Of a stretch of 64,000 bases of DNA, positions 1 to 64,000 are shown piece after piece. The position numbers were made by a program, and so were the translations under genes. The notes below the pieces were generated by a model. It searched no databases. It was not told the DNA's origin and worked only from the letters and a program-made list of their open reading frames with translations. Numbering within the stretch: the stretch's first letter is position 1; every line of letters begins with the position of its first letter. Source of the stretch: Lewinella sp. LCG006 (lineage in GTDB: Bacteria; Bacteroidota; Bacteroidia; Chitinophagales; Saprospiraceae); contig NZ_CP160680.1 of the NCBI RefSeq assembly GCF_040784935.1, forward strand, positions 4,434,501 through 4,498,500, read 5' to 3'.

Positions 1-167
1 CAAAAAGAGTTGCCCCTTTCGGTGAATACCTGCACCTGACCACCAGCGGTTATTTCCCCGAAAAAGCTATCTACAATATGCTCAAAGAAAAGCAACACGA
101 ACAGATCGAAGTAAAACGCATCAAGGCCACCATTGAAGATGTATTTCTGGAACTGGCGGCGGGGTAG
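1..167 (+). CDS. ABC transporter ATP-binding protein, C-terminal fragment
   Basis: An open frame enters from the left edge (first full codon at position 3) and stops at 165-167. The visible 54 residues hold no Walker motifs, but they end in IKATIEDVFLELAAG. The 'IEDVFLxL' ending is typical of the C-terminal tail of ABC-2 type export ATPases, and the following ATPase ends similarly (TMDDVFLRL). With the second ATPase and two permeases downstream it would complete a multidrug-type export operon (compare the RbbA/YhhJ and YbhFSR families), with this ATPase preceding the second one. Function is inferred mainly from context and the tail motif. Most of the gene lies outside the window. Confidence 0.7.
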   Translation, partial: KRVAPFGEYLHLTTSGYFPEKAIYNMLKEKQHEQIEVKRIKATIEDVFLELAAG

Positions 168-168
168 A

Positions 169-325
169 GCGCGCTTCGCTTGCGGAGGTGTTCATCCCGA
201 TACTCGGGAGAGTACCACCGTGAGTTCCGAGGATCGGAACGAACACTACCGCGAGCGTAAGCGAGCATCTCCACAAGCGAAGCGCGCACAACCGCGAGTC
301 CCGAGCATCGGGACGAGCACAAAAC
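169..325. repeat. GC-rich palindromic intergenic repeat (copy 1)
   Basis: It starts two bases after the stop of the upstream ATPase and ends just before the next start. Arms at 169-186 and 270-287 (GCGCGCTTCGCTTG core) form an inverted repeat, and TCCCGA/TCGGGA hairpins lie inside it and to its right. Positions 218-268 match 10777-10826 in inverted orientation at about 44 of 50 positions with one indel. This defines a dispersed non-coding family. The repeat sits inside an operon, so it is probably transcribed. Confidence 0.7.
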
Positions 326-332
326 ACAACCA

Positions 333-1055
333 ATGTCCTACGCAATAGAAGCAAAAAATTTAACCAAGCGATTTGGAGATTTCACCGCCGTAGATGCGAT
401 CTCTTTTTCGGTAGCACGTGGCGAAATCTTTGGTTTCCTAGGGGCCAATGGCGCGGGAAAAACCACGGCCATCAAAATGCTCATCGGACTGAGTCGCCCC
501 TCTGACGGCGAGGCCTCCATTGCTGGTTTTGATGTCTACCAGGAGACGGAAAAGATCAAGGAAAACATCGGCTACATGAGCCAAAAATTCAGCCTCTATG
601 AAGACCTGACGATTGCTGAGAACATCCGCTTTTACGGAGGCATCTACGGACTCAACCGGCGACAGATAGCCCTCAAAACGATTGAAATCACGGAAGAGCT
701 GGGCTTAGAAGCATACGCCAAGCGACTGGTGGGTGACCTGCCCCTGGGGTGGAAACAACGCCTGGCTTTTGCGATCGCAGGGGTGCATGATCCCAAGATC
801 ATCTTCCTCGACGAGCCTACGGGCGGTGTCGACCCTACTACCCGGCGGCAGTTCTGGGAGATGATCTATGCGGCAGCAGATCGCGGGGTGACCATTTTTG
901 TGACCACCCATTATATGGACGAAGCAGAATACTGCAATCGTATCAGCATCATGGTCGACGGAAGAATCGAAGCTCTCGGCAGCCCTGCGGAATTAAAGCA
1001 ACAATTCCAGACAGATACGATGGATGACGTCTTTTTGCGCTTGGTGCGCAGCTAA
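333..1055 (+). CDS. ABC transporter ATP-binding protein
   Basis: Nucleotide-binding subunit (240 aa) expected to power the two ABC-2 permeases encoded next. Visible motifs are Walker A GANGAGKT (residues 37-44), Walker B IIFLDEP (156-162) and the H-loop histidine in TTHYMDEAE (His193). The signature motif is LPLGWKQRL (136-144) instead of LSGGQ, a variant seen in RbbA/YhiH-type and related drug-export ATPases. It is the second ATPase in a row, so the exporter may use an ATPase heterodimer. The ATG at 333 follows the palindromic repeat. Substrate unknown; drugs, lipids or polymers are all possible. Confidence 0.93.
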   Translation: MSYAIEAKNLTKRFGDFTAVDAISFSVARGEIFGFLGANGAGKTTAIKMLIGLSRPSDGEASIAGFDVYQETEKIKENIGYMSQKFSLYEDLTIAENIRFYGGIYGLNRRQIALKTIEITEELGLEAYAKRLVGDLPLGWKQRLAFAIAGVHDPKIIFLDEPTGGVDPTTRRQFWEMIYAAADRGVTIFVTTHYMDEAEYCNRISIMVDGRIEALGSPAELKQQFQTDTMDDVFLRLVRS

Positions 1056-1101
1056 TAGTTCAGTAAAGACGCGATGCTTCGTGTCTCAAAAAATAATACT
1101 G

Positions 1102-2214
1102 ATGATAAAAATATTCATAGCCTTTGTGCGCAAAGAACTTTACCACATCCTGCGGGATCCCAGAACGCTGGCTATCCTGTTTGGTATGCCGGTGGCTTTG
1201 GTATTGATCTTTGGGTATACCGTCACCAACGAATTCAAAGATGCTTCGGTCGCAATTCTCAACGAGGCCAACGATGAGCTGAGCTACCAGCTCATCGAGC
1301 ACCTTACAGCATCGGGCAACCTCAAGTTGGTCACTACGGTGAATACGACTGCTGAGCTGGAACAGGCCTTCCGAGCAAACGAGGTCAAAATGGGCATTGT
1401 TATTCCTGCTGGTTTTGAAGATGATTTCTTTGGGCAACGCAAGGCCGATGTCCAACTCATCGCCGATGCTACTGAACCCAACTACGCCACGACGCTCACT
1501 AGCTACGCACAGCAGATGATCGCTACTTTCCAGCAAAATAAAAATGGTAGTAGCGGTGCACGCCCTTACCTGGTGAGTACTGAAACCCGCATGTTTTACA
1601 ACCCACAACTAGAAGGTGCCTACAATTTTGTTCCCGGTACTGTGGCCCTCATCCTCATGCTCATTTGTGCCATGATGACCTCCCTGACCATTGCCAAAGA
1701 GAAGGAGACCGGCACGATGGATCTGCTGCTGGTTTCTCCACTACCGCCGATTATCATTATTCTCGGCAAAGTCACCCCCTACGCGGTACTTTCCTTCATC
1801 GACGCCATCATCATTCTTTTTCTTGGTTACTATTTGTTCGATGTGCCAGTTCGCGGAAGCTTGGTGCTCTTGCTGGCTTTGGTACTGCTCTATCTGCTGG
1901 TAGCATTAGCCTTGGGCGTACTTATTTCTACCAAAGCCCCTACGCAGCAAGTTGCCATGATGACTTCCATGTTTACCTTGCTGATGCCTACGATGTTGCT
2001 CAGTGGGTTCCTCTTCCCTATTGCCAGTATGCCTCATTTGCTGCAATACATTTCCCGGATTATCCCGGCAAAGTATTTTATCCAAATCGAACAAGCCATT
2101 ATGCTCAAAGCAGCAGGTTGGGACGCCGTTGCTTTCCCTACCCTCATCCTCTTCATCATGCTGATCGTACTCCTCACCGGTGCCTGGCGTAATTTCCAGG
2201 TCGTCTATAAATAA
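1102..2214 (+). CDS. ABC-2 type transporter permease
   Basis: Membrane subunit of about 370 aa starting MIKIFIAFVRKELYHILRDP. One N-terminal membrane helix is followed by a large extracytoplasmic domain (about residues 45-195), then five hydrophobic helices. The stretch 'AKEKETGTMDLLLVSPL' before the helix bundle is a hallmark of ABC-2 (YhhJ/YbhS/YbhR-type) permeases. An open frame continues upstream to 1024, but the ATG at 1102 gives the usual family N-terminus and avoids overlap with the ATPase gene. Six bases separate it from the second permease, so the two are co-transcribed and probably heterodimerise. Confidence 0.9.
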   Translation: MIKIFIAFVRKELYHILRDPRTLAILFGMPVALVLIFGYTVTNEFKDASVAILNEANDELSYQLIEHLTASGNLKLVTTVNTTAELEQAFRANEVKMGIVIPAGFEDDFFGQRKADVQLIADATEPNYATTLTSYAQQMIATFQQNKNGSSGARPYLVSTETRMFYNPQLEGAYNFVPGTVALILMLICAMMTSLTIAKEKETGTMDLLLVSPLPPIIIILGKVTPYAVLSFIDAIIILFLGYYLFDVPVRGSLVLLLALVLLYLLVALALGVLISTKAPTQQVAMMTSMFTLLMPTMLLSGFLFPIASMPHLLQYISRIIPAKYFIQIEQAIMLKAAGWDAVAFPTLILFIMLIVLLTGAWRNFQVVYK

Positions 2215-2220
2215 TTCCCC

Positions 2221-3342
2221 ATGCAACGACTCCTATATATAATCCAGAAGGAATTCATCCAAATCTTCCGCAATAAGGCCATGCTCCCCATGATGACGGT
2301 AGTGCCTATTGTGCAGTTGATCATTCTCTCGTACGCCGCCAGCAATGAGGTCAAAGATGTACGGCTGGCCATCGTCAACGAAGATCACACGGCCAGTGCG
2401 CGTTTGCTCATTCAAAAAATCGAAGCGGCCGACCGGTTCATCCTGGTAGACTTCCCTGCTTCCGTTGCTCAAGGCGACGAAATGCTACAGACGGGTGAAG
2501 TAGACATTGTACTCACCATTCCATCTCAATTTGAGGAACACTTTTATCGGGATAAAAAAGGTAACATTCAGCTACTTGTCAATGCTATCAATGGTCAACA
2601 AGCCAGTGTAGGAGCCGCGTATCTCAACATCATTATTCAATCCTTCAACCAAGAACTCCGATCCGACCTTAAAATGGTTAGTAAAGGAGGCCTGTCTCCT
2701 GCTTTAATCAATACCCCTTCCTCCAACTGGTACAATCCTGATCTGAATTTCAAATACTTTATGGCACCTGGCATTCTGGGCGAGCTGGTCACCATCCTGG
2801 TCATGCTCCTCACGGCGATGAACGTCGTACGAGAACGCGAAATCGGCACCATCGAGCAAATCAACGTTACCCCCATCAAAAAGTGGCAGTTCATTCTGGG
2901 CAAGCTCATCCCGTTTTTGGGCATTGGCCTGGTGCTGATGACCGTTGGGTTGACTGCTGCGAAGCTCCTTTTTGACATTCCAATGCAGGGAAGTTTGTGG
3001 ATCATCTTCGCCTATTGTGTCGTCAACCTTTCCGCAGTTTTGGGCTTGGGCTTGTTCATTTCCAACCTTTCGGATACGCAACAGCAAGCCCTTTTTACGA
3101 CTTTCTTTTTCGTCATTATTTTTATCCTTATGAGTGGTTTGTTTACTCCTATTGAGAGCATGCCCAAGTGGGCACAGTACCTTACCATTCCCAATCCTAT
3201 CGCCCATTTTGTGAGCGTCATGCGGTCGGTATTGCTCAAAGGCAGTAATTTTTGGGATGTTATTTATCACTTTAGGGTCACTGTAGTCTTAGCCGTGTTG
3301 TTCAATACTTTGGCGGTTTTGAGTTATCGTAAGGTGGAATAA
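2221..3342 (+). CDS. ABC-2 type transporter permease
   Basis: Second permease (373 aa), same topology as its neighbour: N-terminal helix, extracytoplasmic domain (about residues 45-185), then a C-terminal bundle of helices. It carries the diagnostic REREIGTIEQINVTPIKKWQ stretch, matching 'KEKETGTMDLLLVSPL' in the first permease. The two are clearly paralogous, which suggests a heterodimeric pore. It starts 6 bp after the preceding stop. It is the last gene of the operon; the next gene appears to have its own promoter. Confidence 0.9.
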   Translation: MQRLLYIIQKEFIQIFRNKAMLPMMTVVPIVQLIILSYAASNEVKDVRLAIVNEDHTASARLLIQKIEAADRFILVDFPASVAQGDEMLQTGEVDIVLTIPSQFEEHFYRDKKGNIQLLVNAINGQQASVGAAYLNIIIQSFNQELRSDLKMVSKGGLSPALINTPSSNWYNPDLNFKYFMAPGILGELVTILVMLLTAMNVVREREIGTIEQINVTPIKKWQFILGKLIPFLGIGLVLMTVGLTAAKLLFDIPMQGSLWIIFAYCVVNLSAVLGLGLFISNLSDTQQQALFTTFFFVIIFILMSGLFTPIESMPKWAQYLTIPNPIAHFVSVMRSVLLKGSNFWDVIYHFRVTVVLAVLFNTLAVLSYRKVE

Positions 3343-3367
3343 GCTATAAAAGAATAAGCAAGGTCGG

Positions 3368-3375
3368 TATCTTTG
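3368..3375 (+). promoter_or_regulatory. Bacteroidota -7 box (TATCTTTG)
   Basis: Perfect match to the TAnnTTTG consensus, 26 bp before the ATG at 3402. No clear -33 TTTG is seen at the normal spacing. Confidence 0.4.
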
Positions 3376-3401
3376 TTAGGTCATTCAAATTACCCAATAC
3401 C

Positions 3402-3914
3402 ATGCATATTCTGACGCTCTCCGGTTCAGCTCGTCCAGGTTCTTCCAACCAAAAATTGTTAGAAGCTATCGCAATGGCTTTTCCCGACTATCATTTTTCC
3501 CATTTTGCAGGCTTGGCGGAACTTCCTCTTTTTTTGCCCGATCTTGATCATGCTCCCTGGCCTCAGCCGGTAGTGGAATGGAGAGCTGCACTGCAGTCGG
3601 CTACTGCGGTGATCATCACCACGCCCGAATATATTCACAACCTTCCGGCCCTACTCAAAAATGCGCTGGAGTGGATTGCTAGTTCGGGTGAATTGGTGGG
3701 CAAACCAGTATTACCCATCACTTTTACGCCCAATATGCCTCGGGGTGAGCGTGCTATGCAGTCGCTGGTCTGGTCCCTTGGAGCACTTGATGCCCGAATT
3801 GTGGCAGAGCTTCCCCTGTACCAGAATGAGCTGATCAGGGAAGGTCAGCACCTGCTGCTGCCAGCAGAGGAACAGGAAATGATAGGAGAGGCACTGCGGC
3901 TGCTGGCGGGGTGA
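3402..3914 (+). CDS. NADPH-dependent FMN reductase family protein
   Basis: A flavodoxin-fold reductase of 170 aa, the usual size for the NADPH-dependent FMN reductase/chromate reductase family (ChrR/YieF/AZR-like). The N-terminal phosphate-binding loop GSARPGSSNQKL (residues 8-19) binds the FMN phosphate, and TTPEYIHNLPALLKNALEW is the conserved flavin-contacting segment. It probably reduces quinones or other small electron acceptors in the cytoplasm using NAD(P)H; the physiological substrate cannot be told. It has its own -7 box and is not part of the ABC operon. Confidence 0.9.
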   Translation: MHILTLSGSARPGSSNQKLLEAIAMAFPDYHFSHFAGLAELPLFLPDLDHAPWPQPVVEWRAALQSATAVIITTPEYIHNLPALLKNALEWIASSGELVGKPVLPITFTPNMPRGERAMQSLVWSLGALDARIVAELPLYQNELIREGQHLLLPAEEQEMIGEALRLLAG

Positions 3915-3932
3915 TTGTACCCTTTCGAGTCA

Positions 3933-4048
3933 AAGTCGGAGATCGGAAGTGGGAAGTCGGAAATATCGTGATACGCGAAGAGATAGAGGAGAGCTGGCCA
4001 CTAGGGGCCTTCAAATACTTCCGACTTCCCACCTCCCACTTCCGACTT
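3933..4048. repeat. Inverted repeat of GGAAGTGGGAAGTCGGAA type
   Basis: Arms at 3933-3962 and 4019-4048 are complementary at about 26 of 30 positions, with a 56-nt spacer. Each arm is itself internally repetitive (AGTCGGA units). The small open frame covering it (3911-4153) looks non-coding because its protein would simply be the translation of the palindrome. Confidence 0.75.
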
Positions 4049-4133
4049 AGGAAAAAGTTTACCCAATCGTACCAATACGATCATACGATAAGGTGGTATG
4101 ATTGTGAAACAAAAAATAACTTTTGTTCAATAC

Positions 4134-4167
4134 TTGAACCTAATTATTGGTAAAAACGCTAGCTTTA
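4134..4167 (+). promoter_or_regulatory. Candidate priA promoter
   Basis: TTG at 4134-4136, 23 bp, then TAGCTTTA (4160-4167) followed by CG, the TAnnTTTaCG form also seen before pdxA and gldK. Transcription from it would begin near 4174, after the TTG codon at 4147. This favours the TTG at 4201 as the priA start. Confidence 0.35.
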
Positions 4168-4200
4168 CGGTTAAGATTACTGAGCATTAAATCCTCCGCT

Positions 4201-6684
4201 TTGTCCCAGCAAAACTTACATCCTGTTCATTCTGCGACGAGCTACTATGTCGATGTTATTTTACCATTGGCAATTGCCAGGCCATATACTTATGCGGTGC
4301 CCGAAGAATTGGTGCCAGAGATACAGGTAGGAATCAGGGTGGAAGTACAGTTTGGAAAGAGTAAGTTGTACACGGGATTGGTCATGCGAGTACACCACGA
4401 AGTGCCCAACCAGCAACGACCAAAGCCCATCATTAGCGTCATCGACGAGCAGCCCATTGTCACCGAGCAGCAATTTAAACTCTGGCGCTGGATGGCGGGC
4501 TATTACCTTTGCTCTTTGGGGGAGGTAATGAATGCCGCCTTACCGGCGAACTTTAAGCTCACCAGCGAAACCCGGGTGACCTTGGGGCCCTTGTTTCACC
4601 AAGATCCAGCTTTGCTCAGCGACAAGGAATACCTGGTTGCCGAAGCTCTCTCTATCCAGGAAGAACTCAGCATTGAAGACTTGCAGGATATTTTGGGGCA
4701 AAAGACGGTTTACCCCATTATTCGGCGCTTGTTGGACAAGCGTATAGTCTACCTTAAGGAGGATCTGCAAGAGAAATACCGCCCCAAGAAAATTCTTTGC
4801 GTTCGTTTTCAAGAGCCTTTTGCTTCCGATCCCAATAGTTTGCACCTGGCCTTTGAATTGGTCGCGCGCTCGACCAAGCAGGAGACCGCTCTGCTAGCCT
4901 ATGTCCAGACCAGTAAGCAGCAAGAGTTTGTACGCCAGTCAGAATTAATCCGTCAGTCGGATACGGATCATAGCACCATCAAGGCGATGGTCAAAAAGGA
5001 GATATTTGAAGTCTACGAACGCGAGATCAGCCGCCTGGGGAGCTACGAAGAAGATACCCTGGATGCGGCTACCCTTGCACCTCAGCAAACCCGTGCACTG
5101 GGAGAAATCAAAGCACATTTTGCGGACAAGGGCGTCGTTTTGTTACACGGCGTTACTGGAAGCGGGAAGACGAGGGTTTATCTGGAACTGATGCAGGAGG
5201 TCATCAATCAAGGCGGCCAGGTACTCTACCTGTTGCCAGAAATTGCCTTGACGACTCAGATCATTGAGCGGGTACAAAAAGTATTGGGCGACGATGTGAT
5301 GGTTTACCATTCCCGTCTCAATCACAACGAAAGGATTGAGCTTTGGCAAAAAGTTCAGGCAGGAAAAGGAGCGGTGGTCGGTCCGCGTTCGGCCATGTTT
5401 TTACCCTACCAGCAGCTCTCGCTCGTCATCGTCGATGAAGAACACGACCCCAGCTATAAGCAACGCGATCCCAATCCTCGTTACCATGGTCGGGATACGG
5501 CTATCATTCTGGCTCATCAATTTGGTGCGAAAGTGTTGTTGGGTACTGCTACGCCAGCGCTCGAAACTTATCATAATACCCAAAAAGGTAAGTACGGGCT
5601 GGTACTAATGAACGACCGCTTCGGCGGGATTGAATTGCCGGAAATCATCATTGCCGATGCGCGCAAAGCGCAGTTGGAGCAGCGCATGTACAACCACTTT
5701 ACGGATACCCTGATCGACGAACTTAAAGCAGCGCTGGAGCGAGGCGAACAAGCCATCCTCTTTCAGAATCGGCGGGGGTATTCTCCCACTTACCGCTGTC
5801 CTACCTGCGCCTGGCACTCGGAGTGTGTCAACTGTGATGTGAGCCTCACTTATCACAAGTTTCAGGAGATGCTCAAATGCCATTACTGCGGTTACAGCAC
5901 CAAGCTACCCACTGAATGCCCCGCTTGTGGCAGCACGGGTCTAACGATGCAGGGCTTTGGTACCGAAAAGATAGAAGACGAACTGAAAATTTTCCTCCCC
6001 GATGCCAAAATTGGCAGGATGGACCTGGATACTGTCCGGGGCAAGAATGCTCACGCCAAGATCATCGGTGAATTCGAGGAGGGTAAAATCGATATCCTGG
6101 TAGGTACCCAAATGGTGACCAAAGGTCTGGATTTTGAGCGGGTAGGGGTGGTCGGCGTCCTGAGTGCTGATCAGCTTCTACAGTTTCCTGATTTGCGTGC
6201 TTCCGAGCGAGGTTTTCAGTTGATGTTGCAGGTTGCTGGCCGTGCCGGGCGTAAACACCGACGGGGGAAGGTGATCATCCAGGCTTTCAATACGGCTCAC
6301 CCCGTAATCAAGGAAGTGCTGGAGGGCGATTATGCCGCCTTTTATGGTCGGGAATTGAAGGAGCGGCACGAGTTTGCCTATCCACCTTATATGCGCCTCA
6401 TCCGGATCACGCTGAAGCACAAAAAGCCCCAGGTTGTCAATGACGCCATGAAACTCTACGCCCACTGGCTCAAACAGCAGCTAGGGGAATGGGTGCTGGG
6501 GCCGGCGGTTCCTTACGTTGGTCGTGTTCGCAATTACTACCTCCTCGACGTGCTCATCAAACTGGAGATGAACCCGCAGAAGATCAACTTCGCCAAAAAA
6601 CACATCCACGCCGCCACCGAGCAAATCAAACAAACGCAGGGATTCAGTAATGTCCGCGTGAGCATTGATGTGGATCCTTATTAG
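4201..6684 (+). CDS. priA: Primosomal protein N' (replication restart helicase PriA)
   Basis: 3'-to-5' superfamily 2 helicase that recognises stalled forks and reloads the replicative helicase. The N-terminal 3'-DNA-end-binding domain (YVDVILPLAIARPYTYAVPEE) is followed by a helicase core with Walker A GVTGSGKT (5150-5173) and DEEH box (from 5434). The embedded zinc-binding region begins at 5797 with paired cysteines CPTC, CVNC, CHYC and CPAC. The C-terminal 'MVTKGLDFERVGVVGVLSAD' and 'QVAGRAGR' are standard helicase motifs V and VI. About 828 aa, normal for the family. No in-frame ATG precedes the conserved N-terminus, so a TTG (4201 or 4147) must be used; I prefer 4201. Confidence 0.95.
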   Translation: MSQQNLHPVHSATSYYVDVILPLAIARPYTYAVPEELVPEIQVGIRVEVQFGKSKLYTGLVMRVHHEVPNQQRPKPIISVIDEQPIVTEQQFKLWRWMAGYYLCSLGEVMNAALPANFKLTSETRVTLGPLFHQDPALLSDKEYLVAEALSIQEELSIEDLQDILGQKTVYPIIRRLLDKRIVYLKEDLQEKYRPKKILCVRFQEPFASDPNSLHLAFELVARSTKQETALLAYVQTSKQQEFVRQSELIRQSDTDHSTIKAMVKKEIFEVYEREISRLGSYEEDTLDAATLAPQQTRALGEIKAHFADKGVVLLHGVTGSGKTRVYLELMQEVINQGGQVLYLLPEIALTTQIIERVQKVLGDDVMVYHSRLNHNERIELWQKVQAGKGAVVGPRSAMFLPYQQLSLVIVDEEHDPSYKQRDPNPRYHGRDTAIILAHQFGAKVLLGTATPALETYHNTQKGKYGLVLMNDRFGGIELPEIIIADARKAQLEQRMYNHFTDTLIDELKAALERGEQAILFQNRRGYSPTYRCPTCAWHSECVNCDVSLTYHKFQEMLKCHYCGYSTKLPTECPACGSTGLTMQGFGTEKIEDELKIFLPDAKIGRMDLDTVRGKNAHAKIIGEFEEGKIDILVGTQMVTKGLDFERVGVVGVLSADQLLQFPDLRASERGFQLMLQVAGRAGRKHRRGKVIIQAFNTAHPVIKEVLEGDYAAFYGRELKERHEFAYPPYMRLIRITLKHKKPQVVNDAMKLYAHWLKQQLGEWVLGPAVPYVGRVRNYYLLDVLIKLEMNPQKINFAKKHIHAATEQIKQTQGFSNVRVSIDVDPY

Positions 6685-7053
6685 TTTTTTTGAACCATAC
6701 GAGGGATGATAAGGGAATATAAAACGGGCCGCTGGATTAACTTTGTAATACACCCTTACACTGATAAACCAACCATTCCCCTCCCCGCAGCTCAGCGGAG
6801 GGATGCGCCCTAATAACATTCTACCGTCAAAATAAACTATCCTTTGGTCGGGGTGTTATTCCACCACGAAGATTTTTTATCTTCGCAGCGGGAAGACGAG
6901 TACGGAGAAAAAGCCTCTTTATTTAGGAGATTCCGTGACTTTGTTGCCTTGTTTTTTGCTATTCAGTTCAAGTACTGTTCTTTTGGCAAAATATTCTCTA
7001 AAGTGAGAATTCTGTAAAGAAGTTCCTAACCTACCTCAACCGGGATTACTACC
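6685..7053. other. Gene-free stretch before gcvP
   Basis: 369 bp with no credible gene. A TAACTTTG box (6738-6745) matches the -7 consensus without a clear -33 element. A small hairpin lies at 6877-6895 (CGAAGAT/ATCTTCG, 5-nt loop). I cannot recognise a riboswitch. If the 6738 box is used, the gcvP leader would be about 300 nt long. Confidence 0.4.
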
Positions 7054-9930
7054 ATGAGTAAAACGGCATTTTTCGATCAGTTTGCGAACCGTCATATTGG
7101 CCCCTCTCCAGCGGAGGTGTCGCAAATGATCAAGACCATCGGCGTAAAAAGCCTCGATCAATTAATTGATGAAACGGTACCTGCGGATATTCGTCGGCAA
7201 GACGCTATCAAGGTGCCTGCGGCTCAAACAGAGCATGCCTACCTGAGCAGCCTACAGCAATTGGCCGCTAAAAACAAGGTTTATAAAACGTACATCGGCC
7301 TGGGCTATTACCCGACCATTACCCCCTCGGTGATTGCTCGGAATATCTTCCAGAATCCGGGGTGGTATACCCAGTATACCCCTTATCAGGCGGAGATTGC
7401 CCAAGGACGACTGGAGGCATTGCTGAATTTCCAGACCATGGTGAGTGATCTGACGGGAATGGAGATCGCCAATGCTTCGTTACTAGACGAGGGAACTTCA
7501 GCGGCAGAGGCTATGGCCTTGTTCTTTGCGCAAAAAAACAAGCGTAATAAGAAGGAACCCATCAATGTGTTTTTAGTTTCCGATCAGGTGTTGCCACAGA
7601 CCATTGCGGTGTTACAGGCGCGTGCGGAACCTCTGGGCATTGAGGTGCAGGTGAAGCCCGTTGCTGATTTTGAATTGAGTGAGCAGGTGTTTGGTCTGAT
7701 GCTACAATACCCCGCAGCCAATGGCGCCGTGGAAGATTACCGCGCTTTGACGGCGGAAGCAAATGCCAAAGAAATTTATGTGACTGTAGCCGCTGATTTG
7801 TTGGCACTGACGGTACTGATGCCCCCTGGTGAATGGGGAGCAGATGCTGTAGTGGGCAATACCCAGCGTTTTGGGGTACCTATGGGCTATGGTGGTCCTC
7901 ATGCCGCTTATTTTGCTTGTCGCGAAGAATATAAGCGTTCTTTACCAGGGCGTATCATTGGGGTGTCGGTGGACCAAAGAGGGAAACCTGCCCTGCGCAT
8001 GGCACTGCAAACCCGTGAGCAACACATTCGCCGCGAGAAAGCAACGTCCAATATCTGTACGGCGCAGGCGCTGCTGGCCATCATGGCTGGTATGTACGCA
8101 GCTTGGCACGGACCAAAAGGCTTGCGGGCCATTGCGGAAAGGGTCAATACCCTGGCGCAATTGTTGGGCCAGAGCGCTAAGCAACTGGGTTACGAGCTGG
8201 CGTCTGAGCATTATTTTGATACAGTCACGATCAAGGCTGATCACGAAAGCCGCGATGCTATCCGCCGGGCAGCACTGAGCGCAGAATTGAACTTCCATTA
8301 TACGGACACGGGCGTACAAATCAGTTTGGACGAGACGACGACGCGGGAAGATGTAGAGCAAATTGCCGGTATTCTTGCCGTTGATTTTGAGCAGGATACC
8401 ATCGCTCTGGCGACGGAAGAACCCGCCGCTATCTCCGTGCCGGAAAATCTCCAGCGGAGCACAGATTATTTGACCCACCCCGTCTTCAATACTTACCAGA
8501 CGGAGACGGAGATGATGCGCTACATCAAGCGCCTGGAAAACCGGGATTTGTCGCTGACGCATTCGATGATTCCTTTGGGATCGTGTACGATGAAGCTGAA
8601 CGCGGCGACGGAATTGATGCCAGTAAGCTGGCCTGAGTTTGCCAACCTGCACCCATTTGTGCCCAAGGATCAAGCCGCAGGTTACTACCAAATGTTTACT
8701 GAGCTAGAGGCTTGGTTGAGCGATATCACCGGTTTTACGGCTTGTTCTTTGCAACCCAATTCTGGCGCACAAGGAGAATATACAGGTTTGCTGACTATCC
8801 GTGCCTACCACTTGTCACGTGGTGATGTGAATCGTAACGTAGCGATCATTCCTGATTCTGCCCATGGTACCAATCCAGCCAGTGCTGTAATGGCGGGTAT
8901 GAAAGTGGTCGTTGTGAAGTGTGATGAAGAAGGCAATATTGACATCCCTGATTTACGCGAAAAAGCGGAAGCCAATGCTGCGGATTTATCGTGTTTAATG
9001 GTGACCTATCCTTCTACCCACGGTGTTTTTGAGACGGGTATCAAAGAGATTTGCCAGATCATTCATGATTTTGGTGGCTTGGTCTACATGGATGGTGCCA
9101 ACATGAATGCGCAGGTAGGACTCACCAGCCCGGGCTTGATCAAGGCGGATGTTTGTCACCTGAATTTGCACAAGACCTTTGCCATTCCTCACGGTGGTGG
9201 TGGACCAGGTATGGGGCCAATTTGTGTAAATGATAAGCTGGCACCTTTCCTGCCTAAGCACCCGATGGTGGAGACGGGAGGGGAGCAAGGTATCCTGCCC
9301 GTTTCAGCAGCTCCCTGGGGCAGTGCGAGCATCCTATTGATCAGTTATGCTTACATCAAAATGCTGGGGCCTGACGGATTGACGGACGCTAGCCGCTATG
9401 CTATCTTGAATGCCAACTACATCAAGGCTCGCTTGCAAGAGCACTATTCGGTGCTGTTTACGGGCGAGAAGGGCCATACGGCACACGAACTCATTATTGA
9501 TTTGCGGGCATTTAAAGACTTCATTTCTGCGGCTGATGTTGCGAAACGTTTGATTGATTACAGCTTCCATGCACCAACACTGAGTTGGCCGGTGGCAGGA
9601 ACCATTATGATTGAGCCCACGGAAAGTGAGAGCATGGCCGAGCTGGATCGTTTCTGTGATGCGATGATCGCTATCCGAAAGGAAATCGATGAAATCGCTG
9701 CAGGAGAAGCAGATGCAACCAATAATGTTTTACACAATGCACCCCACGTACTGGAATGGATGACCGCCGACGAGTGGCCTTTCCCATACAGTCGGCAGAA
9801 GGCGGCTTGGCCATTGCCTTACTTGCATGATGGACGCAAGTTTTGGGCCAGTGTGGCTAGAGTAGATAATGGTTACGGTGACCGTAATTTGGTGTGTACT
9901 TGTCCACCGATTGAGAGTTATGCGGAATAA
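7054..9930 (+). CDS. gcvP: Glycine dehydrogenase (decarboxylating), P-protein
   Basis: PLP-dependent P-protein of the glycine cleavage system. It decarboxylates glycine and passes the aminomethyl group to the lipoyl arm of GcvH. 958 aa, the length of the single-chain form in which the two halves are fused. The start [18 protein letters not shown] is typical. The PLP lysine is K707 in [20 protein letters not shown], followed by the glycine-rich loop. The C-terminus '[20 protein letters not shown]' is the family ending. No gcvT or gcvH is next to it, so the system is dispersed, as is common in Bacteroidota. It is monocistronic, with a strong terminator downstream. Confidence 0.98.
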
Positions 9931-9950
9931 TCGAGAATAGTATTAGCAAC

Positions 9951-10025
9951 TTAGCTGGACGATAGGCAAGCCTGCAAAAGTCCAGCTAAACAAAATGCCC
10001 GCTTCGAGACATCGAAGCGGGCATT
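9951..10025. terminator. Double hairpin terminator after gcvP
   Basis: Two successive hairpins: TTAGCTGGAC (9951-9960) pairs with 9980-9989, and a 14-bp perfect stem 9994-10007/10012-10025 (AATGCCCGCTTCGA) with a 4-nt loop is followed by a T-rich stretch. It separates converging genes and probably works in both directions. Confidence 0.8.
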
Positions 10026-10073
10026 GTAATTTTTAAAAGAGTTCTTCTCTTTCAAGTTTAGGTGGTCATTTGA

Positions 10074-10625
10074 TTATCCACCGAAGCGGTAACCAATTCC
10101 AAGTTTACCCTGGAACATGATATCTGGCCAATCAACATTGTACTCATCTCCATCACTCTCAAATTTAGTGTTGTCGATAAGGGCACGACCAACACCGAAG
10201 CCGATATCGAAGACGATACCACTGCGAGATACAGACTTGTATCCAATACCTACTCCAAGCCCGAAACGGGTTTGGCTGTACTCAGAATAATTGGTGTCGC
10301 CATCTGCCTTGTAGCTACGGGAAATAAACCGTAGAAAAGCGTCTGCGTAGAATTTGTCAGCACCATCATCTGGGTTGAAGTAATATTTACCCACCACACC
10401 AATTGGAATATTTGTCCATTTGAGGTTGGAAAAATCATCACTACCTCCACCGATACCAATGGTACCTTCAACAGAGAATTCATCAGAAAGGATGAAGTCT
10501 GCACCAACACTAAGGTCACCAAATAGGAGGCCAATAGGGTTTACAGTAACGTCTACTTGGGCGTTTGCACGAAAAGCAGAAAAAGAGAAAACGGCCAGGG
10601 CCAAGATCAATAATCTTGATTTCAT
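10074..10625 (-). CDS. Outer membrane beta-barrel family protein
   Basis: 183 aa with a signal peptide (MKSRLLILALAVFSFSAFRA, cleavage near ANA-QVD). Alternating hydrophobic and glycine/aromatic strands follow (for example FGLGVGIGYKSVSRSGIVFD), and the chain ends in GKLGIGYRFGG, with the terminal strand usual for small OmpW/OmpX-like barrels. Role unknown; such proteins are abundant in this phylum. It stands alone between a bidirectional terminator and a repeat element and has a good promoter of its own. Confidence 0.8.
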   Translation of the reverse strand: MKSRLLILALAVFSFSAFRANAQVDVTVNPIGLLFGDLSVGADFILSDEFSVEGTIGIGGGSDDFSNLKWTNIPIGVVGKYYFNPDDGADKFYADAFLRFISRSYKADGDTNYSEYSQTRFGLGVGIGYKSVSRSGIVFDIGFGVGRALIDNTKFESDGDEYNVDWPDIMFQGKLGIGYRFGG

Positions 10626-10653
10626 AAAGGTGTAATTTAGTTTGTCAATGGCG

Positions 10654-10684
10654 TAAAGGTATATAATTATCCTACTAGCGACAA
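10654..10684 (-). promoter_or_regulatory. Promoter of the beta-barrel gene
   Basis: On the minus strand: TTG (10684-10682), 20 bp, TACCTTTA (10661-10654) followed by CG. Spacing fits the Bacteroidota consensus, and the ATG at 10625 lies 28 bp downstream. Confidence 0.5.
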
Positions 10685-10765
10685 TAAGATTATGTTTTTT
10701 TTAACACCAGGGTAGCTCAAGCGTCAAAAGGGGGTTAAAGCCTCGTTTGGGTGATTACCTTTTCG

Positions 10766-10885
10766 GTCGATAGGCTATGCTCGCTGCGCTCGTGATAGTG
10801 TTCAATCCGATTCTCGGAACTCACGGTCAGTGCTCGTTTCACTCGCGAGAGTGAAACGAGCACTACCGCGTGCATTAGCGAGCAC
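10766..10885. repeat. GC-rich palindromic intergenic repeat (copy 2)
   Basis: Holds a perfect 15-bp stem (10830-10844/10849-10863, loop GCGA). The segment 10777-10826 is the reverse complement of 218-268 with about 44 of 50 matches. It lies between the beta-barrel gene promoter and the end of the PIG-L gene. No coding potential. Confidence 0.7.
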
Positions 10886-10889
10886 CCCC

Positions 10890-13427
10890 CTACGGCTGCG
10901 GTTTATTACCCCAAGAAATCAAATTGGCAAATAATCGGTAAGCTCCAGGTACGCCAGCGGGCAGCTCGCGAAACCAGGAATAGCCTGTATAAACATAATG
11001 TCCTTTGCCGTACTCGGCCACTAGTAATCCGCCGTCGCGAGCAGGTTCGTCAGGGTCGTTACTGGACAGGATAGGAGTGTATTCCTCGGCCCATTCGTCA
11101 GGGAAATAGAGGCCACGTTCTTGAACCCACCCCTCAAAATCAGCTTTGGTAATTTTATTAGGTTCGTTCAATACTGGATGATTGGGGGCTAGTATACGTA
11201 CTTCGGCCTCTTCTACGGTCACCCGGTCTCTACTGAGTTTCAAAGGGTAAGGGGCCAGTTCCTCCATTGGCACTTTTAAGCCTCGATTGGTATTGTACTG
11301 AACAATCAGTGTGCCCCCTTCCTTAACGTATTCCATGAGTATGGGTTGGTAAACGGGCATACGATCCAGGGTGTTATAAGCGCGAATACCTATAATGACA
11401 GCATCAAAACTTTGCAAACGATCGGTGTTCATGTCTCGATCATCAAGCATGGTGACTTGGTAGCCAATTTGCTCCAATGCCTGGGGGATATCATCACCAG
11501 CACCTTTCAGATAACCAATATATTGCCCTTCTTTTTTGATATTTAAACGAACGACCTTAGCCGTAGCGTCCAGGATGAGGGTTTGAGTAGGAATATGATC
11601 GTATTCAATTTTTACCCGGTCTTTGTGATAGACTATGCCGTCGAGTTCCACCATCGGAGTAATGAAGTTTTCTTCTTGCTTATCGGAAGGGTAGAGGGTG
11701 AATTTGAAAGTCTTCTCTTCATCTTTATGGGTGAGGTCGACGGGGAAAGATTCGGGTTCTAAACGCCAACCATTAGGATGAGCAAGGCGAACAATACCAT
11801 TGACATTGTCACGACCAGCGGTGACTTTCACGGTGATTTCTTGCGGCTTTGCATCAGAGAAAATATAAACCTGCTCTGAAACACCTGTAAAAACAGGCGG
11901 CGTAATTTCAAAAGGACTATATAGTTCGCCTTTTACAGGGTCTGTTTTTTTGTAAACGACGGGTTTGATAAGGATAAGATTAGACCAAGAGTTCTTGGTT
12001 TTGTCAAAAACGTCAAGCGTGAAAGTGACATCCAATGCGGGAGGAGTTTGGGGTAATCCGCGCAACTGCTGGTCTTTAACTGTATACATGCCGAGGTTGG
12101 CTTTTTGATTGAGCCAATAAGCATTGGAAATAGGGAAATCGGCAGGAATGCTTAACTTCTGATCCAAAGAAATCCCCACATTAGAAGCGAGGTTTTGGTT
12201 GACTTCCTGTTCTATATCCAGGTCGGGGAAGCTAATTTCCCGTAGTTTGACTTCTACACCTGAGCGATTGATCGCTTCAATTTGAATGGCTATGTCCTGA
12301 CCGGGAGCTACACTGGGGTCAACGGCAACGGCTTCCAGGAAAAGTCCCAGGGAACCTTCGATGAGGAGCCTCACTTCCGCAAGTTTGATATCGCGCCAGT
12401 GGCCGGCAGGTAGTGATTTGATGAGGTTACGGATTCGGAGTAAAGCTGGCAAGCTTTTTTCCGGTTGATCGAAATCAAAATTGGTGATGGCGGCGCTTAC
12501 GGCTTCTCCAATGGGGGCACCACCTTCTACGCGCGTCCAGGTGGTATTGATACCGGCGAAGGGATCTGTTACATCCTCTGGCATATCTCCCTTTACAAGT
12601 TCGAGGTATTCGGTAAGGCTACCACGAGTGCCACTGGAGCCGAATCCCTGGCTTTTGTGCTGACTGCGGCTGATGGCGGCAATTTCCGGAACAGAAATTC
12701 CTCTTTTCGGCAAGTAGGTACCTACGTCCATTGAAACCAGGTTGGATTTGTCTGCTTTTTCGAAAGCTTCTTCACTACCATAAAACCACCAGGAGGTATT
12801 GAAAAAGATACGGCGAGGCTGCCATGGAGCAACGCTGGTAAGTTGTTCGGGGAATGCTTTGGTATCGTTGCTCAAGTCAAAAGATTCTACGGAAAGCATG
12901 GCCGAGGCTGTATGGTGGCCGTGGGTACTCCCTGGTGAGCGGTGATCAAAGCGATTGATAATGATATCAGGCTTGAAGTTGCGGATCACCCAGACAGCAT
13001 CGGCCATCACTTGATCGCGGTTCCAGATATTGAAGGTCTCATCGGGGTGTTTAGAAAAGCCAAAATCATTGGCACGGGTGAAGAATTGTTGTCCTCCATC
13101 AGTACGACGAGCGGCCAGCAATTCCTGAGTACGGATAACTCCTAGCAATTCGCGGATTTCTGGTCCTACAAGGTTTTGTCCACCATCGCCACGCGTCAGT
13201 GAAAGGTAGGCGGTATTGGCGTGGCGGACATTGCTCAGGTAAGCAATCATGCGGGTGTTTTCATCATCCGGATGGGCTGCGAAGTACAGTGCAGAGCCCA
13301 GGAAGTTGAGCTTTTGCAGCCCATCATGAATTTCGGTAGAGGACAGGCGCTTAGGCGCTTGCGCATGGAGGATTGTAAAGCCTCCGAGGAAAGCGAGGAG
13401 GAAAACAAGGATGGATGTGCGCTTCAT
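10890..13427 (-). CDS. Secreted PIG-L (LmbE-like) deacetylase family protein
   Basis: 845 aa with a signal peptide (MKRTSILVFLLAFLGGFTIL, cleavage near HAQ-AP). The N-terminal PIG-L domain has the zinc-binding signature AHPDDE (residues 51-56) and the second metal motif STHGHH (167-172), as in N-acetylglucosaminyl deacetylases and mycothiol-pathway MshB. The middle looks beta-sandwich-like, and the last 200 residues (from about GQYIGYLKGAGDDIPQALEQ) resemble a class I amidotransferase/ThuA-like fold without an obvious catalytic Cys. The long architecture is known in Bacteroidota. The likely role is de-acetylation of an extracellular or periplasmic sugar; the substrate is unknown. Confidence 0.9.
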   Translation of the reverse strand: MKRTSILVFLLAFLGGFTILHAQAPKRLSSTEIHDGLQKLNFLGSALYFAAHPDDENTRMIAYLSNVRHANTAYLSLTRGDGGQNLVGPEIRELLGVIRTQELLAARRTDGGQQFFTRANDFGFSKHPDETFNIWNRDQVMADAVWVIRNFKPDIIINRFDHRSPGSTHGHHTASAMLSVESFDLSNDTKAFPEQLTSVAPWQPRRIFFNTSWWFYGSEEAFEKADKSNLVSMDVGTYLPKRGISVPEIAAISRSQHKSQGFGSSGTRGSLTEYLELVKGDMPEDVTDPFAGINTTWTRVEGGAPIGEAVSAAITNFDFDQPEKSLPALLRIRNLIKSLPAGHWRDIKLAEVRLLIEGSLGLFLEAVAVDPSVAPGQDIAIQIEAINRSGVEVKLREISFPDLDIEQEVNQNLASNVGISLDQKLSIPADFPISNAYWLNQKANLGMYTVKDQQLRGLPQTPPALDVTFTLDVFDKTKNSWSNLILIKPVVYKKTDPVKGELYSPFEITPPVFTGVSEQVYIFSDAKPQEITVKVTAGRDNVNGIVRLAHPNGWRLEPESFPVDLTHKDEEKTFKFTLYPSDKQEENFITPMVELDGIVYHKDRVKIEYDHIPTQTLILDATAKVVRLNIKKEGQYIGYLKGAGDDIPQALEQIGYQVTMLDDRDMNTDRLQSFDAVIIGIRAYNTLDRMPVYQPILMEYVKEGGTLIVQYNTNRGLKVPMEELAPYPLKLSRDRVTVEEAEVRILAPNHPVLNEPNKITKADFEGWVQERGLYFPDEWAEEYTPILSSNDPDEPARDGGLLVAEYGKGHYVYTGYSWFRELPAGVPGAYRLFANLISWGNKPQP

Positions 13428-13460
13428 AGCAGGCGTAGTATATTTTATCTAGGAAGTAGA

Positions 13461-13468
13461 CAAAGGTA
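13461..13468 (-). promoter_or_regulatory. -7 box (TACCTTTG) for the PIG-L gene
   Basis: Perfect TAnnTTTG on the minus strand, 33 bp before the ATG at 13427. The -33 element is weak. Confidence 0.4.
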
Positions 13469-13505
13469 GGGCGTTTTTGGTTGAAAGAAGGGGTTAAATA
13501 AAGCA

Positions 13506-13546
13506 AGAAAGCCGCCTCTCACATCAAGTGTAAAAGCCGGCTTTCT
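13506..13546 (-). terminator. Hairpin terminator after the aldehyde dehydrogenase gene
   Basis: 9-bp perfect stem AGAAAGCCG (13506-13514) with 13538-13546. On the minus strand it lies just downstream of the stop at 13565. Confidence 0.55.
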
Positions 13547-13564
13547 CAAAACTGAGTTCAATTC

Positions 13565-15091
13565 CTAAAAATCAAACTTGATTCCTTGTGCCAATGGCAG
13601 CTTGGTGCTGTAGTTGATCGTATTGGTCTGGCGACGCATATAAACCTTCCAGGCATCAGAGCCAGATTCACGGCCACCACCAGTTTCTTTCTCTCCACCA
13701 AAGGCACCGCCGATTTCCGCACCACTGGTGCCGATATTGACGTTGGCAATGCCACAATCAGAACCTTCAGGAGACAGGAAGCGCTCCGCTTCACGCATGT
13801 TGTTGGTCATGATGGCACTACTAAGGCCTTGTGGAACAGCGTTTTGAATTTCGATAGCTTCTTCGATGGTCTTGTACTTCATCAGGTACAGGATAGGGGC
13901 GAAGGTTTCGTGCTGTACAATCTCGTAGTGGTTTTCTGCTTCCGCAATGCAAGGTTTCACGTAGCAGCCGCTTTCGTAACCTGCTCCTTCCAACACACCG
14001 CCTTCTACGATGAATTTGGCGCCTTCCGCTTTAGCTTTCGCAATGGAGTCGAGGTACATGGCTACAGCATCTTTGTCGATGAGGGGCCCTACGTGGTTGT
14101 TTTCATCCAGTGGGTCACCGATACGGAGCTGACCGTAGGCCTTTACCAGATTTTTCTTAATGACATCGTACATGTCTTCGTGCACGATCAGGCGACGGGT
14201 AGAGGTACAACGCTGTCCACAAGTACCTACTGCACCGAATACCGCACCGGTTAGTACCAATTCAAGATCAGCGTGTGGGGTGACGATAATGGCATTGTTG
14301 CCACCCAATTCCAATAGGCTATTGCCCAAACGCTGGGCTACGGTTGCGGCAACAATCTTACCCATGCGGGTACTACCAGTAGCACTTACCAGCGGCACAC
14401 GGGTATCTTTGGTCATGAACTCGCCTACTTTGTAATCACCGTTGATGATGTTGCTCACTCCTTCGGGGACGTTGTTGGCTTTCAATACATCCCGGAAGAT
14501 ATTCTGACAGGCAACACTACACAAAGGTGCTTTTTCTGAAGCTTTCCAAACGATTACGTCTCCGCAAACGAGTGCTAGCATAGCATTCCATGACCATACG
14601 GCTACGGGGAAGTTGAAGGCAGAGATTACCCCCACAACACCAAGCGGATGCCACTGCTCCATCATCCGGTGACGAGAGCGCTCACTCTGGATCGTAAGGC
14701 CGTAAAGTTGGCGTGACAAGCCAACGGCAAAGTCACAGATGTCGATCATCTCTTGTACTTCACCAAAGCCTTCTTGCAGGCTTTTGCCCATTTCGTAGCT
14801 GACCAAGCGGCCTAGTGGGTCTTTGCATTTGCGCAACGCTTCGCCGTACTGGCGTACAACTTCACCTCGTTGTGGTGCTGGCACCATCCGCCATTCTTTG
14901 AAAGCAACGAGGGCTTTATCCATCATTGCATCGTATTCTTCGCGGGTGGTTTTGCTTACTTTACCGATCATCTCACCATCAACAGGGGAGTAAGAAGTAA
15001 TGTATTTTCCGGATGTAGTGGTTTCCAAACCGGTACTGGTACCATGGTTGTTGGTTTTCAGTCCGAGTTTCTTGAGGAAGGATTTATCCAT
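13565..15091 (-). CDS. Aldehyde dehydrogenase, ALDH7 (aminoadipate-semialdehyde dehydrogenase) type
   Basis: 508 aa, the ALDH7A1 length. It has N160 (SAFNFP), general base E261 in LELGGNN and nucleophile C295 in GTCGQRCTSTRRL. The 'CGQRCTSTRRL' context and 'MMEQWHPLGVVGVISAFNFP' are typical of ALDH7/antiquitin, which oxidises alpha-aminoadipic semialdehyde (piperideine-6-carboxylate) in lysine breakdown using NAD+; betaine aldehyde is an alternative substrate. No other lysine-catabolism gene is adjacent, so the pathway assignment rests on family resemblance. It has its own -7 box and terminator, so it is probably monocistronic. Confidence 0.93.
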   Translation of the reverse strand: MDKSFLKKLGLKTNNHGTSTGLETTTSGKYITSYSPVDGEMIGKVSKTTREEYDAMMDKALVAFKEWRMVPAPQRGEVVRQYGEALRKCKDPLGRLVSYEMGKSLQEGFGEVQEMIDICDFAVGLSRQLYGLTIQSERSRHRMMEQWHPLGVVGVISAFNFPVAVWSWNAMLALVCGDVIVWKASEKAPLCSVACQNIFRDVLKANNVPEGVSNIINGDYKVGEFMTKDTRVPLVSATGSTRMGKIVAATVAQRLGNSLLELGGNNAIIVTPHADLELVLTGAVFGAVGTCGQRCTSTRRLIVHEDMYDVIKKNLVKAYGQLRIGDPLDENNHVGPLIDKDAVAMYLDSIAKAKAEGAKFIVEGGVLEGAGYESGCYVKPCIAEAENHYEIVQHETFAPILYLMKYKTIEEAIEIQNAVPQGLSSAIMTNNMREAERFLSPEGSDCGIANVNIGTSGAEIGGAFGGEKETGGGRESGSDAWKVYMRRQTNTINYSTKLPLAQGIKFDF

Positions 15092-15130
15092 TTTTTGTGG
15101 TCTTATTTAGAGCTAAATTATTTGCAGCCG

Positions 15131-15138
15131 CAAAGGTA
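15131..15138 (-). promoter_or_regulatory. -7 box (TACCTTTG) for the aldehyde dehydrogenase gene
   Basis: Perfect consensus -7 on the minus strand, 39 bp before the ATG at 15091; no clear -33. Confidence 0.4.
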
Positions 15139-15191
15139 CTAAGAACTAGGCGACTTTCCAGTTTCGCAGGGCAACTAGTCTTTAAAGAAAA

Positions 15192-15230
15192 AGGGTTTAA
15201 AGACAGAACGCATGTCTATCTTTAAACCCT
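15192..15230 (-). terminator. Hairpin terminator after yqeY
   Basis: 12-bp perfect stem AGGGTTTAAAGA (15192-15203) with 15219-15230, followed on the minus strand by a short T-rich tract. Confidence 0.6.
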
Positions 15231-15266
15231 TGGTCGTATTGCTTAAAGGCAGGTGCCAAGCAACGT

Positions 15267-15716
15267 TTATGCACTTAGCAGTGCCTTCACTTTAGCAGAG
15301 ATGGCCTTGCCATCGGCTTTGCCCGCAAAGGCTTTATTAGCGGCTCCCATCACTTTCCCCATATCTTTCATGCTGGTAGCACCTGTTTCCTGGATAATTG
15401 CTTTGATGCGCGTCTCCAACTCCTCGTCGCTCATTTGCTCGGGGAGGTAACGTTGGATGACTTCAATTTCTTCGCGCTCTTTGATAGCCAAATCTTCCCG
15501 GTTTTGGTCTTCAAAAATCTTTAGGGAATCCTGGCGCTGTTTGATCAACTTTTGTAACATTTTGATTTCAGCAGCACTATCAATTTCCTGGCCGGTACCA
15601 TCGGTCTTAGCCATGGTAATGGCTGCTTTGATAGCTCGTACTCCCCGCAGCGCGGCTTGGTCTTTGGCTTTCATGGCAGTTTTGAGATCCTGCATGATCG
15701 TTTGCTCTAAACTCAT
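15267..15716 (-). CDS. GatB/YqeY domain-containing protein
   Basis: 149 aa, the standard YqeY length. It resembles the C-terminal tRNA-interacting domain of the amidotransferase subunit GatB. Helical throughout; conserved features are the N-terminal MSLEQTIMQDLKTAMKAKDQ, 'LRGVRAIKAAI', 'EIEVIQRYLPEQMSDEELE' and the C-terminal 'MGKVMGAANKAFAGKADGK'. Exact function is unknown, although a link to tRNA-dependent amidation or rpoD neighbourhoods is known in other bacteria. No gat genes are nearby. Confidence 0.92.
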   Translation of the reverse strand: MSLEQTIMQDLKTAMKAKDQAALRGVRAIKAAITMAKTDGTGQEIDSAAEIKMLQKLIKQRQDSLKIFEDQNREDLAIKEREEIEVIQRYLPEQMSDEELETRIKAIIQETGATSMKDMGKVMGAANKAFAGKADGKAISAKVKALLSA

Positions 15717-15774
15717 TGTTTTATGGTCAATTAAAAATCTGATATATTTAACGTCTGTAGTGTTGCAATGGTTC

Positions 15775-15782
15775 CAAAGGTA
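15775..15782 (-). promoter_or_regulatory. -7 box (TACCTTTG) for the yqeY-like gene
   Basis: Perfect consensus on the minus strand, 58 bp upstream of the ATG at 15716; no clear -33. Confidence 0.35.
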
Positions 15783-15874
15783 ACACCAACTATTTTATTG
15801 GTTGTCCAACAAGCAGGTGGAATAGCTGAAAAGCAAGAAAATCTCCTATATTTACGCTTCCTAAATAAAGATTC

Positions 15875-16957
15875 ATGCATAAGCCCAAAATAGGCATTAG
15901 TATTGGCGATATCAATGGCATTGGCCCCGAGGTAATTATAAAAACCTTGGCGGATGATCGTATCCTGAACCAGTGTACACCGGTAATTTATGGTTCGAGC
16001 AAAGTTATGTCATACCATAAAAATATTGTTAATCCTGATTTTCATTTTCATGCTTGCCGGGAAGTCGACCAGTCGGCCTCAGGCAAGGTGAATGTTTATA
16101 ATTGTTGGCAGGAAACCGTCAATATTGAGCTTGGGCAGGCCAATACGGAGAGTGGCCAGTATGCTGCCATCGCTCTGGAGCGTGCAGTGACCGATTTGAA
16201 GGATAAAAAAATTGACGCACTGGTTACGGCACCCATCAACAAGCACGCAATGCAGTTGGGGGGAGGTTTTCCTTTTCCGGGGCACACCGAGTACATCACG
16301 GATCAGCTTGGCGCTAAAGAAAGCTTGATGTTTATGGTGAGTGGTGGTCTGCGGATTGGCCTGGCTACCAATCACGTGCCAGTATCTGAGATTGTTCACC
16401 TCTTGAACAAAGAGCTGATTATCCAGAAGTTGCGTTTGATGCATCACACCCTGAAGATGGATTTTGGCATAGAGCGGCCCGCCATTGCGGTATTGGGTTT
16501 GAACCCTCATGCTGGCGATAATGGACTGTTAGGAGATGCAGAAGAAAAAATCATCCGACCAGCAGTAGTAGAGTCAAAGAAGGGGGGGATCCTTGCGGTT
16601 GGGCCATTTTCAGCTGATGGCTTCTTTGGGGCTGGTCAGTACCAGAAATTTGATGGTATTTTGGCCATGTACCACGACCAGGGATTGATTCCATTCAAAT
16701 TGTTGGCTTTCGGTAATGGAGTGAATTATACTGCGGGCCTTTCTGGCATCAGGACTTCCCCTGATCACGGTACAGCTTACGACTTGGCGGGTAAAAACGA
16801 GGCCGATCCTGCCAGTTTCCGTGAAGCGCTATTTCAGGCGATTGATATTTCGCGTCAGCGTAGTACCTACTTAGAGATGCACGAAAATCCGCTGAAAGTC
16901 AACGCTAAAAAAGCAGCGACGGAAGAGGACGAGGAAATTATTCCCGAAGAGGATTAA
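15875..16957 (+). CDS. pdxA: 4-hydroxythreonine-4-phosphate dehydrogenase (PdxA)
   Basis: 360 aa. Oxidises 4-phosphohydroxy-L-threonine in the DXP-dependent pyridoxal phosphate pathway. The start KPKIGISIGDINGIGPEVII is the PdxA nucleotide/substrate loop. Metal-binding histidines lie in FPFPGHTEYI and in LAMYHDQGLIPFK, and 'GIRTSPDHGTAYDLAGK' is the conserved C-terminal motif. An extra acidic tail (KAATEEDEEIIPEED) lies beyond the normal end. A TATATTTACG box (15847-15856) precedes the ATG by 18 bp. It is followed by lspA after a large hairpin. Confidence 0.96.
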   Translation: MHKPKIGISIGDINGIGPEVIIKTLADDRILNQCTPVIYGSSKVMSYHKNIVNPDFHFHACREVDQSASGKVNVYNCWQETVNIELGQANTESGQYAAIALERAVTDLKDKKIDALVTAPINKHAMQLGGGFPFPGHTEYITDQLGAKESLMFMVSGGLRIGLATNHVPVSEIVHLLNKELIIQKLRLMHHTLKMDFGIERPAIAVLGLNPHAGDNGLLGDAEEKIIRPAVVESKKGGILAVGPFSADGFFGAGQYQKFDGILAMYHDQGLIPFKLLAFGNGVNYTAGLSGIRTSPDHGTAYDLAGKNEADPASFREALFQAIDISRQRSTYLEMHENPLKVNAKKAATEEDEEIIPEED

Positions 16958-16980
16958 TACTTAGAGACGGATCAAAAATA

Positions 16981-17078
16981 ACTGATTCCATTTTTGATTC
17001 GCTAAAATTTTCTAAGCAAGCAACTAAAAGGAGCTTGCGTGAAAATATTCGCGAATCGTTGGAAAAAATGGAATCAGT
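16981..17078 (+). promoter_or_regulatory. Large imperfect hairpin spanning the lspA start
   Basis: Left arm 16981-17020 and right arm 17034-17078 are complementary over about 40 bp with one bulge of about 4-5 nt (outer 14 bp perfect: ACTGATTCCATTTT). The 13-nt loop contains AAAAGGAG, immediately before a TTG codon at 17035. The ATG at 17068 lies in the right arm. It could be a translation-control hairpin or a remnant of an inserted repeat. Confidence 0.6.
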
Positions 17079-17760
17079 TATTTCCGTCAAATTACTTAGA
17101 GATTTGAAGAATTCTAATTTGGTGATCGGGATCGTTTTACTGGTTTTGATCGTTGATCAAACGATCAAAGTGTGGGTGAAAACGCATATGCTTTACGGCG
17201 AAATGATTCCTATATTTGGTTGGGACCGAGCACTTATTCACTTCGTGGAAAACGAAGGAATGGCCTTTGGTCAGCGCTTCAACATTCCTCATGGAAAGCT
17301 TATTCTTAGCCTGTTTAGAATATTAGCAGCCACCTTTTTGGTATTCTTTATCCGGAGTTTACTAAGAAGCCCAGAGATTGCTAAAGGCTTGGTTATCAGC
17401 TTTGCGCTAATTTTGGCCGGAGCACTTGGGAATATAATTGACAGCACCTTCTATGGCTTGCTTTTTTCAGCTTCTTATTCGCATGGATTACCAGCAGAGT
17501 TTTTACCACCGGGTGGTGGCTACAGCTCTTTTCTGCACGGAAAAGTGGTAGATATGTTATATTTTCCACTTTTTGAAATACAATTACCTTCGTGGATTCC
17601 TCGTCTTGGAGGTAGGCCCATGCTGTTTTTTGGCCCAGTTTTTAATCTTGCTGATGTGGCCATTAGCTGGGGCGTAGTTCAAATACTCTTTTTTCATCGT
17701 AGCTTTTTCCAACAAGCATCGCCAGCAGAAGGACAATTGCAAAAAGAAGAGGAAGAATAA
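17068..17760 (+). CDS. lspA: Lipoprotein signal peptidase (signal peptidase II)
   Basis: Membrane aspartyl protease that removes signal peptides from prolipoproteins after lipidation; the window alone encodes several lipoproteins. The catalytic aspartates lie in GALGNIIDS and in FNLADVAIS, the two family motifs, and 'VDQTIKVWVK' and 'VENEGMAFG' match helices 1 and 2. About 230 aa, longer than the usual 160-170 because of an insert between the two Asp motifs (SHGLPAEFLPPGGGYSSFLH and on), a form common in Bacteroidota. The start is uncertain: ATG 17068 as given, or TTG 17035 just after AAGGAG. Confidence 0.93.
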   Translation: MESVISVKLLRDLKNSNLVIGIVLLVLIVDQTIKVWVKTHMLYGEMIPIFGWDRALIHFVENEGMAFGQRFNIPHGKLILSLFRILAATFLVFFIRSLLRSPEIAKGLVISFALILAGALGNIIDSTFYGLLFSASYSHGLPAEFLPPGGGYSSFLHGKVVDMLYFPLFEIQLPSWIPRLGGRPMLFFGPVFNLADVAISWGVVQILFFHRSFFQQASPAEGQLQKEEEE

Positions 17761-17792
17761 ATTGGACTTTAACCATTTGGCTAAAGTCCAAT
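17761..17792. terminator. Bidirectional terminator between lspA and the ArsR gene
   Basis: 11-bp perfect stem ATTGGACTTTA (17761-17771)/17782-17792, followed by TTTT on the plus strand, in the 36-bp gap between convergent genes. Confidence 0.75.
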
Positions 17793-17796
17793 TTTG

Positions 17797-18120
17797 CTAA
17801 GCATTAAACTCTTCGATAAAAGTCCTGACAGAATCAATCGTATCTCCTAATTTATCGTAGGCAATTTCGTAAACGACATATTTACCTCTTCGCTTGGTAT
17901 CCACCAGATTAGCTAAGCGGAGAATGCGTAAGTGTTGGGAAGTAATCGACTGCTCTAATTGCAGGGTATTATAGATTTTATTGACATTTACGGAGCCGTG
18001 TTTGTCGATAAAAGACAAAATTTTCATGCGTAGTGGGTGGGCCAAAGCCCGGAGAATTTCGGATGACACTTCAAGCTTCTCATCGTCGATTAGTACGCGA
18101 TTGTTCGATTTCTTTCTCAT
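17797..18120 (-). CDS. ArsR-family winged-helix regulator (paralogue A)
   Basis: About 107 aa from MRKKSNNRVLIDD; an upstream in-frame ATG at 18153 is less likely. The ArsR helix-turn-helix is clear: 'LRALAHPLRMKILSFIDKHG', then the recognition helix LEQSITSQHLRILRLANLVD and the beta-wing RRGKYVVYEI. No ArsR/SmtB-type CxC metal motif is seen, so the signal is unknown. It closely resembles the regulator at 18475-18819 (LEQSxxSQHLxILRxAxxVDT, then RxGKYxxY), so the two probably arose by tandem duplication. Confidence 0.88.
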   Translation of the reverse strand: MRKKSNNRVLIDDEKLEVSSEILRALAHPLRMKILSFIDKHGSVNVNKIYNTLQLEQSITSQHLRILRLANLVDTKRRGKYVVYEIAYDKLGDTIDSVRTFIEEFNA

Positions 18121-18402
18121 AGTAAACACAATTAGAAAGTTTGCTACAGGCAATAACCTGAGCTTCTTCCCTGGGTAAAGTGGGACGTAATTTGTTACTT
18201 AATCAGTTGTTTTGAATTGTGTCTAATACGTGGGTCAGAAAAAAAATACGACTGAGAAAAGAGAGGTTTAACTTTATCAAACCAGTGGATGATTGTTAAA
18301 CGTGTTCAACAAAGATCGTATAAATTATCGTTTTTACAAAAAAACATTGTTTTGAGGAGGCCCAAATTGGAATTACTCCTTTTGTACACGGGCTAAAAAA
18401 AA

Positions 18403-18434
18403 TCCCGGCCATTGAGCTTAGTCAAAAGTCGGGA
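18403..18434. terminator. Terminator between the two ArsR genes
   Basis: Stem TCCCGGC (18403-18409) with GTCGGGA (18428-18434, one wobble pair). It is flanked by eight A's on the left and six T's on the right, so it can act in either direction; on the minus strand it ends the gene at 18475-18819. The rest of the gap 18121-18474 (about 350 bp) is AT-rich and shows no gene. Confidence 0.6.
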
Positions 18435-18474
18435 GTTTTTTAATGTGAATTAGAACTCTTTCACAAAGGTAGCT

Positions 18475-18819
18475 TTAGCCAGCGGCTAATTCTTCAACCA
18501 ATTTGCCAATCTGTGCTAGGCGATCCTGGTCCAAAGCATAATAAATATACTTTCCTTGTCGCTCGGTATCTACTACTCCGGCACGGCGCAAGATAGCGAG
18601 GTGCTGAGAAGCTACTGACTGCTCAAGGCGCAGGCTTACATAAATATCTGTAACGGCCATGCTTCCGTTCTCTTCAAGCAGGTCAATAATTTGTTGGCGT
18701 AACTTGTGGTTAACCGCCCGCAAAACAATCACTGCTTTACGTAACTCGGCATAATCCAACTGGATATTATCGTTTCCTTTGTTGGTTAAAGTTACCGATT
18801 CAATCTTCTGTTTTTCCAT
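18475..18819 (-). CDS. ArsR-family winged-helix regulator (paralogue B)
   Basis: 114 aa. The HTH core LRAVNHKLRQQIIDLLEENG, recognition helix LEQSVASQHLAILRRAGVVD and wing RQGKYIYYALD identify the ArsR family. It lacks cysteine altogether, so it is not a classical thiol metal sensor. Its recognition helix is nearly the same as in the neighbouring paralogue, suggesting overlapping operator sequences. A terminator separates the genes, so they are expressed independently. No obvious target operon lies next to it. Confidence 0.88.
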   Translation of the reverse strand: MEKQKIESVTLTNKGNDNIQLDYAELRKAVIVLRAVNHKLRQQIIDLLEENGSMAVTDIYVSLRLEQSVASQHLAILRRAGVVDTERQGKYIYYALDQDRLAQIGKLVEELAAG

Positions 18820-18989
18820 CGGTTGGATTTTTTTTCATTAGAAAAATGGCACATCCAACTTGACAGAACCAAATACCGTACCAATTTTCTCTCAAAGCTC
18901 TTTTAAATAAAAACAACTTCTTTGCAGTAGCAAGGAAGCAGAAACAAATATACAAAAATTTGCAAGCCTGTCTTTATAAATTTACACTT

Positions 18990-19793
18990 TCACAACTCTC
19001 GACTTTCCAGCGCCAAACTCAAACCACTAAGATACTGAGCTGTAGTCTTCTGTGGAACGAGGCCAAATTTCAAAGAAGCCTTGTCTAGCAGGTTCAAAGC
19101 AAAAAACGTATAGTTGAAGTTGTGGGTGATACCGTCAGTGAGTTGTTGGCGATCTTTTTTCATTAATACCAGCTCGGCAGTAGCTAAATTATTTTCGCCA
19201 CCGGCATTGATGTAGCTATTTAATCGGTATTCGGTAGCCGCTAAAGCGTCCTTCAGGATCACCAATGCCCGTTGGGCATCATGTAAAATTTGCCTTTGTA
19301 AGAGAAGATCTCCTTTTACGCGTTCGATTTCTCTTTTTACTTCCAGATCGGTTTTATTGGGCGCATAGTAATTTTCATCGATTTCGTCGTGAAATTGCTT
19401 CAGACACACCAGATGCTGCTCGGCCAATGCTTTCATTGGGACGATAATGGCACTGAATTTATCCTGTAATAAACGGAAATATTTACGTTCACCAGCCAGG
19501 CTTGGCTGTTGATGCTTGTCTTCTATTTCGATCAATAGCTTTAGCCAATGTTGTTTCCCTGTGCCTCTTACCTGGTGATCCACAACCCTTAGACGAGAGA
19601 GTAACTGGCCAAAAGTAGTAGCTTCCTGCGTGAAAGCCTCACACCGAGCTAGCAATTCGTCCAATGCTGGAGTAAGGTCGCTTTCTTCCAGTGGAGGTAA
19701 ATTAGAAAAATCCAAACCTTCCTTGGGCTTATCCACGCCTTGTTTTGCGGGTTGCTGTTCTTCACCAAAGGCTGATTCGTAAGGGTTGGACAT
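18990..19793 (-). CDS. Hypothetical helical (coiled-coil) protein
   Basis: 267 aa that I do not recognise. There is no signal peptide or membrane segment. The first 45 residues are polar and proline-rich. From about residue 50 to the end the sequence is almost all amphipathic helix with heptad-like stretches (for example KTDLEVKREIERVKGDLLLQ), so a cytoplasmic coiled-coil or helical-bundle protein is likely. It starts 11 bp after the stop of the alkyltransferase-like gene on the same strand, so the two are probably co-transcribed. No function can be assigned. Confidence 0.7.
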   Translation of the reverse strand: MSNPYESAFGEEQQPAKQGVDKPKEGLDFSNLPPLEESDLTPALDELLARCEAFTQEATTFGQLLSRLRVVDHQVRGTGKQHWLKLLIEIEDKHQQPSLAGERKYFRLLQDKFSAIIVPMKALAEQHLVCLKQFHDEIDENYYAPNKTDLEVKREIERVKGDLLLQRQILHDAQRALVILKDALAATEYRLNSYINAGGENNLATAELVLMKKDRQQLTDGITHNFNYTFFALNLLDKASLKFGLVPQKTTAQYLSGLSLALESREL

Positions 19794-19804
19794 GAATGAC
19801 TGTT

Positions 19805-20134
19805 TTATGCGAGTAAACTATCTGGGGACCAGAAGTAGTGGTCAAAATTTACGACTTTATCATCAATGACGGTGATGCCTTCGGCTTCTAGCCGCTCTTG
19901 CATCAGGGTGGGCGTCGCAAAATGCCCCCGACCACTGAGTTCTCCTTTTCTGTTTACAACCCGATGAGCTGGGACGTCGCCGATATGCAGCCCCGCGTTC
20001 AAGGCCCATCCCACCATTCTAGCCGACCCCAACGAGAGAAAACTGGCAATGGCACCATAATTGGTGATCCGTCCTCGGGGAATCAGGCGCACCACATCGT
20101 AAACGTTTTCGTAGTATTTAGGAAGTTCTTTCAT
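19805..20134 (-). CDS. Alkyltransferase-like protein (ATL), cysteine-less MGMT homologue
   Basis: 109 aa corresponding to the C-terminal DNA-binding domain of O6-methylguanine-DNA methyltransferase. The HTH with the arginine finger (SARMVGWAL, Arg39) is intact, as is 'IPRGRITNYGAIA'. The active-site PCHR is PAHR (residues 55-58), so the methyl-accepting Cys is replaced by Ala56. In ATL proteins this gives tight binding to O6-alkylguanine without repair and hands lesions to nucleotide excision repair. That role is inferred from the family. The length matches single-domain ATLs, so it is not a truncation. It probably forms an operon with the coiled-coil gene downstream. Confidence 0.92.
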   Translation of the reverse strand: MKELPKYYENVYDVVRLIPRGRITNYGAIASFLSLGSARMVGWALNAGLHIGDVPAHRVVNRKGELSGRGHFATPTLMQERLEAEGITVIDDKVVNFDHYFWSPDSLLA

Positions 20135-20164
20135 TGGTGCGATAGGCTACGGGCGTTTTATTAT

Positions 20165-20327
20165 TATACCCGGCACTAAGTGGTTTGGGAATATTATCGC
20201 AACGTCATTTTTTGCTCTGCCAAGGCGAAAAACGTAGGCGAAGCCTAAGCTTCGGCGAGGCTTTTTAACGCAGTCAGAGCAAAAAAGGACAAGTGAGAAT
20301 GTCCCAGACCACTTAGTAACGGGTATA
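20165..20327. mobile_element. MITE-like element with about 53-bp terminal inverted repeats
   Basis: 163 bp, non-coding. The left arm 20165-20219 begins TATACCCGGCACTAAGTGGT; the right arm 20275-20327 reads, in reverse complement, TATACCCGTTACTAAGTGGT and continues to be similar through to TTTTTTGCTCTG. An inner hairpin fills the 55-bp centre. It lies between the ATL gene and the TrpF-like gene. Its ends share CTA(A)GTGGTCTG with the element at 40172-40340. No transposase is in the window. Confidence 0.65.
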
Positions 20328-20374
20328 TTCTCAAAGATCATATTTTTTGCGCATACTTTCGACTGCTCATTATG

Positions 20375-20382
20375 TACCTTTG
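20375..20382 (+). promoter_or_regulatory. -7 box (TACCTTTG) for the trpF-like/trkH pair
   Basis: Perfect -7 consensus. Transcription would start near 20389, after the ATG at 20372, so the ATG at 20420 is the likely start. TTTG at 20346-20349 is 25 bp upstream, longer than usual. Confidence 0.4.
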
Positions 20383-20419
20383 CGGCATTTATTGGACAGA
20401 AGCCCCAAATTGGACAATT

Positions 20420-21070
20420 ATGTTATCTACTAAAGTCAAAGCAAGTGCCATTACCCACCTGACCGACGCCCGTTATTTTGCGGCCTGGGAAACAGAATGG
20501 CTAGGCTTTATGCTTTCTCCAGGATCGGAAACTTCTGTGGAACTACAGTTGGTGGCCGCACTAAGGGAGTGGGTTGATGGGGTGAAAATTTGTGGAGAGT
20601 TTGGCTTAGCTACCCTGCCGGAAATTGAAGCCGCTATTGATGTTTTGGGCTTGGAGACCATACAATTGGGGATGCTGACGCCATTGGCACATTTGCAAGC
20701 GCTAAAAGGAAAAGTAGAAATCATCCAGGAAATTGTTGTAGAGGCTTACCTGCCCGCGGAGGATTTGGCAGAGCTGCTGGAAGAACGCAAAGACTTTGTA
20801 GATTTTTTCTTGCTACAATTCAGTAAAGGTGGACTTACCTGGCCGGATATCCAACAGGGTACCCCTTTTGGCGTAGCGCAATTGGCACAATGGGCAACAC
20901 AATATCCCTTATTGCTTGATTTGCCCTTGGCGGGAACGACTCCTACACAATTCATGGAAGAAATACCTGTCAAAGGATTTAGTGTAGAGGGTGCTGAAGA
21001 GGAAAAAGTAGGAGTGAAAAGTTTTGACGAATTGGATGAATTCTTCGAAGATTTAGAAGTACTGATATGA
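20420..21070 (+). CDS. TrpF-like (beta/alpha)8-barrel protein, catalytic Cys missing
   Basis: 216 aa resembling phosphoribosylanthranilate isomerase in its first strands: KVKASAITHLTDARYFAA aligns with the TrpF 'KICGIT..EDA' motif, and 'EWLGFMLSP' with 'ALGFVF'. The TrpF general-base Cys aligns with Ser9 and the following Gly with Ala10, so normal isomerase chemistry is doubtful. 'LLDLPLAGTTP' may match the C-terminal phosphate loop. The stop overlaps the trkH start by 4 bp (ATGA), so the two are translationally coupled, away from any trp genes. It may have been recruited for another role; homology is judged by eye. Confidence 0.65.
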   Translation: MLSTKVKASAITHLTDARYFAAWETEWLGFMLSPGSETSVELQLVAALREWVDGVKICGEFGLATLPEIEAAIDVLGLETIQLGMLTPLAHLQALKGKVEIIQEIVVEAYLPAEDLAELLEERKDFVDFFLLQFSKGGLTWPDIQQGTPFGVAQLAQWATQYPLLLDLPLAGTTPTQFMEEIPVKGFSVEGAEEEKVGVKSFDELDEFFEDLEVLI

Positions 21071-22515
21071 TCAACTATCGCATTATTAGCCGTGTTTTAG
21101 GTGTCCTTCTACTCATCATTGGCTTATTGATGTGGACGGGTATTCCAATTTCCTGGTATTACGAAAGCAAGGATATGGAATCGCTCGTTTGGTCGGGGTT
21201 GATTTGCCTCCTCATTGGAGGGCTGCTGCGTTTACCGAGGTTGGGATCCGATCGGTCGGTCAAGAAAAGGGAAGGGTATTTGATTGTTGCCTTAGGTTGG
21301 TTGGTCATGGTGCTTTTCGGGATGCTGCCCTATTTGCTCAGTGGAGTTATCCCTAGCATCCCTGATGCCATTTTCGAAACCGCCTCAGGAATGACGACTA
21401 CTGGGGCCTCCGTGCTCACCGATATTGAGGCCCAACCTCCGGGTATCCTTTATTGGCGAAGCCTCACTCAGTGGATCGGCGGCATGGGAATCATAGTACT
21501 TACCGTAGCAATATTTCCCTTACTGGGGATTGGTGGCGTAGAACTTTTTGTAGCCGAAGCCCCCGGGCCTACCAGTGATAAACTGCATCCACGGATCAGT
21601 GAAACTGCTAAACGGCTCTGGCTGATTTATGTTGGCCTAACTTTTGTTCTTGCCGTACTCCTTTTTCTAGAAGGGATGTCGATTTACGAGGCTGTTAATC
21701 ACGCACTTACTACGATGGCTACGGGTGGTTTTTCTACGCGCAACAGCAGTATGGCTGCCTTCTCTCCCCTCATCCAGTATACGGTCTGTTTCTTCATGTT
21801 TCTGGCGGGGACGAACTACACGATTATTTACTTTGGCTTGAAGGGCAAGCTGCGCAGAGTTTGGTCGAGCGACGAATTCAAGGCTTACACCTTTATCATC
21901 CTGTTTTTTAGCCTTTGCGTAACGATAGCCGTGCATTCAGTGGTCGATGTGAGTTGGGAGCAAGCTTTCCGAGACAGCAGTTTTCAAATTGTTTCCTTGA
22001 TTACGACTACGGGTTTCGTTTCGGCAGACTACACTAGCTGGTCGGTAGGCCTGACACTCTTTTTCTTTATCCTACTTTTTGTGGGAGCCTGTGCGGGGTC
22101 TACCAGTGGAGGAATCAAGATTATTCGGAATTTGGTCTTCTTTAAGAATTCCATCCTGGAATTTAAGCGTATTCTTCATCCCAGGGCTGTAGTGCCTCTA
22201 CGCCTGAATGGCGAAATTGTAAAGGGGAGGATCATCACCCATATCATTATTTTTCTGCTGCTTTATCTTTCCTTGTTTATGATCGGATCGCTTTTGTTGG
22301 CAGCGATGGGCTTAGATTTCATGACCGCCATTGGAGCCGTTGCTACTTGTCTGGGTAATGTAGGCCCGGGTATTGGAAAAGTAGGCCCGGTCGATAACTT
22401 TGCCTGGCTATCCAGTGAGATAAAATTGGTGCTTAGTTTTCTGATGTTATTAGGGCGTTTGGAGTTATTTACGATACTGGTATTGTTTACGCCTTATTTC
22501 TGGAAAGCTAATTAA
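21067..22515 (+). CDS. trkH: TrkH-type potassium uptake protein
   Basis: 482-aa integral membrane subunit of the Trk/Ktr potassium uptake system. The four pore-loop repeats are recognisable by their selectivity segments: TASGMTTTGASV, TTMATGGFSTRNSS, TTTGFVSADY and TCLGNVGPGIG. 'GACAGSTSGGIKIIRN' is also characteristic. It needs a cytoplasmic TrkA RCK subunit, which is not in this window. It is translationally coupled to the TrpF-like gene, which suggests shared expression but not an evident shared pathway. Confidence 0.95.
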   Translation: MINYRIISRVLGVLLLIIGLLMWTGIPISWYYESKDMESLVWSGLICLLIGGLLRLPRLGSDRSVKKREGYLIVALGWLVMVLFGMLPYLLSGVIPSIPDAIFETASGMTTTGASVLTDIEAQPPGILYWRSLTQWIGGMGIIVLTVAIFPLLGIGGVELFVAEAPGPTSDKLHPRISETAKRLWLIYVGLTFVLAVLLFLEGMSIYEAVNHALTTMATGGFSTRNSSMAAFSPLIQYTVCFFMFLAGTNYTIIYFGLKGKLRRVWSSDEFKAYTFIILFFSLCVTIAVHSVVDVSWEQAFRDSSFQIVSLITTTGFVSADYTSWSVGLTLFFFILLFVGACAGSTSGGIKIIRNLVFFKNSILEFKRILHPRAVVPLRLNGEIVKGRIITHIIIFLLLYLSLFMIGSLLLAAMGLDFMTAIGAVATCLGNVGPGIGKVGPVDNFAWLSSEIKLVLSFLMLLGRLELFTILVLFTPYFWKAN

Positions 22516-22548
22516 AGTGAGCTTGCCTTACATAAATCAGCAAATACG

Positions 22549-23664
22549 ATGATGCCTGACCTAAAAACCATCTGGCTCGATCCTCAAGATTCCTCTACTG
22601 TTTGGATTATTGACCAAAGGGCCTTGCCCCATGACTTGGTACATGAACCGCTGAAGACGACTGCGCAGGCGGCTGCGGCAATCAAAGAAATGCACGTGCG
22701 CGGAGCCCCGCTGATCGGCGCTACGGCGGCCTGGGGCTTGTACCTGGCGATGCTGGAATACCAGGGCGCCGTTGATTTTGACAACTATCTGGATCAGGTC
22801 ATTGACCAATTGCAAAACACCCGCCCCACAGCGGTCGATCTGTTCAATGCTTTGGAAGCTTCTAAGTTGCGTATCCGCGCAGCTGCTCCTCATGATCGCG
22901 TAAGCGTTGCAAGGCAAGCTGCCGAGGATTTTGCTATCGCAAGCGCAGCCCAGTGCCGGGCCATCGGAGAGCATGGTCTGGAAATTTTGCAAGATATTGC
23001 CGCCACCAAGCCCGGTGAAACCATCAATATCCTCACCCATTGCAATGCTGGAAAGCTAGCTTGTATTGACTATGGCACTGCCACGGCACCCATTTATTTG
23101 GCTCACGAAAAAGGCCTGCCGGTACACGTTTGGGTAGATGAAACTCGCCCCCGCAACCAAGGCGCTCGCCTGACGGCGTATGAATTGGCCGCAGCTGGCA
23201 TCCCTCACACCGTGATAGTCGACAACCTGGGAGGGCACCTCATGCAGCACGGCATGGTCGATGTGGTTTTCGTTGGCACCGACCGTACGACCCGCGAGGG
23301 CGATGTGGCCAATAAAATAGGCACTTACCTCAAAGCGCTGGCCGCCCACGACAATGGCGTCCCCTTCTACGTCGGTCTCCCCACCAGCACCATCGACTGG
23401 ACCATCCGCGACGGCCTCCGTGAAATCCCCATAGAGGAACGCGGCGGCGACGAAGTCACCCACATTCAGGGCAAGCTCAATGATAAAAGCCAATGGGTAC
23501 AACTTACCCCGGATGCCAGCCCTGGCCTCAATTACGGCTTCGATGTAACGCCCGCTCGGCTGGTGACTGGCCTGATTACTGAAAGAGGGATTTGTGCGGC
23601 GAGTGAAGAGGGGTTGTTGGGTTTGTTTCCGGAAGGGGGGAGCGCATTACAACATAAAGATTAG
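22549..23664 (+). CDS. mtnA: S-methyl-5-thioribose-1-phosphate isomerase
   Basis: 371 aa. Converts 5-methylthioribose-1-phosphate to 5-methylthioribulose-1-phosphate in methionine salvage. The conserved RGAPLIG loop (MHVRGAPLIGATAAWG), the catalytic-Cys region LTHCNAGKLACIDYGTA and the catalytic-Asp region 'VGTDRTTREGDVANKIGTY' are present. Methylthioadenosine is the by-product of spermidine synthase, and speE lies 13 kb away, so this enzyme probably recycles that by-product. ATG at 22549 or 22552. A weak promoter may lie in the 33-bp gap after trkH, or the gene may be read through from trkH. Confidence 0.95.
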   Translation: MMPDLKTIWLDPQDSSTVWIIDQRALPHDLVHEPLKTTAQAAAAIKEMHVRGAPLIGATAAWGLYLAMLEYQGAVDFDNYLDQVIDQLQNTRPTAVDLFNALEASKLRIRAAAPHDRVSVARQAAEDFAIASAAQCRAIGEHGLEILQDIAATKPGETINILTHCNAGKLACIDYGTATAPIYLAHEKGLPVHVWVDETRPRNQGARLTAYELAAAGIPHTVIVDNLGGHLMQHGMVDVVFVGTDRTTREGDVANKIGTYLKALAAHDNGVPFYVGLPTSTIDWTIRDGLREIPIEERGGDEVTHIQGKLNDKSQWVQLTPDASPGLNYGFDVTPARLVTGLITERGICAASEEGLLGLFPEGGSALQHKD

Positions 23665-23693
23665 TTAACCAGTTAATTGGTTTTTATGTTTGG

Positions 23694-23826
23694 GGTCGTA
23701 GCAGCGCTGAGCGTGCTACCCGGTGATCCATTCTTAGTACCTGCTTCGCGTCACTACCACTGCGCCCGATTTTTAATCGGGATTCTTGCACCCTTCGGGC
23801 ATCGGGCTGCGGGCGCTGGCCTGCGC
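23694..23826. repeat. GC-rich intergenic repeat (copy 3)
   Basis: Non-coding and GC-rich, with an internal hairpin CCCGATTTTTAATCGGG (23765-23781). The stretch from CACTACCACTGCGCCCGA onward resembles 39803-39860 (CACTACCGCTGCACTCCCGA) with the same order of blocks: CTTAGT, CACTACC, CCCGA, TCGG and CTTGC. Confidence 0.55.
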
Positions 23827-23892
23827 TAATGACAAAAAAGTAGTAAACTAAGAAAGACCTCATTAAAAAGAATAACCGAAATTTCACAGAAA

Positions 23893-24276
23893 ATGCCAGT
23901 TAATAAACTCCCAACAGTACCCTTTTTGATACTATCATTAAGCATAATCCTGTGTACATCTGCACAATCACAACACTATTATTCTTTCTATAGCCCATTT
24001 GATAGTACGGGGGGGGTTAAGGAAAAGGTAGTTGTTCCTTTTGGATATACGAATTACCAAGTCTTTAGATGCTCAGACTTGCTCCCCTACTTTTCCTACC
24101 CCACCAAGGAATATTTCCCCCTACAAAAACGTTACCTCAGCGTTTGTATACCCGTCACAAGGCAATACGGAAGATTCGTAACGGGAATAACTACTACCAA
24201 TCCAGATAAGGCCCAAAATAAACCTACTTTAAACTTCGAACAGCAATGCGAACAAACTCTTGTTTTTTCTATCTGA
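23893..24276 (+). CDS. Small secreted protein, unknown function
   Basis: 127 aa with a clear signal peptide (MPVNKLPTVPFLILSLSIIL, cleavage near SAQS-QHYY). The mature part (about 100 aa) is rich in Tyr, Phe and Pro and contains three cysteines; I do not recognise it. Its last 31 bp overlap the start of the next gene in a different frame, which suggests translational coupling with the repeat protein. No sorting tail is seen, so it is probably periplasmic or secreted via Sec. Confidence 0.55.
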   Translation: MPVNKLPTVPFLILSLSIILCTSAQSQHYYSFYSPFDSTGGVKEKVVVPFGYTNYQVFRCSDLLPYFSYPTKEYFPLQKRYLSVCIPVTRQYGRFVTGITTTNPDKAQNKPTLNFEQQCEQTLVFSI

Positions 24277-25778
24277 TTATCAGTTTTTTATTTGTTTCTG
24301 CCTCTGCTTTTGCTCAAGGAGGCAACTTTGACGAAACGTGGAAGGAATTCTTGGACAATGACAAGATTTCCAATATGAGTGAATTGATTAAGCCTAATAT
24401 GGCCTATGAAAAGCCGAAATATGCTAAATACCTGTTGATGAATACCAACTCTTGCCTGTGTCAAAGTCAGGTAGAGGATGCCGAAAGGTTGATGACGGAA
24501 GTCCAAGGGCTAGATCCTGCTGTGCTAAGGTCGATCCCCGGGTATGTATTGAAAATGGATGAATTGGACGCAAAAATCAAAGCATACTATAGCGTTGACG
24601 AAATTTGGAAAGCGTTTTTACGCACCAAAGAAGTCAACTTACAAGAGCTGGATGCCATCAAGGAAACAAAAACCATCTGCGAAAAAAAGACGCTGGCGAA
24701 GTATTCCTACATGACCGCCTACGCACAGTTTTGCCGTGGCGATGTTGCAGGTTCCAAGGATATTTTCGAAAATCGTACGCTCCGATTAACAGAAAAAACC
24801 ACCTTGCGGGTAGAAGACGTCTATGGTTTGGCAGAGGAAGTGGCAAGGATGAAAGCGTTTTATCAAGACGTGTCTAAATTGGATGTTGCCTGGAAAACTT
24901 ATATGGACACCGGTGTTTCTCCCGGGTTTGATACGGAATTGGCACTATTTCCCTGTAATCCTACCCCTAACATGAAGGCATTTGTCTTGAGAGGAGCCCT
25001 GGATATTTGTAACGCAGCTCCGTTGATGCTCGATAAAGTCAGTCAATTGCAAGCCGAAACGGGCGTTGCACCCAATGGGGAATTGCGGGGTAAGATCAAA
25101 GAACTGGAAGGAGCCATCGCACAAAAAGAAGGTGATGTTGCTGCCTTGAACATAGCCTGGGAAGCCTTCATTCCCGATAATAAGGTCAAACACATGGGTC
25201 AGTATGGTTATGAATATTGTGAAAAAGAACCACTGATTCGGGCTTACATCATGGATGGTTTCGCCTACCTCTGTGAACTGGGAGAGGAAATGCTCCAAAA
25301 AATTGATGACCTCCAACGAGCCGATCGTACACCACTGGCAGAAATTACGATGATTAAAATCAATGAACTTGCGGCCTTGAGCGATGAATACCAAGCCAAT
25401 GGTGGTAAAATTGATATGATCTGGCGCAGGTTTGTTGCCCAGGGAGATATCCTTAAAGAAAATTATCAATCGGCCGACTTTTACTGTGATAACATCCATC
25501 AGGTAAAAGACTGGACGATGAAAGGGCTTACCGGCACTTGTGAAGAAGCAACCCAGTACCTCGATCAAATTGAATCGTTTCAACGTACCTTCGAGTTCAA
25601 TTTCTTGCCTGATCTGGAGTGTCGGGTTCAGCGATTGCGTATTAAGGTGTGGACATGCCGCCACGACGCCTTGCTGAAGCTCGCTAAAATAGAGGCACCA
25701 GATGCTTATGAAGCCAGACTAGAGGCATTGATGCAGGAATACGGCGTCGGAGCACGACCAGAGGATTGCTCTTTGTAG
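24246..25778 (+). CDS. Secreted protein with five Cys-x17-Cys tandem repeats, unknown function
   Basis: 510 aa with a signal peptide (MRTNSCFFYLIISFLFVSAS, cleavage near AFA-QGG). The mature chain is five degenerate repeats of about 90 aa. Each begins with a Trp-centred helix (FDETWKEFL, VDEIWKAFL, LDVAWKTYM, LNIAWEAFI, IDMIWRRFV) and is followed by a Cys pair with fixed spacing. Repeats 2-5 have C-x17-C (CEKKT, CNPTP, CEKEP and CDNIH starts); repeat 1 has Tyr at the first position with the same spacing. A final Cys-rich segment (LECRVQRLRIKVWTC) follows. An all-helical, disulfide-stapled solenoid is a reasonable guess. No known family recognised. Confidence 0.8.
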   Translation: MRTNSCFFYLIISFLFVSASAFAQGGNFDETWKEFLDNDKISNMSELIKPNMAYEKPKYAKYLLMNTNSCLCQSQVEDAERLMTEVQGLDPAVLRSIPGYVLKMDELDAKIKAYYSVDEIWKAFLRTKEVNLQELDAIKETKTICEKKTLAKYSYMTAYAQFCRGDVAGSKDIFENRTLRLTEKTTLRVEDVYGLAEEVARMKAFYQDVSKLDVAWKTYMDTGVSPGFDTELALFPCNPTPNMKAFVLRGALDICNAAPLMLDKVSQLQAETGVAPNGELRGKIKELEGAIAQKEGDVAALNIAWEAFIPDNKVKHMGQYGYEYCEKEPLIRAYIMDGFAYLCELGEEMLQKIDDLQRADRTPLAEITMIKINELAALSDEYQANGGKIDMIWRRFVAQGDILKENYQSADFYCDNIHQVKDWTMKGLTGTCEEATQYLDQIESFQRTFEFNFLPDLECRVQRLRIKVWTCRHDALLKLAKIEAPDAYEARLEALMQEYGVGARPEDCSL

Positions 25779-25839
25779 GCTATGCTTTGGATAAGTTTCA
25801 GTAAAAATTGCCAAGGCTAAGCCACTGGGCTTAGGTCTG

Positions 25840-25880
25840 AAAAGGGAAAGCGAGATCGATTGATCTTTCTTTCCCTTTTT
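25840..25880 (+). terminator. Terminator after the repeat-protein gene
   Basis: Stem AAAAGGGAAAG (25840-25850) with CTTTCCCTTTT (25869-25879), followed by further T's. A U-rich end after a GC-containing stem is typical of intrinsic terminators. Confidence 0.75.
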
Positions 25881-25954
25881 TATATAAAACAGGCTACTTT
25901 GCCAGAAAATACAATCAATCTATTATTAGAGTTGTTCTGCTGGGACAATAATTC

Positions 25955-27580
25955 ATGAAAGGAAGAATGATAAAAAAGCCACTACTTTTTCTTGTTTGTT
26001 TCCTGACCGTAGTGATTTGTTCTGGAAATCGGGATACTCTAATCAATGTCCTGGAGCAAAATATCCAACGACGTCCATTAGCCTTGAAGGCAAAATACCA
26101 AAGGATAAATACTTTACGGAAGCATCTCGCTCGTGCTGAAACCCAGAAAGATTCTTTTCAGTTGCTCTTAAATCTTACTCATGAATACCGATCCTTTAAT
26201 TATGATACTGCCTCCATTGAAATCCAAAGATTAAAAAAAGTGGCGGCTACACCGGTAGAGAATAATCAAGCGGAGATTCAAGAAGCTTTTATTCTGTTAT
26301 CCTCTGGCTTGTTTCGAGAGTCTATCGATAAACTAAAAGGGTTGACGATGGAGGAGATGCCTGATACTGTACGGTGCAGGTATTATTTTAATTTGGCAAG
26401 GAGTTATTTTGACTTGACGGATGCTTACACAAATTATCTGAACACAGAGGAGCCATTCAATGCTGGCATGGCATTTCTTGATTCGGCCATCTACTACACT
26501 GAAAACAATACGGTGGAGCAACTTTCTTTCCTTGGGTTGAAGGCACTAAAGCGTAAAGAATTAGAGAAAAGCAAAAAGATTTACCAACAGCTTATCCAGC
26601 ATCCAGAAATTACAACCCGGCAATTGGCAATTGAATATTCCGCCCTGAGCTCATTGTATCAAGGTGCAGATCAAGATACTGTTTTGCATTTTATGATCAA
26701 GGCTGCTATTGCCGATGAGCAGGCTCTGGTAAAAGAAAGCACCGCCCTGACCTTCTTGGCGAATTATTTTTCCGAGGCTAAAAATTTTGAACGTGCTAGC
26801 CGCTATATCAATCTCGCTTTGTCGGATGCTAATTTTTTTGGTGCGCAACATCGCAAAATGCAAATTCTGAATATCCTCCCCTTGATTGAAAAACAGCGTT
26901 TGGAATTGGAACAATCAAAATATCAGCAATTTGTCTTTTTCTCCGCAACATTAGCGATGCTACTTTTCCTTTCGGTTTTGCTTTTCTTTAGGACGCTATT
27001 TCAGAAAAAACACATCAAAAGCCAACACCAGCAAATAATAGAACGCGAGGCGGCCATACAAAAAGCTTATCAAGCTCTAGCTACTTATGCCCAAAAACTG
27101 AGCGAATCTAATCAGCTGAAAGAAAAATACATTGGTCACTTTTTTCAAGCCAATACCAATTTAGTCAATAAGGTAAAATCGCTTTTCAGCAAATCATCAA
27201 AAGAAATGGCGGAGGGGAAATTCAAAGAGGCGATTTTCACTATCAAGCAATTCAATGCAGATCATGAAGAGAAAAAGTTGCTCCAGGATTTTGATTCGAC
27301 TTTCCTGACGGTCTTTCCCACTTTTATTGAACAGATGAATCAGTTTTTTCCTCCAGCGGAACAATTTGAAATACCAGCACAGAAAGTACTTTCGATTGAG
27401 CTAAGGATTTTTGCGCTTATTCGACTGGGGGTCTCCAATAATGACATCATTGCCAAAGTCCACAACTACTCTGTCAATACCATTTATACTTATAAAACCA
27501 AGGTCCGCAACCGGTCATTTCTTTCTAGTGATGATTTTGATAAAGCAGTACTTGAAGTCAAATCTATTTGGAATAACTAG
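25955..27580 (+). CDS. Membrane-anchored TPR/HTH regulator (DUF6377-like)
   Basis: 541 aa: signal peptide or N-terminal anchor, helical TPR-like sensor region (about residues 40-310), one transmembrane helix (FVFFSATLAMLLFLSVLLFF, about 328-347), a cytoplasmic coiled-coil, and a C-terminal HTH-like segment. In that segment, 'LSIELRIFALIRLGVSNNDI' and 'SVNTIYTYKTKVRNRS' are close to the LuxR-like C-terminus of DUF6377 proteins. Such proteins are thought to sense the periplasm and regulate neighbouring carbohydrate genes. Here the GH13 gene starts 245 bp downstream, so it is the likely target. Family assignment is from memory of the motif. Confidence 0.8.
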   Translation: MKGRMIKKPLLFLVCFLTVVICSGNRDTLINVLEQNIQRRPLALKAKYQRINTLRKHLARAETQKDSFQLLLNLTHEYRSFNYDTASIEIQRLKKVAATPVENNQAEIQEAFILLSSGLFRESIDKLKGLTMEEMPDTVRCRYYFNLARSYFDLTDAYTNYLNTEEPFNAGMAFLDSAIYYTENNTVEQLSFLGLKALKRKELEKSKKIYQQLIQHPEITTRQLAIEYSALSSLYQGADQDTVLHFMIKAAIADEQALVKESTALTFLANYFSEAKNFERASRYINLALSDANFFGAQHRKMQILNILPLIEKQRLELEQSKYQQFVFFSATLAMLLFLSVLLFFRTLFQKKHIKSQHQQIIEREAAIQKAYQALATYAQKLSESNQLKEKYIGHFFQANTNLVNKVKSLFSKSSKEMAEGKFKEAIFTIKQFNADHEEKKLLQDFDSTFLTVFPTFIEQMNQFFPPAEQFEIPAQKVLSIELRIFALIRLGVSNNDIIAKVHNYSVNTIYTYKTKVRNRSFLSSDDFDKAVLEVKSIWNN

Positions 27581-27628
27581 CTCTCGCCGAAGCTTGTTAA
27601 GATTTTGATGCTTAATTTTTCTTTTTAC

Positions 27629-27747
27629 TTTCTATACTTGAAAAGAATTAAAAATTTGATTATCAATTGTTTGTGTGTAAATTGTGGGTGTTTTTTCTAT
27701 ACACTTGAAAACAGTTCTCCATTTGGCTTTCTCCTATGCTAACTTTG
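27629..27747 (+). promoter_or_regulatory. Candidate operator direct repeats and -7 box before the GH13 gene
   Basis: Two near-identical AT-rich boxes, TTTCTATACTTGAAAAGA (27629-27646) and TTTCTATACACTTGAAAACA (27694-27713), lie 65 bp apart. A TAACTTTG -7 box follows at 27740-27747, and the GH13 ATG at 27825 is 77 bp further on. The boxes are good candidates for binding sites of the TPR/HTH regulator encoded just upstream. Confidence 0.45.
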
Positions 27748-27824
27748 TAGACAAGCTGGCGTTTGAACGTCAAAGGCGTTCACCTGCCTGAGTATTTCGC
27801 TATTCTTCACTCCAACCAAATACG

Positions 27825-29195
27825 ATGTATAAAGACCGTACCTTTTTTATTATCGCACTACTTTGCTTCATGGCCTTTTCCTGTAGTAAGGACAAGCCAG
27901 CCGTGATCATTACCCCCGAGCCTACGGATGAATACAGCCAATATGGTACTCCTTTTGGAGAAGTCCCTGCTACGGAGGACGTAATCATGTACGAGGTAAA
28001 CCTAAGAGCTTTCAGCCCAACGGGAGACTTGGCCGGCGTTGTAAATAGGTTAGATAATTTGAAAAATTTGGGGGTGAATGTTATTTGGCTCATGCCCATT
28101 CATCCTATCGGTCAGGTCAATTCTGTCAATTCCCCTTATTCAGTCAAGGATTACAAAGCTATAAGTTCAGAGTACGGTACACTAAGTGACCTGCGGATGC
28201 TGACCGATGAGGCGCACGCCAGAGGGATGGCTGTGATCATGGATTGGGTAGCCAACCATACTGCTTGGGACAATAGCTGGATCAGTAATAAAAGCTGGTA
28301 TACACAAAACACTTCAGGTGAAATTGTGATCCCTGCAGGTACCAACTGGCAGGATGTAGCGGATTTGAATTTTGAGAATTCCTCCATGAGAGAAGCAATG
28401 ATTGATGTGATGAAGTACTGGGTTTTAGAAGCAAATATTGACGGTTATCGGTGTGATTATGCCGATGGGGTGCCTTTTGACTTTTGGAAAACTGCCATTG
28501 ATTCACTGAAAAGTATCCCTAATAGAGACTATGTATTGCTTGCCGAAGGCGGCAGGTTAGATCATTGGGAAGCAGGTTTTGATCTCATATATGCCTGGGA
28601 TTTTTATGGCGCACTAAAATCAGTCTATGAAGGGCAACCAGCATTCAGGATATTCAATGTTCATCAAATAGAGTATGGCGGCATCCCCAGTGGAAAACAC
28701 AAACTTCGTTACTCCACCAATCATGATGAGTCGGCTTGGGATCAAACACCGATGATCCTTTTTAATGGTAAAGAGGGTGCAACAGCTGCCTCTGTTGTGA
28801 CCATTTTTATGGGAGGAGTGCCAATGATTTATACGGGCCAAGAAGTTGGCAGAACCAGCAATGTGCCCTTTTTCTCGAATTCTGCGATCAACTGGAATGA
28901 CAATCCTGATATGCTGAATGCTTATGAAGAACTGCTGAATTTCTACAATGGCTCATCCGTCTCAAAAACTGGCTCTATCACCAATTACTCGAATACCGAT
29001 ATTGTTTGCTTCAAGAAAAAATTGAACGAAGAGGAATTGTTGGTGATCGTGAATATGAGGGAAGAACAGCTTGATTTTCCGATTCCTACCAATTTGCAAA
29101 ATACCTCCTGGACAGATGCTTTGACGGGAGAGGTGATCGCTATCTCGAATAACCTATCCCTCAGTGGATACGAGTATTACGTTCTTAAAAAATAA
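27825..29195 (+). CDS. GH13 alpha-amylase family lipoprotein
   Basis: 456 aa with a lipoprotein signal (MYKDRTFFIIALLCFMAFSC, Cys20), so it is anchored in a membrane. The (beta/alpha)8 GH13 core is complete: motif I DWVANHT (140-146), nucleophile D211 in DGYRCDYA, acid/base E241 in LLAEGG, and D301 in STNHDES. It hydrolyses or transfers alpha-1,4-glucans such as starch, glycogen or maltodextrins; product specificity cannot be read. It sits between the TPR/HTH regulator and a secreted type IX cargo protein. The short C-terminal beta-domain ends 'LSGYEYYVLKK'. Confidence 0.93.
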   Translation: MYKDRTFFIIALLCFMAFSCSKDKPAVIITPEPTDEYSQYGTPFGEVPATEDVIMYEVNLRAFSPTGDLAGVVNRLDNLKNLGVNVIWLMPIHPIGQVNSVNSPYSVKDYKAISSEYGTLSDLRMLTDEAHARGMAVIMDWVANHTAWDNSWISNKSWYTQNTSGEIVIPAGTNWQDVADLNFENSSMREAMIDVMKYWVLEANIDGYRCDYADGVPFDFWKTAIDSLKSIPNRDYVLLAEGGRLDHWEAGFDLIYAWDFYGALKSVYEGQPAFRIFNVHQIEYGGIPSGKHKLRYSTNHDESAWDQTPMILFNGKEGATAASVVTIFMGGVPMIYTGQEVGRTSNVPFFSNSAINWNDNPDMLNAYEELLNFYNGSSVSKTGSITNYSNTDIVCFKKKLNEEELLVIVNMREEQLDFPIPTNLQNTSWTDALTGEVIAISNNLSLSGYEYYVLKK

Positions 29196-29225
29196 GCGTC
29201 TTTTTAACCATCTAAACTGTTTATT

Positions 29226-29963
29226 ATGAACAAAAAAAATTTACACGTACCTTTTCTTTTTGCCTTATTTCTTGTGCTTGTAGCAAGTATTCCTTCTACT
29301 GCGCAGGTTGCTTGGGGGTGTAATGATCCCGACGGAGGGATTCAGATTTGGTTTGATTACAATCAAAATTGTCAAAGTTCACCAGGAAGCTTGGCTGGTC
29401 TGAATGAAATTGGCTTTCACAGCGGAGCCAATGGTTGGGCTAGTGTTATTGAGTGGAATCATGCCAATGCTACCAATGGTATGAATATGGGCAATGATAC
29501 TTTTGCGGTATTCTTACCCGATCCCAATACCTATTACGGTATCACCGTAACCGCGATCAATTTTGTTTTCAACCAAGGACCTGTTAATGCAGGGGAGCCA
29601 TGGGGTGCAGAAGGAAAGGAAGATGATGGAAATGGCGGTTGCGCCGACTTCTACATTGATTTGTTGAATATCGCAGAAACCTGCGCAACCACTAGTGGCG
29701 TAGAAGACTTTCTATTGGACAAGCACCTGACGATTTCTCCTAATCCATTTTCAGATTTTACCACGATCAGTTTTGATAATGAAGATCAGGACATCTATAA
29801 CATTCAGGTTAGAAACTCGATGGGGCAAATCGTGAAAGAAGTAACCCAATTTACTGGGAATGAAATAAAGTTTGACCGGCAGCAGCATCCTTCCGGGATT
29901 TATTTCCTCACCCTCATCAACGAGAAAGGGCAGTTTTATTCGAGCCAGCTGATCATTCGATAA
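29226..29963 (+). CDS. Secreted protein with type IX sorting domain
   Basis: 245 aa with a signal peptide (cleavage near STA-QVAWG), then a Trp/Gly/Asn-rich beta domain of about 130 aa containing paired cysteines. The C-terminal sorting tail runs from about residue 168: 'LTISPNPFSDFTTISF', 'IQVRNSMGQIVKEV', 'PSGIYFLTLINEKGQF', ending LIIR. The N-terminal domain shares features with the first domain of the large GH13 cargo at 54215-57352 (GAxGWA- and VFNQGP/VFRNGDG-like segments), which hints at carbohydrate binding. It follows the GH13 lipoprotein by 30 bp, so it is probably in the same transcript. Confidence 0.82.
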   Translation: MNKKNLHVPFLFALFLVLVASIPSTAQVAWGCNDPDGGIQIWFDYNQNCQSSPGSLAGLNEIGFHSGANGWASVIEWNHANATNGMNMGNDTFAVFLPDPNTYYGITVTAINFVFNQGPVNAGEPWGAEGKEDDGNGGCADFYIDLLNIAETCATTSGVEDFLLDKHLTISPNPFSDFTTISFDNEDQDIYNIQVRNSMGQIVKEVTQFTGNEIKFDRQQHPSGIYFLTLINEKGQFYSSQLIIR

Positions 29964-30031
29964 ACGTGACCAAATTAAGAATGACGGTTAAAACAATGCT
30001 GCCAGTTTTGTTTTATCCGTCATTCTTTCCA

Positions 30032-30370
30032 CTATTCATTCGTCCATTCATGAAAATTGCTGCTCTCATGCTGTTGAAAGCCTGCTCTGGGGTAGAGCTG
30101 GTTGCCAATGGTATTGCTTTTCTCCGTTTCCAACATTACGCCGCAGGTATGGGTGTCTCGACAGAGGGTTTTCGCTCGTTCCAGAAGCTGAAGAGATAAG
30201 CCTCTCCCTCGCTGGGTAGGGTGTACAAAAAGATCATTGAGGAGCCAAAGGCGCCGCATCCGCGTTGAAGAAAACAAGGGATAAAGCTGCGTGAATCCTA
30301 ACAATTGACCTTCTTCTTCCACCACATAAATAACAGCATCTTCCTGCTGAAGTCGATCTGCTAAAAACTA
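30032..30370 (-). pseudogene. GNAT acetyltransferase remnant, N-terminus missing
   Basis: The open frame from a GTG (30325) encodes the C-terminal two-thirds of a GNAT N-acetyltransferase: GFTQLYPLFSS, then the acetyl-CoA loop LNDLFVHPTQRGRGLSLQLL and the final 'LYPRAGFQQHE'. Reading upstream in the same frame, homologous sequence continues (FLADRLQQEDAVIYVVEEEG) back to two stop codons at about 30368-30373. The N-terminal 45 or so residues of a normal GNAT are absent. The WD40 gene ends only 40 bp further on, so the missing part is deleted rather than frameshifted nearby. Probably a decayed gene. Confidence 0.65.
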
Positions 30371-30409
30371 TCACCTTTAGGTAATCCCAAAAGGCAAACT
30401 TCAGTCTAG

Positions 30410-32803
30410 CTATTCTCCCGCTGCCTCCGCAAAGGATTTCGCCATTTTTTCGTCGGCAGCTTTGGCCGTTGCGTCAACCTGGGCTTGCGCCCGCGTTTCA
30501 TAATAATTAGCGATGGCGGTCAGTATGCCTGCATCAGCACCCGACTTGAGTTTTGCAACGGTTGCTGCGTCTTTCAAGAAGATGCTTTCCAACTTAAAGC
30601 GTAGTACGTCTTCTCCCGAAAAGAGATTGCTGTACTGATCGGTCGCAATACTTTTGCGAAGTTCAGAAGGGGGGAGAATCACCTTGCCGGGAGCACCCGG
30701 AAGATAGAAGCCATTCCCTTCGGTAGACCATACCAGCATTTTCTGTGAACCATCCGTAATAGGCATTAAGGCAATCAACTGTTGCTTACCAGCATCCCAA
30801 ATTCCCATATTTCCATCGGCTCCCTGAGAGATGAGGTACTGCTGGTCAGGCGACCACTCCAAACTGATAATTTGGGCATCGTGTCCTTGCAAAAGACCAT
30901 TTGATTTGCCAGAAAGACTGATGTAGGCTCCATTGACTTTGGCTTTGATACCATTGGAATTGGTTACTTCTAGCCCAGAGGTGTTGTAGGCGACCTCCAG
31001 ACCGTTTTCGGGGGTCCATTGCATGAGGGCACCGTCTCTACTTTGTACTTGTAGTTGCTGGTCGCCTATCCACTTCAAGGAGCCAGGTAGAGTCGGTTCG
31101 CCACTGGTGAACAACAATTGGTTGTTATTAGCATCCCACAGGTAAAGAAATTCTTCTGAACTTTGGGCAGCAAGGTACCTTTGGTTGGGAGACCATCGCA
31201 CAGTCAAAAGATAAGAACCAATATTGTCGGTAGCACCAAGTTCATCTCCAGTAGTAGTATCCCAAAAACGTAAGAGACCATCGTCTCCCGCTGAAGCTAG
31301 GATTTTGCTATCGGGTGAAAAATCAACGTCACGCACCCAATCAGAGTGTCCGCTGAGAAAATGTTGCATTTCGCCCGTACGTGCATCCCAGATGCCTACC
31401 ATCTGATCATCAGATGCTGTAGCCAGTAAATTACCATCTGCAGACCAGGCGATGTTGCGAATCCAATCGCTGTGCTCACTGATGACGTAGGCGGTTTTAC
31501 CCTCGATCATATCCACTACGTTCAGACTATAATTCGCATCAATCACCCCTAGGTAATCACCGTTGGGCGAAGGGAATAGCTGGAAAGAAGCAGGCAACAG
31601 TTCAGCAAGGAGGGCCTCCAGCGGGTTGCTACTGCTTTCGCTGGTCTGGCTGGTGCCACCATCGGCCAACAAACGAGCAATAGGCGCAGAAGTGCCGATC
31701 TCATAAATAGCCAACTCATAAGATCCTATGGCGATAAAGCGATCCCCTTTGGGAGCAAATTCCACATCCATCCAGGAGGTTTCTGGTTCAACAGAGTTGA
31801 AAAACATTTGATCGCCGCTGCGTACGGTATGCAGGATGATAGTACCACTGTTGTCTGCCGAAGCTAGCATTTTTCCATTAGGCGACCAATCGACACCCAT
31901 CACCCAGTTTTCGTGACCTTTAAAGTTTCGGTCAGGAATACTGCTGGTCGCAGGGTCGTACAGGTAAATGTTTAAATCATCTGAACAACTTGCAAGTGCA
32001 TTGCCTGAAGGCGCAAATGCTACATCACGGCAGTAATCTTCATGGGAACGGTGGGTGGTGATCAGGTTACCTTCCGTCACTGACCATACGGTAACCGTGG
32101 TATCATCGCTAGCAGCAGCCACCATTTTACCGTCAGCGGACCAAGATATATTCCTGATCCAATCCGTATGAGAAGTGAAACTTCTTTCTTGGGCAGAGGT
32201 ACTTACATTGTAAACAAAGAGGATATTTTCATCACCGCCAGCAGCGAGTTTGGTGCCGTCGGGTGACCAGGCAACCGCCCGGATGTAATCACCATGTTCC
32301 CATTGTTTGGTGACCTGTTTAGTGCTGAGGTTAAAAATACCTAAACTACCTTCCGTCGTACCGAAGGCCAGGTTTTTGCTGTCAGGTGACCAGCTGATGG
32401 CCAGTACGCCACCACCAATGACGAGGGGGAATTCCTCGAATTTTTCTGGTGAACTGACTTCGTACAATCTAATGGTACCGCCTGCCATCGCCGCAGCTAT
32501 TTGATTGCCGTTGGGCGACCACTCCGCGTCGTTGAAGGTGTTTTCGGTGTACTCACCTTCGTAAAGGTCATAATCCGAAGTAGAATAATAAGTTTCGTAA
32601 AGCAGGCGCTGAAGGTCTGGGTTATCAGCACCAAGGAAATCATAGCCTAAAAGCGCTAATCCCAGCGCTTTAGAACGTCCGTCATTTTCTGCAGCTTTCT
32701 TTACTTGGGCTTTGAGTTGTTCTATTTGTAAAGCTAAAGGTTGTGTATAAGCCTGAACAAAAAAGAGGCTTAAACTAAGTACTAACAAGGTTTTTTTCAA
32801 CAT
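30410..32803 (-). CDS. Secreted WD40-repeat protein
   Basis: 797 aa with a signal peptide (MLKKTLLVLSLSLFFVQAYT-Q). After a short helical lead (residues 20-75) come many WD40 repeats of the 'SWSPDGKxLASAxxDGTIxxW' form. They fall into two blocks, about residues 85-375 and 425-690, separated by a Ser/Leu-rich linker, so two beta-propellers are likely. The last 100 residues are helical and Ala-rich (KAADEKMAKSFAEAAGE). WD40 propellers are protein-interaction scaffolds; no catalytic site is visible. Periplasmic or surface location is inferred from the signal peptide. Confidence 0.88.
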   Translation of the reverse strand: MLKKTLLVLSLSLFFVQAYTQPLALQIEQLKAQVKKAAENDGRSKALGLALLGYDFLGADNPDLQRLLYETYYSTSDYDLYEGEYTENTFNDAEWSPNGNQIAAAMAGGTIRLYEVSSPEKFEEFPLVIGGGVLAISWSPDSKNLAFGTTEGSLGIFNLSTKQVTKQWEHGDYIRAVAWSPDGTKLAAGGDENILFVYNVSTSAQERSFTSHTDWIRNISWSADGKMVAAASDDTTVTVWSVTEGNLITTHRSHEDYCRDVAFAPSGNALASCSDDLNIYLYDPATSSIPDRNFKGHENWVMGVDWSPNGKMLASADNSGTIILHTVRSGDQMFFNSVEPETSWMDVEFAPKGDRFIAIGSYELAIYEIGTSAPIARLLADGGTSQTSESSSNPLEALLAELLPASFQLFPSPNGDYLGVIDANYSLNVVDMIEGKTAYVISEHSDWIRNIAWSADGNLLATASDDQMVGIWDARTGEMQHFLSGHSDWVRDVDFSPDSKILASAGDDGLLRFWDTTTGDELGATDNIGSYLLTVRWSPNQRYLAAQSSEEFLYLWDANNNQLLFTSGEPTLPGSLKWIGDQQLQVQSRDGALMQWTPENGLEVAYNTSGLEVTNSNGIKAKVNGAYISLSGKSNGLLQGHDAQIISLEWSPDQQYLISQGADGNMGIWDAGKQQLIALMPITDGSQKMLVWSTEGNGFYLPGAPGKVILPPSELRKSIATDQYSNLFSGEDVLRFKLESIFLKDAATVAKLKSGADAGILTAIANYYETRAQAQVDATAKAADEKMAKSFAEAAGE

Positions 32804-32962
32804 GGTGGTTTAATTGCTTGACAGATGAATAAGGAGTAGGTCCATTAATAGGGGTAAAGAGAGCTACTCCTGTATGTTAAGGGAAAATAAAATCTCTTCT
32901 GAAATGAAATTTTGTGGTCATTTATTTCAGGAGGGGTCTTAGATTTATCAAAAATAAGCATA

Positions 32963-33574
32963 TTGGACGAAGGTTATATCAAATTCCAACCTGTTTGGAA
33001 AAAAACGGAAGCTTTTGCAGAAAGCAAGTTGCAGAACTTGTTGAAATATCGACAGCATTGTTACTTGCGGCGATGGATTGGAGCCTATCCTGATGGGATA
33101 GGTTTCGGAAATATTTCAGAACGCATTGGAACAGGAGAAACATTTTTCATCAGTGGATCTGCTACCGGCGGGATACCCGTTCTTGGCCCCGAGCAAATAG
33201 CTAAGGTGACTGCGGTAGTTGCTAAGGAGAACAAACTGTGGTGCAGTGGACCAGTAGTCGCCTCATCGGAAAGTATGAGCCATGCGGTGATCTACGAGAA
33301 ATTGCCCTGGGTGAAGGGCGTTATTCATATTCATCATTTGGAGCTTTGGCAGCACCTTTTGCACAAAGTACCCACCACGCCTGCTGATGCACCTTATGGA
33401 ACCCCTGAAATGGTGGATGGTATTGTTCACTTGCTCGAAACGACCGACTTACCCGAGCGAAAACTCTTTGTGATGGAAGGCCACGAAGAAGGAATTTTTG
33501 CGTTTGGGAAAAATCTGGAAGAGGCTTTTGGGGTACTGGAGGCGGTGGTTGATGCTCCTCATTTTCGGGTGTAA
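32963..33574 (+). CDS. Class II aldolase/adducin-like protein
   Basis: About 203 aa. The central features fit the class II aldolase/adducin fold (FucA, AraD and MtnB families): 'GFGNISERI', a serine-rich substrate loop (ISGSATGG) and zinc-ligand histidines in GVIHIHHLELW. The C-terminal 'MEGHEEGIFAFGKNLEEAF' also matches. No ATG precedes the conserved region in frame. The frame opens at a TTG (32912), and a second TTG at 32963 gives MDEGYIKFQPVW, which I prefer. Substrate unknown. A methionine-salvage role beside mtnA is possible, but it is 9 kb away. Confidence 0.8.
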   Translation: MDEGYIKFQPVWKKTEAFAESKLQNLLKYRQHCYLRRWIGAYPDGIGFGNISERIGTGETFFISGSATGGIPVLGPEQIAKVTAVVAKENKLWCSGPVVASSESMSHAVIYEKLPWVKGVIHIHHLELWQHLLHKVPTTPADAPYGTPEMVDGIVHLLETTDLPERKLFVMEGHEEGIFAFGKNLEEAFGVLEAVVDAPHFRV

Positions 33575-33710
33575 ATGCGTGAATGTATTTATACGAATGG
33601 GGTTGATTGAGAGCGGTAGTCACCTCCTGTAGCGTGCAGTGTGCGTAGCGTGGGTTGATACCCCCCATTTACAGGTGTAAATGCGTGAATGTATTTATAC
33701 GAATGGGGTT
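33568..33710. repeat. 106-bp tandem duplication with 37-bp perfect copies
   Basis: 33568-33604 and 33674-33710 are identical over 37 bp (GGTGTAAATGCGTGAATGTA and on). Similarity extends leftward: CCTCATTTTCGG versus CCCCATTTACAG. The first copy contains the stop codon of the class II aldolase-like gene, so its 3' end has been duplicated downstream. Confidence 0.9.
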
Positions 33711-33792
33711 TGTGTGTGAGCGTGCAGTCACCACATTCAACACGGCACTTGGGTAGGCATCATTATACGTAATGATATATTTTTGTTTTTAT

Positions 33793-33823
33793 TTTGATTA
33801 TAAAAAACATTTAATTACTTTAG
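33793..33823 (+). promoter_or_regulatory. Promoter of the HTH regulator gene
   Basis: TTTG (33793-33796), 19 bp, TACTTTAG (33816-33823; one mismatch to TAnnTTTG). Transcription would start near 33830, which supports the ATG at 33853 over the in-frame ATG at 33772. Confidence 0.5.
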
Positions 33824-33852
33824 TGCCAGTCATTCAAATCAAAAGAACGCTC

Positions 33853-34167
33853 ATGGCTCTCAAAAAAGACTACAAATTCGAACAAGAACTGACGGATGTC
33901 GCCAACTATCATTTCGCCCTAGGGCATCCAGCCCGTGTTTTGATTATACAATTATTGCTACAGCGGCCTACACTTTCTTTTAGTAGTTTGGCCAAAGTCA
34001 TTCCTCTTAGTAAGCCCACGGTTTCGCAACACATTACTATTCTACGTAGATTTCATTTTATTGCGCCCGTCGAATTGCCTGATGGAACCTCTGGATACAG
34101 ATTGAATTCAGAAGTGTTAAAATCGGTTCAATCTTTATACAATGAGTTGGGACTAAAGGCTGCTTAG
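33853..34167 (+). CDS. ArsR-like winged-helix regulator
   Basis: About 104 aa starting MALKKDYKFEQELTDVANYH. The HTH has 'FALGHPARVLIIQLLLQRPT', the recognition helix LSKPTVSQHITILRRFHFIA and the wing PDGTSGYRLN. The fold is ArsR/MarR-like, but it is more distant from the pair at 17797-18819 than those are from each other. It has no metal-binding cysteines. It converges with hldD, with only 10 bp between the stops. Target unknown. Confidence 0.85.
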   Translation: MALKKDYKFEQELTDVANYHFALGHPARVLIIQLLLQRPTLSFSSLAKVIPLSKPTVSQHITILRRFHFIAPVELPDGTSGYRLNSEVLKSVQSLYNELGLKAA

Positions 34168-34177
34168 CTACATCCAC

Positions 34178-35143
34178 CTACCACACCTTATCCTCCTCCA
34201 GATACCCTTGCACATAATCCGCAATGCCCTCTTCCAGCGAATAGTACTCATTTGGATAACCCGCTTCGTGCAGTTTATTCATATCTGCCTCGGTAAAGTA
34301 CTGGTAGGTGTCGCGAATATCTACTGGTGTGTCCACGAAAGAAATACTGGGCGTCAGTGCTTGTGCTTTGAAAGTGTTGGCTGCTAGATCATAAAAAGTA
34401 CGTGCCTGACCAGTACCTATATTGTAAAGGCCATTGGGCGCGGTGTTTTGCCACAGCCAAATCATCATTTTTACCACGTCTTTTACGTAGATAAAATCCC
34501 GGCTCTGCTCGCCATCGTTGAAGTCAGGTCGGTGGCTACGAAACAACTTCATAGCACCTGTTTGTTGAATTTGCCGGAAGGTGTGAAAGATTACGCTGGC
34601 CATTCGTCCTTTATGGTATTCATTAGGACCATAGACATTGAAAAACTTGAGGCCGTACCAGCGTGGTGGTTGCTGATCTTGCTGTAAGGCCCACTTGTCA
34701 AAGTCATTTTTTGAGCGCCCATAGGGATTGAGCGGCGTCAGTTGATCAATGACTGAATGATGATCTTGGTAGCCATGCTCACCAGCACCGTAAGTAGCGG
34801 CACTACTGGCGTAAATCAGCGGAAGGTCATAACGTTGGCAACGCTCCCAAACTTGCTGGGTGTAATGCAGGTTGAGCCGGTCAAAAAGGGCTTCATCTTG
34901 CTCGGTAGTATCCGTCCGCGCACCAAGGTGAAAGATCACTTCTACATCTTGATGATTGGCGTCTAACCATGTAGGAAAAACATCACGGTCGACTTTGGCG
35001 ATGTACTGCTTCCCCAACCAGTTACGCATTTTATCTTCTCTACTAAAATCATCACTAAGGATCAAATCTTCTCGGCCTTGTTCGTTGAGGGCTGCTACCA
35101 AACAACTGCTTATAAATCCTGCCGCTCCGGTTACTACGATCAT
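34178..35143 (-). CDS. hldD: ADP-L-glycero-D-manno-heptose 6-epimerase
   Basis: 321-aa extended short-chain dehydrogenase (Rossmann fold) that epimerises ADP-heptose for lipopolysaccharide inner core. N-terminal nucleotide loop MIVVTGAAGFISS, 'FHLGARTDTTEQDEAL' (the heptose-epimerase form), the active-site YGRSK pair, and 'GLKFFNVYGPNEYHKGRMAS', which is close to RfaD/HldD. The third glycine of the GxxGxxG loop is Ser12, a variation to note. The ATG at 35143 follows a TACTTTTA box. Other heptose genes are not nearby. Confidence 0.92.
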   Translation of the reverse strand: MIVVTGAAGFISSCLVAALNEQGREDLILSDDFSREDKMRNWLGKQYIAKVDRDVFPTWLDANHQDVEVIFHLGARTDTTEQDEALFDRLNLHYTQQVWERCQRYDLPLIYASSAATYGAGEHGYQDHHSVIDQLTPLNPYGRSKNDFDKWALQQDQQPPRWYGLKFFNVYGPNEYHKGRMASVIFHTFRQIQQTGAMKLFRSHRPDFNDGEQSRDFIYVKDVVKMMIWLWQNTAPNGLYNIGTGQARTFYDLAANTFKAQALTPSISFVDTPVDIRDTYQYFTEADMNKLHEAGYPNEYYSLEEGIADYVQGYLEEDKVW

Positions 35144-35180
35144 TCGTTTTGCTTAATTTTTCGTAAAAGTAACAACTCTA

Positions 35181-35870
35181 TTATTCAATCCGATCAAAAA
35201 AGAAGAAGGTATCACTGGCATAATCTTTGAAAGCCACGAGGCCTTCGGCCTTGGTGTAGTACAATTCCCGAGGAAGCCCGATGTTGTTCACTGATTCCAG
35301 ATGATAGACTTGTGTGAGAGTACGGCCTTGCCAGGTCAATTCATCAAGCAATTCGGTAGTGCCTTCGGTAATGATCTCTCCCATAAAATTACGTGGTGCC
35401 AGGAGGATGGAATAGTCGCCTTCCCTTTGTAGTCTACTACTTGAACTATAGGCCGCGATGCTCAGCAAATCAGCAACTTGCTTTTCGGCAACATTCACCA
35501 GGTTGTATTGCATTTCTACGCAAAGCTGATAGCTGAAACTGCCCGTGGTTTCATCTTTTAATTCGTAACAAGTTTTTTCCGGCATCCACGAATAAGTGCT
35601 AAAAGTAGAATTATCAACCAGACAGGCAGCCGTGAATTGCTGTTCCAAATAACCATCAGAGAGTTGTATGATCTCCAACGAGCGTTCTCCCCCCAGGCTA
35701 TCAACAAACACTGCCCGTTGATCAGCGGTAGTGTAGGGAATGGCCGCTTTCGAGGTGGGCAAGAGGGAGAAGGTCCCCAAGTCTTCTAGGGTATCACATG
35801 CATTTTTACCATCGTCGGTGCAAGTGGAAAATAAAAGGACAGGGAAAAGAAGGAACCAGCCGTTTTTCAT
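35181..35870 (-). CDS. Lipoprotein, unknown function
   Basis: 229 aa with a lipobox (MKNGWFLLFPVLLFSTC, Cys17). The mature protein has several cysteines (for example CDTLEDLG, TAACLVDN, KTCYEL, QLCVEMQ) and is mostly beta-strand in appearance, ending 'EGLVAFKDYASDTFFFFDRIE'. I do not recognise the family. It lies 30 bp downstream of speD on the same strand, so it may be co-transcribed with the polyamine genes, but nothing in its sequence links it to them. Confidence 0.7.
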   Translation of the reverse strand: MKNGWFLLFPVLLFSTCTDDGKNACDTLEDLGTFSLLPTSKAAIPYTTADQRAVFVDSLGGERSLEIIQLSDGYLEQQFTAACLVDNSTFSTYSWMPEKTCYELKDETTGSFSYQLCVEMQYNLVNVAEKQVADLLSIAAYSSSSRLQREGDYSILLAPRNFMGEIITEGTTELLDELTWQGRTLTQVYHLESVNNIGLPRELYYTKAEGLVAFKDYASDTFFFFDRIE

Positions 35871-35900
35871 AAGCTCAATGTTTTTGGACGAGTAAAACGT

Positions 35901-36287
35901 CTAAAGATGGGGAGCTGTTGCTTGCTGGTCTAAGTTAAGTCCTCGGGCGAGTTCTCGCTGCCAGTGTTTTTTTGCCTGAAATGCTTCACATAAGTATGTA
36001 ATACCCGCTTCCAATTTGAGCTCTCCGCAGGTGAAGATGTCAACGGCGGCATACTCGTACTCTGGCCAGGTATGGATGGTGAGATGGCTTTCTTGAATAA
36101 TCACAACTCCGGAGACACCGTAAGGAGAAAAGGCATGAAACTGCGCATTTACGACAGTCGCTTCCATCCGTTGAGCTGCTTCGAGGAGGAATTCTTCGGC
36201 CTGCGCTGGTACTTTCAGCAATGCAGGCGGACAATCATAAAGCTCTAAAATAATGTGGCGCCCGAGTGCGCTGGGGGCATTTTTCAT
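35901..36287 (-). CDS. speD: S-adenosylmethionine decarboxylase proenzyme
   Basis: 128 aa, the short prokaryotic AdoMetDC type. It decarboxylates SAM to give the aminopropyl donor for spermidine. The self-cleaving site is QESHLTIHTWPE: cleavage before Ser67 generates the pyruvoyl cofactor. His72 and Cys87 (DIFTCGE) are the remaining catalytic residues. The gene lies 33 bp downstream of the spermidine-synthase-like gene on the same strand, a functional operon. Confidence 0.96.
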   Translation of the reverse strand: MKNAPSALGRHIILELYDCPPALLKVPAQAEEFLLEAAQRMEATVVNAQFHAFSPYGVSGVVIIQESHLTIHTWPEYEYAAVDIFTCGELKLEAGITYLCEAFQAKKHWQRELARGLNLDQQATAPHL

Positions 36288-36320
36288 AAAAAAGAAAGGT
36301 CATTCAGAATGATTCACAAT

Positions 36321-37883
36321 TTACTGTATTTTTTCTTTGCGCCAAGTTTTCCATTCGCCAAGGTAGTAGTCCAGTAGCACAGGCTGATCGAGGGTGTTGG
36401 CTTTGACTTGGTCAACCGCACTTATGTCTGGCGCAAATTCAAAATGGTGTTCCAGTCGATCCGGTTCTAAATAACGGGTAGACACACCAAGGGGTAGGGT
36501 AGGAGTACCCAGCGGGCGATCAGCACCCAAAACAAAGCCCCATTCCCCGAAGGAGGGTACATAGATGTGGTACGGCAAGATAGCCGCAAAACCCGTAGCG
36601 CGCATAGTTTCCACAATGCACCAATACGCTTTCCGGGTATGAAAAGGGCTGCCTGCTTGCGTAGCAAAAATGCCTCCTGGCGCCAGGCTGTTTTTTGCCA
36701 TCCGAAAAAAGTAGGTGCTGTACAAGCGTGCAACTGCCTCGTTGGAGGGGTCAGGCAAATCCGCCAGGATAAGATCAAAAAGCGTTGAATCAAAACGCAA
36801 AAAAAGCGAGGCATCCTGCGCGATCATTTTTACTTTGGGGTGAGTCAAGGCACCCTCGTTGACCTGCTTTAGACGCGGATGGTGGATGCCTAAATCAAAA
36901 ACACGCTGGTCCAAATCTACCACCACCACCTCTTCTACGGTAGGCAGTTTCAGCACTTCTCGGGCAAGTAGCCCTTCTCCACCACCCAGGATGAGCACCC
37001 GCTTGGCTTGGCGTAAGAAGCCGGCGGGGAGGAGCGCCAGGCCCTCGTGGTAGCGGTATTCGTCGCGCGAAGAAAACTGGATGATTCGGTTAAGATAAAG
37101 CCGCGTCTCGTCCTGGTTTTTGGTCAGCACGATCTGTTGGTAAGGGGTTTGCTCAGCGTGGATGATGGTATGAGAATAAGCCTGACTTTCCCACTGTTGC
37201 AGCAACTGCCGACTGTACAGCAGCAGTACGGTAAATGCAATAATGATCAGTGCTGAGATGATCCAGATACCTTTTTGCCCCTTGTTGCTGGCCGCTGAGC
37301 GGAAGTAGCTGTAAATGAAGAACCCCAGCGCAATATTCAATAATCCAAAGCATACCGAAGTACGAAACAGCCCAAAAAACGGCAGCAAGAGAAAAGGAAA
37401 CAACAAGGTTGCCGCCAAGGCACCAATATAATCCAGCGATAACACATTCGCCAGGTTGGCCTTTAGCGGGTAATACTTCTTCATGATGCGGGCCAATAAT
37501 GGAATCTCAAATCCCGTAAGTGTACCGATAATCGCCGTCAACCCCAGCATCAAGCCTTGGTATTGCCCTGCGGTGAGGTAATGAAAAGAGCCATATAAAA
37601 TCGGTACACTGGCCCCACCTACTAACCCCAACCCAAGTTCTATCCAGATAAAACTCACCAAGAGTTGTTGATCAATAAATTTAGAAAGGTAAGAACCCAG
37701 CCCCATGGCCGCCATGTACACACCTATGGTGAGCGAAAATTGCTTGACACTATCCCCCAGAAAATACGAACTCGTCGTTGAGATCAACAACTCGTAGATA
37801 ATAGAACATAGCCCCGCCAAAAAAACAGCAATAATCAATGCCGATTTCTCGGAGAGTTGGAAAGATTCTTTTTTCACAGCCAT
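36321..37883 (-). CDS. speE: Membrane-bound spermidine synthase-like protein
   Basis: About 520 aa. The N-terminal half has six or seven transmembrane helices (SALIIAVFLAGLCSIIYELL onward). The C-terminal half is a spermidine-synthase domain: GGGEGLLAREVL (cofactor loop), 'VVVVDLDQRVFDLGIHHPRL', and the catalytic Asp region 'FDLILADLPDPSN'. It transfers aminopropyl from decarboxylated SAM (made by SpeD) to a diamine. The fused membrane form is known in bacteria. An in-frame ATG at 37979 is unlikely because a minus-strand -7 box sits at 37910-37903, so I use the ATG at 37883. Confidence 0.93.
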   Translation of the reverse strand: MAVKKESFQLSEKSALIIAVFLAGLCSIIYELLISTTSSYFLGDSVKQFSLTIGVYMAAMGLGSYLSKFIDQQLLVSFIWIELGLGLVGGASVPILYGSFHYLTAGQYQGLMLGLTAIIGTLTGFEIPLLARIMKKYYPLKANLANVLSLDYIGALAATLLFPFLLLPFFGLFRTSVCFGLLNIALGFFIYSYFRSAASNKGQKGIWIISALIIIAFTVLLLYSRQLLQQWESQAYSHTIIHAEQTPYQQIVLTKNQDETRLYLNRIIQFSSRDEYRYHEGLALLPAGFLRQAKRVLILGGGEGLLAREVLKLPTVEEVVVVDLDQRVFDLGIHHPRLKQVNEGALTHPKVKMIAQDASLFLRFDSTLFDLILADLPDPSNEAVARLYSTYFFRMAKNSLAPGGIFATQAGSPFHTRKAYWCIVETMRATGFAAILPYHIYVPSFGEWGFVLGADRPLGTPTLPLGVSTRYLEPDRLEHHFEFAPDISAVDQVKANTLDQPVLLDYYLGEWKTWRKEKIQ

Positions 37884-37902
37884 CAGTTTTGCTAGTCTGC
37901 TG

Positions 37903-37910
37903 CAAAAGTA
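37903..37910 (-). promoter_or_regulatory. -7 box (TACTTTTG) for speE-speD
   Basis: TAnnTTTG match on the minus strand, 19 bp before the speE ATG at 37883. It is half of a divergent promoter pair. Confidence 0.45.
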
Positions 37911-37917
37911 GGCTTTA

Positions 37918-37947
37918 TTTGAACTTTCCCTATTCTTACTATATTTG
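37918..37947 (+). promoter_or_regulatory. Promoter for the lipoprotein-GspS-like operon
   Basis: TTTG (37918-37921), 18 bp, TATATTTG (37940-37947), a perfect -7. The ATG at 38002 follows by 54 bp. It diverges from the speE box within the same 118-bp gap. Confidence 0.55.
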
Positions 37948-38001
37948 GGGAAATAAAAGGAAAGCGCTTTCTTTCCCATCTTTTCACTTCAACCCTTTTT
38001 T

Positions 38002-38535
38002 ATGTTTACTAAACACTTGGTTCGCAATTTGTTTTTTTCGTTTTCCGTCGCTGCCTTCGGCATGGCTGTCCTGAGTAGCTGTGGTAGCAACGTAGAATAC
38101 GAAGAAGTAGAAGTTCCTACCCAGGGCCTTATTACCACTGTACAGGAGGTAAAGCCCGATGAATTCAAAATTGAAGATGAAGTACCGGTTGCGGATACTT
38201 CTCAGAGTTTAATCATTGCCAAATACCTCGACGGAGGCATTGACACCTTCACCCTCATGGAGGCACGCCTCATGCAGCAGCAAAGCACTTCCAGCCGCGG
38301 TAGTGGCATTATGCGCGCTGCCAGCTATGGCTTCTTTGGCTATATGATTGGCCGTAGTTTGAGTAGTGGTTTCCGCCCTTCGGCTACCGCTTATACCGAT
38401 CCCAATACCTACAACCGGGTCAATAACTCTACCGGCAACACCATCAGGTCTACCTCTCAGCGGGTGAGTCGCCCTAGCAGTGGTAGTCGCTCAGGCTATG
38501 GTACCAGCCGTTCAAGCCGTTCTTATGGTGGATAA
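38002..38535 (+). CDS. Lipoprotein upstream of a glutathionylspermidine-synthase-like gene (YgiB analogue)
   Basis: 177 aa. The lipobox is AVLSSC within the first 27 residues. An acidic segment (EYEEVEVPTQ...EVKPDEFKIEDE) is followed by 'GIMRAASYGFFGYMIGRSLS', a Gly/Ser hydrophobic patch. The C-terminal 60 residues are Ser/Arg/Tyr-rich and low complexity. Its stop overlaps the next start by 11 bp, so the two are translationally coupled. In E. coli the lipoprotein YgiB precedes the GspS-like YgiC; gene order and general features match, though I cannot show homology by eye. Confidence 0.75.
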   Translation: MFTKHLVRNLFFSFSVAAFGMAVLSSCGSNVEYEEVEVPTQGLITTVQEVKPDEFKIEDEVPVADTSQSLIIAKYLDGGIDTFTLMEARLMQQQSTSSRGSGIMRAASYGFFGYMIGRSLSSGFRPSATAYTDPNTYNRVNNSTGNTIRSTSQRVSRPSSGSRSGYGTSRSSRSYGG

Positions 38536-39712
38536 TCGCTTATTTCCTGCCCCCGTCCCTTCTTCGCGCTTCATGCGCAGAGAAGGGATGGAGTGGTTGT
38601 CCATGGGCGAAAATGAAGACTATTTTGCCGATGAAATCATTGGCATCAGTGAGTCTGAGCAGCGAGCTTGGGCCCAGGCCGGACAACACTGCTTCGAAGC
38701 CTTGAAAAACACGGCTCAACGAATTGCACGCGACCAAAACTGGCGGGATCTGGGTATTCCCCACATCGCTCAGCGTTTGGTGAAGTATTCCGTAGAAAAT
38801 GAATTGGACGACTTCCTGGTCGGGCGCTTTGATTTCGCGGGAGGCTTTGGCGACTACCCCATCAAAATGCTGGAATTCAATGCCGATACCTGCTCGCTGA
38901 TGCCGGAAACGGCTCATGTACAACGTCACCTCTGGGTAGAAATGCGCAAGAAAAAAGGTAGTGGCCCCTTCGATCCCTTGCTCGTTGGGCTTACCCGTCG
39001 GTTTCAGCGTCTTTTGCAGCAGTATCCCGACAAAGAACCCACCTTGCTGCTCTCTACCTTGGGCTATGAAGAAGACTGGCTCAATGTCGAAGTATTGGCC
39101 GAGGCAGCCAAGGCGGCAGGTTTTCAGCAAGTGCATAAAGTCGCCCTGGAGGCCGTCATTTTCGATCCCGAAAACGGCATCTTCATCGAGGTCGGCCCCG
39201 ATCGGTTTATCCAGTTCGATTTTTGGTACAAAATGATCCCCTGGGAGTTTTTTGCCTACGAAGAACCCGAACTCATGGACATCCTCACGGATTTGGTCAT
39301 GGAAGATAAAGTCAAAATTATTAATCCGGCCTGGACCATGATCATGCAGTCGAAAGGCGTATTGCCCCACGTTTTCAAGGATCATCCCCAAGAGCCGGCA
39401 CTGCTGAAGGCATCGTTCTCTTACACTGATTTTCCTGATGGTCGTTACGCTCGCAAGCCCCTCTTCGGCCGTACCGGAGAGAATGTGGCCCTGTTCGACG
39501 GTAATGCTCGCCCCATGGCTGAAAACGATGGTGATTATAGCAATATGCCCCCGGTTTTTCAAGACCTGGCCAGTTTTGCTGTCGATGAAGAGGGCTATCG
39601 CTACCAAGCTTCCGTCTTCTACTGCGATCACCCCTGCGCCATCGGTATCCGCCGCCAGGATGCGCTCATCATTGACGATGATGCTGAGTTCGTAGGCCAT
39701 ACCGTACTGTAA
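38525..39712 (+). CDS. Glutathionylspermidine synthase family protein (YgiC-like ATP-grasp)
   Basis: About 395 aa from MVDNRLFPAPVP; the frame is open back to 38480. It fits the GspS ATP-grasp domain: 'GRFDFAGGFGDYPIKMLEFN' with 'ADTCSLMPETA', the central 'WKM...PWEFFAYEEPELMD'-like block, 'IINPAWTMIMQSKGVLP', and the C-terminal 'GRTGENVALFDG'. Full GspS also carries an amidase domain, which is absent, as in YgiC/YjfC. YgiC-like enzymes ligate amines to peptides, but their substrate is unsettled. Location back-to-back with speE-speD suggests a polyamine or polyamine-like substrate. Confidence 0.9.
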   Translation: MVDNRLFPAPVPSSRFMRREGMEWLSMGENEDYFADEIIGISESEQRAWAQAGQHCFEALKNTAQRIARDQNWRDLGIPHIAQRLVKYSVENELDDFLVGRFDFAGGFGDYPIKMLEFNADTCSLMPETAHVQRHLWVEMRKKKGSGPFDPLLVGLTRRFQRLLQQYPDKEPTLLLSTLGYEEDWLNVEVLAEAAKAAGFQQVHKVALEAVIFDPENGIFIEVGPDRFIQFDFWYKMIPWEFFAYEEPELMDILTDLVMEDKVKIINPAWTMIMQSKGVLPHVFKDHPQEPALLKASFSYTDFPDGRYARKPLFGRTGENVALFDGNARPMAENDGDYSNMPPVFQDLASFAVDEEGYRYQASVFYCDHPCAIGIRRQDALIIDDDAEFVGHTVL

Positions 39713-39744
39713 TCAAAGAGGATACTTGCCGATCTTTTTGGGGG

Positions 39745-39960
39745 GATAGCCGCGCTGCGCTGGCTAGCACCTGTTTCGCTCTTAGTGCTTGCTGGCGCAG
39801 CACACTACCGCTGCACTCCCGACTTTCTAGTCGGCATACTTGCGCCATCCTGGTACCAAGCTCCGGCCTTCGGCCTACACCCCAAATACTTACGGGCCAC
39901 GGCCCGCCCATGTCCTCCGCTCGGGCGGAGGTGGCCCACAGGGCCGGAGGTGGGTAACCA
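39745..39960. repeat. GC-rich intergenic repeat (copy 4) with extra hairpins
   Basis: 39745-39860 shares ordered blocks with 23694-23826 (CTTAGT, CACTACCGCTGC, CCCGA, TCGG, CTTGCGCC). 39860-39960 adds nested GC-rich hairpins (for example CTCCGGCCTTCGGCC and GGGCCACGGCCCGCCC/GGGCGG-type stems). No coding potential is seen in any frame. Confidence 0.55.
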
Positions 39961-40171
39961 ATCTGGCGGAAGTGGTGTAGCCGTTCGATAAAAAAAATCA
40001 CTAAAAGGTGGCTGACCTAATAATAAGCTAGGACTACCTTTGAAAAAAGTCTACCGATTTTTTCTTGTAAAACCTAATGGAAAGGTTACTCCCAACGGTA
40101 GAATTGCTTTCAAGAGGAGGAAATATGAATACTACCGGTTGATTCACTAGTAACCCACAATCCATGTTGTT

Positions 40172-40340
40172 CTAGTGGTCTGTCAACATTTAAAGTTCCG
40201 GTTGAGCGAACGCGGATTTTGGTGCTGATCGAGGCGGAGGTTCCCGCGCATAGCAGCGCTACGTAAGGGGTTCTCCAACGAAGAGCAGTGCCGAAAGACG
40301 CATCGGGCAACCGGAAAGTTTAAGTTTGACAGACCACTAG
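40172..40340. mobile_element. MITE-like element with 33-bp terminal inverted repeats
   Basis: 169 bp, non-coding. Both ends begin CTAGTGGTCTGTCAA; the 33-bp arms (40172-40204 and 40308-40340) match at about 26-27 positions and end CCGGTTG. CACTAGTA and TACTAGTG just outside extend the symmetry. It is related at its tips to the element at 20165-20327. It lies in the gene-free gap before ksgA; no transposase is nearby. Confidence 0.65.
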
Positions 40341-40409
40341 CTACTAGTGCCATTAATTATATCCCTCCTTACCACGCCATCGGCTAGCCAGTATACCTGA
40401 AATCAGCCC

Positions 40410-40441
40410 TTGTTCAAATGAACAATAAAAGCTTACCTTTG
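40410..40441 (+). promoter_or_regulatory. ksgA promoter
   Basis: TTG (40410-40412), 21 bp, TACCTTTG (40434-40441), a near-ideal Bacteroidota promoter. The -7 box falls after the in-frame ATG at 40418, so that ATG cannot be used from this promoter, whereas the GTG at 40466 can. Confidence 0.6.
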
Positions 40442-40465
40442 CCCATTCATTTCAATTCCTTTCCT

Positions 40466-41251
40466 GTGCGCGCAAAGAAATCCTACGGCCAGCATTTTCT
40501 TACCAATGAGCAGTACGCCCAGCAAATTGCGGATGCGCTACAGCTCACCGACCAATACAACCAGGTCCTGGAGATTGGCCCTGGCCAAGGTATGCTGACC
40601 AAGTATTTGCTCAAAAAAGACTTTGACCTCAAAGTGGTTGAAGCCGATCCCGATATGGTGGCTTATCTACATAGCCACTATCCACAGCTCGCTGTCAGCA
40701 ACATTATTTCTGCCAACTTCCTCCGGTTAAAATTAGAGGAGATTTTTACGGGGCCTTTCGCGATTATTGGCAACTACCCTTATAACATCTCTTCCCAAAT
40801 CCTGATTAAAACCATCGAATACCGCGATCAAGTACCCGAAATGGCGGGTATGTTTCAGAAGGAAGTAGCCGATCGCGTAGTCGCGGGACCAGGGAGCAAA
40901 ACCTACGGTATTATCGGCGTATTGGTTCAGGCTTTTTTTCATGCCGAGTACCTGTTTTCGGTCGGTAGAGGCAATTTCAACCCTCCACCCAAAGTGAAAT
41001 CAGCCGTTATTCGGTTGGTACGTAGGGAAGATCCCCTGGTTCGCGAGGAGCTATGGTCAGCCTTTAGGCAAACAGTAAAGTTGTCTTTTGGGCAACGCCG
41101 GAAAATGCTGCGCAATTCGCTCAAAAGCATCCTTTCTTCAGAAGAAATCCAACACGAACGCTACCAGCTTCGCCCTGAACAAATTAGCGTAGAAGCGTTC
41201 GTAGAAATCGCCGAAAAAGTGCTGGAACAAAGGAATTCTACCGAAGATTAG
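40466..41251 (+). CDS. ksgA: Ribosomal RNA small subunit methyltransferase A
   Basis: 16S rRNA adenine dimethyltransferase, modifying the two adjacent adenines of helix 45 late in 30S assembly. About 261 aa. The SAM motif is 'QVLEIGPGQGMLTKYLL', then 'VVEADPDMVAYL' and the catalytic NYPY (IGNYPYNISSQIL). 'FSVGRGNFNPPPKVKSAVI' is the family C-terminal signature. The start GTG (40466, giving MRAKKSYGQHFLTN) matches the typical KsgA N-terminus and lies after the promoter; an in-frame ATG at 40418 would add 16 unusual residues. Confidence 0.96.
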   Translation: MRAKKSYGQHFLTNEQYAQQIADALQLTDQYNQVLEIGPGQGMLTKYLLKKDFDLKVVEADPDMVAYLHSHYPQLAVSNIISANFLRLKLEEIFTGPFAIIGNYPYNISSQILIKTIEYRDQVPEMAGMFQKEVADRVVAGPGSKTYGIIGVLVQAFFHAEYLFSVGRGNFNPPPKVKSAVIRLVRREDPLVREELWSAFRQTVKLSFGQRRKMLRNSLKSILSSEEIQHERYQLRPEQISVEAFVEIAEKVLEQRNSTED

Positions 41252-41293
41252 GGAAGGTCAAAGGTCAACCAACAACCAACAACCAACAACCAT

Positions 41294-42031
41294 CTACACC
41301 TCCTTCACCACCTCTTCCAAAGGAAACCGAAAGCGGTCACTGTATACGCCGCCTTCTTCTTCCGGACCAGTAGCAATCACCATATTGATTTCTGCTTTGC
41401 GGGGCAGTTTGAGTAAACGTTTAAGCCGTTTTTCGTCAAAACCTTCCATGGGGCAGGTAGCGTACCCTTCGGCCTGCATGCTGAGCATAAAGGTTTGCGC
41501 AGCTAGTGCTGCACTCTTATGGGTAATGATCCGGGAATTGGCACTGCTACTCCAACGCACCATTGGTCCTTGCCAACTTTTAAATTGCACGATGAGGGTC
41601 CGCAACAGCGTCATAAAACCAAAGGGGTCATTCATGTACAGCAGCGGAATGTTGCGTTTGTAGTATTCTATTGCGCGTTGGTCTCTTTTGGTCAGTGGGT
41701 CAGAGAAGCTCGTGCGCATGTGCGCCAATACCCGCTGGCTGTTGGCTTTCCATTTGTCTCCTCTGCATACGACCGCTATAAGTTCATGCGCGGTGCGGGC
41801 AGCACTCTGGTTCATACACAAGCGGGCAACTTCCGCTTTAGTTGCTGCTGATCTAATACGATAAAACTCCCAGGTCTGCAAATTACTGCTATTGGGTGCA
41901 AGTACAGCACGAGCCAAACTACGGGCTACTGCATCAGCATCAAAAGGGGCATCTTCCTGGTATTTCCTTACGGCCCTCCGGGTATTTACAATTTTATCAA
42001 AGATATCGGCAGCCTGGTTCATGGTCAACAT
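41294..42031 (-). CDS. Nitroreductase family protein
   Basis: 245 aa, FMN-dependent oxidoreductase fold. The N-terminal phosphate-binding 'NTRRAVRKYQEDAPFDADAV' motif has RRAVR binding FMN, 'APNSSNLQTWEFYRI' binds the isoalloxazine, and 'QAEGYATCPMEGFDEKRL' near the C-terminus is characteristic. It would reduce nitroaromatics, quinones or flavins in the cytoplasm; the substrate is unknown. It converges with ksgA and is followed upstream by the nitrilase gene with an 80-bp gap, so it may be a separate unit. Confidence 0.9.
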   Translation of the reverse strand: MLTMNQAADIFDKIVNTRRAVRKYQEDAPFDADAVARSLARAVLAPNSSNLQTWEFYRIRSAATKAEVARLCMNQSAARTAHELIAVVCRGDKWKANSQRVLAHMRTSFSDPLTKRDQRAIEYYKRNIPLLYMNDPFGFMTLLRTLIVQFKSWQGPMVRWSSSANSRIITHKSAALAAQTFMLSMQAEGYATCPMEGFDEKRLKRLLKLPRKAEINMVIATGPEEEGGVYSDRFRFPLEEVVKEV

Positions 42032-42111
42032 TTATTTTTTCAGCCTTAAAGGTAATCACCCATTTGTAAAGCGTTCCCAAAAAGGATCAAAAGGTAATCT
42101 GTCCACTTGAT

Positions 42112-43065
42112 CTATTCCTCAAAAGATAGGGTACTTTGTCGCTGCCGGTTAACGTGAAGTTGCGTAACGTCTGGACGGGAGTAGTGCCCCGCCGGATCAA
42201 AATTCTGCCGTTCTTCTCGCACGCTACGATGATCAATGCTAACAACTCGTAGACACTCTTCTTTGGTAATGGGTTCCAAGAGCCAGCTTCCGTCAGGATG
42301 AGCAATGCAGGAGCCACCGTCGGCCATCCATTCGGGAGCTTTGTCATGTACCAAATCATAATGAGGGATCAGGGAAGGAATATCACTCTTGCGCATTAAT
42401 CCACTCACCGAAATAACATAAGAACGCCCCTCTCTAGCCAAGAAACGGGTCAGGATATCGGTATTGCGCACGTTGCCGGGCCAGATGGCTACATGTAGGT
42501 CTTCCCCCAAACCGTAGAGTGCCGCCCTGGGTAGCGGCATCCAATTCTCCCAGCAGTTGAGTCCTCCCAGCGTGAATTTTCCTAGAGGGAAGGTTCGCAA
42601 ACCGTGGCCATCCCCTGGCGACCAACTCAATCGTTCTTCGTAAGTAGGTTGCAACTTGCGGTGTACATTGGCAACCTCTCCTTGAGGGGTAATATACACC
42701 AATGAGCAATACACACTGTGCCCACCTCGATCAGCCGGGCGCTCCACGATGCCGAATAGCAAAGCCATCTGGTAAGCGCGGGCTGCTTGGCAAAAAGCAG
42801 CGAGATCTCCTCGCTCAATTTGTATGGCTTCTTCCAGGTAATGGGCGTGCATTTCTTTTTGCAGAGCGGAGTTGAAGCGGGCACCATCCGTGAAGTCCAA
42901 CCAAAAAGGATAGCCAGGAAGCAAGGTCTCCCCAAAGGTCAATAACTGGCAGCCTTGTTCTCCTGCTTGCTGAATATAAGACAGCATTTTATCAATGGTC
43001 GCTTGTCGCTGCAGCCATACCGGTGCTATTTGGGCAAACCCCACTTTTAGTTGGTCGTCAGACAT
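42112..43065 (-). CDS. Nitrilase / carbon-nitrogen hydrolase
   Basis: 317 aa of the nitrilase superfamily. The catalytic triad is E46 (TFGETLLPGYP), K136 (VHRKLQPTYEE) and C170 (LNCWENWMP). 'NCWENWMPLPRAALYG' is typical of the true nitrilase branch, which converts nitriles to carboxylic acids plus ammonia. Length fits nitrilases (300-350 aa) rather than shorter amidases. No signal peptide. Physiological substrate unknown; plant-derived nitriles and cyanide are possible. Confidence 0.93.
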   Translation of the reverse strand: MSDDQLKVGFAQIAPVWLQRQATIDKMLSYIQQAGEQGCQLLTFGETLLPGYPFWLDFTDGARFNSALQKEMHAHYLEEAIQIERGDLAAFCQAARAYQMALLFGIVERPADRGGHSVYCSLVYITPQGEVANVHRKLQPTYEERLSWSPGDGHGLRTFPLGKFTLGGLNCWENWMPLPRAALYGLGEDLHVAIWPGNVRNTDILTRFLAREGRSYVISVSGLMRKSDIPSLIPHYDLVHDKAPEWMADGGSCIAHPDGSWLLEPITKEECLRVVSIDHRSVREERQNFDPAGHYSRPDVTQLHVNRQRQSTLSFEE

Positions 43066-43082
43066 CTTACTTAAATAAAATA

Positions 43083-45065
43083 TTATTGATCAGAAAGTAG
43101 CGTAATCTTAATATCAACCCTTCGGTTAAAGGCGCGCGTACGATCATTGACGATAGTTCCTTTGCCTTCAATATGGATATCGTCTACTTCGATGCCTCTG
43201 CTTAGTAAGAACACTGCTACCTTTTTAGCACGTTGTTCCGAAAGGGCTAAATTGTAGGACTGCGTACCAATATCATCGGAATAGCCTACGATCTCAACGG
43301 TCTTTACCTCTTTGGCCTTCAGGTTTTCCACCAAAGCCTCTAAACTTTCTACTTCGCCCTGACTCAGTTCATCGCTATCGAAGCCAAAAAGGATATGATG
43401 TTCAAGGGTAATGTTTTTAGGGATACTTCTAGGCGTAGCGTCTTGCAGTTGCGATGCTGCTTCTATTTCCGCAAGAAAGCTAAACTTGGGTTGTAACAAT
43501 AAATTGAGATTGAAAAATGAACGATTCTCCCATTGAGGAATGAAGAACTGATTATGGTACGGACGGTATTCGTCTGCCGTAATTTGAAGATCTAAGGTTT
43601 CTTCGGCACCAGCACAGAGGAAAAAGCGGCCTTCCGCATCGGTCGTCAAGGGGCTTTTTCTGCCATTGATATTTACTGTGGCTTGTATGGGCGTATGGAG
43701 AACGGAGTCTTTGACGATGCCTTCAAGAAAGGTGATGGGTTCGCCGTACAATTGCTCCGAAAGTTCAAAACGGTAAATATCCATCCCGCCCATTCCTCCA
43801 GGACGATTACTGGCAAAGAAGCCCGTCTTGCCACTTGCGGATAAATAGAAACCCAGTTCCCGATGAGGGCCATTGACGGGCGGCCCAAGGTTGATAGGGA
43901 CGCTCCATCGTTTTTGCCTTTCGTCCCACCAGCTCATGAAAATATCTTGCTCTCCCATACCAAGGTGGCCCGTACTGGAAAAATAGAGGGTTTTTCCATC
44001 GTTGGAGATAAATGGCGCTTCCTCGTCACCGGGCGTGTTGAGTGGTAGCCCCAAATTTACCGGCAAACTCCAGTTGCCATTAGGGAGCTTTTCGGTCATA
44101 TATATATCAGTACCTCCCACTCCACCAGGGCGATTGCTGGCAAAGAAGAGTTGGCTCCCGTCACAACTCACAGCTGCTTGCGATTCCCAGTAGACAGAAT
44201 TTATAGGTGCTCCCAAAGGTGTGATCTCCTGGATTTCTGCACCATCAATCAGCGCTTCCCAAATATCACAAGGTCCAGCTACGCTATCCCGTTTACAGGC
44301 TGTGAAAAAGAGTTGTCGACCATTGCGCACCAGCGTACTCATCCCTTCGGGTTGCTCGGTGTTGAAGTCTTTGATACGCTCTCCATTGCGCCAGGTGCCG
44401 TTTCGCATTTGACTGTAGTAAAGATCTTCGTCTCCATTGGCACGCTGCCGCGTATAGTAGAGTTGCTGCTGATCATTGGAAAGAAAAGGGAAGTAGTCAT
44501 CGAAACTACTATTGATGTCCTTGCCGAGATTTTGAATTTCGGTGATATTGATGAATTTCACCGAGTCAATGCTCATTTGGCATGCCCGGATGTTGTTGTT
44601 TAGTCGATCACTGATAACCAGTTCATCCGCCAGCTCTTCAACGCCATGCAGCCCAAATTTTTCAATGGGTTGCTCTTGTAAAACCTGGAAAGTTTTAAAA
44701 TAGCGCAAGGCAATCTCTGGCTCCCCCATTTTGTAGTAGGTATCCCCCAACTCGAAATAGATCATCCTTGAGAACAAGCTATCGGATTTAAGAACCTGAA
44801 TATACTCGTTTGCAGCTTCGGGGTATTGGCCAAGCAGTACATGACACTGACCAATCATTCTGTGAGCCACCGTCAGCGTTTCCTGTTCGCGCAATGCTTT
44901 CCTGAAATGGCGAATGGCGGTAGCGTAATCTTTGCCAAGTAAAGCTGATTGTCCATCCTGGAAATGGGCTGCGGCCATACTGCCAGAAGAAGGGGTGTAT
45001 ACCTGGCTAAAGAGTAGAAGAGGACAAGAAAAAAGAGGGAATAGAAGAAAAATGAAATAGTTCAT
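43083..45065 (-). CDS. PorE-like OmpA/TPR/PD40 protein
   Basis: About 660 aa from MNYFIFLLFPLFSCPLLLFS. Signal peptide, then TPR repeats (about residues 35-130), a PD40-type beta-propeller (about 180-450: 'DDYFPFLSNDQQQLYYTRQR', 'AAVSCDGSQLFFASNRPGGV'), a carboxypeptidase-regulatory-like domain (about 460-540), and a C-terminal OmpA peptidoglycan-binding domain ('ILFGFDSDELSQGEVESLEA', 'VGYSDDIGTQSYNLALSEQR'). This is the architecture described for the type IX protein PorE, but several paralogues with this layout occur per genome, so an actual secretion role is only possible. Confidence 0.88.
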   Translation of the reverse strand: MNYFIFLLFPLFSCPLLLFSQVYTPSSGSMAAAHFQDGQSALLGKDYATAIRHFRKALREQETLTVAHRMIGQCHVLLGQYPEAANEYIQVLKSDSLFSRMIYFELGDTYYKMGEPEIALRYFKTFQVLQEQPIEKFGLHGVEELADELVISDRLNNNIRACQMSIDSVKFINITEIQNLGKDINSSFDDYFPFLSNDQQQLYYTRQRANGDEDLYYSQMRNGTWRNGERIKDFNTEQPEGMSTLVRNGRQLFFTACKRDSVAGPCDIWEALIDGAEIQEITPLGAPINSVYWESQAAVSCDGSQLFFASNRPGGVGGTDIYMTEKLPNGNWSLPVNLGLPLNTPGDEEAPFISNDGKTLYFSSTGHLGMGEQDIFMSWWDERQKRWSVPINLGPPVNGPHRELGFYLSASGKTGFFASNRPGGMGGMDIYRFELSEQLYGEPITFLEGIVKDSVLHTPIQATVNINGRKSPLTTDAEGRFFLCAGAEETLDLQITADEYRPYHNQFFIPQWENRSFFNLNLLLQPKFSFLAEIEAASQLQDATPRSIPKNITLEHHILFGFDSDELSQGEVESLEALVENLKAKEVKTVEIVGYSDDIGTQSYNLALSEQRAKKVAVFLLSRGIEVDDIHIEGKGTIVNDRTRAFNRRVDIKITLLSDQ

Positions 45066-45324
45066 GGGGTTTTTTGGATTGCGAAAGGTAAAAATAAGGA
45101 TTCTAGGCTTTCGGCGCACGAATGAATTAGGGAACGGTAATTCCCAATTATATTTTTTTTATTAATCTGGGAGAGGAATTTCTTTTGGATCAACACCCTT
45201 TCCTAAGGCGTAAGTTTGCTTTAGTTAATCTATATTGATTTTTGATTCGAAATTATGATCAAGTTAGGTTAAAAAAGTATCGTTTTTTATCAAGATACTG
45301 GTAGAAATGCAACTCTTCTGTCAG

Positions 45325-45332
45325 TAGCTTTG
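45325..45332 (+). promoter_or_regulatory. -7 box (TAGCTTTG)
   Basis: TAnnTTTG match, 51 bp before the ATG at 45384; no clear -33. The gene-free gap 45066-45383 (about 320 bp) otherwise shows only AT-rich sequence and a weak hairpin at about 45270-45300. Confidence 0.4.
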
Positions 45333-45383
45333 TTTACAGTATTAACTTAGTGTTGAAAATACACGATCTTTGTTTTAGACCAA

Positions 45384-46007
45384 ATGAACATGAACATGAA
45401 CAATCCTAATATTTTAAAACGTAAGCTACTTGCCTTGTTGGTTGTGGTAGTTAGTTTGCCGCTTATGGTAGCGGCGAACAACTTACCAGGGTTTTTGATT
45501 ATCAACGCAGGGCTTGGAAAGCAGTTTGGACTGAAAATTGAGGGCCTTGACCAGTCACAGGCCGATTTTTCAGTGAAATCCGTCAAAGGCGAGGTGCTAT
45601 TACAGCAGAAAATTTCAGGTAGAGATTATCAGGGTATTTATAGCCTGGAGCTATTACAGGAGGGAGACTATGTCTTTATTCTGAAAACAAATTCTACTGA
45701 AATTCGTCAACCTGTTCGACTAACCAAGCACGCCATTCAATACCAGCTGACCCAGCGGCGAGTCATTTATCAGCCAGAGGTGATTCTTAAGGGGCGACAA
45801 CTGGACGTTAATCTCAACAACCCTACAGCGGAAGCATTTAGCATCAAGTTGCTAAATAAAAATGGTGATATACTCTACCAGGAAACGCTTGCGGGTTTGT
45901 CCGAGATAGAAAAGCGTATCAATCTTTTACAAGTACCGGTAGGGGAGTACTTTTTGAAAATGACAAGCTCTGATGAGCAGTGGACAGAAGTTATTTATGT
46001 CCGTTAG
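45384..46007 (+). CDS. Secreted protein with two tail-like beta-sandwich domains
   Basis: 207 aa with a signal peptide (KRKLLALLVVVVSLPLMVAA-NN). Two similar domains follow: about 35-110 (IINAGLGKQF... LQEGDYVFILKTNSTEIRQP) and about 120-207 (LNNPTAEAFSIKLLNKNGDI... VPVGEYFLKMTSSDEQ), ending WTEVIYVR. The second resembles a type IX sorting tail ('GxYFLxM', ending V/I-x-R) but lacks the 'PNP' start. No known function. A strong terminator follows, so it is monocistronic. Confidence 0.7.
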   Translation: MNMNMNNPNILKRKLLALLVVVVSLPLMVAANNLPGFLIINAGLGKQFGLKIEGLDQSQADFSVKSVKGEVLLQQKISGRDYQGIYSLELLQEGDYVFILKTNSTEIRQPVRLTKHAIQYQLTQRRVIYQPEVILKGRQLDVNLNNPTAEAFSIKLLNKNGDILYQETLAGLSEIEKRINLLQVPVGEYFLKMTSSDEQWTEVIYVR

Positions 46008-46053
46008 GGTAAGGCGCGCAAAAGATATTTTATTTCGACTTTAAGCTTTTTGG

Positions 46054-46086
46054 GACGCAATAGGATGACTATTGCGTCTTTTTTTT
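46054..46086 (+). terminator. Intrinsic terminator
   Basis: 10-bp perfect stem GACGCAATAG (46054-46063)/46069-46078, 5-nt loop, then eight T's. Confidence 0.9.
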
Positions 46087-46107
46087 GGGTAGCAATACAA
46101 AAAAATC

Positions 46108-46136
46108 CAGGGCTCTTTACAACGTAAAGAGCCCTG
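46108..46136 (-). terminator. Leftward intrinsic-terminator-like hairpin without a gene
   Basis: 13-bp perfect stem 46108-46120/46124-46136 (CAGGGCTCTTTAC), 3-nt loop, with seven A's to its left (seven U's on the minus strand). Nothing on the minus strand upstream of it is an evident gene. 46137-46339 is AT-rich and shows no coding signal. Confidence 0.6.
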
Positions 46137-46339
46137 AGACAAAAAGTGCATTAGTAAACTTTCAACGCAAAAATAGTTATTAATCGGAAAATCCGTTAAA
46201 CAAATTGATTTTTTTGACGATTTAATACCGATATTTTCTTTAGATAGGAGCGACTTTGTTTAACGATGATTCGTAGCAAAGTCGCTTTTTTTGTCAACCT
46301 ATTAACTTGATTTGCTGTTGTTAAAGGAAATATTTCACG

Positions 46340-47332
46340 ATGAACAAATCAATTTGGTTGCTCAGCACAATAGCTATTGTTTATCTTTTTGTCGCTTGCG
46401 AGACACCACCTTCGGAAAGCACAGCTAGCTTAAAAACAGCTACTACAAGCTTATCCGCACCGACTTCTTCTCTGGTTTCTCCTTTTACCAACTCTACCAA
46501 CACCCTTGATAAATATTGGTACCAAGGCAAGGGAGAATTAAACGTTTATTCATTGGAGCAAAATCGCTACCAGGATATTCATCCAGGAGAAGCCTTGCTC
46601 GTTTTTGTTACCGAAGATTTCTTAACGGATAGACAAGTGAAGAATGATCGTTACGAAAGTGCTAATTCTACACCGATCCTGAAAATGAACGGAATTACCC
46701 GGTTTACGACTGGCTTGTATGATTATTCCATCATGACTTCGGTCTTTACTCCTGTCAAAACACGTGACTTTCCTCGAACTTTGAAAGTAACCCATTCCGC
46801 CCAGGATTGGTGTGGCCAAGTTTTTAGCCAGATCAATTTAAAGGGGGAAGAATATCAATACCAACAGTTTTCTTATTTTGAATCGGAAGGTGACGACCAA
46901 AAAAATGCTTCGGCAAATCTATTAGAAGAGGAGTTGATGAACAGGATAAGAATGGATTACCAACGCCTACCAGTAGGAGAGGACTTGAAGTTTATCCCTG
47001 GACTTACTTTTCTTCGATTGAAACACAAGCCATATCAGACATATACTGCTACTGCTAGCTTAAAAGACTATGAGGGAGCTGACTTCACTGGAGAAAAACT
47101 CAAAGCTTATGTTCTTGAATATCCAGAATTTCAGCGTACCTTAACCATCGTATTTTCTTCTGTTGCGCCATTTTACATCGAAGGTTGGCTAGATAGCTAT
47201 CCTAGTGTTTTTGATGGTAAAATGCGAACCACTAAAGCATTACGAAGCAACACTGTTTTACTTGATTATTGGTCGAAAAACGCTAATACTACGGCCAACG
47301 CTGAACTTAGAGAACAGTTGAATTGGCGATAA
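46340..47332 (+). CDS. Lipoprotein, unknown function
   Basis: 330 aa with a lipobox (IAIVYLFVAC, Cys20), then a Ser/Thr-rich linker (about 21-52) and a globular domain starting DKYWYQGKGELNVYSLEQNR. It contains 'HPGEALLVFVTEDF', 'KVTHSAQDWCGQVFSQINLK' and 'EYPEFQRTLTIVFSSVAPFY'. I recognise this as a conserved Bacteroidota lipoprotein type, but no function is known to me. It has its own upstream region of 200 bp after a terminator and is probably transcribed alone. Confidence 0.72.
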   Translation: MNKSIWLLSTIAIVYLFVACETPPSESTASLKTATTSLSAPTSSLVSPFTNSTNTLDKYWYQGKGELNVYSLEQNRYQDIHPGEALLVFVTEDFLTDRQVKNDRYESANSTPILKMNGITRFTTGLYDYSIMTSVFTPVKTRDFPRTLKVTHSAQDWCGQVFSQINLKGEEYQYQQFSYFESEGDDQKNASANLLEEELMNRIRMDYQRLPVGEDLKFIPGLTFLRLKHKPYQTYTATASLKDYEGADFTGEKLKAYVLEYPEFQRTLTIVFSSVAPFYIEGWLDSYPSVFDGKMRTTKALRSNTVLLDYWSKNANTTANAELREQLNWR

Positions 47333-47753
47333 AATAATCAGATTTGCCATTGAATTTTCCCAAAAGGGGAGGATAATCGTGATTTGGAGGTGAGTGGATG
47401 AAAAATTAATTTATGGTTTTTAAATGTGTAATTATTTGATTTTTAGTGTTTTGTGGTTTTTAGCTATCCTGCTTTCTTGTACGGGAGGTCTTATTTAGTT
47501 TACACATAATTTAAAAAGATTACTAATTAAATTTAAATTCTCTTACTTTTGTCGGGATAAGCAATTTATATTGGAATTAATTCGTATATAGATTACTTGT
47601 TGATTTTTTTGAACAGAGTTTAGTGATTTGATTAATGTATTTAAAGAAAAATGCATCCCTAGCAAGTCCCCTGAAAGTTGTTGAGGATTAAGTCCGAAAC
47701 ACAAAGCATTAAACTACTGTTCAGTTAGGGATGTAGCAAACTAACACACATAA
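47333..47753. other. Gene-free AT-rich stretch / leader of the AT-hook gene
   Basis: 421 bp without a credible gene. A TACTTTTG -7 box at 47544-47551 would give a leader of nearly 200 nt. Within it CATCCCTAG (47654-47662) can pair with TTAGGGATG (47725-47733), which would form a long-range stem just before the ATG. Confidence 0.4.
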
Positions 47754-48386
47754 ATGGCTAATTTGAAACTTGGCAGTAGCGATGTTAAACAGCTGCTCGC
47801 TAACTACGAATCTCGTCAGCGACAGCTGCAATTCGAACTGGATCACACGAAAAATATGATCCGAAATTTGAAATCTGCCCTACCAACGATTGAACAAACC
47901 GAAGCGGAACAAGCTGCTATCTTAGCAGAATATGAGGTAGAAACACCGGTAGCCTCTACTGAAGCAACCCAACCTGAGGCAAAACGTCGTGGCCGCCCGG
48001 CAAAGGATAAAACGACAACGGCAAAGCCTAAAGCAGCCAAGCCTAAAGCAGCCAAGGAAAAAGTAAAAAAAGAACGTAAAGAGAGAGCATCAGGTTATCG
48101 ACTTTCAGAGTACGATGAGCTTGTTTTCAAGGCACTACGCGATACGGATCACGCTTTGATTAATTCTCAAATTGTTGCCTTTATCGAACAAGATAAAGCC
48201 GCTAAAGGGGAAAATCCTGGAGCCGATGAGATTCAAACCATGGTCGTAAGAAGTTTGCAAAAACTTGCTAATCGCCGGGATGATATCAAAAAAGTACCTT
48301 ACGAAGGTAGAGGGATGGCTTATGCGCTTCCTGAATGGCTGAATGGTCAGGGTGTCATCAAAAAGAAGCACGCTCACAAAGAATAA
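47754..48386 (+). CDS. AT-hook protein with a winged-helix-like C-terminal domain
   Basis: 210 aa. Residues 1-45 are a helix (YESRQRQLQFELDHTKNMIR). The middle holds an AT-hook core (KRRGRPAKDK, about residues 77-86) and a histone H1-like Lys/Ala/Pro stretch (TTAKPKAAKPKAAKEKVKKE). The C-terminal 90 residues (SGYRLSEYDELVFKALRDTD onward) look like a winged helix, with a helix-rich start and 'VVRSLQKLANRRDDIKKVPY', then a wing. Probably binds DNA as a nucleoid-associated or regulatory protein. The combination is uncommon; family not recognised. Confidence 0.75.
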   Translation: MANLKLGSSDVKQLLANYESRQRQLQFELDHTKNMIRNLKSALPTIEQTEAEQAAILAEYEVETPVASTEATQPEAKRRGRPAKDKTTTAKPKAAKPKAAKEKVKKERKERASGYRLSEYDELVFKALRDTDHALINSQIVAFIEQDKAAKGENPGADEIQTMVVRSLQKLANRRDDIKKVPYEGRGMAYALPEWLNGQGVIKKKHAHKE

Positions 48387-48408
48387 ATTTTATTTTTTTG
48401 TGTAGTGG

Positions 48409-48456
48409 AATAGACTTTTCTAGGGAAACCCTTGTTCCTCTAGAAAAGTCTATTCA
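48409..48456. terminator. Hairpin with 16-bp perfect stem
   Basis: GAATAGACTTTTCTAG (48409-48424) pairs perfectly with 48441-48456. It comes 22 bp after the AT-hook gene. The right flank (ATTTTAACC) gives only a short T-tract, so it may be an RNA-stabilising hairpin rather than a strong terminator. Confidence 0.65.
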
Positions 48457-48516
48457 TTTTAACCAAATCCTTCTAGAGGATCTGTTAAATCATAAAAGCT
48501 CTAGAAAACCATAATT

Positions 48517-49245
48517 ATGCGATTATCTGCCGTTGTTGTTTCCGTTTTCCTGGTCTTTTCTTCCTCCGTTGCTGCTCAACAAACCTTTCCCTATCAGTTA
48601 AGTAACAAAGTAGATTTTCCTGTTTTAGGAGCCGGCATCTTGACCACAGGAATTTCTATCTATCTGGATCGTCGGGTCGAACCTTTGTTGGAAGAGCAGA
48701 TAGGAATATTAGAAATTGATAAAATTTTTGGATTTGATCGCTATTCTACCCGTTACTATTCAAATTCGGCCCACCAGTTTAGTAATGTTACCGCCCTCAG
48801 TTCTATAGCTTTTCCTTTTGCTTTGCTGTTGGATAAAGACAACCGTGCGCACAGTGGTGAATTACTGCTGATAACCTTGGAAGGGGCGCTGATCAATGCC
48901 GGGCTGATTAATTTTACGAAAACACTCGTTCGACGACCTCGGCCTTTTGTCTACAACGGTACTGCTCCCCTGGAGTTGAAACTAAAACAGGAAGCTCGCT
49001 ATTCTTTTTTCTCTGGGCACACGGCAGTTTCCTCCTATTTTACTTTTGCGGGGGCTCAAATGTATAATGATATTTACCCAGATAGCCGACATAAGACAAC
49101 CGTTTGGGCTACAGCTGCCATTTTGCCAATTTTAACGGGTTATGGCAGAATGCGGGCTGGTAAGCATTTTCCCTCTGATGTGCTCGTCGGCTATGGCGTT
49201 GGGGCGATACTTGGGGTATTGGTTCCTCGCCTTCATCGCTTATAA
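48517..49245 (+). CDS. PAP2-family membrane phosphatase
   Basis: 242 aa with a signal peptide or N-terminal helix. The three phosphatase motifs are present: KTLVRRPRP, then SGH in FFSGHTAVSS, and 'GRMRAGKHFPSDVLVG' with the catalytic His. The class acts on lipid phosphates such as undecaprenyl pyrophosphate or phosphatidylglycerophosphate, in or near a membrane. The N-terminal signal and short hydrophobic stretches suggest a periplasmic active site. The substrate cannot be told. Confidence 0.9.
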   Translation: MRLSAVVVSVFLVFSSSVAAQQTFPYQLSNKVDFPVLGAGILTTGISIYLDRRVEPLLEEQIGILEIDKIFGFDRYSTRYYSNSAHQFSNVTALSSIAFPFALLLDKDNRAHSGELLLITLEGALINAGLINFTKTLVRRPRPFVYNGTAPLELKLKQEARYSFFSGHTAVSSYFTFAGAQMYNDIYPDSRHKTTVWATAAILPILTGYGRMRAGKHFPSDVLVGYGVGAILGVLVPRLHRL

Positions 49246-49424
49246 AATCAAGCTGTTATACTTTCGTTAATCTATTTTCTCAATCTTTGTACCTGTCCAA
49301 TAAGCTGTAGATTTACGCAGTTATATAAAAGCGTCGATACCCACGTGAAGTAACCGGTAATTTTATCACTTCATAATGGGTTTAATATCAAGGCGGTAAA
49401 AACTGTTCCGCTGAATTAATTATT

Positions 49425-50819
49425 ATGCCGCTTAACCAAACAAAAATAGGCTGGGCTACTGCTGCGGCAATCGTCATTGCAAATATGGTTGGCACTGGAG
49501 TGTTTACCACGCTTGGGTTCCAATTGGCTAGTTTGCAGGATATGGGAGCTATCCTTTTGCTGTGGGTAATCGGTGGTGTTGTTGCACTTGCTGGTGCCTT
49601 TACTTACGCAGAAATTGCTACCCGCTTACCCAAGTCTGGGGGCGAATACCATTTTCTTTCTCGGATCTATCATCCTTTTCTAGGGTACTTGTCGGGTTGG
49701 GTAAGTATCACCGTAGGCTTTGCTGCCGCAATCGCTTTGGCAGCCATGGCCATTGGTAGTTATGTGGCTAAATTTTTAGGCTGGTCGGGCTCGTCTGTAG
49801 CCATGTTATCTATCTTATTTGTGGCACTTGTTCATTCCTTTGATATCAAGCAAAGTAGTAGGTTTCAAAATATCCTTACGGGAATGAAGGTACTGCTAGT
49901 ACTCGTCCTTATCGCTAGTGGTTTCTTATTGCCAGCAGCGGCCGGAAGCCCTTTTGATCATGCGCAAGGACTAAGCTTTTCCTGGTCGTCAATCACTGAA
50001 CCCATTTACGCAGTTTCGCTGGTTTATGTTATTTACGCTTTTTCAGGATGGAATGCGGCGGCATATTTGACCGATGAGATCAGACAACCCAAAAAGAATT
50101 TACCCAAAGCATTATTAGGAGGGACCCTTTTGGTGAGCCTATTGTTTATCCTTTTGCAGGTCGCTTTCTTACGCCAAGCTCCTCCCGATTTATTAGCCGG
50201 AAAGGTAGAAGTAGGGCAGGTAGTTGCGGAACTTATGTACGGCCAGACCGGGGGGCGTATCGTAAGCTTTATGATCGCTGGCTTATTGATCGCAGGGATA
50301 AGTGCGATGATTTGGGTCGGCTCCAGGGTGACTCGTGCGATGGCTGGTGATTATCAAATGTGGCAGTATTTTGCCAGAGATAATCAAACGGGTGTACCCG
50401 TACGGGCCATCTGGTTACAAGCAGGAATATCCGTCTTTCTTGTCACGACCAGTTCTTTCGAACAAGTACTGCTTTACAGTGGCTTTGTGCTACAGTTATT
50501 CACCATCCTAACGGTGGTTGGCTTGTTTGTTTTGCGTCGACGAAAAATAGGCGAGGAAAACTGTTGGCGAGGGCCGCTCTATCCTTGGGTACAATTCATT
50601 TTCTTGTTTTTTAATGTCATTGTATTGCTGTTTTTGTTAATAGATAAGCCCTTTGAGAGTTTATTGGGCATGCTCAATTTAGCTGCTGGAGCACTTTCCT
50701 TTGCCTGGGAAAAATGGCGATATAAACCTGCTGAGGTAGAAGCCCGCACAAAAAAAGAGGCAAAATCAAAACCTGTAGATCGCTTTGTGAAGACATCAGC
50801 GAAGAAAGTCAACACCTAG
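49425..50819 (+). CDS. APC-family amino acid permease
   Basis: 464 aa with about 12 transmembrane helices. The N-terminal glycine-rich helix break 'IANMVGTGVFTTLG' and the sequence ATRLPKSGGEYHFL after helix 2 are diagnostic of the amino acid-polyamine-organocation superfamily. 'SLVYVIYAFSGWNAAAYLTD' with 'RQPKKNLPKAL' is typical of the LAT/cationic transporter side. It probably imports or exchanges an amino acid; specificity is unknown. The C-terminal 35 residues are Lys-rich and cytoplasmic. Confidence 0.92.
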   Translation: MPLNQTKIGWATAAAIVIANMVGTGVFTTLGFQLASLQDMGAILLLWVIGGVVALAGAFTYAEIATRLPKSGGEYHFLSRIYHPFLGYLSGWVSITVGFAAAIALAAMAIGSYVAKFLGWSGSSVAMLSILFVALVHSFDIKQSSRFQNILTGMKVLLVLVLIASGFLLPAAAGSPFDHAQGLSFSWSSITEPIYAVSLVYVIYAFSGWNAAAYLTDEIRQPKKNLPKALLGGTLLVSLLFILLQVAFLRQAPPDLLAGKVEVGQVVAELMYGQTGGRIVSFMIAGLLIAGISAMIWVGSRVTRAMAGDYQMWQYFARDNQTGVPVRAIWLQAGISVFLVTTSSFEQVLLYSGFVLQLFTILTVVGLFVLRRRKIGEENCWRGPLYPWVQFIFLFFNVIVLLFLLIDKPFESLLGMLNLAAGALSFAWEKWRYKPAEVEARTKKEAKSKPVDRFVKTSAKKVNT

Positions 50820-50845
50820 CTGCTGTTTCCAGCAGAACAACTCTA

Positions 50846-53200
50846 TTACTCTTCTATAATTATTTGCCTGCTTAATCGCTGCCCATCTTGGTCAATGAGG
50901 GTCAATTGATGGACGCCTGCGGAGGGTTGCAGCTCCAAGGTGTGTAGCTGATGGGTCGTTGCCAGATAATTACCATCAAGGTGCCAGTGGATGGTAGCAT
51001 CAGACTGGCGATGTGCAACTGAAAAAATCACGGCCTCAATTTCACCCTTCCAATTTCTTGGAATTTTTATTCTGGTGGCATGAGTAGGGTAAATCCACTG
51101 CATGCGAGGAGTGCTTTCAGACGAAGGACGGCAATCATCTCTCCAAGAAGGGAGTGGACTATAGGAGGGGTGTTGCTGCCGATAATAATAAGCTTGCAAC
51201 GACGGAAGCACAAACCAGGCCTGGGCCTGAGGCATTTCATTTGATCCCAGGCATTGCTGGTTTACCCTTAGACCCGTTTGGTCAAGATAGATGAGTTCGT
51301 GTAGATGACAGATTTCACCACCACCTTTTCTTACGGGAAGTAAAAGACTGTCGGCCGGACAGTAAGACCTGGCGAGCATACCGCTTTGCTGACAAATCAA
51401 AGCTGGTGCCAGGTCGTTAAGAGGAGCTTCAAACCAGCCTTTGGTTGCGGCTGGGAGCAGCTGGCGAACTGCAAAGAGAATTGGAGCGGCAGCTTGTACG
51501 CCCACTAGGCCCGGGCGTCCTTCGCCATCGGCGTTACCTGTCCATACGCCGATGGTATATTGGGGGTCTACCCCCACCGCCCAGGCGTCTCTAAACCCGA
51601 AGCTCGTACCTGTTTTCCAGGCCATCCGGTGACTGGAGTTGAAGGCTTCCCAGTCGCCTTCGCTATCGGGGCGTTCTAGGGTTTCCAAGGCTTGAATAGT
51701 GGCCCAGGCGGCTCCTGCTCCCACTAATCCAGGGGCATTTTTTAGGCGAGGTGTCGGTGGAGGCAAGGAGGAATAAAGGTATTCAGGCAAGTGCCAATCT
51801 TTGGGGTCGTACTGGCCTTGAAATTTTTTTTGATGAAGGAGCATCCTACCCAGGCTACTGTACCAGGCTGTTGCTTGCCAAAGACTTACTTCGCATCCTC
51901 CCAGAATAAGGGATAGACCATAGTGGTCAGGCCCTTGGTTGATGAAATCAAATTGCCATTCCCGGAGTGCATTGTGGAAAGGGGCAACCCCGTATTTTTT
52001 CAATAAATAGACGAAGGGAATATTTAGGGAGCGCGCAAGTGCCAGTTGGGCTGGTACAGCTCCAGCATAGGACTCGTGAAAATTTTCTGGTCGGAAACCA
52101 CCAAAAACAGAAGGGATGTCGGGTAACAATTCTGCTGGCAAAATCACCCCCTGTTGTACAGAAAGGCTATAGAGCAGAGGTTTAAGTAAACTGCCAGGGC
52201 TTCTGGGAGCTTGGATTAAATCAACTTGAGGACTGTGCTCTTTAGCCAGCTCAGGAAGGTTGCCCAAGTAGGCCAGTACCTTACCACTTTCCGTATCCAG
52301 GATGAGGACACCTAGGTTGTGGATGCCATTACCAGCAAGCCGTAACTGTTGCTGGCGGGCAAGACGGATAAGTCTTTGTTGGAGTTGGCCATCAATACTG
52401 ACGATCCAGCGCCCCGGACCATTAGTGGCTACGATATGTTGCAGAAGATGAGGCGCTAGAGAGGGGAGGGGGAGAGGAGCGCCAGGCAGCGGTTCGCTGA
52501 TCGCCAACTCATAAGTTTGTTGATCGAGCTCGCCTAAAGTCAGCAAATGTGCTAATAAGCGATTTCTTTTCTCTTCCAGTGCTGCGCGGTTACGGCCGGG
52601 GTGAATGAGTGCTGGACTGTTGGGGAGTACAGCCAGGGTTGCGGCTTCGGCCCAGCTCAGTAGTGCCGAAGCTTTGCCATAATAACGCCAGCTGGCAGCC
52701 TCTAAACCCACTACGTTTCCTCCAAATGGAGCGTTGTCTGCCCACAGTTGGAGAATCTTCGCTTTAGGATAAGCGACCTCCAAACGAATAGCCAATAGGA
52801 TTTCCAGTATTTTTTGTCCCAATGTCCTAGAGGGATTACCCCTGGACAGCCGAATGACTTGCATATTGATGGTACTCGCTCCGCTGACAATCCGACCTGC
52901 TCGAATATTTTGGCGGAAGGCTCGTGCCAAAGCCCGAAAATCTACGCCAGGATGATTCCAAAAGCGACGATCCTCAAAGACCCGTACACAAACCTGGAAT
53001 TTCTCAGGAAGTCGATCTGTCGAAGGGAACCGCCATTGCCCATCTTGTGCTATCCGAGCACTAAGCAAGTTGCCTTTGGCATCTTCGATAACTGTTGCTA
53101 GTGGCATTTTAAACAAAGTGCGGGGCAATGCAAATACCCACCAGAGCAGAAACAACAGCAACAATACAAGGCCTACTCTTTTAAATAATGTCCTCCTCAT
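50846..53200 (-). CDS. pbpC: Penicillin-binding protein 1C
   Basis: 784 aa bifunctional peptidoglycan synthase. An N-terminal membrane anchor (VGLVLLLLFLLWWVFALP) precedes the transglycosylase domain with catalytic E76 in VFEDRRFWNHPG and 'GASTINMQVIRLSRGN'. The transpeptidase domain has S337 in SPGSLLKPLLY and KTGT in 'WKTGTSFGFRDAW'. The C-terminal extension (about residues 680-784) corresponds to the PBP1C-specific beta domain. Usually an alpha-2-macroglobulin (YfhM-like) gene accompanies pbpC; none is seen here. Its neighbour upstream is the divergent RRM gene. Confidence 0.95.
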   Translation of the reverse strand: MRRTLFKRVGLVLLLLFLLWWVFALPRTLFKMPLATVIEDAKGNLLSARIAQDGQWRFPSTDRLPEKFQVCVRVFEDRRFWNHPGVDFRALARAFRQNIRAGRIVSGASTINMQVIRLSRGNPSRTLGQKILEILLAIRLEVAYPKAKILQLWADNAPFGGNVVGLEAASWRYYGKASALLSWAEAATLAVLPNSPALIHPGRNRAALEEKRNRLLAHLLTLGELDQQTYELAISEPLPGAPLPLPSLAPHLLQHIVATNGPGRWIVSIDGQLQQRLIRLARQQQLRLAGNGIHNLGVLILDTESGKVLAYLGNLPELAKEHSPQVDLIQAPRSPGSLLKPLLYSLSVQQGVILPAELLPDIPSVFGGFRPENFHESYAGAVPAQLALARSLNIPFVYLLKKYGVAPFHNALREWQFDFINQGPDHYGLSLILGGCEVSLWQATAWYSSLGRMLLHQKKFQGQYDPKDWHLPEYLYSSLPPPTPRLKNAPGLVGAGAAWATIQALETLERPDSEGDWEAFNSSHRMAWKTGTSFGFRDAWAVGVDPQYTIGVWTGNADGEGRPGLVGVQAAAPILFAVRQLLPAATKGWFEAPLNDLAPALICQQSGMLARSYCPADSLLLPVRKGGGEICHLHELIYLDQTGLRVNQQCLGSNEMPQAQAWFVLPSLQAYYYRQQHPSYSPLPSWRDDCRPSSESTPRMQWIYPTHATRIKIPRNWKGEIEAVIFSVAHRQSDATIHWHLDGNYLATTHQLHTLELQPSAGVHQLTLIDQDGQRLSRQIIIEE

Positions 53201-53265
53201 GGAAAATCAATAATTAGAATTGAAAGTACTAAAAACGGTATAATTATCTGGGTATTAGAAAAAAA

Positions 53266-53472
53266 GTGGCGCGGTATTTAAATAAAGCGTACCTTTACGG
53301 AGATTTGAAAATCGAGAACCCTGTAAGTGGGTTTGTTGGAATTTTATCTGCCCATCTTTTATTGAGCCTATTTCTTTCCTCAGTCAACTTCTTGGTTTTT
53401 CGCTTTTCTGGATTGATCCAGATGAACTGGTTATTCAGTCCATTGCTTTTTACTTTTTTTAATATTTTGTTG
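53266..53472 (+). other. Probable long 5' leader of the RRM gene
   Basis: An open frame runs through this region into the RRM gene, but its translation is hydrophobic and unrelated to RRM proteins. A TACCTTTACG box at about 53290-53299 would put the transcript start near 53305, leaving a T-rich leader of about 170 nt. RNA-binding and cold-shock protein genes in other bacteria often have long regulatory leaders; that function here is conjecture. Confidence 0.4.
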
Positions 53473-53973
53473 ATGAATATTTTTGTTGCTAAATTAAATT
53501 ACGCGACGACCGATGACGGGTTGCGTGAAGCTTTCGAAGCTTTCGGCGAGGTTACTTCTGCCAAAGTTATTATGGACCGTGAGACCGGACGTTCTCGTGG
53601 ATTCGGCTTTGTCGAAATGGCAAATGACGACGAAGGACGTGCAGCTATTGAGGATCTTGATGGATCTGAAATTGATGGCCGTGAAATCGCGGTTAAAGAA
53701 TCTGAACCACGCGAGAAGCGCGGTGGCGGTGGCGGTGGCTACGGTCGCGGCGGCGGCGGTGGTGGTTACAACCGCGGTGGCGGTGGTGGCGGCTACAACC
53801 GTGGTGGCGGTGGCGGCGGTTACGGCGGTGGCCGTAGCGGCGGCGGCGGTTACGGTGGTGGCGGTGGCTACGGTCGCAGCAGCTACGATCGTGATCGTGG
53901 TGGATCTGATCGCCGTGATAGCGGATCTCGTCGCGATAGCCGCGATGACAGCAGCTATGACGATCGTTACTAG
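53473..53973 (+). CDS. Single-RRM glycine-rich RNA-binding protein
   Basis: 166 aa: RNA-recognition motif (about residues 1-78) with RNP2 NIFVAKL and RNP1 RGFGFVEM intact, then a Gly/Tyr/Arg-rich tail with GGGGGGYGR/YNR-type units. The tail ends Arg/Asp/Ser-rich (DRDRGGSDRRDSGSRRDSRD). It resembles plant and cyanobacterial glycine-rich RNA-binding proteins and is expected to bind RNA as chaperone or regulator, with the disordered tail aiding condensation. The tail is coded largely by GGC/GGT codons, forming a direct tandem repeat in the DNA at 53722-53872. Upstream in-frame codons (53266) are probably not translated. Confidence 0.9.
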   Translation: MNIFVAKLNYATTDDGLREAFEAFGEVTSAKVIMDRETGRSRGFGFVEMANDDEGRAAIEDLDGSEIDGREIAVKESEPREKRGGGGGGYGRGGGGGGYNRGGGGGGYNRGGGGGGYGGGRSGGGGYGGGGGYGRSSYDRDRGGSDRRDSGSRRDSRDDSSYDDRY

Positions 53974-54001
53974 TCCTTTAACTAGGATGCTAGAATAATA
54001 T

Positions 54002-54037
54002 AACGCACGGATGCTTCGGCATTCGTGCGTTTTTTTT
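54002..54037 (+). terminator. Intrinsic terminator after the RRM gene
   Basis: Stem AACGCACGGATGC (54002-54014) with 54019-54031 (one G-T-type mismatch), UUCG tetraloop closed by C-G, then a run of eight T's. Confidence 0.9.
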
Positions 54038-54214
54038 GTCTCCTCTTTACTTTTGCAGGCACTTCTTCGCTATTTTCGAAGCCTAGGCTTTATCTTGCAA
54101 ACTCTTTATTAGTACTATCCTATTATTACGACCTTTTATTTGCTGACAATTGTTGATGATATACATTGACAAACGGCAAACCTTTTTATTTATTCGAAAA
54201 GAGTAATAATTCAA

Positions 54215-57200
54215 ATGATGAAAAAACTCAACTATTTATCCTGGGCATTCACCGCTAAAATTATCCGTGGTGTCTTGCCTCTGTTTTTGCTGCTGCTGCT
54301 AAGTGTAGGAGTAGATGCACAACTCATAACTGCGGAACCTGCTTTCCCTACTGCTAATGACGCCGTTACCATCACTTTTGATGCAACGGAGGGCACGGCC
54401 GGACTAGCAAATTGCGGTTGTAATGTTTACATTCACACCGGAGTGATTACCTCTCAGAGTACGGGCCCTTCTGATTGGAAATATGTCCAGACAACCTGGG
54501 GGCAAGCAAATCCCGACTGGCAATTGACTCCCGTGCCAGGACAAGCCAATAAGTACACTTTTAGTATTACACCATCCATCAAACAATACTATGGTGTACC
54601 CGACGGCGAAGTGATTGAGCAAATAGCGATGGTTTTTCGTAATGGTGATGGTAGCCTAGAAGGTAAAGCCACTGGTGGTGCTGACATATACTATGAGGTA
54701 TTTGAAGAAAATATACCCTTGTCTATTAGCCTTAATGCACCATTAGAAGATGATCTTTCGGTCGCTTTAGGTGAGTTCATCACCGTGAGTGGGGTCGCTT
54801 CGGTAGAGGCAACGCTTTCTATTTTTGAAGACGGAGAGCTGGTCGTTCAAGAAACAGATGCCACGGAGCTTACCTACCAACTGAGAGCATTGGAAGAGGG
54901 AGTTCACGAGGTGACTTTTAGTGCCGATGATGGCAACAGCTCACTATCGCAAAGTTTTACTTATACCGCTACTTATCGCGTGGATATTACTGCACCAACC
55001 AATCCAGTAATAATTACGTCTCCCGGAGCAGTTATTCCCGTGAATGCGACGGCTTACATTGAATCGGATTTGAGAATACTGGTCAACGGCAGTGAGGTAC
55101 AATCGGCTACCAATTCAGCATCCATCGGCACAACCATCAATGTTTCGGGAAGCGGTACGCAGGAAGTAGTGGTCGAAGGAACTTACAATGGATTGCAAGC
55201 TGCTTCGAGCTTTGTTTTTGTGATTCCTGGAGACCTGGAGCAGGAAGATCCTCCCCTGGATCTTCCTCATGGGATCAATTACCTGGGAGATGGTAGCTAC
55301 TTGTTGCAATTGTACGCTCCGAACAAGGATGTAGTTTTTGTGATTGGTGATTTCAATGATTGGCAAGCGTCGGTAGCCTACCAAATGAAGCAAAGCCTGG
55401 ATGGAAATTTATGGTGGCTGCAAATAGATAATCTGACGGAAGGCGAGGATTATGCTTTCCAGTATCTCGTTGATGGGAGTATCAGAATTGCTGATCCTTA
55501 CAGTCCTATTGTTTTAGATCCCTGGAATGACCCCTTTATTCCTTCTACGACATTTCCCGATTTACCAACTTATCCTACGGGGAAAACCCAAGGAATTACG
55601 AGTGTGTTACAGCCCGGGGCTCCTGACTATGAATGGGTGGTGGATGACTTCACTGCACCAGCCAAAGAGGACTTGGTGGTTTACGAACTGCTTTTGCGTG
55701 ATTTTCTGGCCAGCCATGACTACAGCACTTTGCTGGATACCCTTGATTACCTCACGAACTTGGGAATAAATGCGATCGAACTGATGCCCATCAATGAATT
55801 TGAAGGAAATATCAGTTGGGGCTATAACCCAAGCTTTCACATGGCACTTGATAAATATTACGGAACGGCCAATCAGCTCAAAGCTTTTATCGATGAATGC
55901 CACAGTCGGGGAGTTGCAGTGATCCTGGACGTGGTGTATAATCACGCTTTTAGCCAAAGCCCTCTGGCTCAATTGTACTGGGATCCGGTGGCCTTTAAGC
56001 CAACGCCAGAAAACCCCTGGCTCAACCCTGATGCTCGTCACCCCTTTAACGTAGGGTATGACTTTAATCACGAAAGTGAGGCAACTACCTATTTTGTTGA
56101 TCGCGTGATGCAGTATTGGATCGAAGAATTCAGAGTAGATGGTTTCCGTTATGATTTGTCTAAAGGCTTTACGCAAACGTTCAATAATGATGTCGGAGCT
56201 TGGGGCAATTACGATGCTTCCCGCATTGCAATTATCAAGCATTACGCCGATGTAGTGTGGGGTGTTGATGACGATTTTTATGTAATCCTTGAGCATTTTG
56301 CGGCTAACAACGAAGAGATTGAGCTTACAACCTACGGCAATGGCATGATGTCCTGGAGTGGTGGTGGGCTTCATAACCAATACCTCGAAGCCGCGATGGG
56401 CTATCCATCCAATTTGAGTGGTGCATTTTATACCTCCCGTGGCTGGTCTGTTCCTGCATTGGTCACCTATATGGAGAGCCACGATGAAGAGCGGATGATG
56501 TACAAAAATGGCCAATTTGGCAACTCCAGTGGCAGCTATGATGTGCGTAATACGCTGACTGGATTGCGTCGTTGTGAATTGGCGAGTGCATTTTTCTACA
56601 CTGTTCCAGGCCCAAAGATGCTCTGGCAATTCGGCGAACTCGGTTATGGTTTCAGTATCAACTACTGTCCTAATGGTACCATTAATGATGGTTGTCGGGT
56701 AGATCCAAAGCCGATTCGATGGGATTATTTTGAAAGCCCCAATCGTCAGCGTCTTTACAATGTAACGAAGGCACTGATTGAATTGAAAAAGGATTATCCG
56801 GTATTTCGCACGACTGATTTTGCGAGTAGCCTTACAGGCACCGCCAAGAAGATTCACTTGAACAGCGCGGAGATGGATGTGGCTGTTTTGGGTAATTTTG
56901 CAGTAGAACCTCAGGGTATTCCTCAGCCTTTTCAGCAAACGGGCTGGTGGTACGAATACTTCACGGGAGACAGCCTTCTGGTGGAAGACCTGAACCAGTC
57001 GCTACCTTTTGTGGCGGGTGAATACCGCTTGTACACCAGTGTGCGATTAGACGAGCCTCCCGGTGGGTTTATCACTAGCAGCCGGGAAACGCTAACGAGC
57101 AGCTACCAACTAAGGGTGTTTCCTAACCCTGCTTCCGATCAGGTGGTCATTGATTTTGAATTGCCAACCGCTTCGACCGTACAATTGCAAATCCTTAATC

Positions 57201-57352
57201 TTAATGGTCAAGTGTTGAGTACCTTAGGGGAAGAGCGGGTGCCTGCCGGGCCATACCGGATAGGTGCAAGTGTGAAGCTCCCTGCTGGGGTCTACCTGGT
57301 ACAGCTAAGCGCCAATGGATTGTTGCAGACGCAGCGTCTGGTGGTGCAATAA
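54215..57352 (+). CDS. Secreted GH13 alpha-amylase-type enzyme with type IX sorting tail
   Basis: 1045 aa. Signal peptide (cleavage near VDA-QLITA). N-terminal beta domains (about 35-330) include an Asn/Trp-rich first domain ('FRNGDGSLEGKATGGADIYY') and Ig-like units. CBM48-like early-set domain at about 350-430 (FVIGDFNDWQ). GH13 core at about 490-890: DVVYNHAF, nucleophile D647 (VDGFRYDLSKGF), E693 (VILEHFA) and D757 (ESHDEER). The C-terminal sorting tail starts 'LRVFPNPASDQVVIDF' and ends RLVVQ. It acts outside the cell on alpha-glucans; the CBM48 plus GH13 layout also fits branching or debranching activity. Confidence 0.93.
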   Translation: MMKKLNYLSWAFTAKIIRGVLPLFLLLLLSVGVDAQLITAEPAFPTANDAVTITFDATEGTAGLANCGCNVYIHTGVITSQSTGPSDWKYVQTTWGQANPDWQLTPVPGQANKYTFSITPSIKQYYGVPDGEVIEQIAMVFRNGDGSLEGKATGGADIYYEVFEENIPLSISLNAPLEDDLSVALGEFITVSGVASVEATLSIFEDGELVVQETDATELTYQLRALEEGVHEVTFSADDGNSSLSQSFTYTATYRVDITAPTNPVIITSPGAVIPVNATAYIESDLRILVNGSEVQSATNSASIGTTINVSGSGTQEVVVEGTYNGLQAASSFVFVIPGDLEQEDPPLDLPHGINYLGDGSYLLQLYAPNKDVVFVIGDFNDWQASVAYQMKQSLDGNLWWLQIDNLTEGEDYAFQYLVDGSIRIADPYSPIVLDPWNDPFIPSTTFPDLPTYPTGKTQGITSVLQPGAPDYEWVVDDFTAPAKEDLVVYELLLRDFLASHDYSTLLDTLDYLTNLGINAIELMPINEFEGNISWGYNPSFHMALDKYYGTANQLKAFIDECHSRGVAVILDVVYNHAFSQSPLAQLYWDPVAFKPTPENPWLNPDARHPFNVGYDFNHESEATTYFVDRVMQYWIEEFRVDGFRYDLSKGFTQTFNNDVGAWGNYDASRIAIIKHYADVVWGVDDDFYVILEHFAANNEEIELTTYGNGMMSWSGGGLHNQYLEAAMGYPSNLSGAFYTSRGWSVPALVTYMESHDEERMMYKNGQFGNSSGSYDVRNTLTGLRRCELASAFFYTVPGPKMLWQFGELGYGFSINYCPNGTINDGCRVDPKPIRWDYFESPNRQRLYNVTKALIELKKDYPVFRTTDFASSLTGTAKKIHLNSAEMDVAVLGNFAVEPQGIPQPFQQTGWWYEYFTGDSLLVEDLNQSLPFVAGEYRLYTSVRLDEPPGGFITSSRETLTSSYQLRVFPNPASDQVVIDFELPTASTVQLQILNLNGQVLSTLGEERVPAGPYRIGASVKLPAGVYLVQLSANGLLQTQRLVVQ

Positions 57353-57365
57353 GAACAATTCTAAC

Positions 57366-57423
57366 AGTTGGAAGGCACTACTTTGTGTAAAGTTGGGAGG
57401 TACTTCAAAAGTGCCTTCCAACT
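57366..57423 (+). terminator. Hairpin after the GH13 cargo gene
   Basis: 13-bp perfect stem AGTTGGAAGGCAC (57366-57378)/57411-57423, 32-nt loop, followed by TTCCGTTT. The weak T-tract means terminator activity is likely but not certain. Confidence 0.6.
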
Positions 57424-57749
57424 TTCCGTTTAAGGTGTAGCGCAGCGCGCGGAGCCCAGATCAGGCAGGGATAGGAGCGGTGCCGAAAGGTAAGAGCCCC
57501 GAGCTTGCGATGGGGGCCTGCCTCAAAACAATCCTACGTTTTGCACATCGTAATGGGGAGAGAACCATCTCATGACTGTATTGTTATCTATAAAGCTTTG
57601 AGTCCGTTGGAGATTTAGGGGGTTAATTTGATTTTATTGACCAATCCCTGACGTTTAACAGCTTTGTTTTAGTTAACTTCCTTGACGAGACCGTCAAATT
57701 ATTCTATTTTACTGCTGCGGTGCAAAATCACTACTGTTTTGCTTAAAAA
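57424..57749. other. Gene-free gap before porP/sprF with a GC-rich island
   Basis: 57430-57530 is distinctly GC-rich with several short palindromes (GGCAGG...CCTGCC, GTGCCGAAAG), while the rest is AT-rich. The piece GTGCCGAAAG also occurs inside the element at 40172-40340. No ORF is convincing. The porP promoter presumably lies in 57600-57740, but I see no clear consensus. Confidence 0.4.
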
Positions 57750-58727
57750 ATGAACCCGATGAAGTACATTCTCTCTATCTTTTTCTTTGTTACCACCTTG
57801 CTTGGGCTACAGGCGCAGCAGCCGGCTCAATACAGTACTTACATGTTGGATCCGATGCGAATTAACCCTGCGTATGCGGGTTTGGATTATGCCTTGAGTC
57901 TGACGGGGACTTATCGTCAGCAATGGGCTGGGCTGGAAGGAGCACCAACGGGGCAGCGCCTAAGTGCACACCTGCCATTGTACTTTTTGCGGGGTGGTTT
58001 TGGCTTGCAGGTAGAGAATGATGAGATTGGTGCGCACCGCTTGAGTAGCGCACAAGTGGCTTACAATTACCAAATGGAATTGGGTAGTGGCGTGCTTTCA
58101 TTGGGGGTTGGTGGCGGCTGGCAACAGCTGACCTTGCGTGGTGGTGAGCTGATAACACCTGATGGCAACTACGGAGAGCCAGGAAATACTTCGCACAATG
58201 ATGATTTGCTGAGTTTGGCGACCCAATCAGGATCAACGATACAATTATCTACAGGTATTTATTTTCAGAGTGAGCGTTTGGAAATAGGCTTATCGGCCGA
58301 AAACATTAATGCGGGGAGCGTACAGCTAGATCAACTCAACTATGGCTTAGTACGCACTTATAACGCTTTTGCGATGAGCCGCTTTGAGGTAGGAAGGAGT
58401 TTGGAATTGCGTCCGTCGCTTTGGTTCAGAACGGATGCGATTGAAAGCCAGTTGGATATTTCTCTATCTGCGGTCTACAACAGCAATATTTTTGGAGGCG
58501 TATCGTTAAGAGGATACAGCAGCAGCACGCAAGATGCCGTTGTAGTAATGGGAGGCTTTCAATTGTCTCCTTCTTTGCAACTGGTTTACGCGTATGATGT
58601 TGGGCTTTCCCCTTTACAAACGGTGCATAGTGGATCCCACGAGGTGGTCATTAAGTACCGCATAAATAAAACTTTTGGCGAAGGGAAACCACCACGGATT
58701 ATTTATCATCCGCGGGCCAAAGGTTAA
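57750..58727 (+). CDS. porP: PorP/SprF-family type IX secretion system membrane protein
   Basis: 325 aa. Signal peptide (cleavage near LQA-QQPAQ), then the hallmark PorP/SprF start 'QYSTYMLDPMRINPAYAGLD' with 'SLTGTYRQQWAGLEGAPTGQ', which continues into an outer-membrane beta-barrel. It ends 'SGSHEVVIKYRINKTFGEGK'. Family members anchor or help secrete type IX cargo adhesins and, in Porphyromonas gingivalis, PorP is encoded directly before porKLMN. The same order is present here. ATG 57750 or 57759. Confidence 0.93.
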   Translation: MNPMKYILSIFFFVTTLLGLQAQQPAQYSTYMLDPMRINPAYAGLDYALSLTGTYRQQWAGLEGAPTGQRLSAHLPLYFLRGGFGLQVENDEIGAHRLSSAQVAYNYQMELGSGVLSLGVGGGWQQLTLRGGELITPDGNYGEPGNTSHNDDLLSLATQSGSTIQLSTGIYFQSERLEIGLSAENINAGSVQLDQLNYGLVRTYNAFAMSRFEVGRSLELRPSLWFRTDAIESQLDISLSAVYNSNIFGGVSLRGYSSSTQDAVVVMGGFQLSPSLQLVYAYDVGLSPLQTVHSGSHEVVIKYRINKTFGEGKPPRIIYHPRAKG

Positions 58728-58880
58728 GAAATGCTGGCTAAGTATTTCTTGTTACTGCCGTAATGCAGTAATAATGTTTCATTCTACTCAATAAATTAAT
58801 TTCTACTCGTACTAAATGTCAGGCAGCTGGCGTTATGCATGGGTTGATGTGTTAAACTCTGCCATGGCAGCGTAAATTCT

Positions 58881-58911
58881 TTTGATAAATAAGCCAAACG
58901 GTCTATATTTA
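58881..58911 (+). promoter_or_regulatory. gldK promoter
   Basis: TTTG (58881-58884), 19 bp, TATATTTA (58904-58911) followed by CG. Spacing is ideal and the -7 has one mismatch. gldK ATG at 58966. Confidence 0.45.
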
Positions 58912-58950
58912 CGTTCGCTTTTGAAAATCGGTTAAAAAAATCTGAAGGAA

Positions 58951-58960
58951 AACTCGGGTA
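58951..58960 (+). promoter_or_regulatory. Shared leader motif before gldK (variant)
   Basis: AACTCGGGTA, 5 bp before the ATG; a variant of the AACTCGGTAAAA motif before gldL and gldN. Confidence 0.35.
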
Positions 58961-58965
58961 TAAAC

Positions 58966-60207
58966 ATGAAGAACTTATCCAAAGTCGCACTACTTCTCCT
59001 AGTGCTAGTCCTGGTGTCTTGTGGGCGCCGCGAAAACGGAGAAATCACTGGCGTGTTGGAGCGCCCCTCCTGGAAAGGAATTAATCCATTTGGTATGGTG
59101 TATGTACCCTCTGGTACTTTACACATCGGTCCTAGCGATCAGGATGTAGCCAACACCTATGTGCAGCGCCAAAAGGCGATTTCTATTTCTGGTTTCTATA
59201 TGGATGAAACAGAAATCACTAACAATGAGTATCGCCAGTTTGTTTACTGGGTACGTGACTCTTTGGCACACGCTTACCTTGACCACTACATCACGGATGA
59301 TGATGGTAATGAAAGCATCGATTGGGAATACGATATCGACTGGGAAGATGAAATCCTGGAAGACTTGTACTACCAAGGTGATGATCGCTTTGCTGGCCGT
59401 CGTGAGATTGACGTGAGCAAATTTGTTTACGAATACCAGTGGTACGATTGGCAAGAAGCTGCTCGTGACCGTGGACAATCTCCTCGTAACGCATTTATTA
59501 AGAGCAAGAAGGTAAATGTTTACCCTGATACCTTGGTATGGGTACGTGATTTCTCTTATTCTTACAATGAGCCAATGGCTCGTAATTACTTCTGGCACCC
59601 TGCTTATGATGATTATCCAGTAGTAGGTGTAGATTGGCACATGGCTAACGCCTTTGCTTACTACCGTACGCTGCTTTGGAATAACTACCAGCAGACCCGT
59701 GGTGATGGTGTTAATACGGAAGACTTCCGTCTGCCAACCGAACACGAATGGGAATATGCTGCTCGTGGTGGCCGCGAAAATGCACCATATCCTTGGGGTG
59801 GTCCTTATATACGCAATGCCAAAGGTTGTTTGTTAGCTAACTTTAAGCCTGGCCGTGGTAACTACCCAGAAGATGGTGGTCAATACACTGTAAAAGCAGA
59901 TGCTTACTACCCTAATGATTACGGTCTGTACAATATGGCAGGTAACGTAGCGGAGTGGACAAGTTCTGCTTACTACGATAATGCTTACTCTTTCCAGCAC
60001 GATCTAAACCCTGATATCCGCTACGACGCGAAGGATGATGATCCAGAATCTTGGAAGCGTAAAGTTATCCGTGGTGGATCATGGAAAGATATTTCTTACT
60101 TCCTCCAGACGGGTACGCGTCACTGGGAATACCAGGATACGACCAAGAGCTACGTTGGTTTCCGTAACGCCCTAACCTTCTTGGGTCGTTCACTCAACGA
60201 TTTTTAA
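58966..60207 (+). CDS. gldK: Type IX secretion/gliding lipoprotein GldK (PorK)
   Basis: 413 aa with lipobox LVLVSC (Cys19). The rest is a formylglycine-generating-enzyme/SUMF1-like fold (about 45-405): 'MVYVPSGTLHIGPSDQDVAN', 'GFYMDETEITNNEYRQFVYW', 'RLPTEHEWEYAARGG', 'YNMAGNVAEWTSSAY' and 'VIRGGSWKDISYFLQTG'. GldK forms, with GldN, the periplasmic ring attached to the outer membrane. Codons such as CGT and GGT dominate, as in highly expressed genes. A strong terminator lies immediately downstream, before gldL. Confidence 0.96.
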   Translation: MKNLSKVALLLLVLVLVSCGRRENGEITGVLERPSWKGINPFGMVYVPSGTLHIGPSDQDVANTYVQRQKAISISGFYMDETEITNNEYRQFVYWVRDSLAHAYLDHYITDDDGNESIDWEYDIDWEDEILEDLYYQGDDRFAGRREIDVSKFVYEYQWYDWQEAARDRGQSPRNAFIKSKKVNVYPDTLVWVRDFSYSYNEPMARNYFWHPAYDDYPVVGVDWHMANAFAYYRTLLWNNYQQTRGDGVNTEDFRLPTEHEWEYAARGGRENAPYPWGGPYIRNAKGCLLANFKPGRGNYPEDGGQYTVKADAYYPNDYGLYNMAGNVAEWTSSAYYDNAYSFQHDLNPDIRYDAKDDDPESWKRKVIRGGSWKDISYFLQTGTRHWEYQDTTKSYVGFRNALTFLGRSLNDF

Positions 60208-60223
60208 GACTAGATTTTCATAG

Positions 60224-60270
60224 GCGAAAAAGGATACTACTTACTCAAGTGGTATCCTTTTTCGCTTTTT
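60224..60270 (+). terminator. Strong terminator between gldK and gldL
   Basis: 14-bp perfect stem GCGAAAAAGGATAC (60224-60237)/60252-60265, 14-nt loop, then TTTTT. Confidence 0.85.
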
Positions 60271-60482
60271 ATTTCTGTTTTTATTTCACTTAACTTATTG
60301 ATGGACAGGTTTTTTGATGAAAAAAAAGTAATAAAGGGAGAAAAAACTAAAAAAAAGTGTTCCCCGATCTGTTACTTTTTAAGTCACCTGCATTATACAG
60401 TTGTGTGAAAGCTTTTCAACGCTTAGTCCTCGCCTTTAAAAGAAAGGAGAGGCCACTCAAAAGAGAGACAATCAAATTAACT

Positions 60483-60494
60483 AACTCGGTAAAA
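60483..60494 (+). promoter_or_regulatory. Shared leader motif before gldL
   Basis: AACTCGGTAAAA, ending 11 bp before the gldL ATG; the same 12 bases precede gldN at 62977-62988. Could be a ribosome-loading or RNA-processing element. Confidence 0.45.
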
Positions 60495-60505
60495 TTGTTA
60501 CGAGA

Positions 60506-61114
60506 ATGAGTTTCTTAAAAACAAAAGGTTTTAAGTACGTAAAGAATCTGATTATTGGTGTAGGTGCAGCCTTCGTACTTGCAGGAGCACTTTTCAAAAT
60601 CGAAAGCTGGCCTTTCGCTTCTGAGATGTTGATCCTTGGTATGGGTATTGAGGCATTCATCTTTGCTTTCCTTGGTATTATCGGACCAGAACCCGATTAC
60701 TACTGGGACAAGCTTTACCCAGGGCTTTCTGATTACAACACCCCAATTCAGCCTTTGACTGCTGGTGGTGTTGCAATTGACAACACTCCTGCCTTGAACG
60801 GCGAAGTTGTAGAGCAGCAATTGGGTGGTATGTTGACGGAACTTCAGGGTATGTCACGTAGCTTGGGTAGCCTCAAGGCACTCCAGGAAGCTGATTTCTC
60901 TGGTGTATCTGATCAGGTGAAGTCTATGACTAACTTCTACGGTAAACTGAACGAAGCGATGGCTGACCTTGCTGACTCTGTAGAAGATACCAAGCAGTAC
61001 AAAGCACAATTGACAGAACTGAATAAGAACATTGCTTCTTTGAACAATTCTTATGCTTCTTTAGGCAACGTATATGGCAACATCATTGGTGCTATGTCTA
61101 ACGTAGGTAAATAA
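60506..61114 (+). CDS. gldL: Type IX secretion motor protein GldL (PorL)
   Basis: 202 aa. Two N-terminal transmembrane helices (about 13-30 and 37-56: LIIGVGAAFVLAGALF and MLILGMGIEAFIFAFLGIIG) and a cytoplasmic helical tail (about 90-200). GldL and GldM form the 5:2 inner-membrane motor that uses proton motive force; a conserved Glu in the second helix is key for this, and E49 here (GMGIE) falls at that position. The gene is preceded by a terminator and the AACTCGGTAAAA motif. Confidence 0.96.
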   Translation: MSFLKTKGFKYVKNLIIGVGAAFVLAGALFKIESWPFASEMLILGMGIEAFIFAFLGIIGPEPDYYWDKLYPGLSDYNTPIQPLTAGGVAIDNTPALNGEVVEQQLGGMLTELQGMSRSLGSLKALQEADFSGVSDQVKSMTNFYGKLNEAMADLADSVEDTKQYKAQLTELNKNIASLNNSYASLGNVYGNIIGAMSNVGK

Positions 61115-61161
61115 TTTACCTGCCCTGAATTAATTGTTGAACTAAAAAAGAAGCAAAATAT

Positions 61162-62787
61162 ATGTCTATTCCAAAGGAACCGCGGCAGTTGATGATTAAC
61201 ATCATGTACTTGGTGTTAACCGCGCTGCTCGCCCTGAACGTATCGGCGGAAGTAATGAATGCCTTCTTTGCTCTGGATGACGGAAACAAAGAAAGTATTG
61301 CTACAGTCGATAGTCAGCTTGAAACGACCATTTCGGGCGTTAAAGAATTATTGAAAGATGCATCTAAGAAGAAGTATCAGCCGATTGAGCCTGCTATTGA
61401 TGCAGTACGTGCCAAGGTTGCAGAATTCAATAAATACGTGGACGATCTTCGCAACGAACTCATTGATATTGCGGGTAACGCAAACGGTGAAGTAGATGAA
61501 GAAGATTATACCGAATCTTACGGCAAACGTGTACCAAAGGGTAAGAAAAACAAAGATGTTACTACCCGTATCTTGGTGGACGAAGGCCGTGGAGAAGAAT
61601 TGAAAGCAAAAATTTTGGAAACACGTCAAGAATTGATTGATGTGTACACCAAATTGATGCAAGAAAATGGTGACTCTTTCAGCTTGAAGCCAGAACAGGT
61701 GGAACGTCGTATTCAGAGTGTCGCTAATGATATGCCTTTCAATATTGACGACGAAACCTGGAAAGCTCCAGGTAGCGACAAGAAAAGCTGGTCGGATTTC
61801 AAATTTCGTCAGATGCCTTTAGCTGCAGTTCTCCCATTGCTATCTCAAATGCAGTCTAACCTGAAGAGTTCAGAAGCTGCGATGATCAATGACATGGCAG
61901 AGTTGACGGGTGGTCGTACGATTGAATTCGATGCCTTCTTCCCAGTGGTAGCAGCTGATCGCTCTTACGTGGTTGGTGGAGAAAAAATCTCTGCTAAAAT
62001 TTCAGTAGGTACTTACAGTACTTCTCTACAACCGGAAAACGTGAAGATCTACGCAGGTGGTACATTACTGCCAGTAGGTCAAGGAGGTATCGCAGAGTAC
62101 TCGATCACGGGTAGCGGTGCTGGTCAAAAGACCATTCCTCTTCGCGTAGAAGTGGTTAACCCACTGACAGGTGAGATATCAAAAGGAGAAAGCGAGTTTG
62201 TCTACGAAGTAGGTTCACGCTCCGTAGCCGTAGCGGCAACCAAGATGAACGTATTCTACATTGGTGTTGATAACCCGATCACGATCTCTGCTTCTGGTGT
62301 GAGCTCAAACGATGTACGGGTAAGTGTTTCTGGCCCAATTACGATCAGTGGTAGCGGTAGCAACCGTACGATCAATGCGAGTGCTCCTGGTGCCGCAAAG
62401 GTTAGCGTATCTGCCAATGGTACCAGCTTGGGTAGCTTCGACTTCCGTGTCAAGCGTATCCCTAACCCGGAAGCACGCCTTTCTGGTAAGAACGGTGGTG
62501 GTATGGGATCTGGTGAATTCAAAGCACAAGGTGGTGTAGGTGCCTTCCTTGATGATTTTGACTTCGATGCGGTATGTCAGGTAGCTGGATTCGAACTGGT
62601 ATACGTACCAAAGCGTCAGGATGCTATTCCTGTGCAAAACCCGGGAGCTCGCTATACCGATGCTGCTCGTCGGGTAGTCAACCAGGCTAAGCCAGGTGAT
62701 ATCTACTACTTTGAGAATGTACGGGCCAAGTGTCCGGGCGATACTGCAACACGTAAGATCAACAGTATGGTCTTCACGATTCAGTAA
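61162..62787 (+). CDS. gldM: Type IX secretion motor protein GldM (PorM)
   Basis: 541 aa. The N-terminal cytoplasmic SIPKEPRQLMINIMYLVLTA leads into one membrane helix; the rest is periplasmic (about 40-541), built of successive beta domains (D1-D4) after a long helical part. 'KEPRQLMINIMYLVLTALLALNV' is split by the membrane boundary and is highly conserved in PorM/GldM. It partners GldL in the motor and reaches toward the GldKN ring. 47 bp separate it from gldL; the two are surely co-transcribed. Confidence 0.96.
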   Translation: MSIPKEPRQLMINIMYLVLTALLALNVSAEVMNAFFALDDGNKESIATVDSQLETTISGVKELLKDASKKKYQPIEPAIDAVRAKVAEFNKYVDDLRNELIDIAGNANGEVDEEDYTESYGKRVPKGKKNKDVTTRILVDEGRGEELKAKILETRQELIDVYTKLMQENGDSFSLKPEQVERRIQSVANDMPFNIDDETWKAPGSDKKSWSDFKFRQMPLAAVLPLLSQMQSNLKSSEAAMINDMAELTGGRTIEFDAFFPVVAADRSYVVGGEKISAKISVGTYSTSLQPENVKIYAGGTLLPVGQGGIAEYSITGSGAGQKTIPLRVEVVNPLTGEISKGESEFVYEVGSRSVAVAATKMNVFYIGVDNPITISASGVSSNDVRVSVSGPITISGSGSNRTINASAPGAAKVSVSANGTSLGSFDFRVKRIPNPEARLSGKNGGGMGSGEFKAQGGVGAFLDDFDFDAVCQVAGFELVYVPKRQDAIPVQNPGARYTDAARRVVNQAKPGDIYYFENVRAKCPGDTATRKINSMVFTIQ

Positions 62788-62797
62788 TATTTGCACC

Positions 62798-62920
62798 TTG
62801 AGGGGGAGATTTGTTAAAAGTTTCCCCCTCAACTATGTTAAAGGCAATAGCGGGTTTGGTTAATCCGTTAAATAAGCGCAATTTAGCGATCCGACAGAAG
62901 TGAGTACCATTCCTGTCGGA
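62798..62920 (+). other. Two hairpins between gldM and gldN
   Basis: TTGAGGGGGA (62798-62807) pairs with TCCCCCTCAA (62823-62832), and TCCGACAG (62890-62897) pairs with CTGTCGGA (62913-62920). The second is followed by a weak T-tract (CTGTTTTAAAA). They may partially end or protect the transcript in the 211-bp gap before gldN. Confidence 0.55.
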
Positions 62921-62976
62921 AATCTGTTTTAAAAAAGGAAGGGTTAGGTTCCTTCCACAAGTGTATAAATACAATC

Positions 62977-62988
62977 AACTCGGTAAAA
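62977..62988 (+). promoter_or_regulatory. Shared leader motif before gldN
   Basis: AACTCGGTAAAA, ending 11 bp before the gldN ATG, identical to the motif before gldL. Confidence 0.45.
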
Positions 62989-62998
62989 ATTTACTTCC

Positions 62999-63868
62999 AT
63001 GAAGATCGCTCTGAAGCTCCTGGGCTTAATGCTGTTTTTCTGTGTCGGCCAGCTGGTGGCACAAGTGCCGGATAACGTAATTATGACGGAATCTGGCAAT
63101 AGTCAGGTCGTTGAGCAAGACCCGCCAACGGATGACATCACTGATAAGCGTACCATCGAGACGGTACGTATTCTTCCTTACGATCCAGTTCGTGAAGCGG
63201 ATATTTTTTGGGAAAAGCGTATCTGGCGGGTAATTGATATCCGCGAAAAGATGAACCTTCCTTTTGCTTATCCAGAACGTCCTTTCTTTTCTATCTTGCA
63301 GGAAGCTGCTGAAAACGAAGAAATCAACGTTTATAGCAATGAAGACGATAAGTTTACCCACCGGTTAAGCCCTGAGGAGATTGCCTCAATGGGAGCATCG
63401 GTAGATACGGTAACTACTTTTGACCCGGTTACGTACGAAGAAAAAATTCAAATCGTTCGCAACGAACTAAACCCCGAAGATATCAAGCGTTACCGCTTGA
63501 AAGAGGTATGGTTCTTTGACGAAGAAACGTCTCGTATGCAAGTTCGTATTCTCGGTATCGCACCTTTATTGGATGTGAAGGACGAGAATGGCAACTTCAA
63601 GTATGAGCAGGTGATGTTCTGGGTATACTACCCTGAGGCTCGCCAGATTTTAGCTCGTGAGAAAGTATTCACCACCGGCAACGACGCTGCCCCGATTACG
63701 TGGGAGTCGCTGATGGAAATGCGTTTCTTCTCCAGCTATATCTATAAAGAATCTAACGTTCACAATCGTCGTCTACAGGATTACGTTCAAGGCGTAGACC
63801 TTCTTCTGGAAGCTGATAAGATCAAGCAAACGATCTTCAACTTCGAGCACGATCTTTGGGAATACTAA
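62999..63868 (+). CDS. gldN: Type IX secretion/gliding protein GldN (PorN)
   Basis: 289 aa with a signal peptide (LMLFFCVGQLVA-QVPDN). The mature part carries the GldN/PorN core: 'DIFWEKRIWRVIDIREKMNL', 'PYAYPE'-like FAYPERPFFSILQEAAEN, 'YRLKEVWFFDEETSRMQVRI' and the C-terminal 'FFSSYIYKESNVHNRRLQDY'. It binds GldK in the periplasmic ring under the outer membrane. It is the last gene of the cluster; a perfect terminator follows. Confidence 0.96.
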   Translation: MKIALKLLGLMLFFCVGQLVAQVPDNVIMTESGNSQVVEQDPPTDDITDKRTIETVRILPYDPVREADIFWEKRIWRVIDIREKMNLPFAYPERPFFSILQEAAENEEINVYSNEDDKFTHRLSPEEIASMGASVDTVTTFDPVTYEEKIQIVRNELNPEDIKRYRLKEVWFFDEETSRMQVRILGIAPLLDVKDENGNFKYEQVMFWVYYPEARQILAREKVFTTGNDAAPITWESLMEMRFFSSYIYKESNVHNRRLQDYVQGVDLLLEADKIKQTIFNFEHDLWEY

Positions 63869-63893
63869 AATAAGCTTTCGCTTATTTATTGTC

Positions 63894-63930
63894 AAAAACC
63901 CCTCTTCTCTCGCTGAGAAGAGGGGTTTTT
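63894..63930 (+). terminator. Intrinsic terminator after gldN
   Basis: 16-bp perfect stem 63894-63909/63915-63930 (AAAAACCCCTCTTCTC), 5-nt loop, ending in TTTTT. It could also act leftward because of the A-tract on its left. Confidence 0.9.
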
Positions 63931-64000
63931 GATTTGATCTTCTATCCGTCACGGCGTAGGCCAAGCCAACGCCGAATGAGGGGCTATTTCGCAACTTTTC

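Follow-up and report, generated by a model that had tools for sequence, protein, structure and literature searches.

One of the described systems closest to the protein presented here is the N-terminal domain of LpoA, an activator of a peptidoglycan synthase; it is TPR-like and periplasmic. Two others are solenoid or repeat proteins with further features in common. HcpB and HcpC of Helicobacter and Csep1P of Campylobacter are helical solenoids reinforced by regularly placed cysteines and, in the sections of PMC12904459 available to us, have a disulfide inside each hairpin (the cysteines of Csep1P are nine apart). PorE (PG1058), a periplasmic lipoprotein of the type IX secretion system (T9SS), is built as TPR-WD40-CRD-OmpA according to the available part of PMC7192894. 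Our protein resembles the Hcp/Csep1P type in its predicted helical solenoid with regular cysteines; unlike them, its cysteines are spaced by 18 across one helix and the bridge that we infer joins neighbouring repeats. Its long relatives resemble PorE in that helical repeats are followed by a C-terminal OmpA-like domain with the same three ligand residues. Unlike PorE, the family gave no propeller or CRD match, showed no lipobox and has a cysteine pattern of its own, and none of the TPR, WD40, CRD and OmpA domains of PorE was matched by Pfam in the protein studied. We file it under neither PorE nor the Hcp-type solenoids.

The window, by which we mean the whole 64,000-nucleotide stretch of Lewinella sp. 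LCG006 DNA that was analysed, belongs to a complete genome of one contig and 7.5 Mb. The open reading frame at 24246-25778 on its forward strand encodes 510 residues; coordinates and frame check out, and the start codon agrees with the alignment of orthologues. Named records hold 14 near-full-length orthologues (53-85% identity), the closest of which is that of Lewinella cohaerens DSM 23179 (85%). Comparison of the window gene with this orthologue gave dN 0.09 versus a saturated dS of 2.7, which indicates purifying selection. The sequence-only reading had called the protein secreted, and inspection by eye agrees: the N-terminus has a hydrophobic core, a putative cleavage site and no lipobox, and Q24 and N27, just beyond that site, are invariant among the aligned orthologues. 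With 13 cysteines after the first 22 residues, the protein ranks top of 20 window ORFs chosen by a crude signal rule (runner-up, 7). The features are as follows.

24246-25778, forward strand: gene of the putatively secreted five-repeat protein, 510 residues (ORF call, orthologues)
24246-24314, forward strand: putative signal peptide, residues 1-23, AFA/QGG (by eye)
24315-24575, forward strand: repeat 1, residues 24-110, with W32, Tyr54 at the first-cysteine site and C72 (sequence, profile comparison)
24576-24860, forward strand: repeat 2, residues 111-205, with W121, C145 and C163; predicted helices 147-163, 167-183 and 195-222 (sequence, profile comparison, AlphaFold2 model)
24861-25127, forward strand: repeat 3, residues 206-294, with W216, C237 and C255; predicted helices 240-252, 258-272 and 278-308 (same evidence as repeat 2)
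25128-25391, forward strand: repeat 4, residues 295-382, with W305, C325 and C343; predicted helices 327-340, 342-359 and 366-398 (same evidence)
25392-25667, forward strand: repeat 5, residues 383-474, with W393, C414 and C432, followed by C459 and C471 within the final long predicted helix, 455-483 (same evidence)
25701-25769, forward strand: C-terminal tail, residues 486-508 including C508, probably left over from the sequence beyond a domain since lost (match to the distal end of the profile of the OmpA-like domain in longer relatives, E 0.275, weak alone; alignment)

The five in-register repeats of ~ 90 residues described by the sequence-only reading are present, with all the details of their signature. 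The W-[KER]-x-[FY] opening occurs in 5/5 repeats (Trp at 32, 121, 216, 305 and 393) and C-x17-C in all four of repeats 2-5, with the cysteines 18 apart (145/163, 237/255, 325/343 and 414/432); in repeat 1 a tyrosine, Tyr54, takes the place of the first cysteine and stands 18 residues before Cys72. When 14 cysteines were placed at random, at least four pairs of one common spacing arose in 259 of 20,000 trials. When the five repeat segments of an alignment of 15 sequences were compared profile against profile, four of the 10 repeat pairs (1-2, 3-4, 3-5 and 4-5) had a probability > 90%, and eight scored higher than the best among 30 column-shuffled controls (1.3%); the two exceptions were pairs 1-3 (1.1%) and 1-5 (0.5%). 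This supports a shared origin for the repeats. Run over 66 homologues, a repeat HMM counts between 5 and 8 copies in each complete protein.

The protein predicted by AlphaFold2 is all-helical and repetitive (mean pLDDT 84.9; pTM 0.62, a moderate value; residues 401-420 of low confidence), so that the repeated fold, for which structure prediction had been proposed as a check, appears in the model as helical repeats. In our best explanation each ~ 90-residue unit consists of a helical hairpin (helices A and B) and a long helix that would be continuous with the Trp helix of the following unit. A rival reading is simply a divergent member of the TPR superfamily in which the cysteines are incidental stabilisers; we regard it as conceivable, if doubtful. 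Structural matches of the model include TPR-like chains, at commonplace Z values, and Foldseek returned no PDB match at E 0.001 among the matches listed. Of the TPR profiles only TPR_MalT touched the window protein (E 0.07, 12.8 bits versus a cut-off of 45), and at E 0.01 none of 17 members matched a TPR family. Sel1 was likewise absent among the Pfam matches of the window protein at E 1 and of the 17 members at E 0.01.

The family is without a name, as had been supposed. Pfam, NCBIfam and PHROG gave no convincing match for the window protein, and the 17 aligned members yielded scattered low-score Pfam and NCBIfam matches, with no family that covers them. Arcadin-4 (best E 0.00018, in three of the 17 members) and the remaining scattered low-score Pfam, NCBIfam and PHROG matches were taken as chance matching of helical sequence, and a DUF5713 match in one member (L013, E 0.0016, under its cut-off) was also taken as chance. 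PDB sequence searches with the family gave nothing credible, and no title on the repeat family stood among the literature matches listed. The 15-sequence profile has matches in 58 of 398 Saprospiraceae genomes (one of them, G490, by a 30-residue match at a contig end) and in 23 of 112 genera. A search of 298 genomes across the order gave nine matches, all inside Saprospiraceae, and in a phylum-wide search of 395 genomes with the repeat alignment only the window genome matched fully; a 39-residue match there (E 0.003), in an ORF that looks glycoside-hydrolase-like by eye, was taken as chance. The window genome has no paralogue at E 0.01 and one match at E 0.22, in an unrelated-looking ORF.

The loci yielded 66 distinct homologues, of which 63 are complete; the truncated ORFs L027, L047 and L114 are excluded from all counts of 63. 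Complete homologues have 5, 6, 7 or 8 repeats. They comprise 36 proteins with an extra domain of ~ 200 residues, 20 short five-repeat proteins and seven longer repeat-only proteins (7 or 8 repeats). Some genomes carry tandem copies: L058:7498-15989 has three family genes in a row, encoding six repeats with an OmpA-like domain, eight without and eight with, and three family genes each are also present in loci L101, L102, L103 and L104 of that genus.

A helix of 13-17 residues spans about 20-25 Å by textbook geometry. In the model helix A starts two or three residues after the first cysteine of a repeat, and the second cysteine is at the end of this helix or up to three residues past it (helices 147-163, 240-252, 327-340 and 416-429). 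The C-x17-C cysteines flank one such predicted helix, which should keep them too far apart for a mutual bridge. The comparative data point the same way. If the second cysteine of each repeat is paired with the first cysteine of the next, the 63 complete homologues give 302 consistent pairs and a single orphan (L119, repeat 4), where a first cysteine displaced by one residue is counted as present. Pairing within repeats gives 299 pairs and 67 orphans, of which 63 are in repeat 1, three in last repeats and one in between. In repeat 1 the residue 18 before the second cysteine is never a cysteine and the second cysteine is always there (64/64); bridging between repeats accounts for this absence. 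At the other end, the last second-cysteine position holds Cys in all 60 proteins that have tail cysteines and Asp in the three seven-repeat proteins that have none, and four 8-repeat proteins have a single tail cysteine at +39, the offset from C432 to C471. From this co-occurrence and the pattern of the terminal repeats, the second cysteine of repeat n most likely bridges the first of repeat n+1, that is C72-C145, C163-C237, C255-C325 and C343-C414; the chain end would be closed by C432-C471 and, by elimination, C459-C508. Because the homologues share ancestry, few independent events stand behind the counts from 63 proteins.

The same counts bear on the view, implicit in the sequence-only reading, that C-x17-C is itself the stapling unit, with a bridge inside each repeat and independently stapled units in the manner of the Helicobacter cysteine-rich (Sel1-like) proteins. 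The spacing of 18 is indeed kept in nearly all later repeats (it is 19 in repeat 5 of L006, L017 and L119), and disulfides within hairpins are the pattern reported for HcpB, HcpC and Csep1P in PMC12904459. However, the 67 orphan positions versus one, the lone second cysteine of repeat 1 and the helix predicted to separate the two cysteines make this arrangement very unlikely, and the pattern fits bridges between neighbouring repeats.

Further cysteines were tallied. The short proteins have three tail cysteines (20 of 20), and the 36 carriers of the extra domain have seven (30 proteins) or eight (6). The eighth, at +56 after the last second cysteine and with no obvious partner, belongs to six six-repeat OmpA-bearing proteins, for example L058:7498-9990. 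An extra cysteine nine residues before the second cysteine of repeat 1 is found in 22/63, and C70 is an additional cysteine of the window protein. Two long repeat-only members (L058:10563-12812 and L010:895-2877) share a further pair 94 residues apart (161/255), which may form an additional bridge from one repeat to another; of this pair L101:3887-5866 has the second cysteine only. The shared cysteine set is even in each architecture. An even total cysteine count was also considered as support for disulfides and was not borne out: counted from repeat 1 on, it is even in 34 of 63 proteins and odd in 29, as expected by chance, so parity lends the disulfides no support.

This parity is one of the points in favour of an alternative in which the cysteine pairs bind a metal or cofactor at the repeat junctions, or stay thiols, and form no disulfides. 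It predicts the same co-occurrence of the second cysteine of repeat n with the first of n+1, and the VKOR (E 0.001) and DsbB (E 1) models found nothing in the window genome. Nevertheless, the invariant columns show no His conserved alongside each cysteine pair, the protein appears to be exported, and the genome does encode one DsbA-family protein above the cut-off, with a signal-like start and a CSWC motif. We consider this alternative unlikely and retain bridges between neighbouring repeats. As to where they would form, no T9SS sorting tail was matched by Pfam on the window protein and many relatives carry an OmpA-like domain; for these reasons the cell surface is a less likely location than the periplasm.

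The extra domain of the long relatives is a divergent OmpA-like domain, found in 36 of 44 homologues outside the window protein's clade. About 200 residues long, it is placed after the last repeat and before a short tail; its consensus contains EGHTDG and NMELGIARAW, and it has a long insert relative to the OmpA-like domain of PorE. No Pfam model matches it at E 10, and its profile matches no solved OmpA chain at E 5. Against an OmpA profile built from 19 of the 29 OmpA domains found in the window genome, hhalign gave 90.5% (E 1.3e-6); the best of 40 column shuffles reached 3.7%, and reversing the profile gave 0.4%. According to the available part of PMC7192894, PorE binds a peptidoglycan fragment through the side chains of Asp576, Asn584 and Arg591. 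D95, N140 and R147 of the extra domain correspond to these ligands and are invariant in 15 of 15 aligned sequences; among all 36 carriers the first is Asp in 34 and Glu in two (L115 and L116). The extra domain probably binds peptidoglycan. A search of 395 genomes of the phylum, a set without a positive control, gave no match to the domain profile.

The window protein is without this domain. In the whole window genome the domain profile has one match, to the 23-residue tail of the protein itself (residues 486-508; E 0.275, weak alone), and in the alignment the protein keeps sequence like both flanks of the domain. In a tree of 36 proteins, which excludes L027 and L047 and is rooted by midpoint only, the 19 short proteins form one clade (100/100), whose sister (100/97) is an OmpA-bearing paralogue of G348, a genome with both forms. 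In a second, quick tree of 35 rows chosen from the 66, the short L105 groups with the OmpA-bearing L106 of the same genome (98%, SH-aLRT only), and at least three changes of domain state are forced. The window protein's clade appears to have lost the OmpA-like domain while keeping both flanks; its nesting among OmpA-bearing clades and the shared tail are why we read the direction as loss rather than gain.

Our main reading, to which we assign a probability of about 0.57, is a Sec-exported, probably periplasmic helical repeat scaffold with a daisy chain of cysteines that was formerly anchored to the wall. After export, disulfides from repeat to repeat would produce a stiff, redox-locked rod. 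The ancestor was probably held to peptidoglycan by the OmpA-like domain, and the version in the window, which lacks it, would be a soluble, unanchored form. By analogy with TPR-like solenoids the repeats presumably bind partner proteins; the architecture suggests, as the most likely role, a scaffold in the periplasm with partners bound along its repeats. What the sequences themselves show are the repeats, the family, the cysteine pattern and which members have the domain, whereas disulfides, location, the direction in which the domain changed, and the binding of wall and partners are deduced from them. The chance parity and the extra cysteines lowered the probability from 0.60 and made the non-disulfide alternative slightly less improbable than it had been. 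Beyond this, and at somewhat below even odds, we suggest a new class of solenoid, in which each repeat is disulfide-bolted to the next, repeat number changes stepwise (5 to 8) with the chain unbroken, and repeated clean loss of a domain yields anchored and unanchored paralogues of one periplasmic scaffold or length-set strut. This would be an envelope protein family without annotation whose connectivity rule can be read from sequence alone, namely that in a terminal repeat the missing cysteine is precisely the one without a neighbouring partner. Confirmation would make it a natural blueprint for helical rods that are rigid, adjustable in length and redox-locked, and a way into a probably cell-wall-linked scaffold of Saprospiraceae-type bacteria.

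The sequence-only reading had also paired the gene with an upstream ORF that it overlaps. The overlap exists: the ORF (127 residues) shares 31 bp with the five-repeat gene. Its composition, from comparison with genome G240, is

23893-24276, forward strand: upstream ORF; 5′ part (to about 24043) apparently a truncated mtnA-linked gene of secreted type, 3′ part (from about 24126-24197) leader DNA of the repeat gene read in another frame

The repeat gene has the same sequence in G240 and in the L. cohaerens record, and we therefore take G240 as L. cohaerens. Window positions 23500-24043, which cover the end of mtnA and the start of the small ORF, are 70.6% identical to a place on its contig C11 that has mtnA and, after it, a 181-residue open frame of secreted type; positions 24197-24350 are 82.6% identical to a place on contig C89, the home of the repeat gene. 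Since its two parts map to different places in G240, the 127-residue ORF is, judged by these alignments, a junction product of a rearrangement, and the repeat gene appears to have changed neighbours between the two species. A secreted pair forming a surface or periplasmic module would be in keeping with the overlap and with the signal-like start of both ORFs, but neither the loci compared nor the other three genomes of the genus contained the upstream ORF as a unit, it did not turn up beside the gene in other loci, and together with its divided origin this leaves such a partnership with next to no likelihood.

Across 25 loci, the window included, whole stretches of neighbourhood are common only to same-genome copies (L017/L066, L018/L063 and L021/L065) and close pairs (L025/L026 and L060/L067). 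About ten broad gene families recur in two to four of these loci at varying places, one of them in L024, L025, L026 and L061, and none of the neighbours in the 25 loci hints at a partner protein. Directly downstream of the repeat gene lies a gene for a DUF6377 protein (25955-27580, forward strand), with no relative near the homologous loci searched.

Elsewhere in the window, the reverse strand encodes a 797-residue protein that looks exported and strongly matches models of WD40 propellers (30410-32803) and, at 43083-45119, a protein whose TPR, PD40 propeller and OmpA matches give it a PorE-like layout. The forward strand at 57750-63868 carries a type IX secretion core made up of PorP/SprF, an FGE-sulfatase-domain protein, which from its position we take to be GldK/PorK-like, GldL, GldM and GldN.
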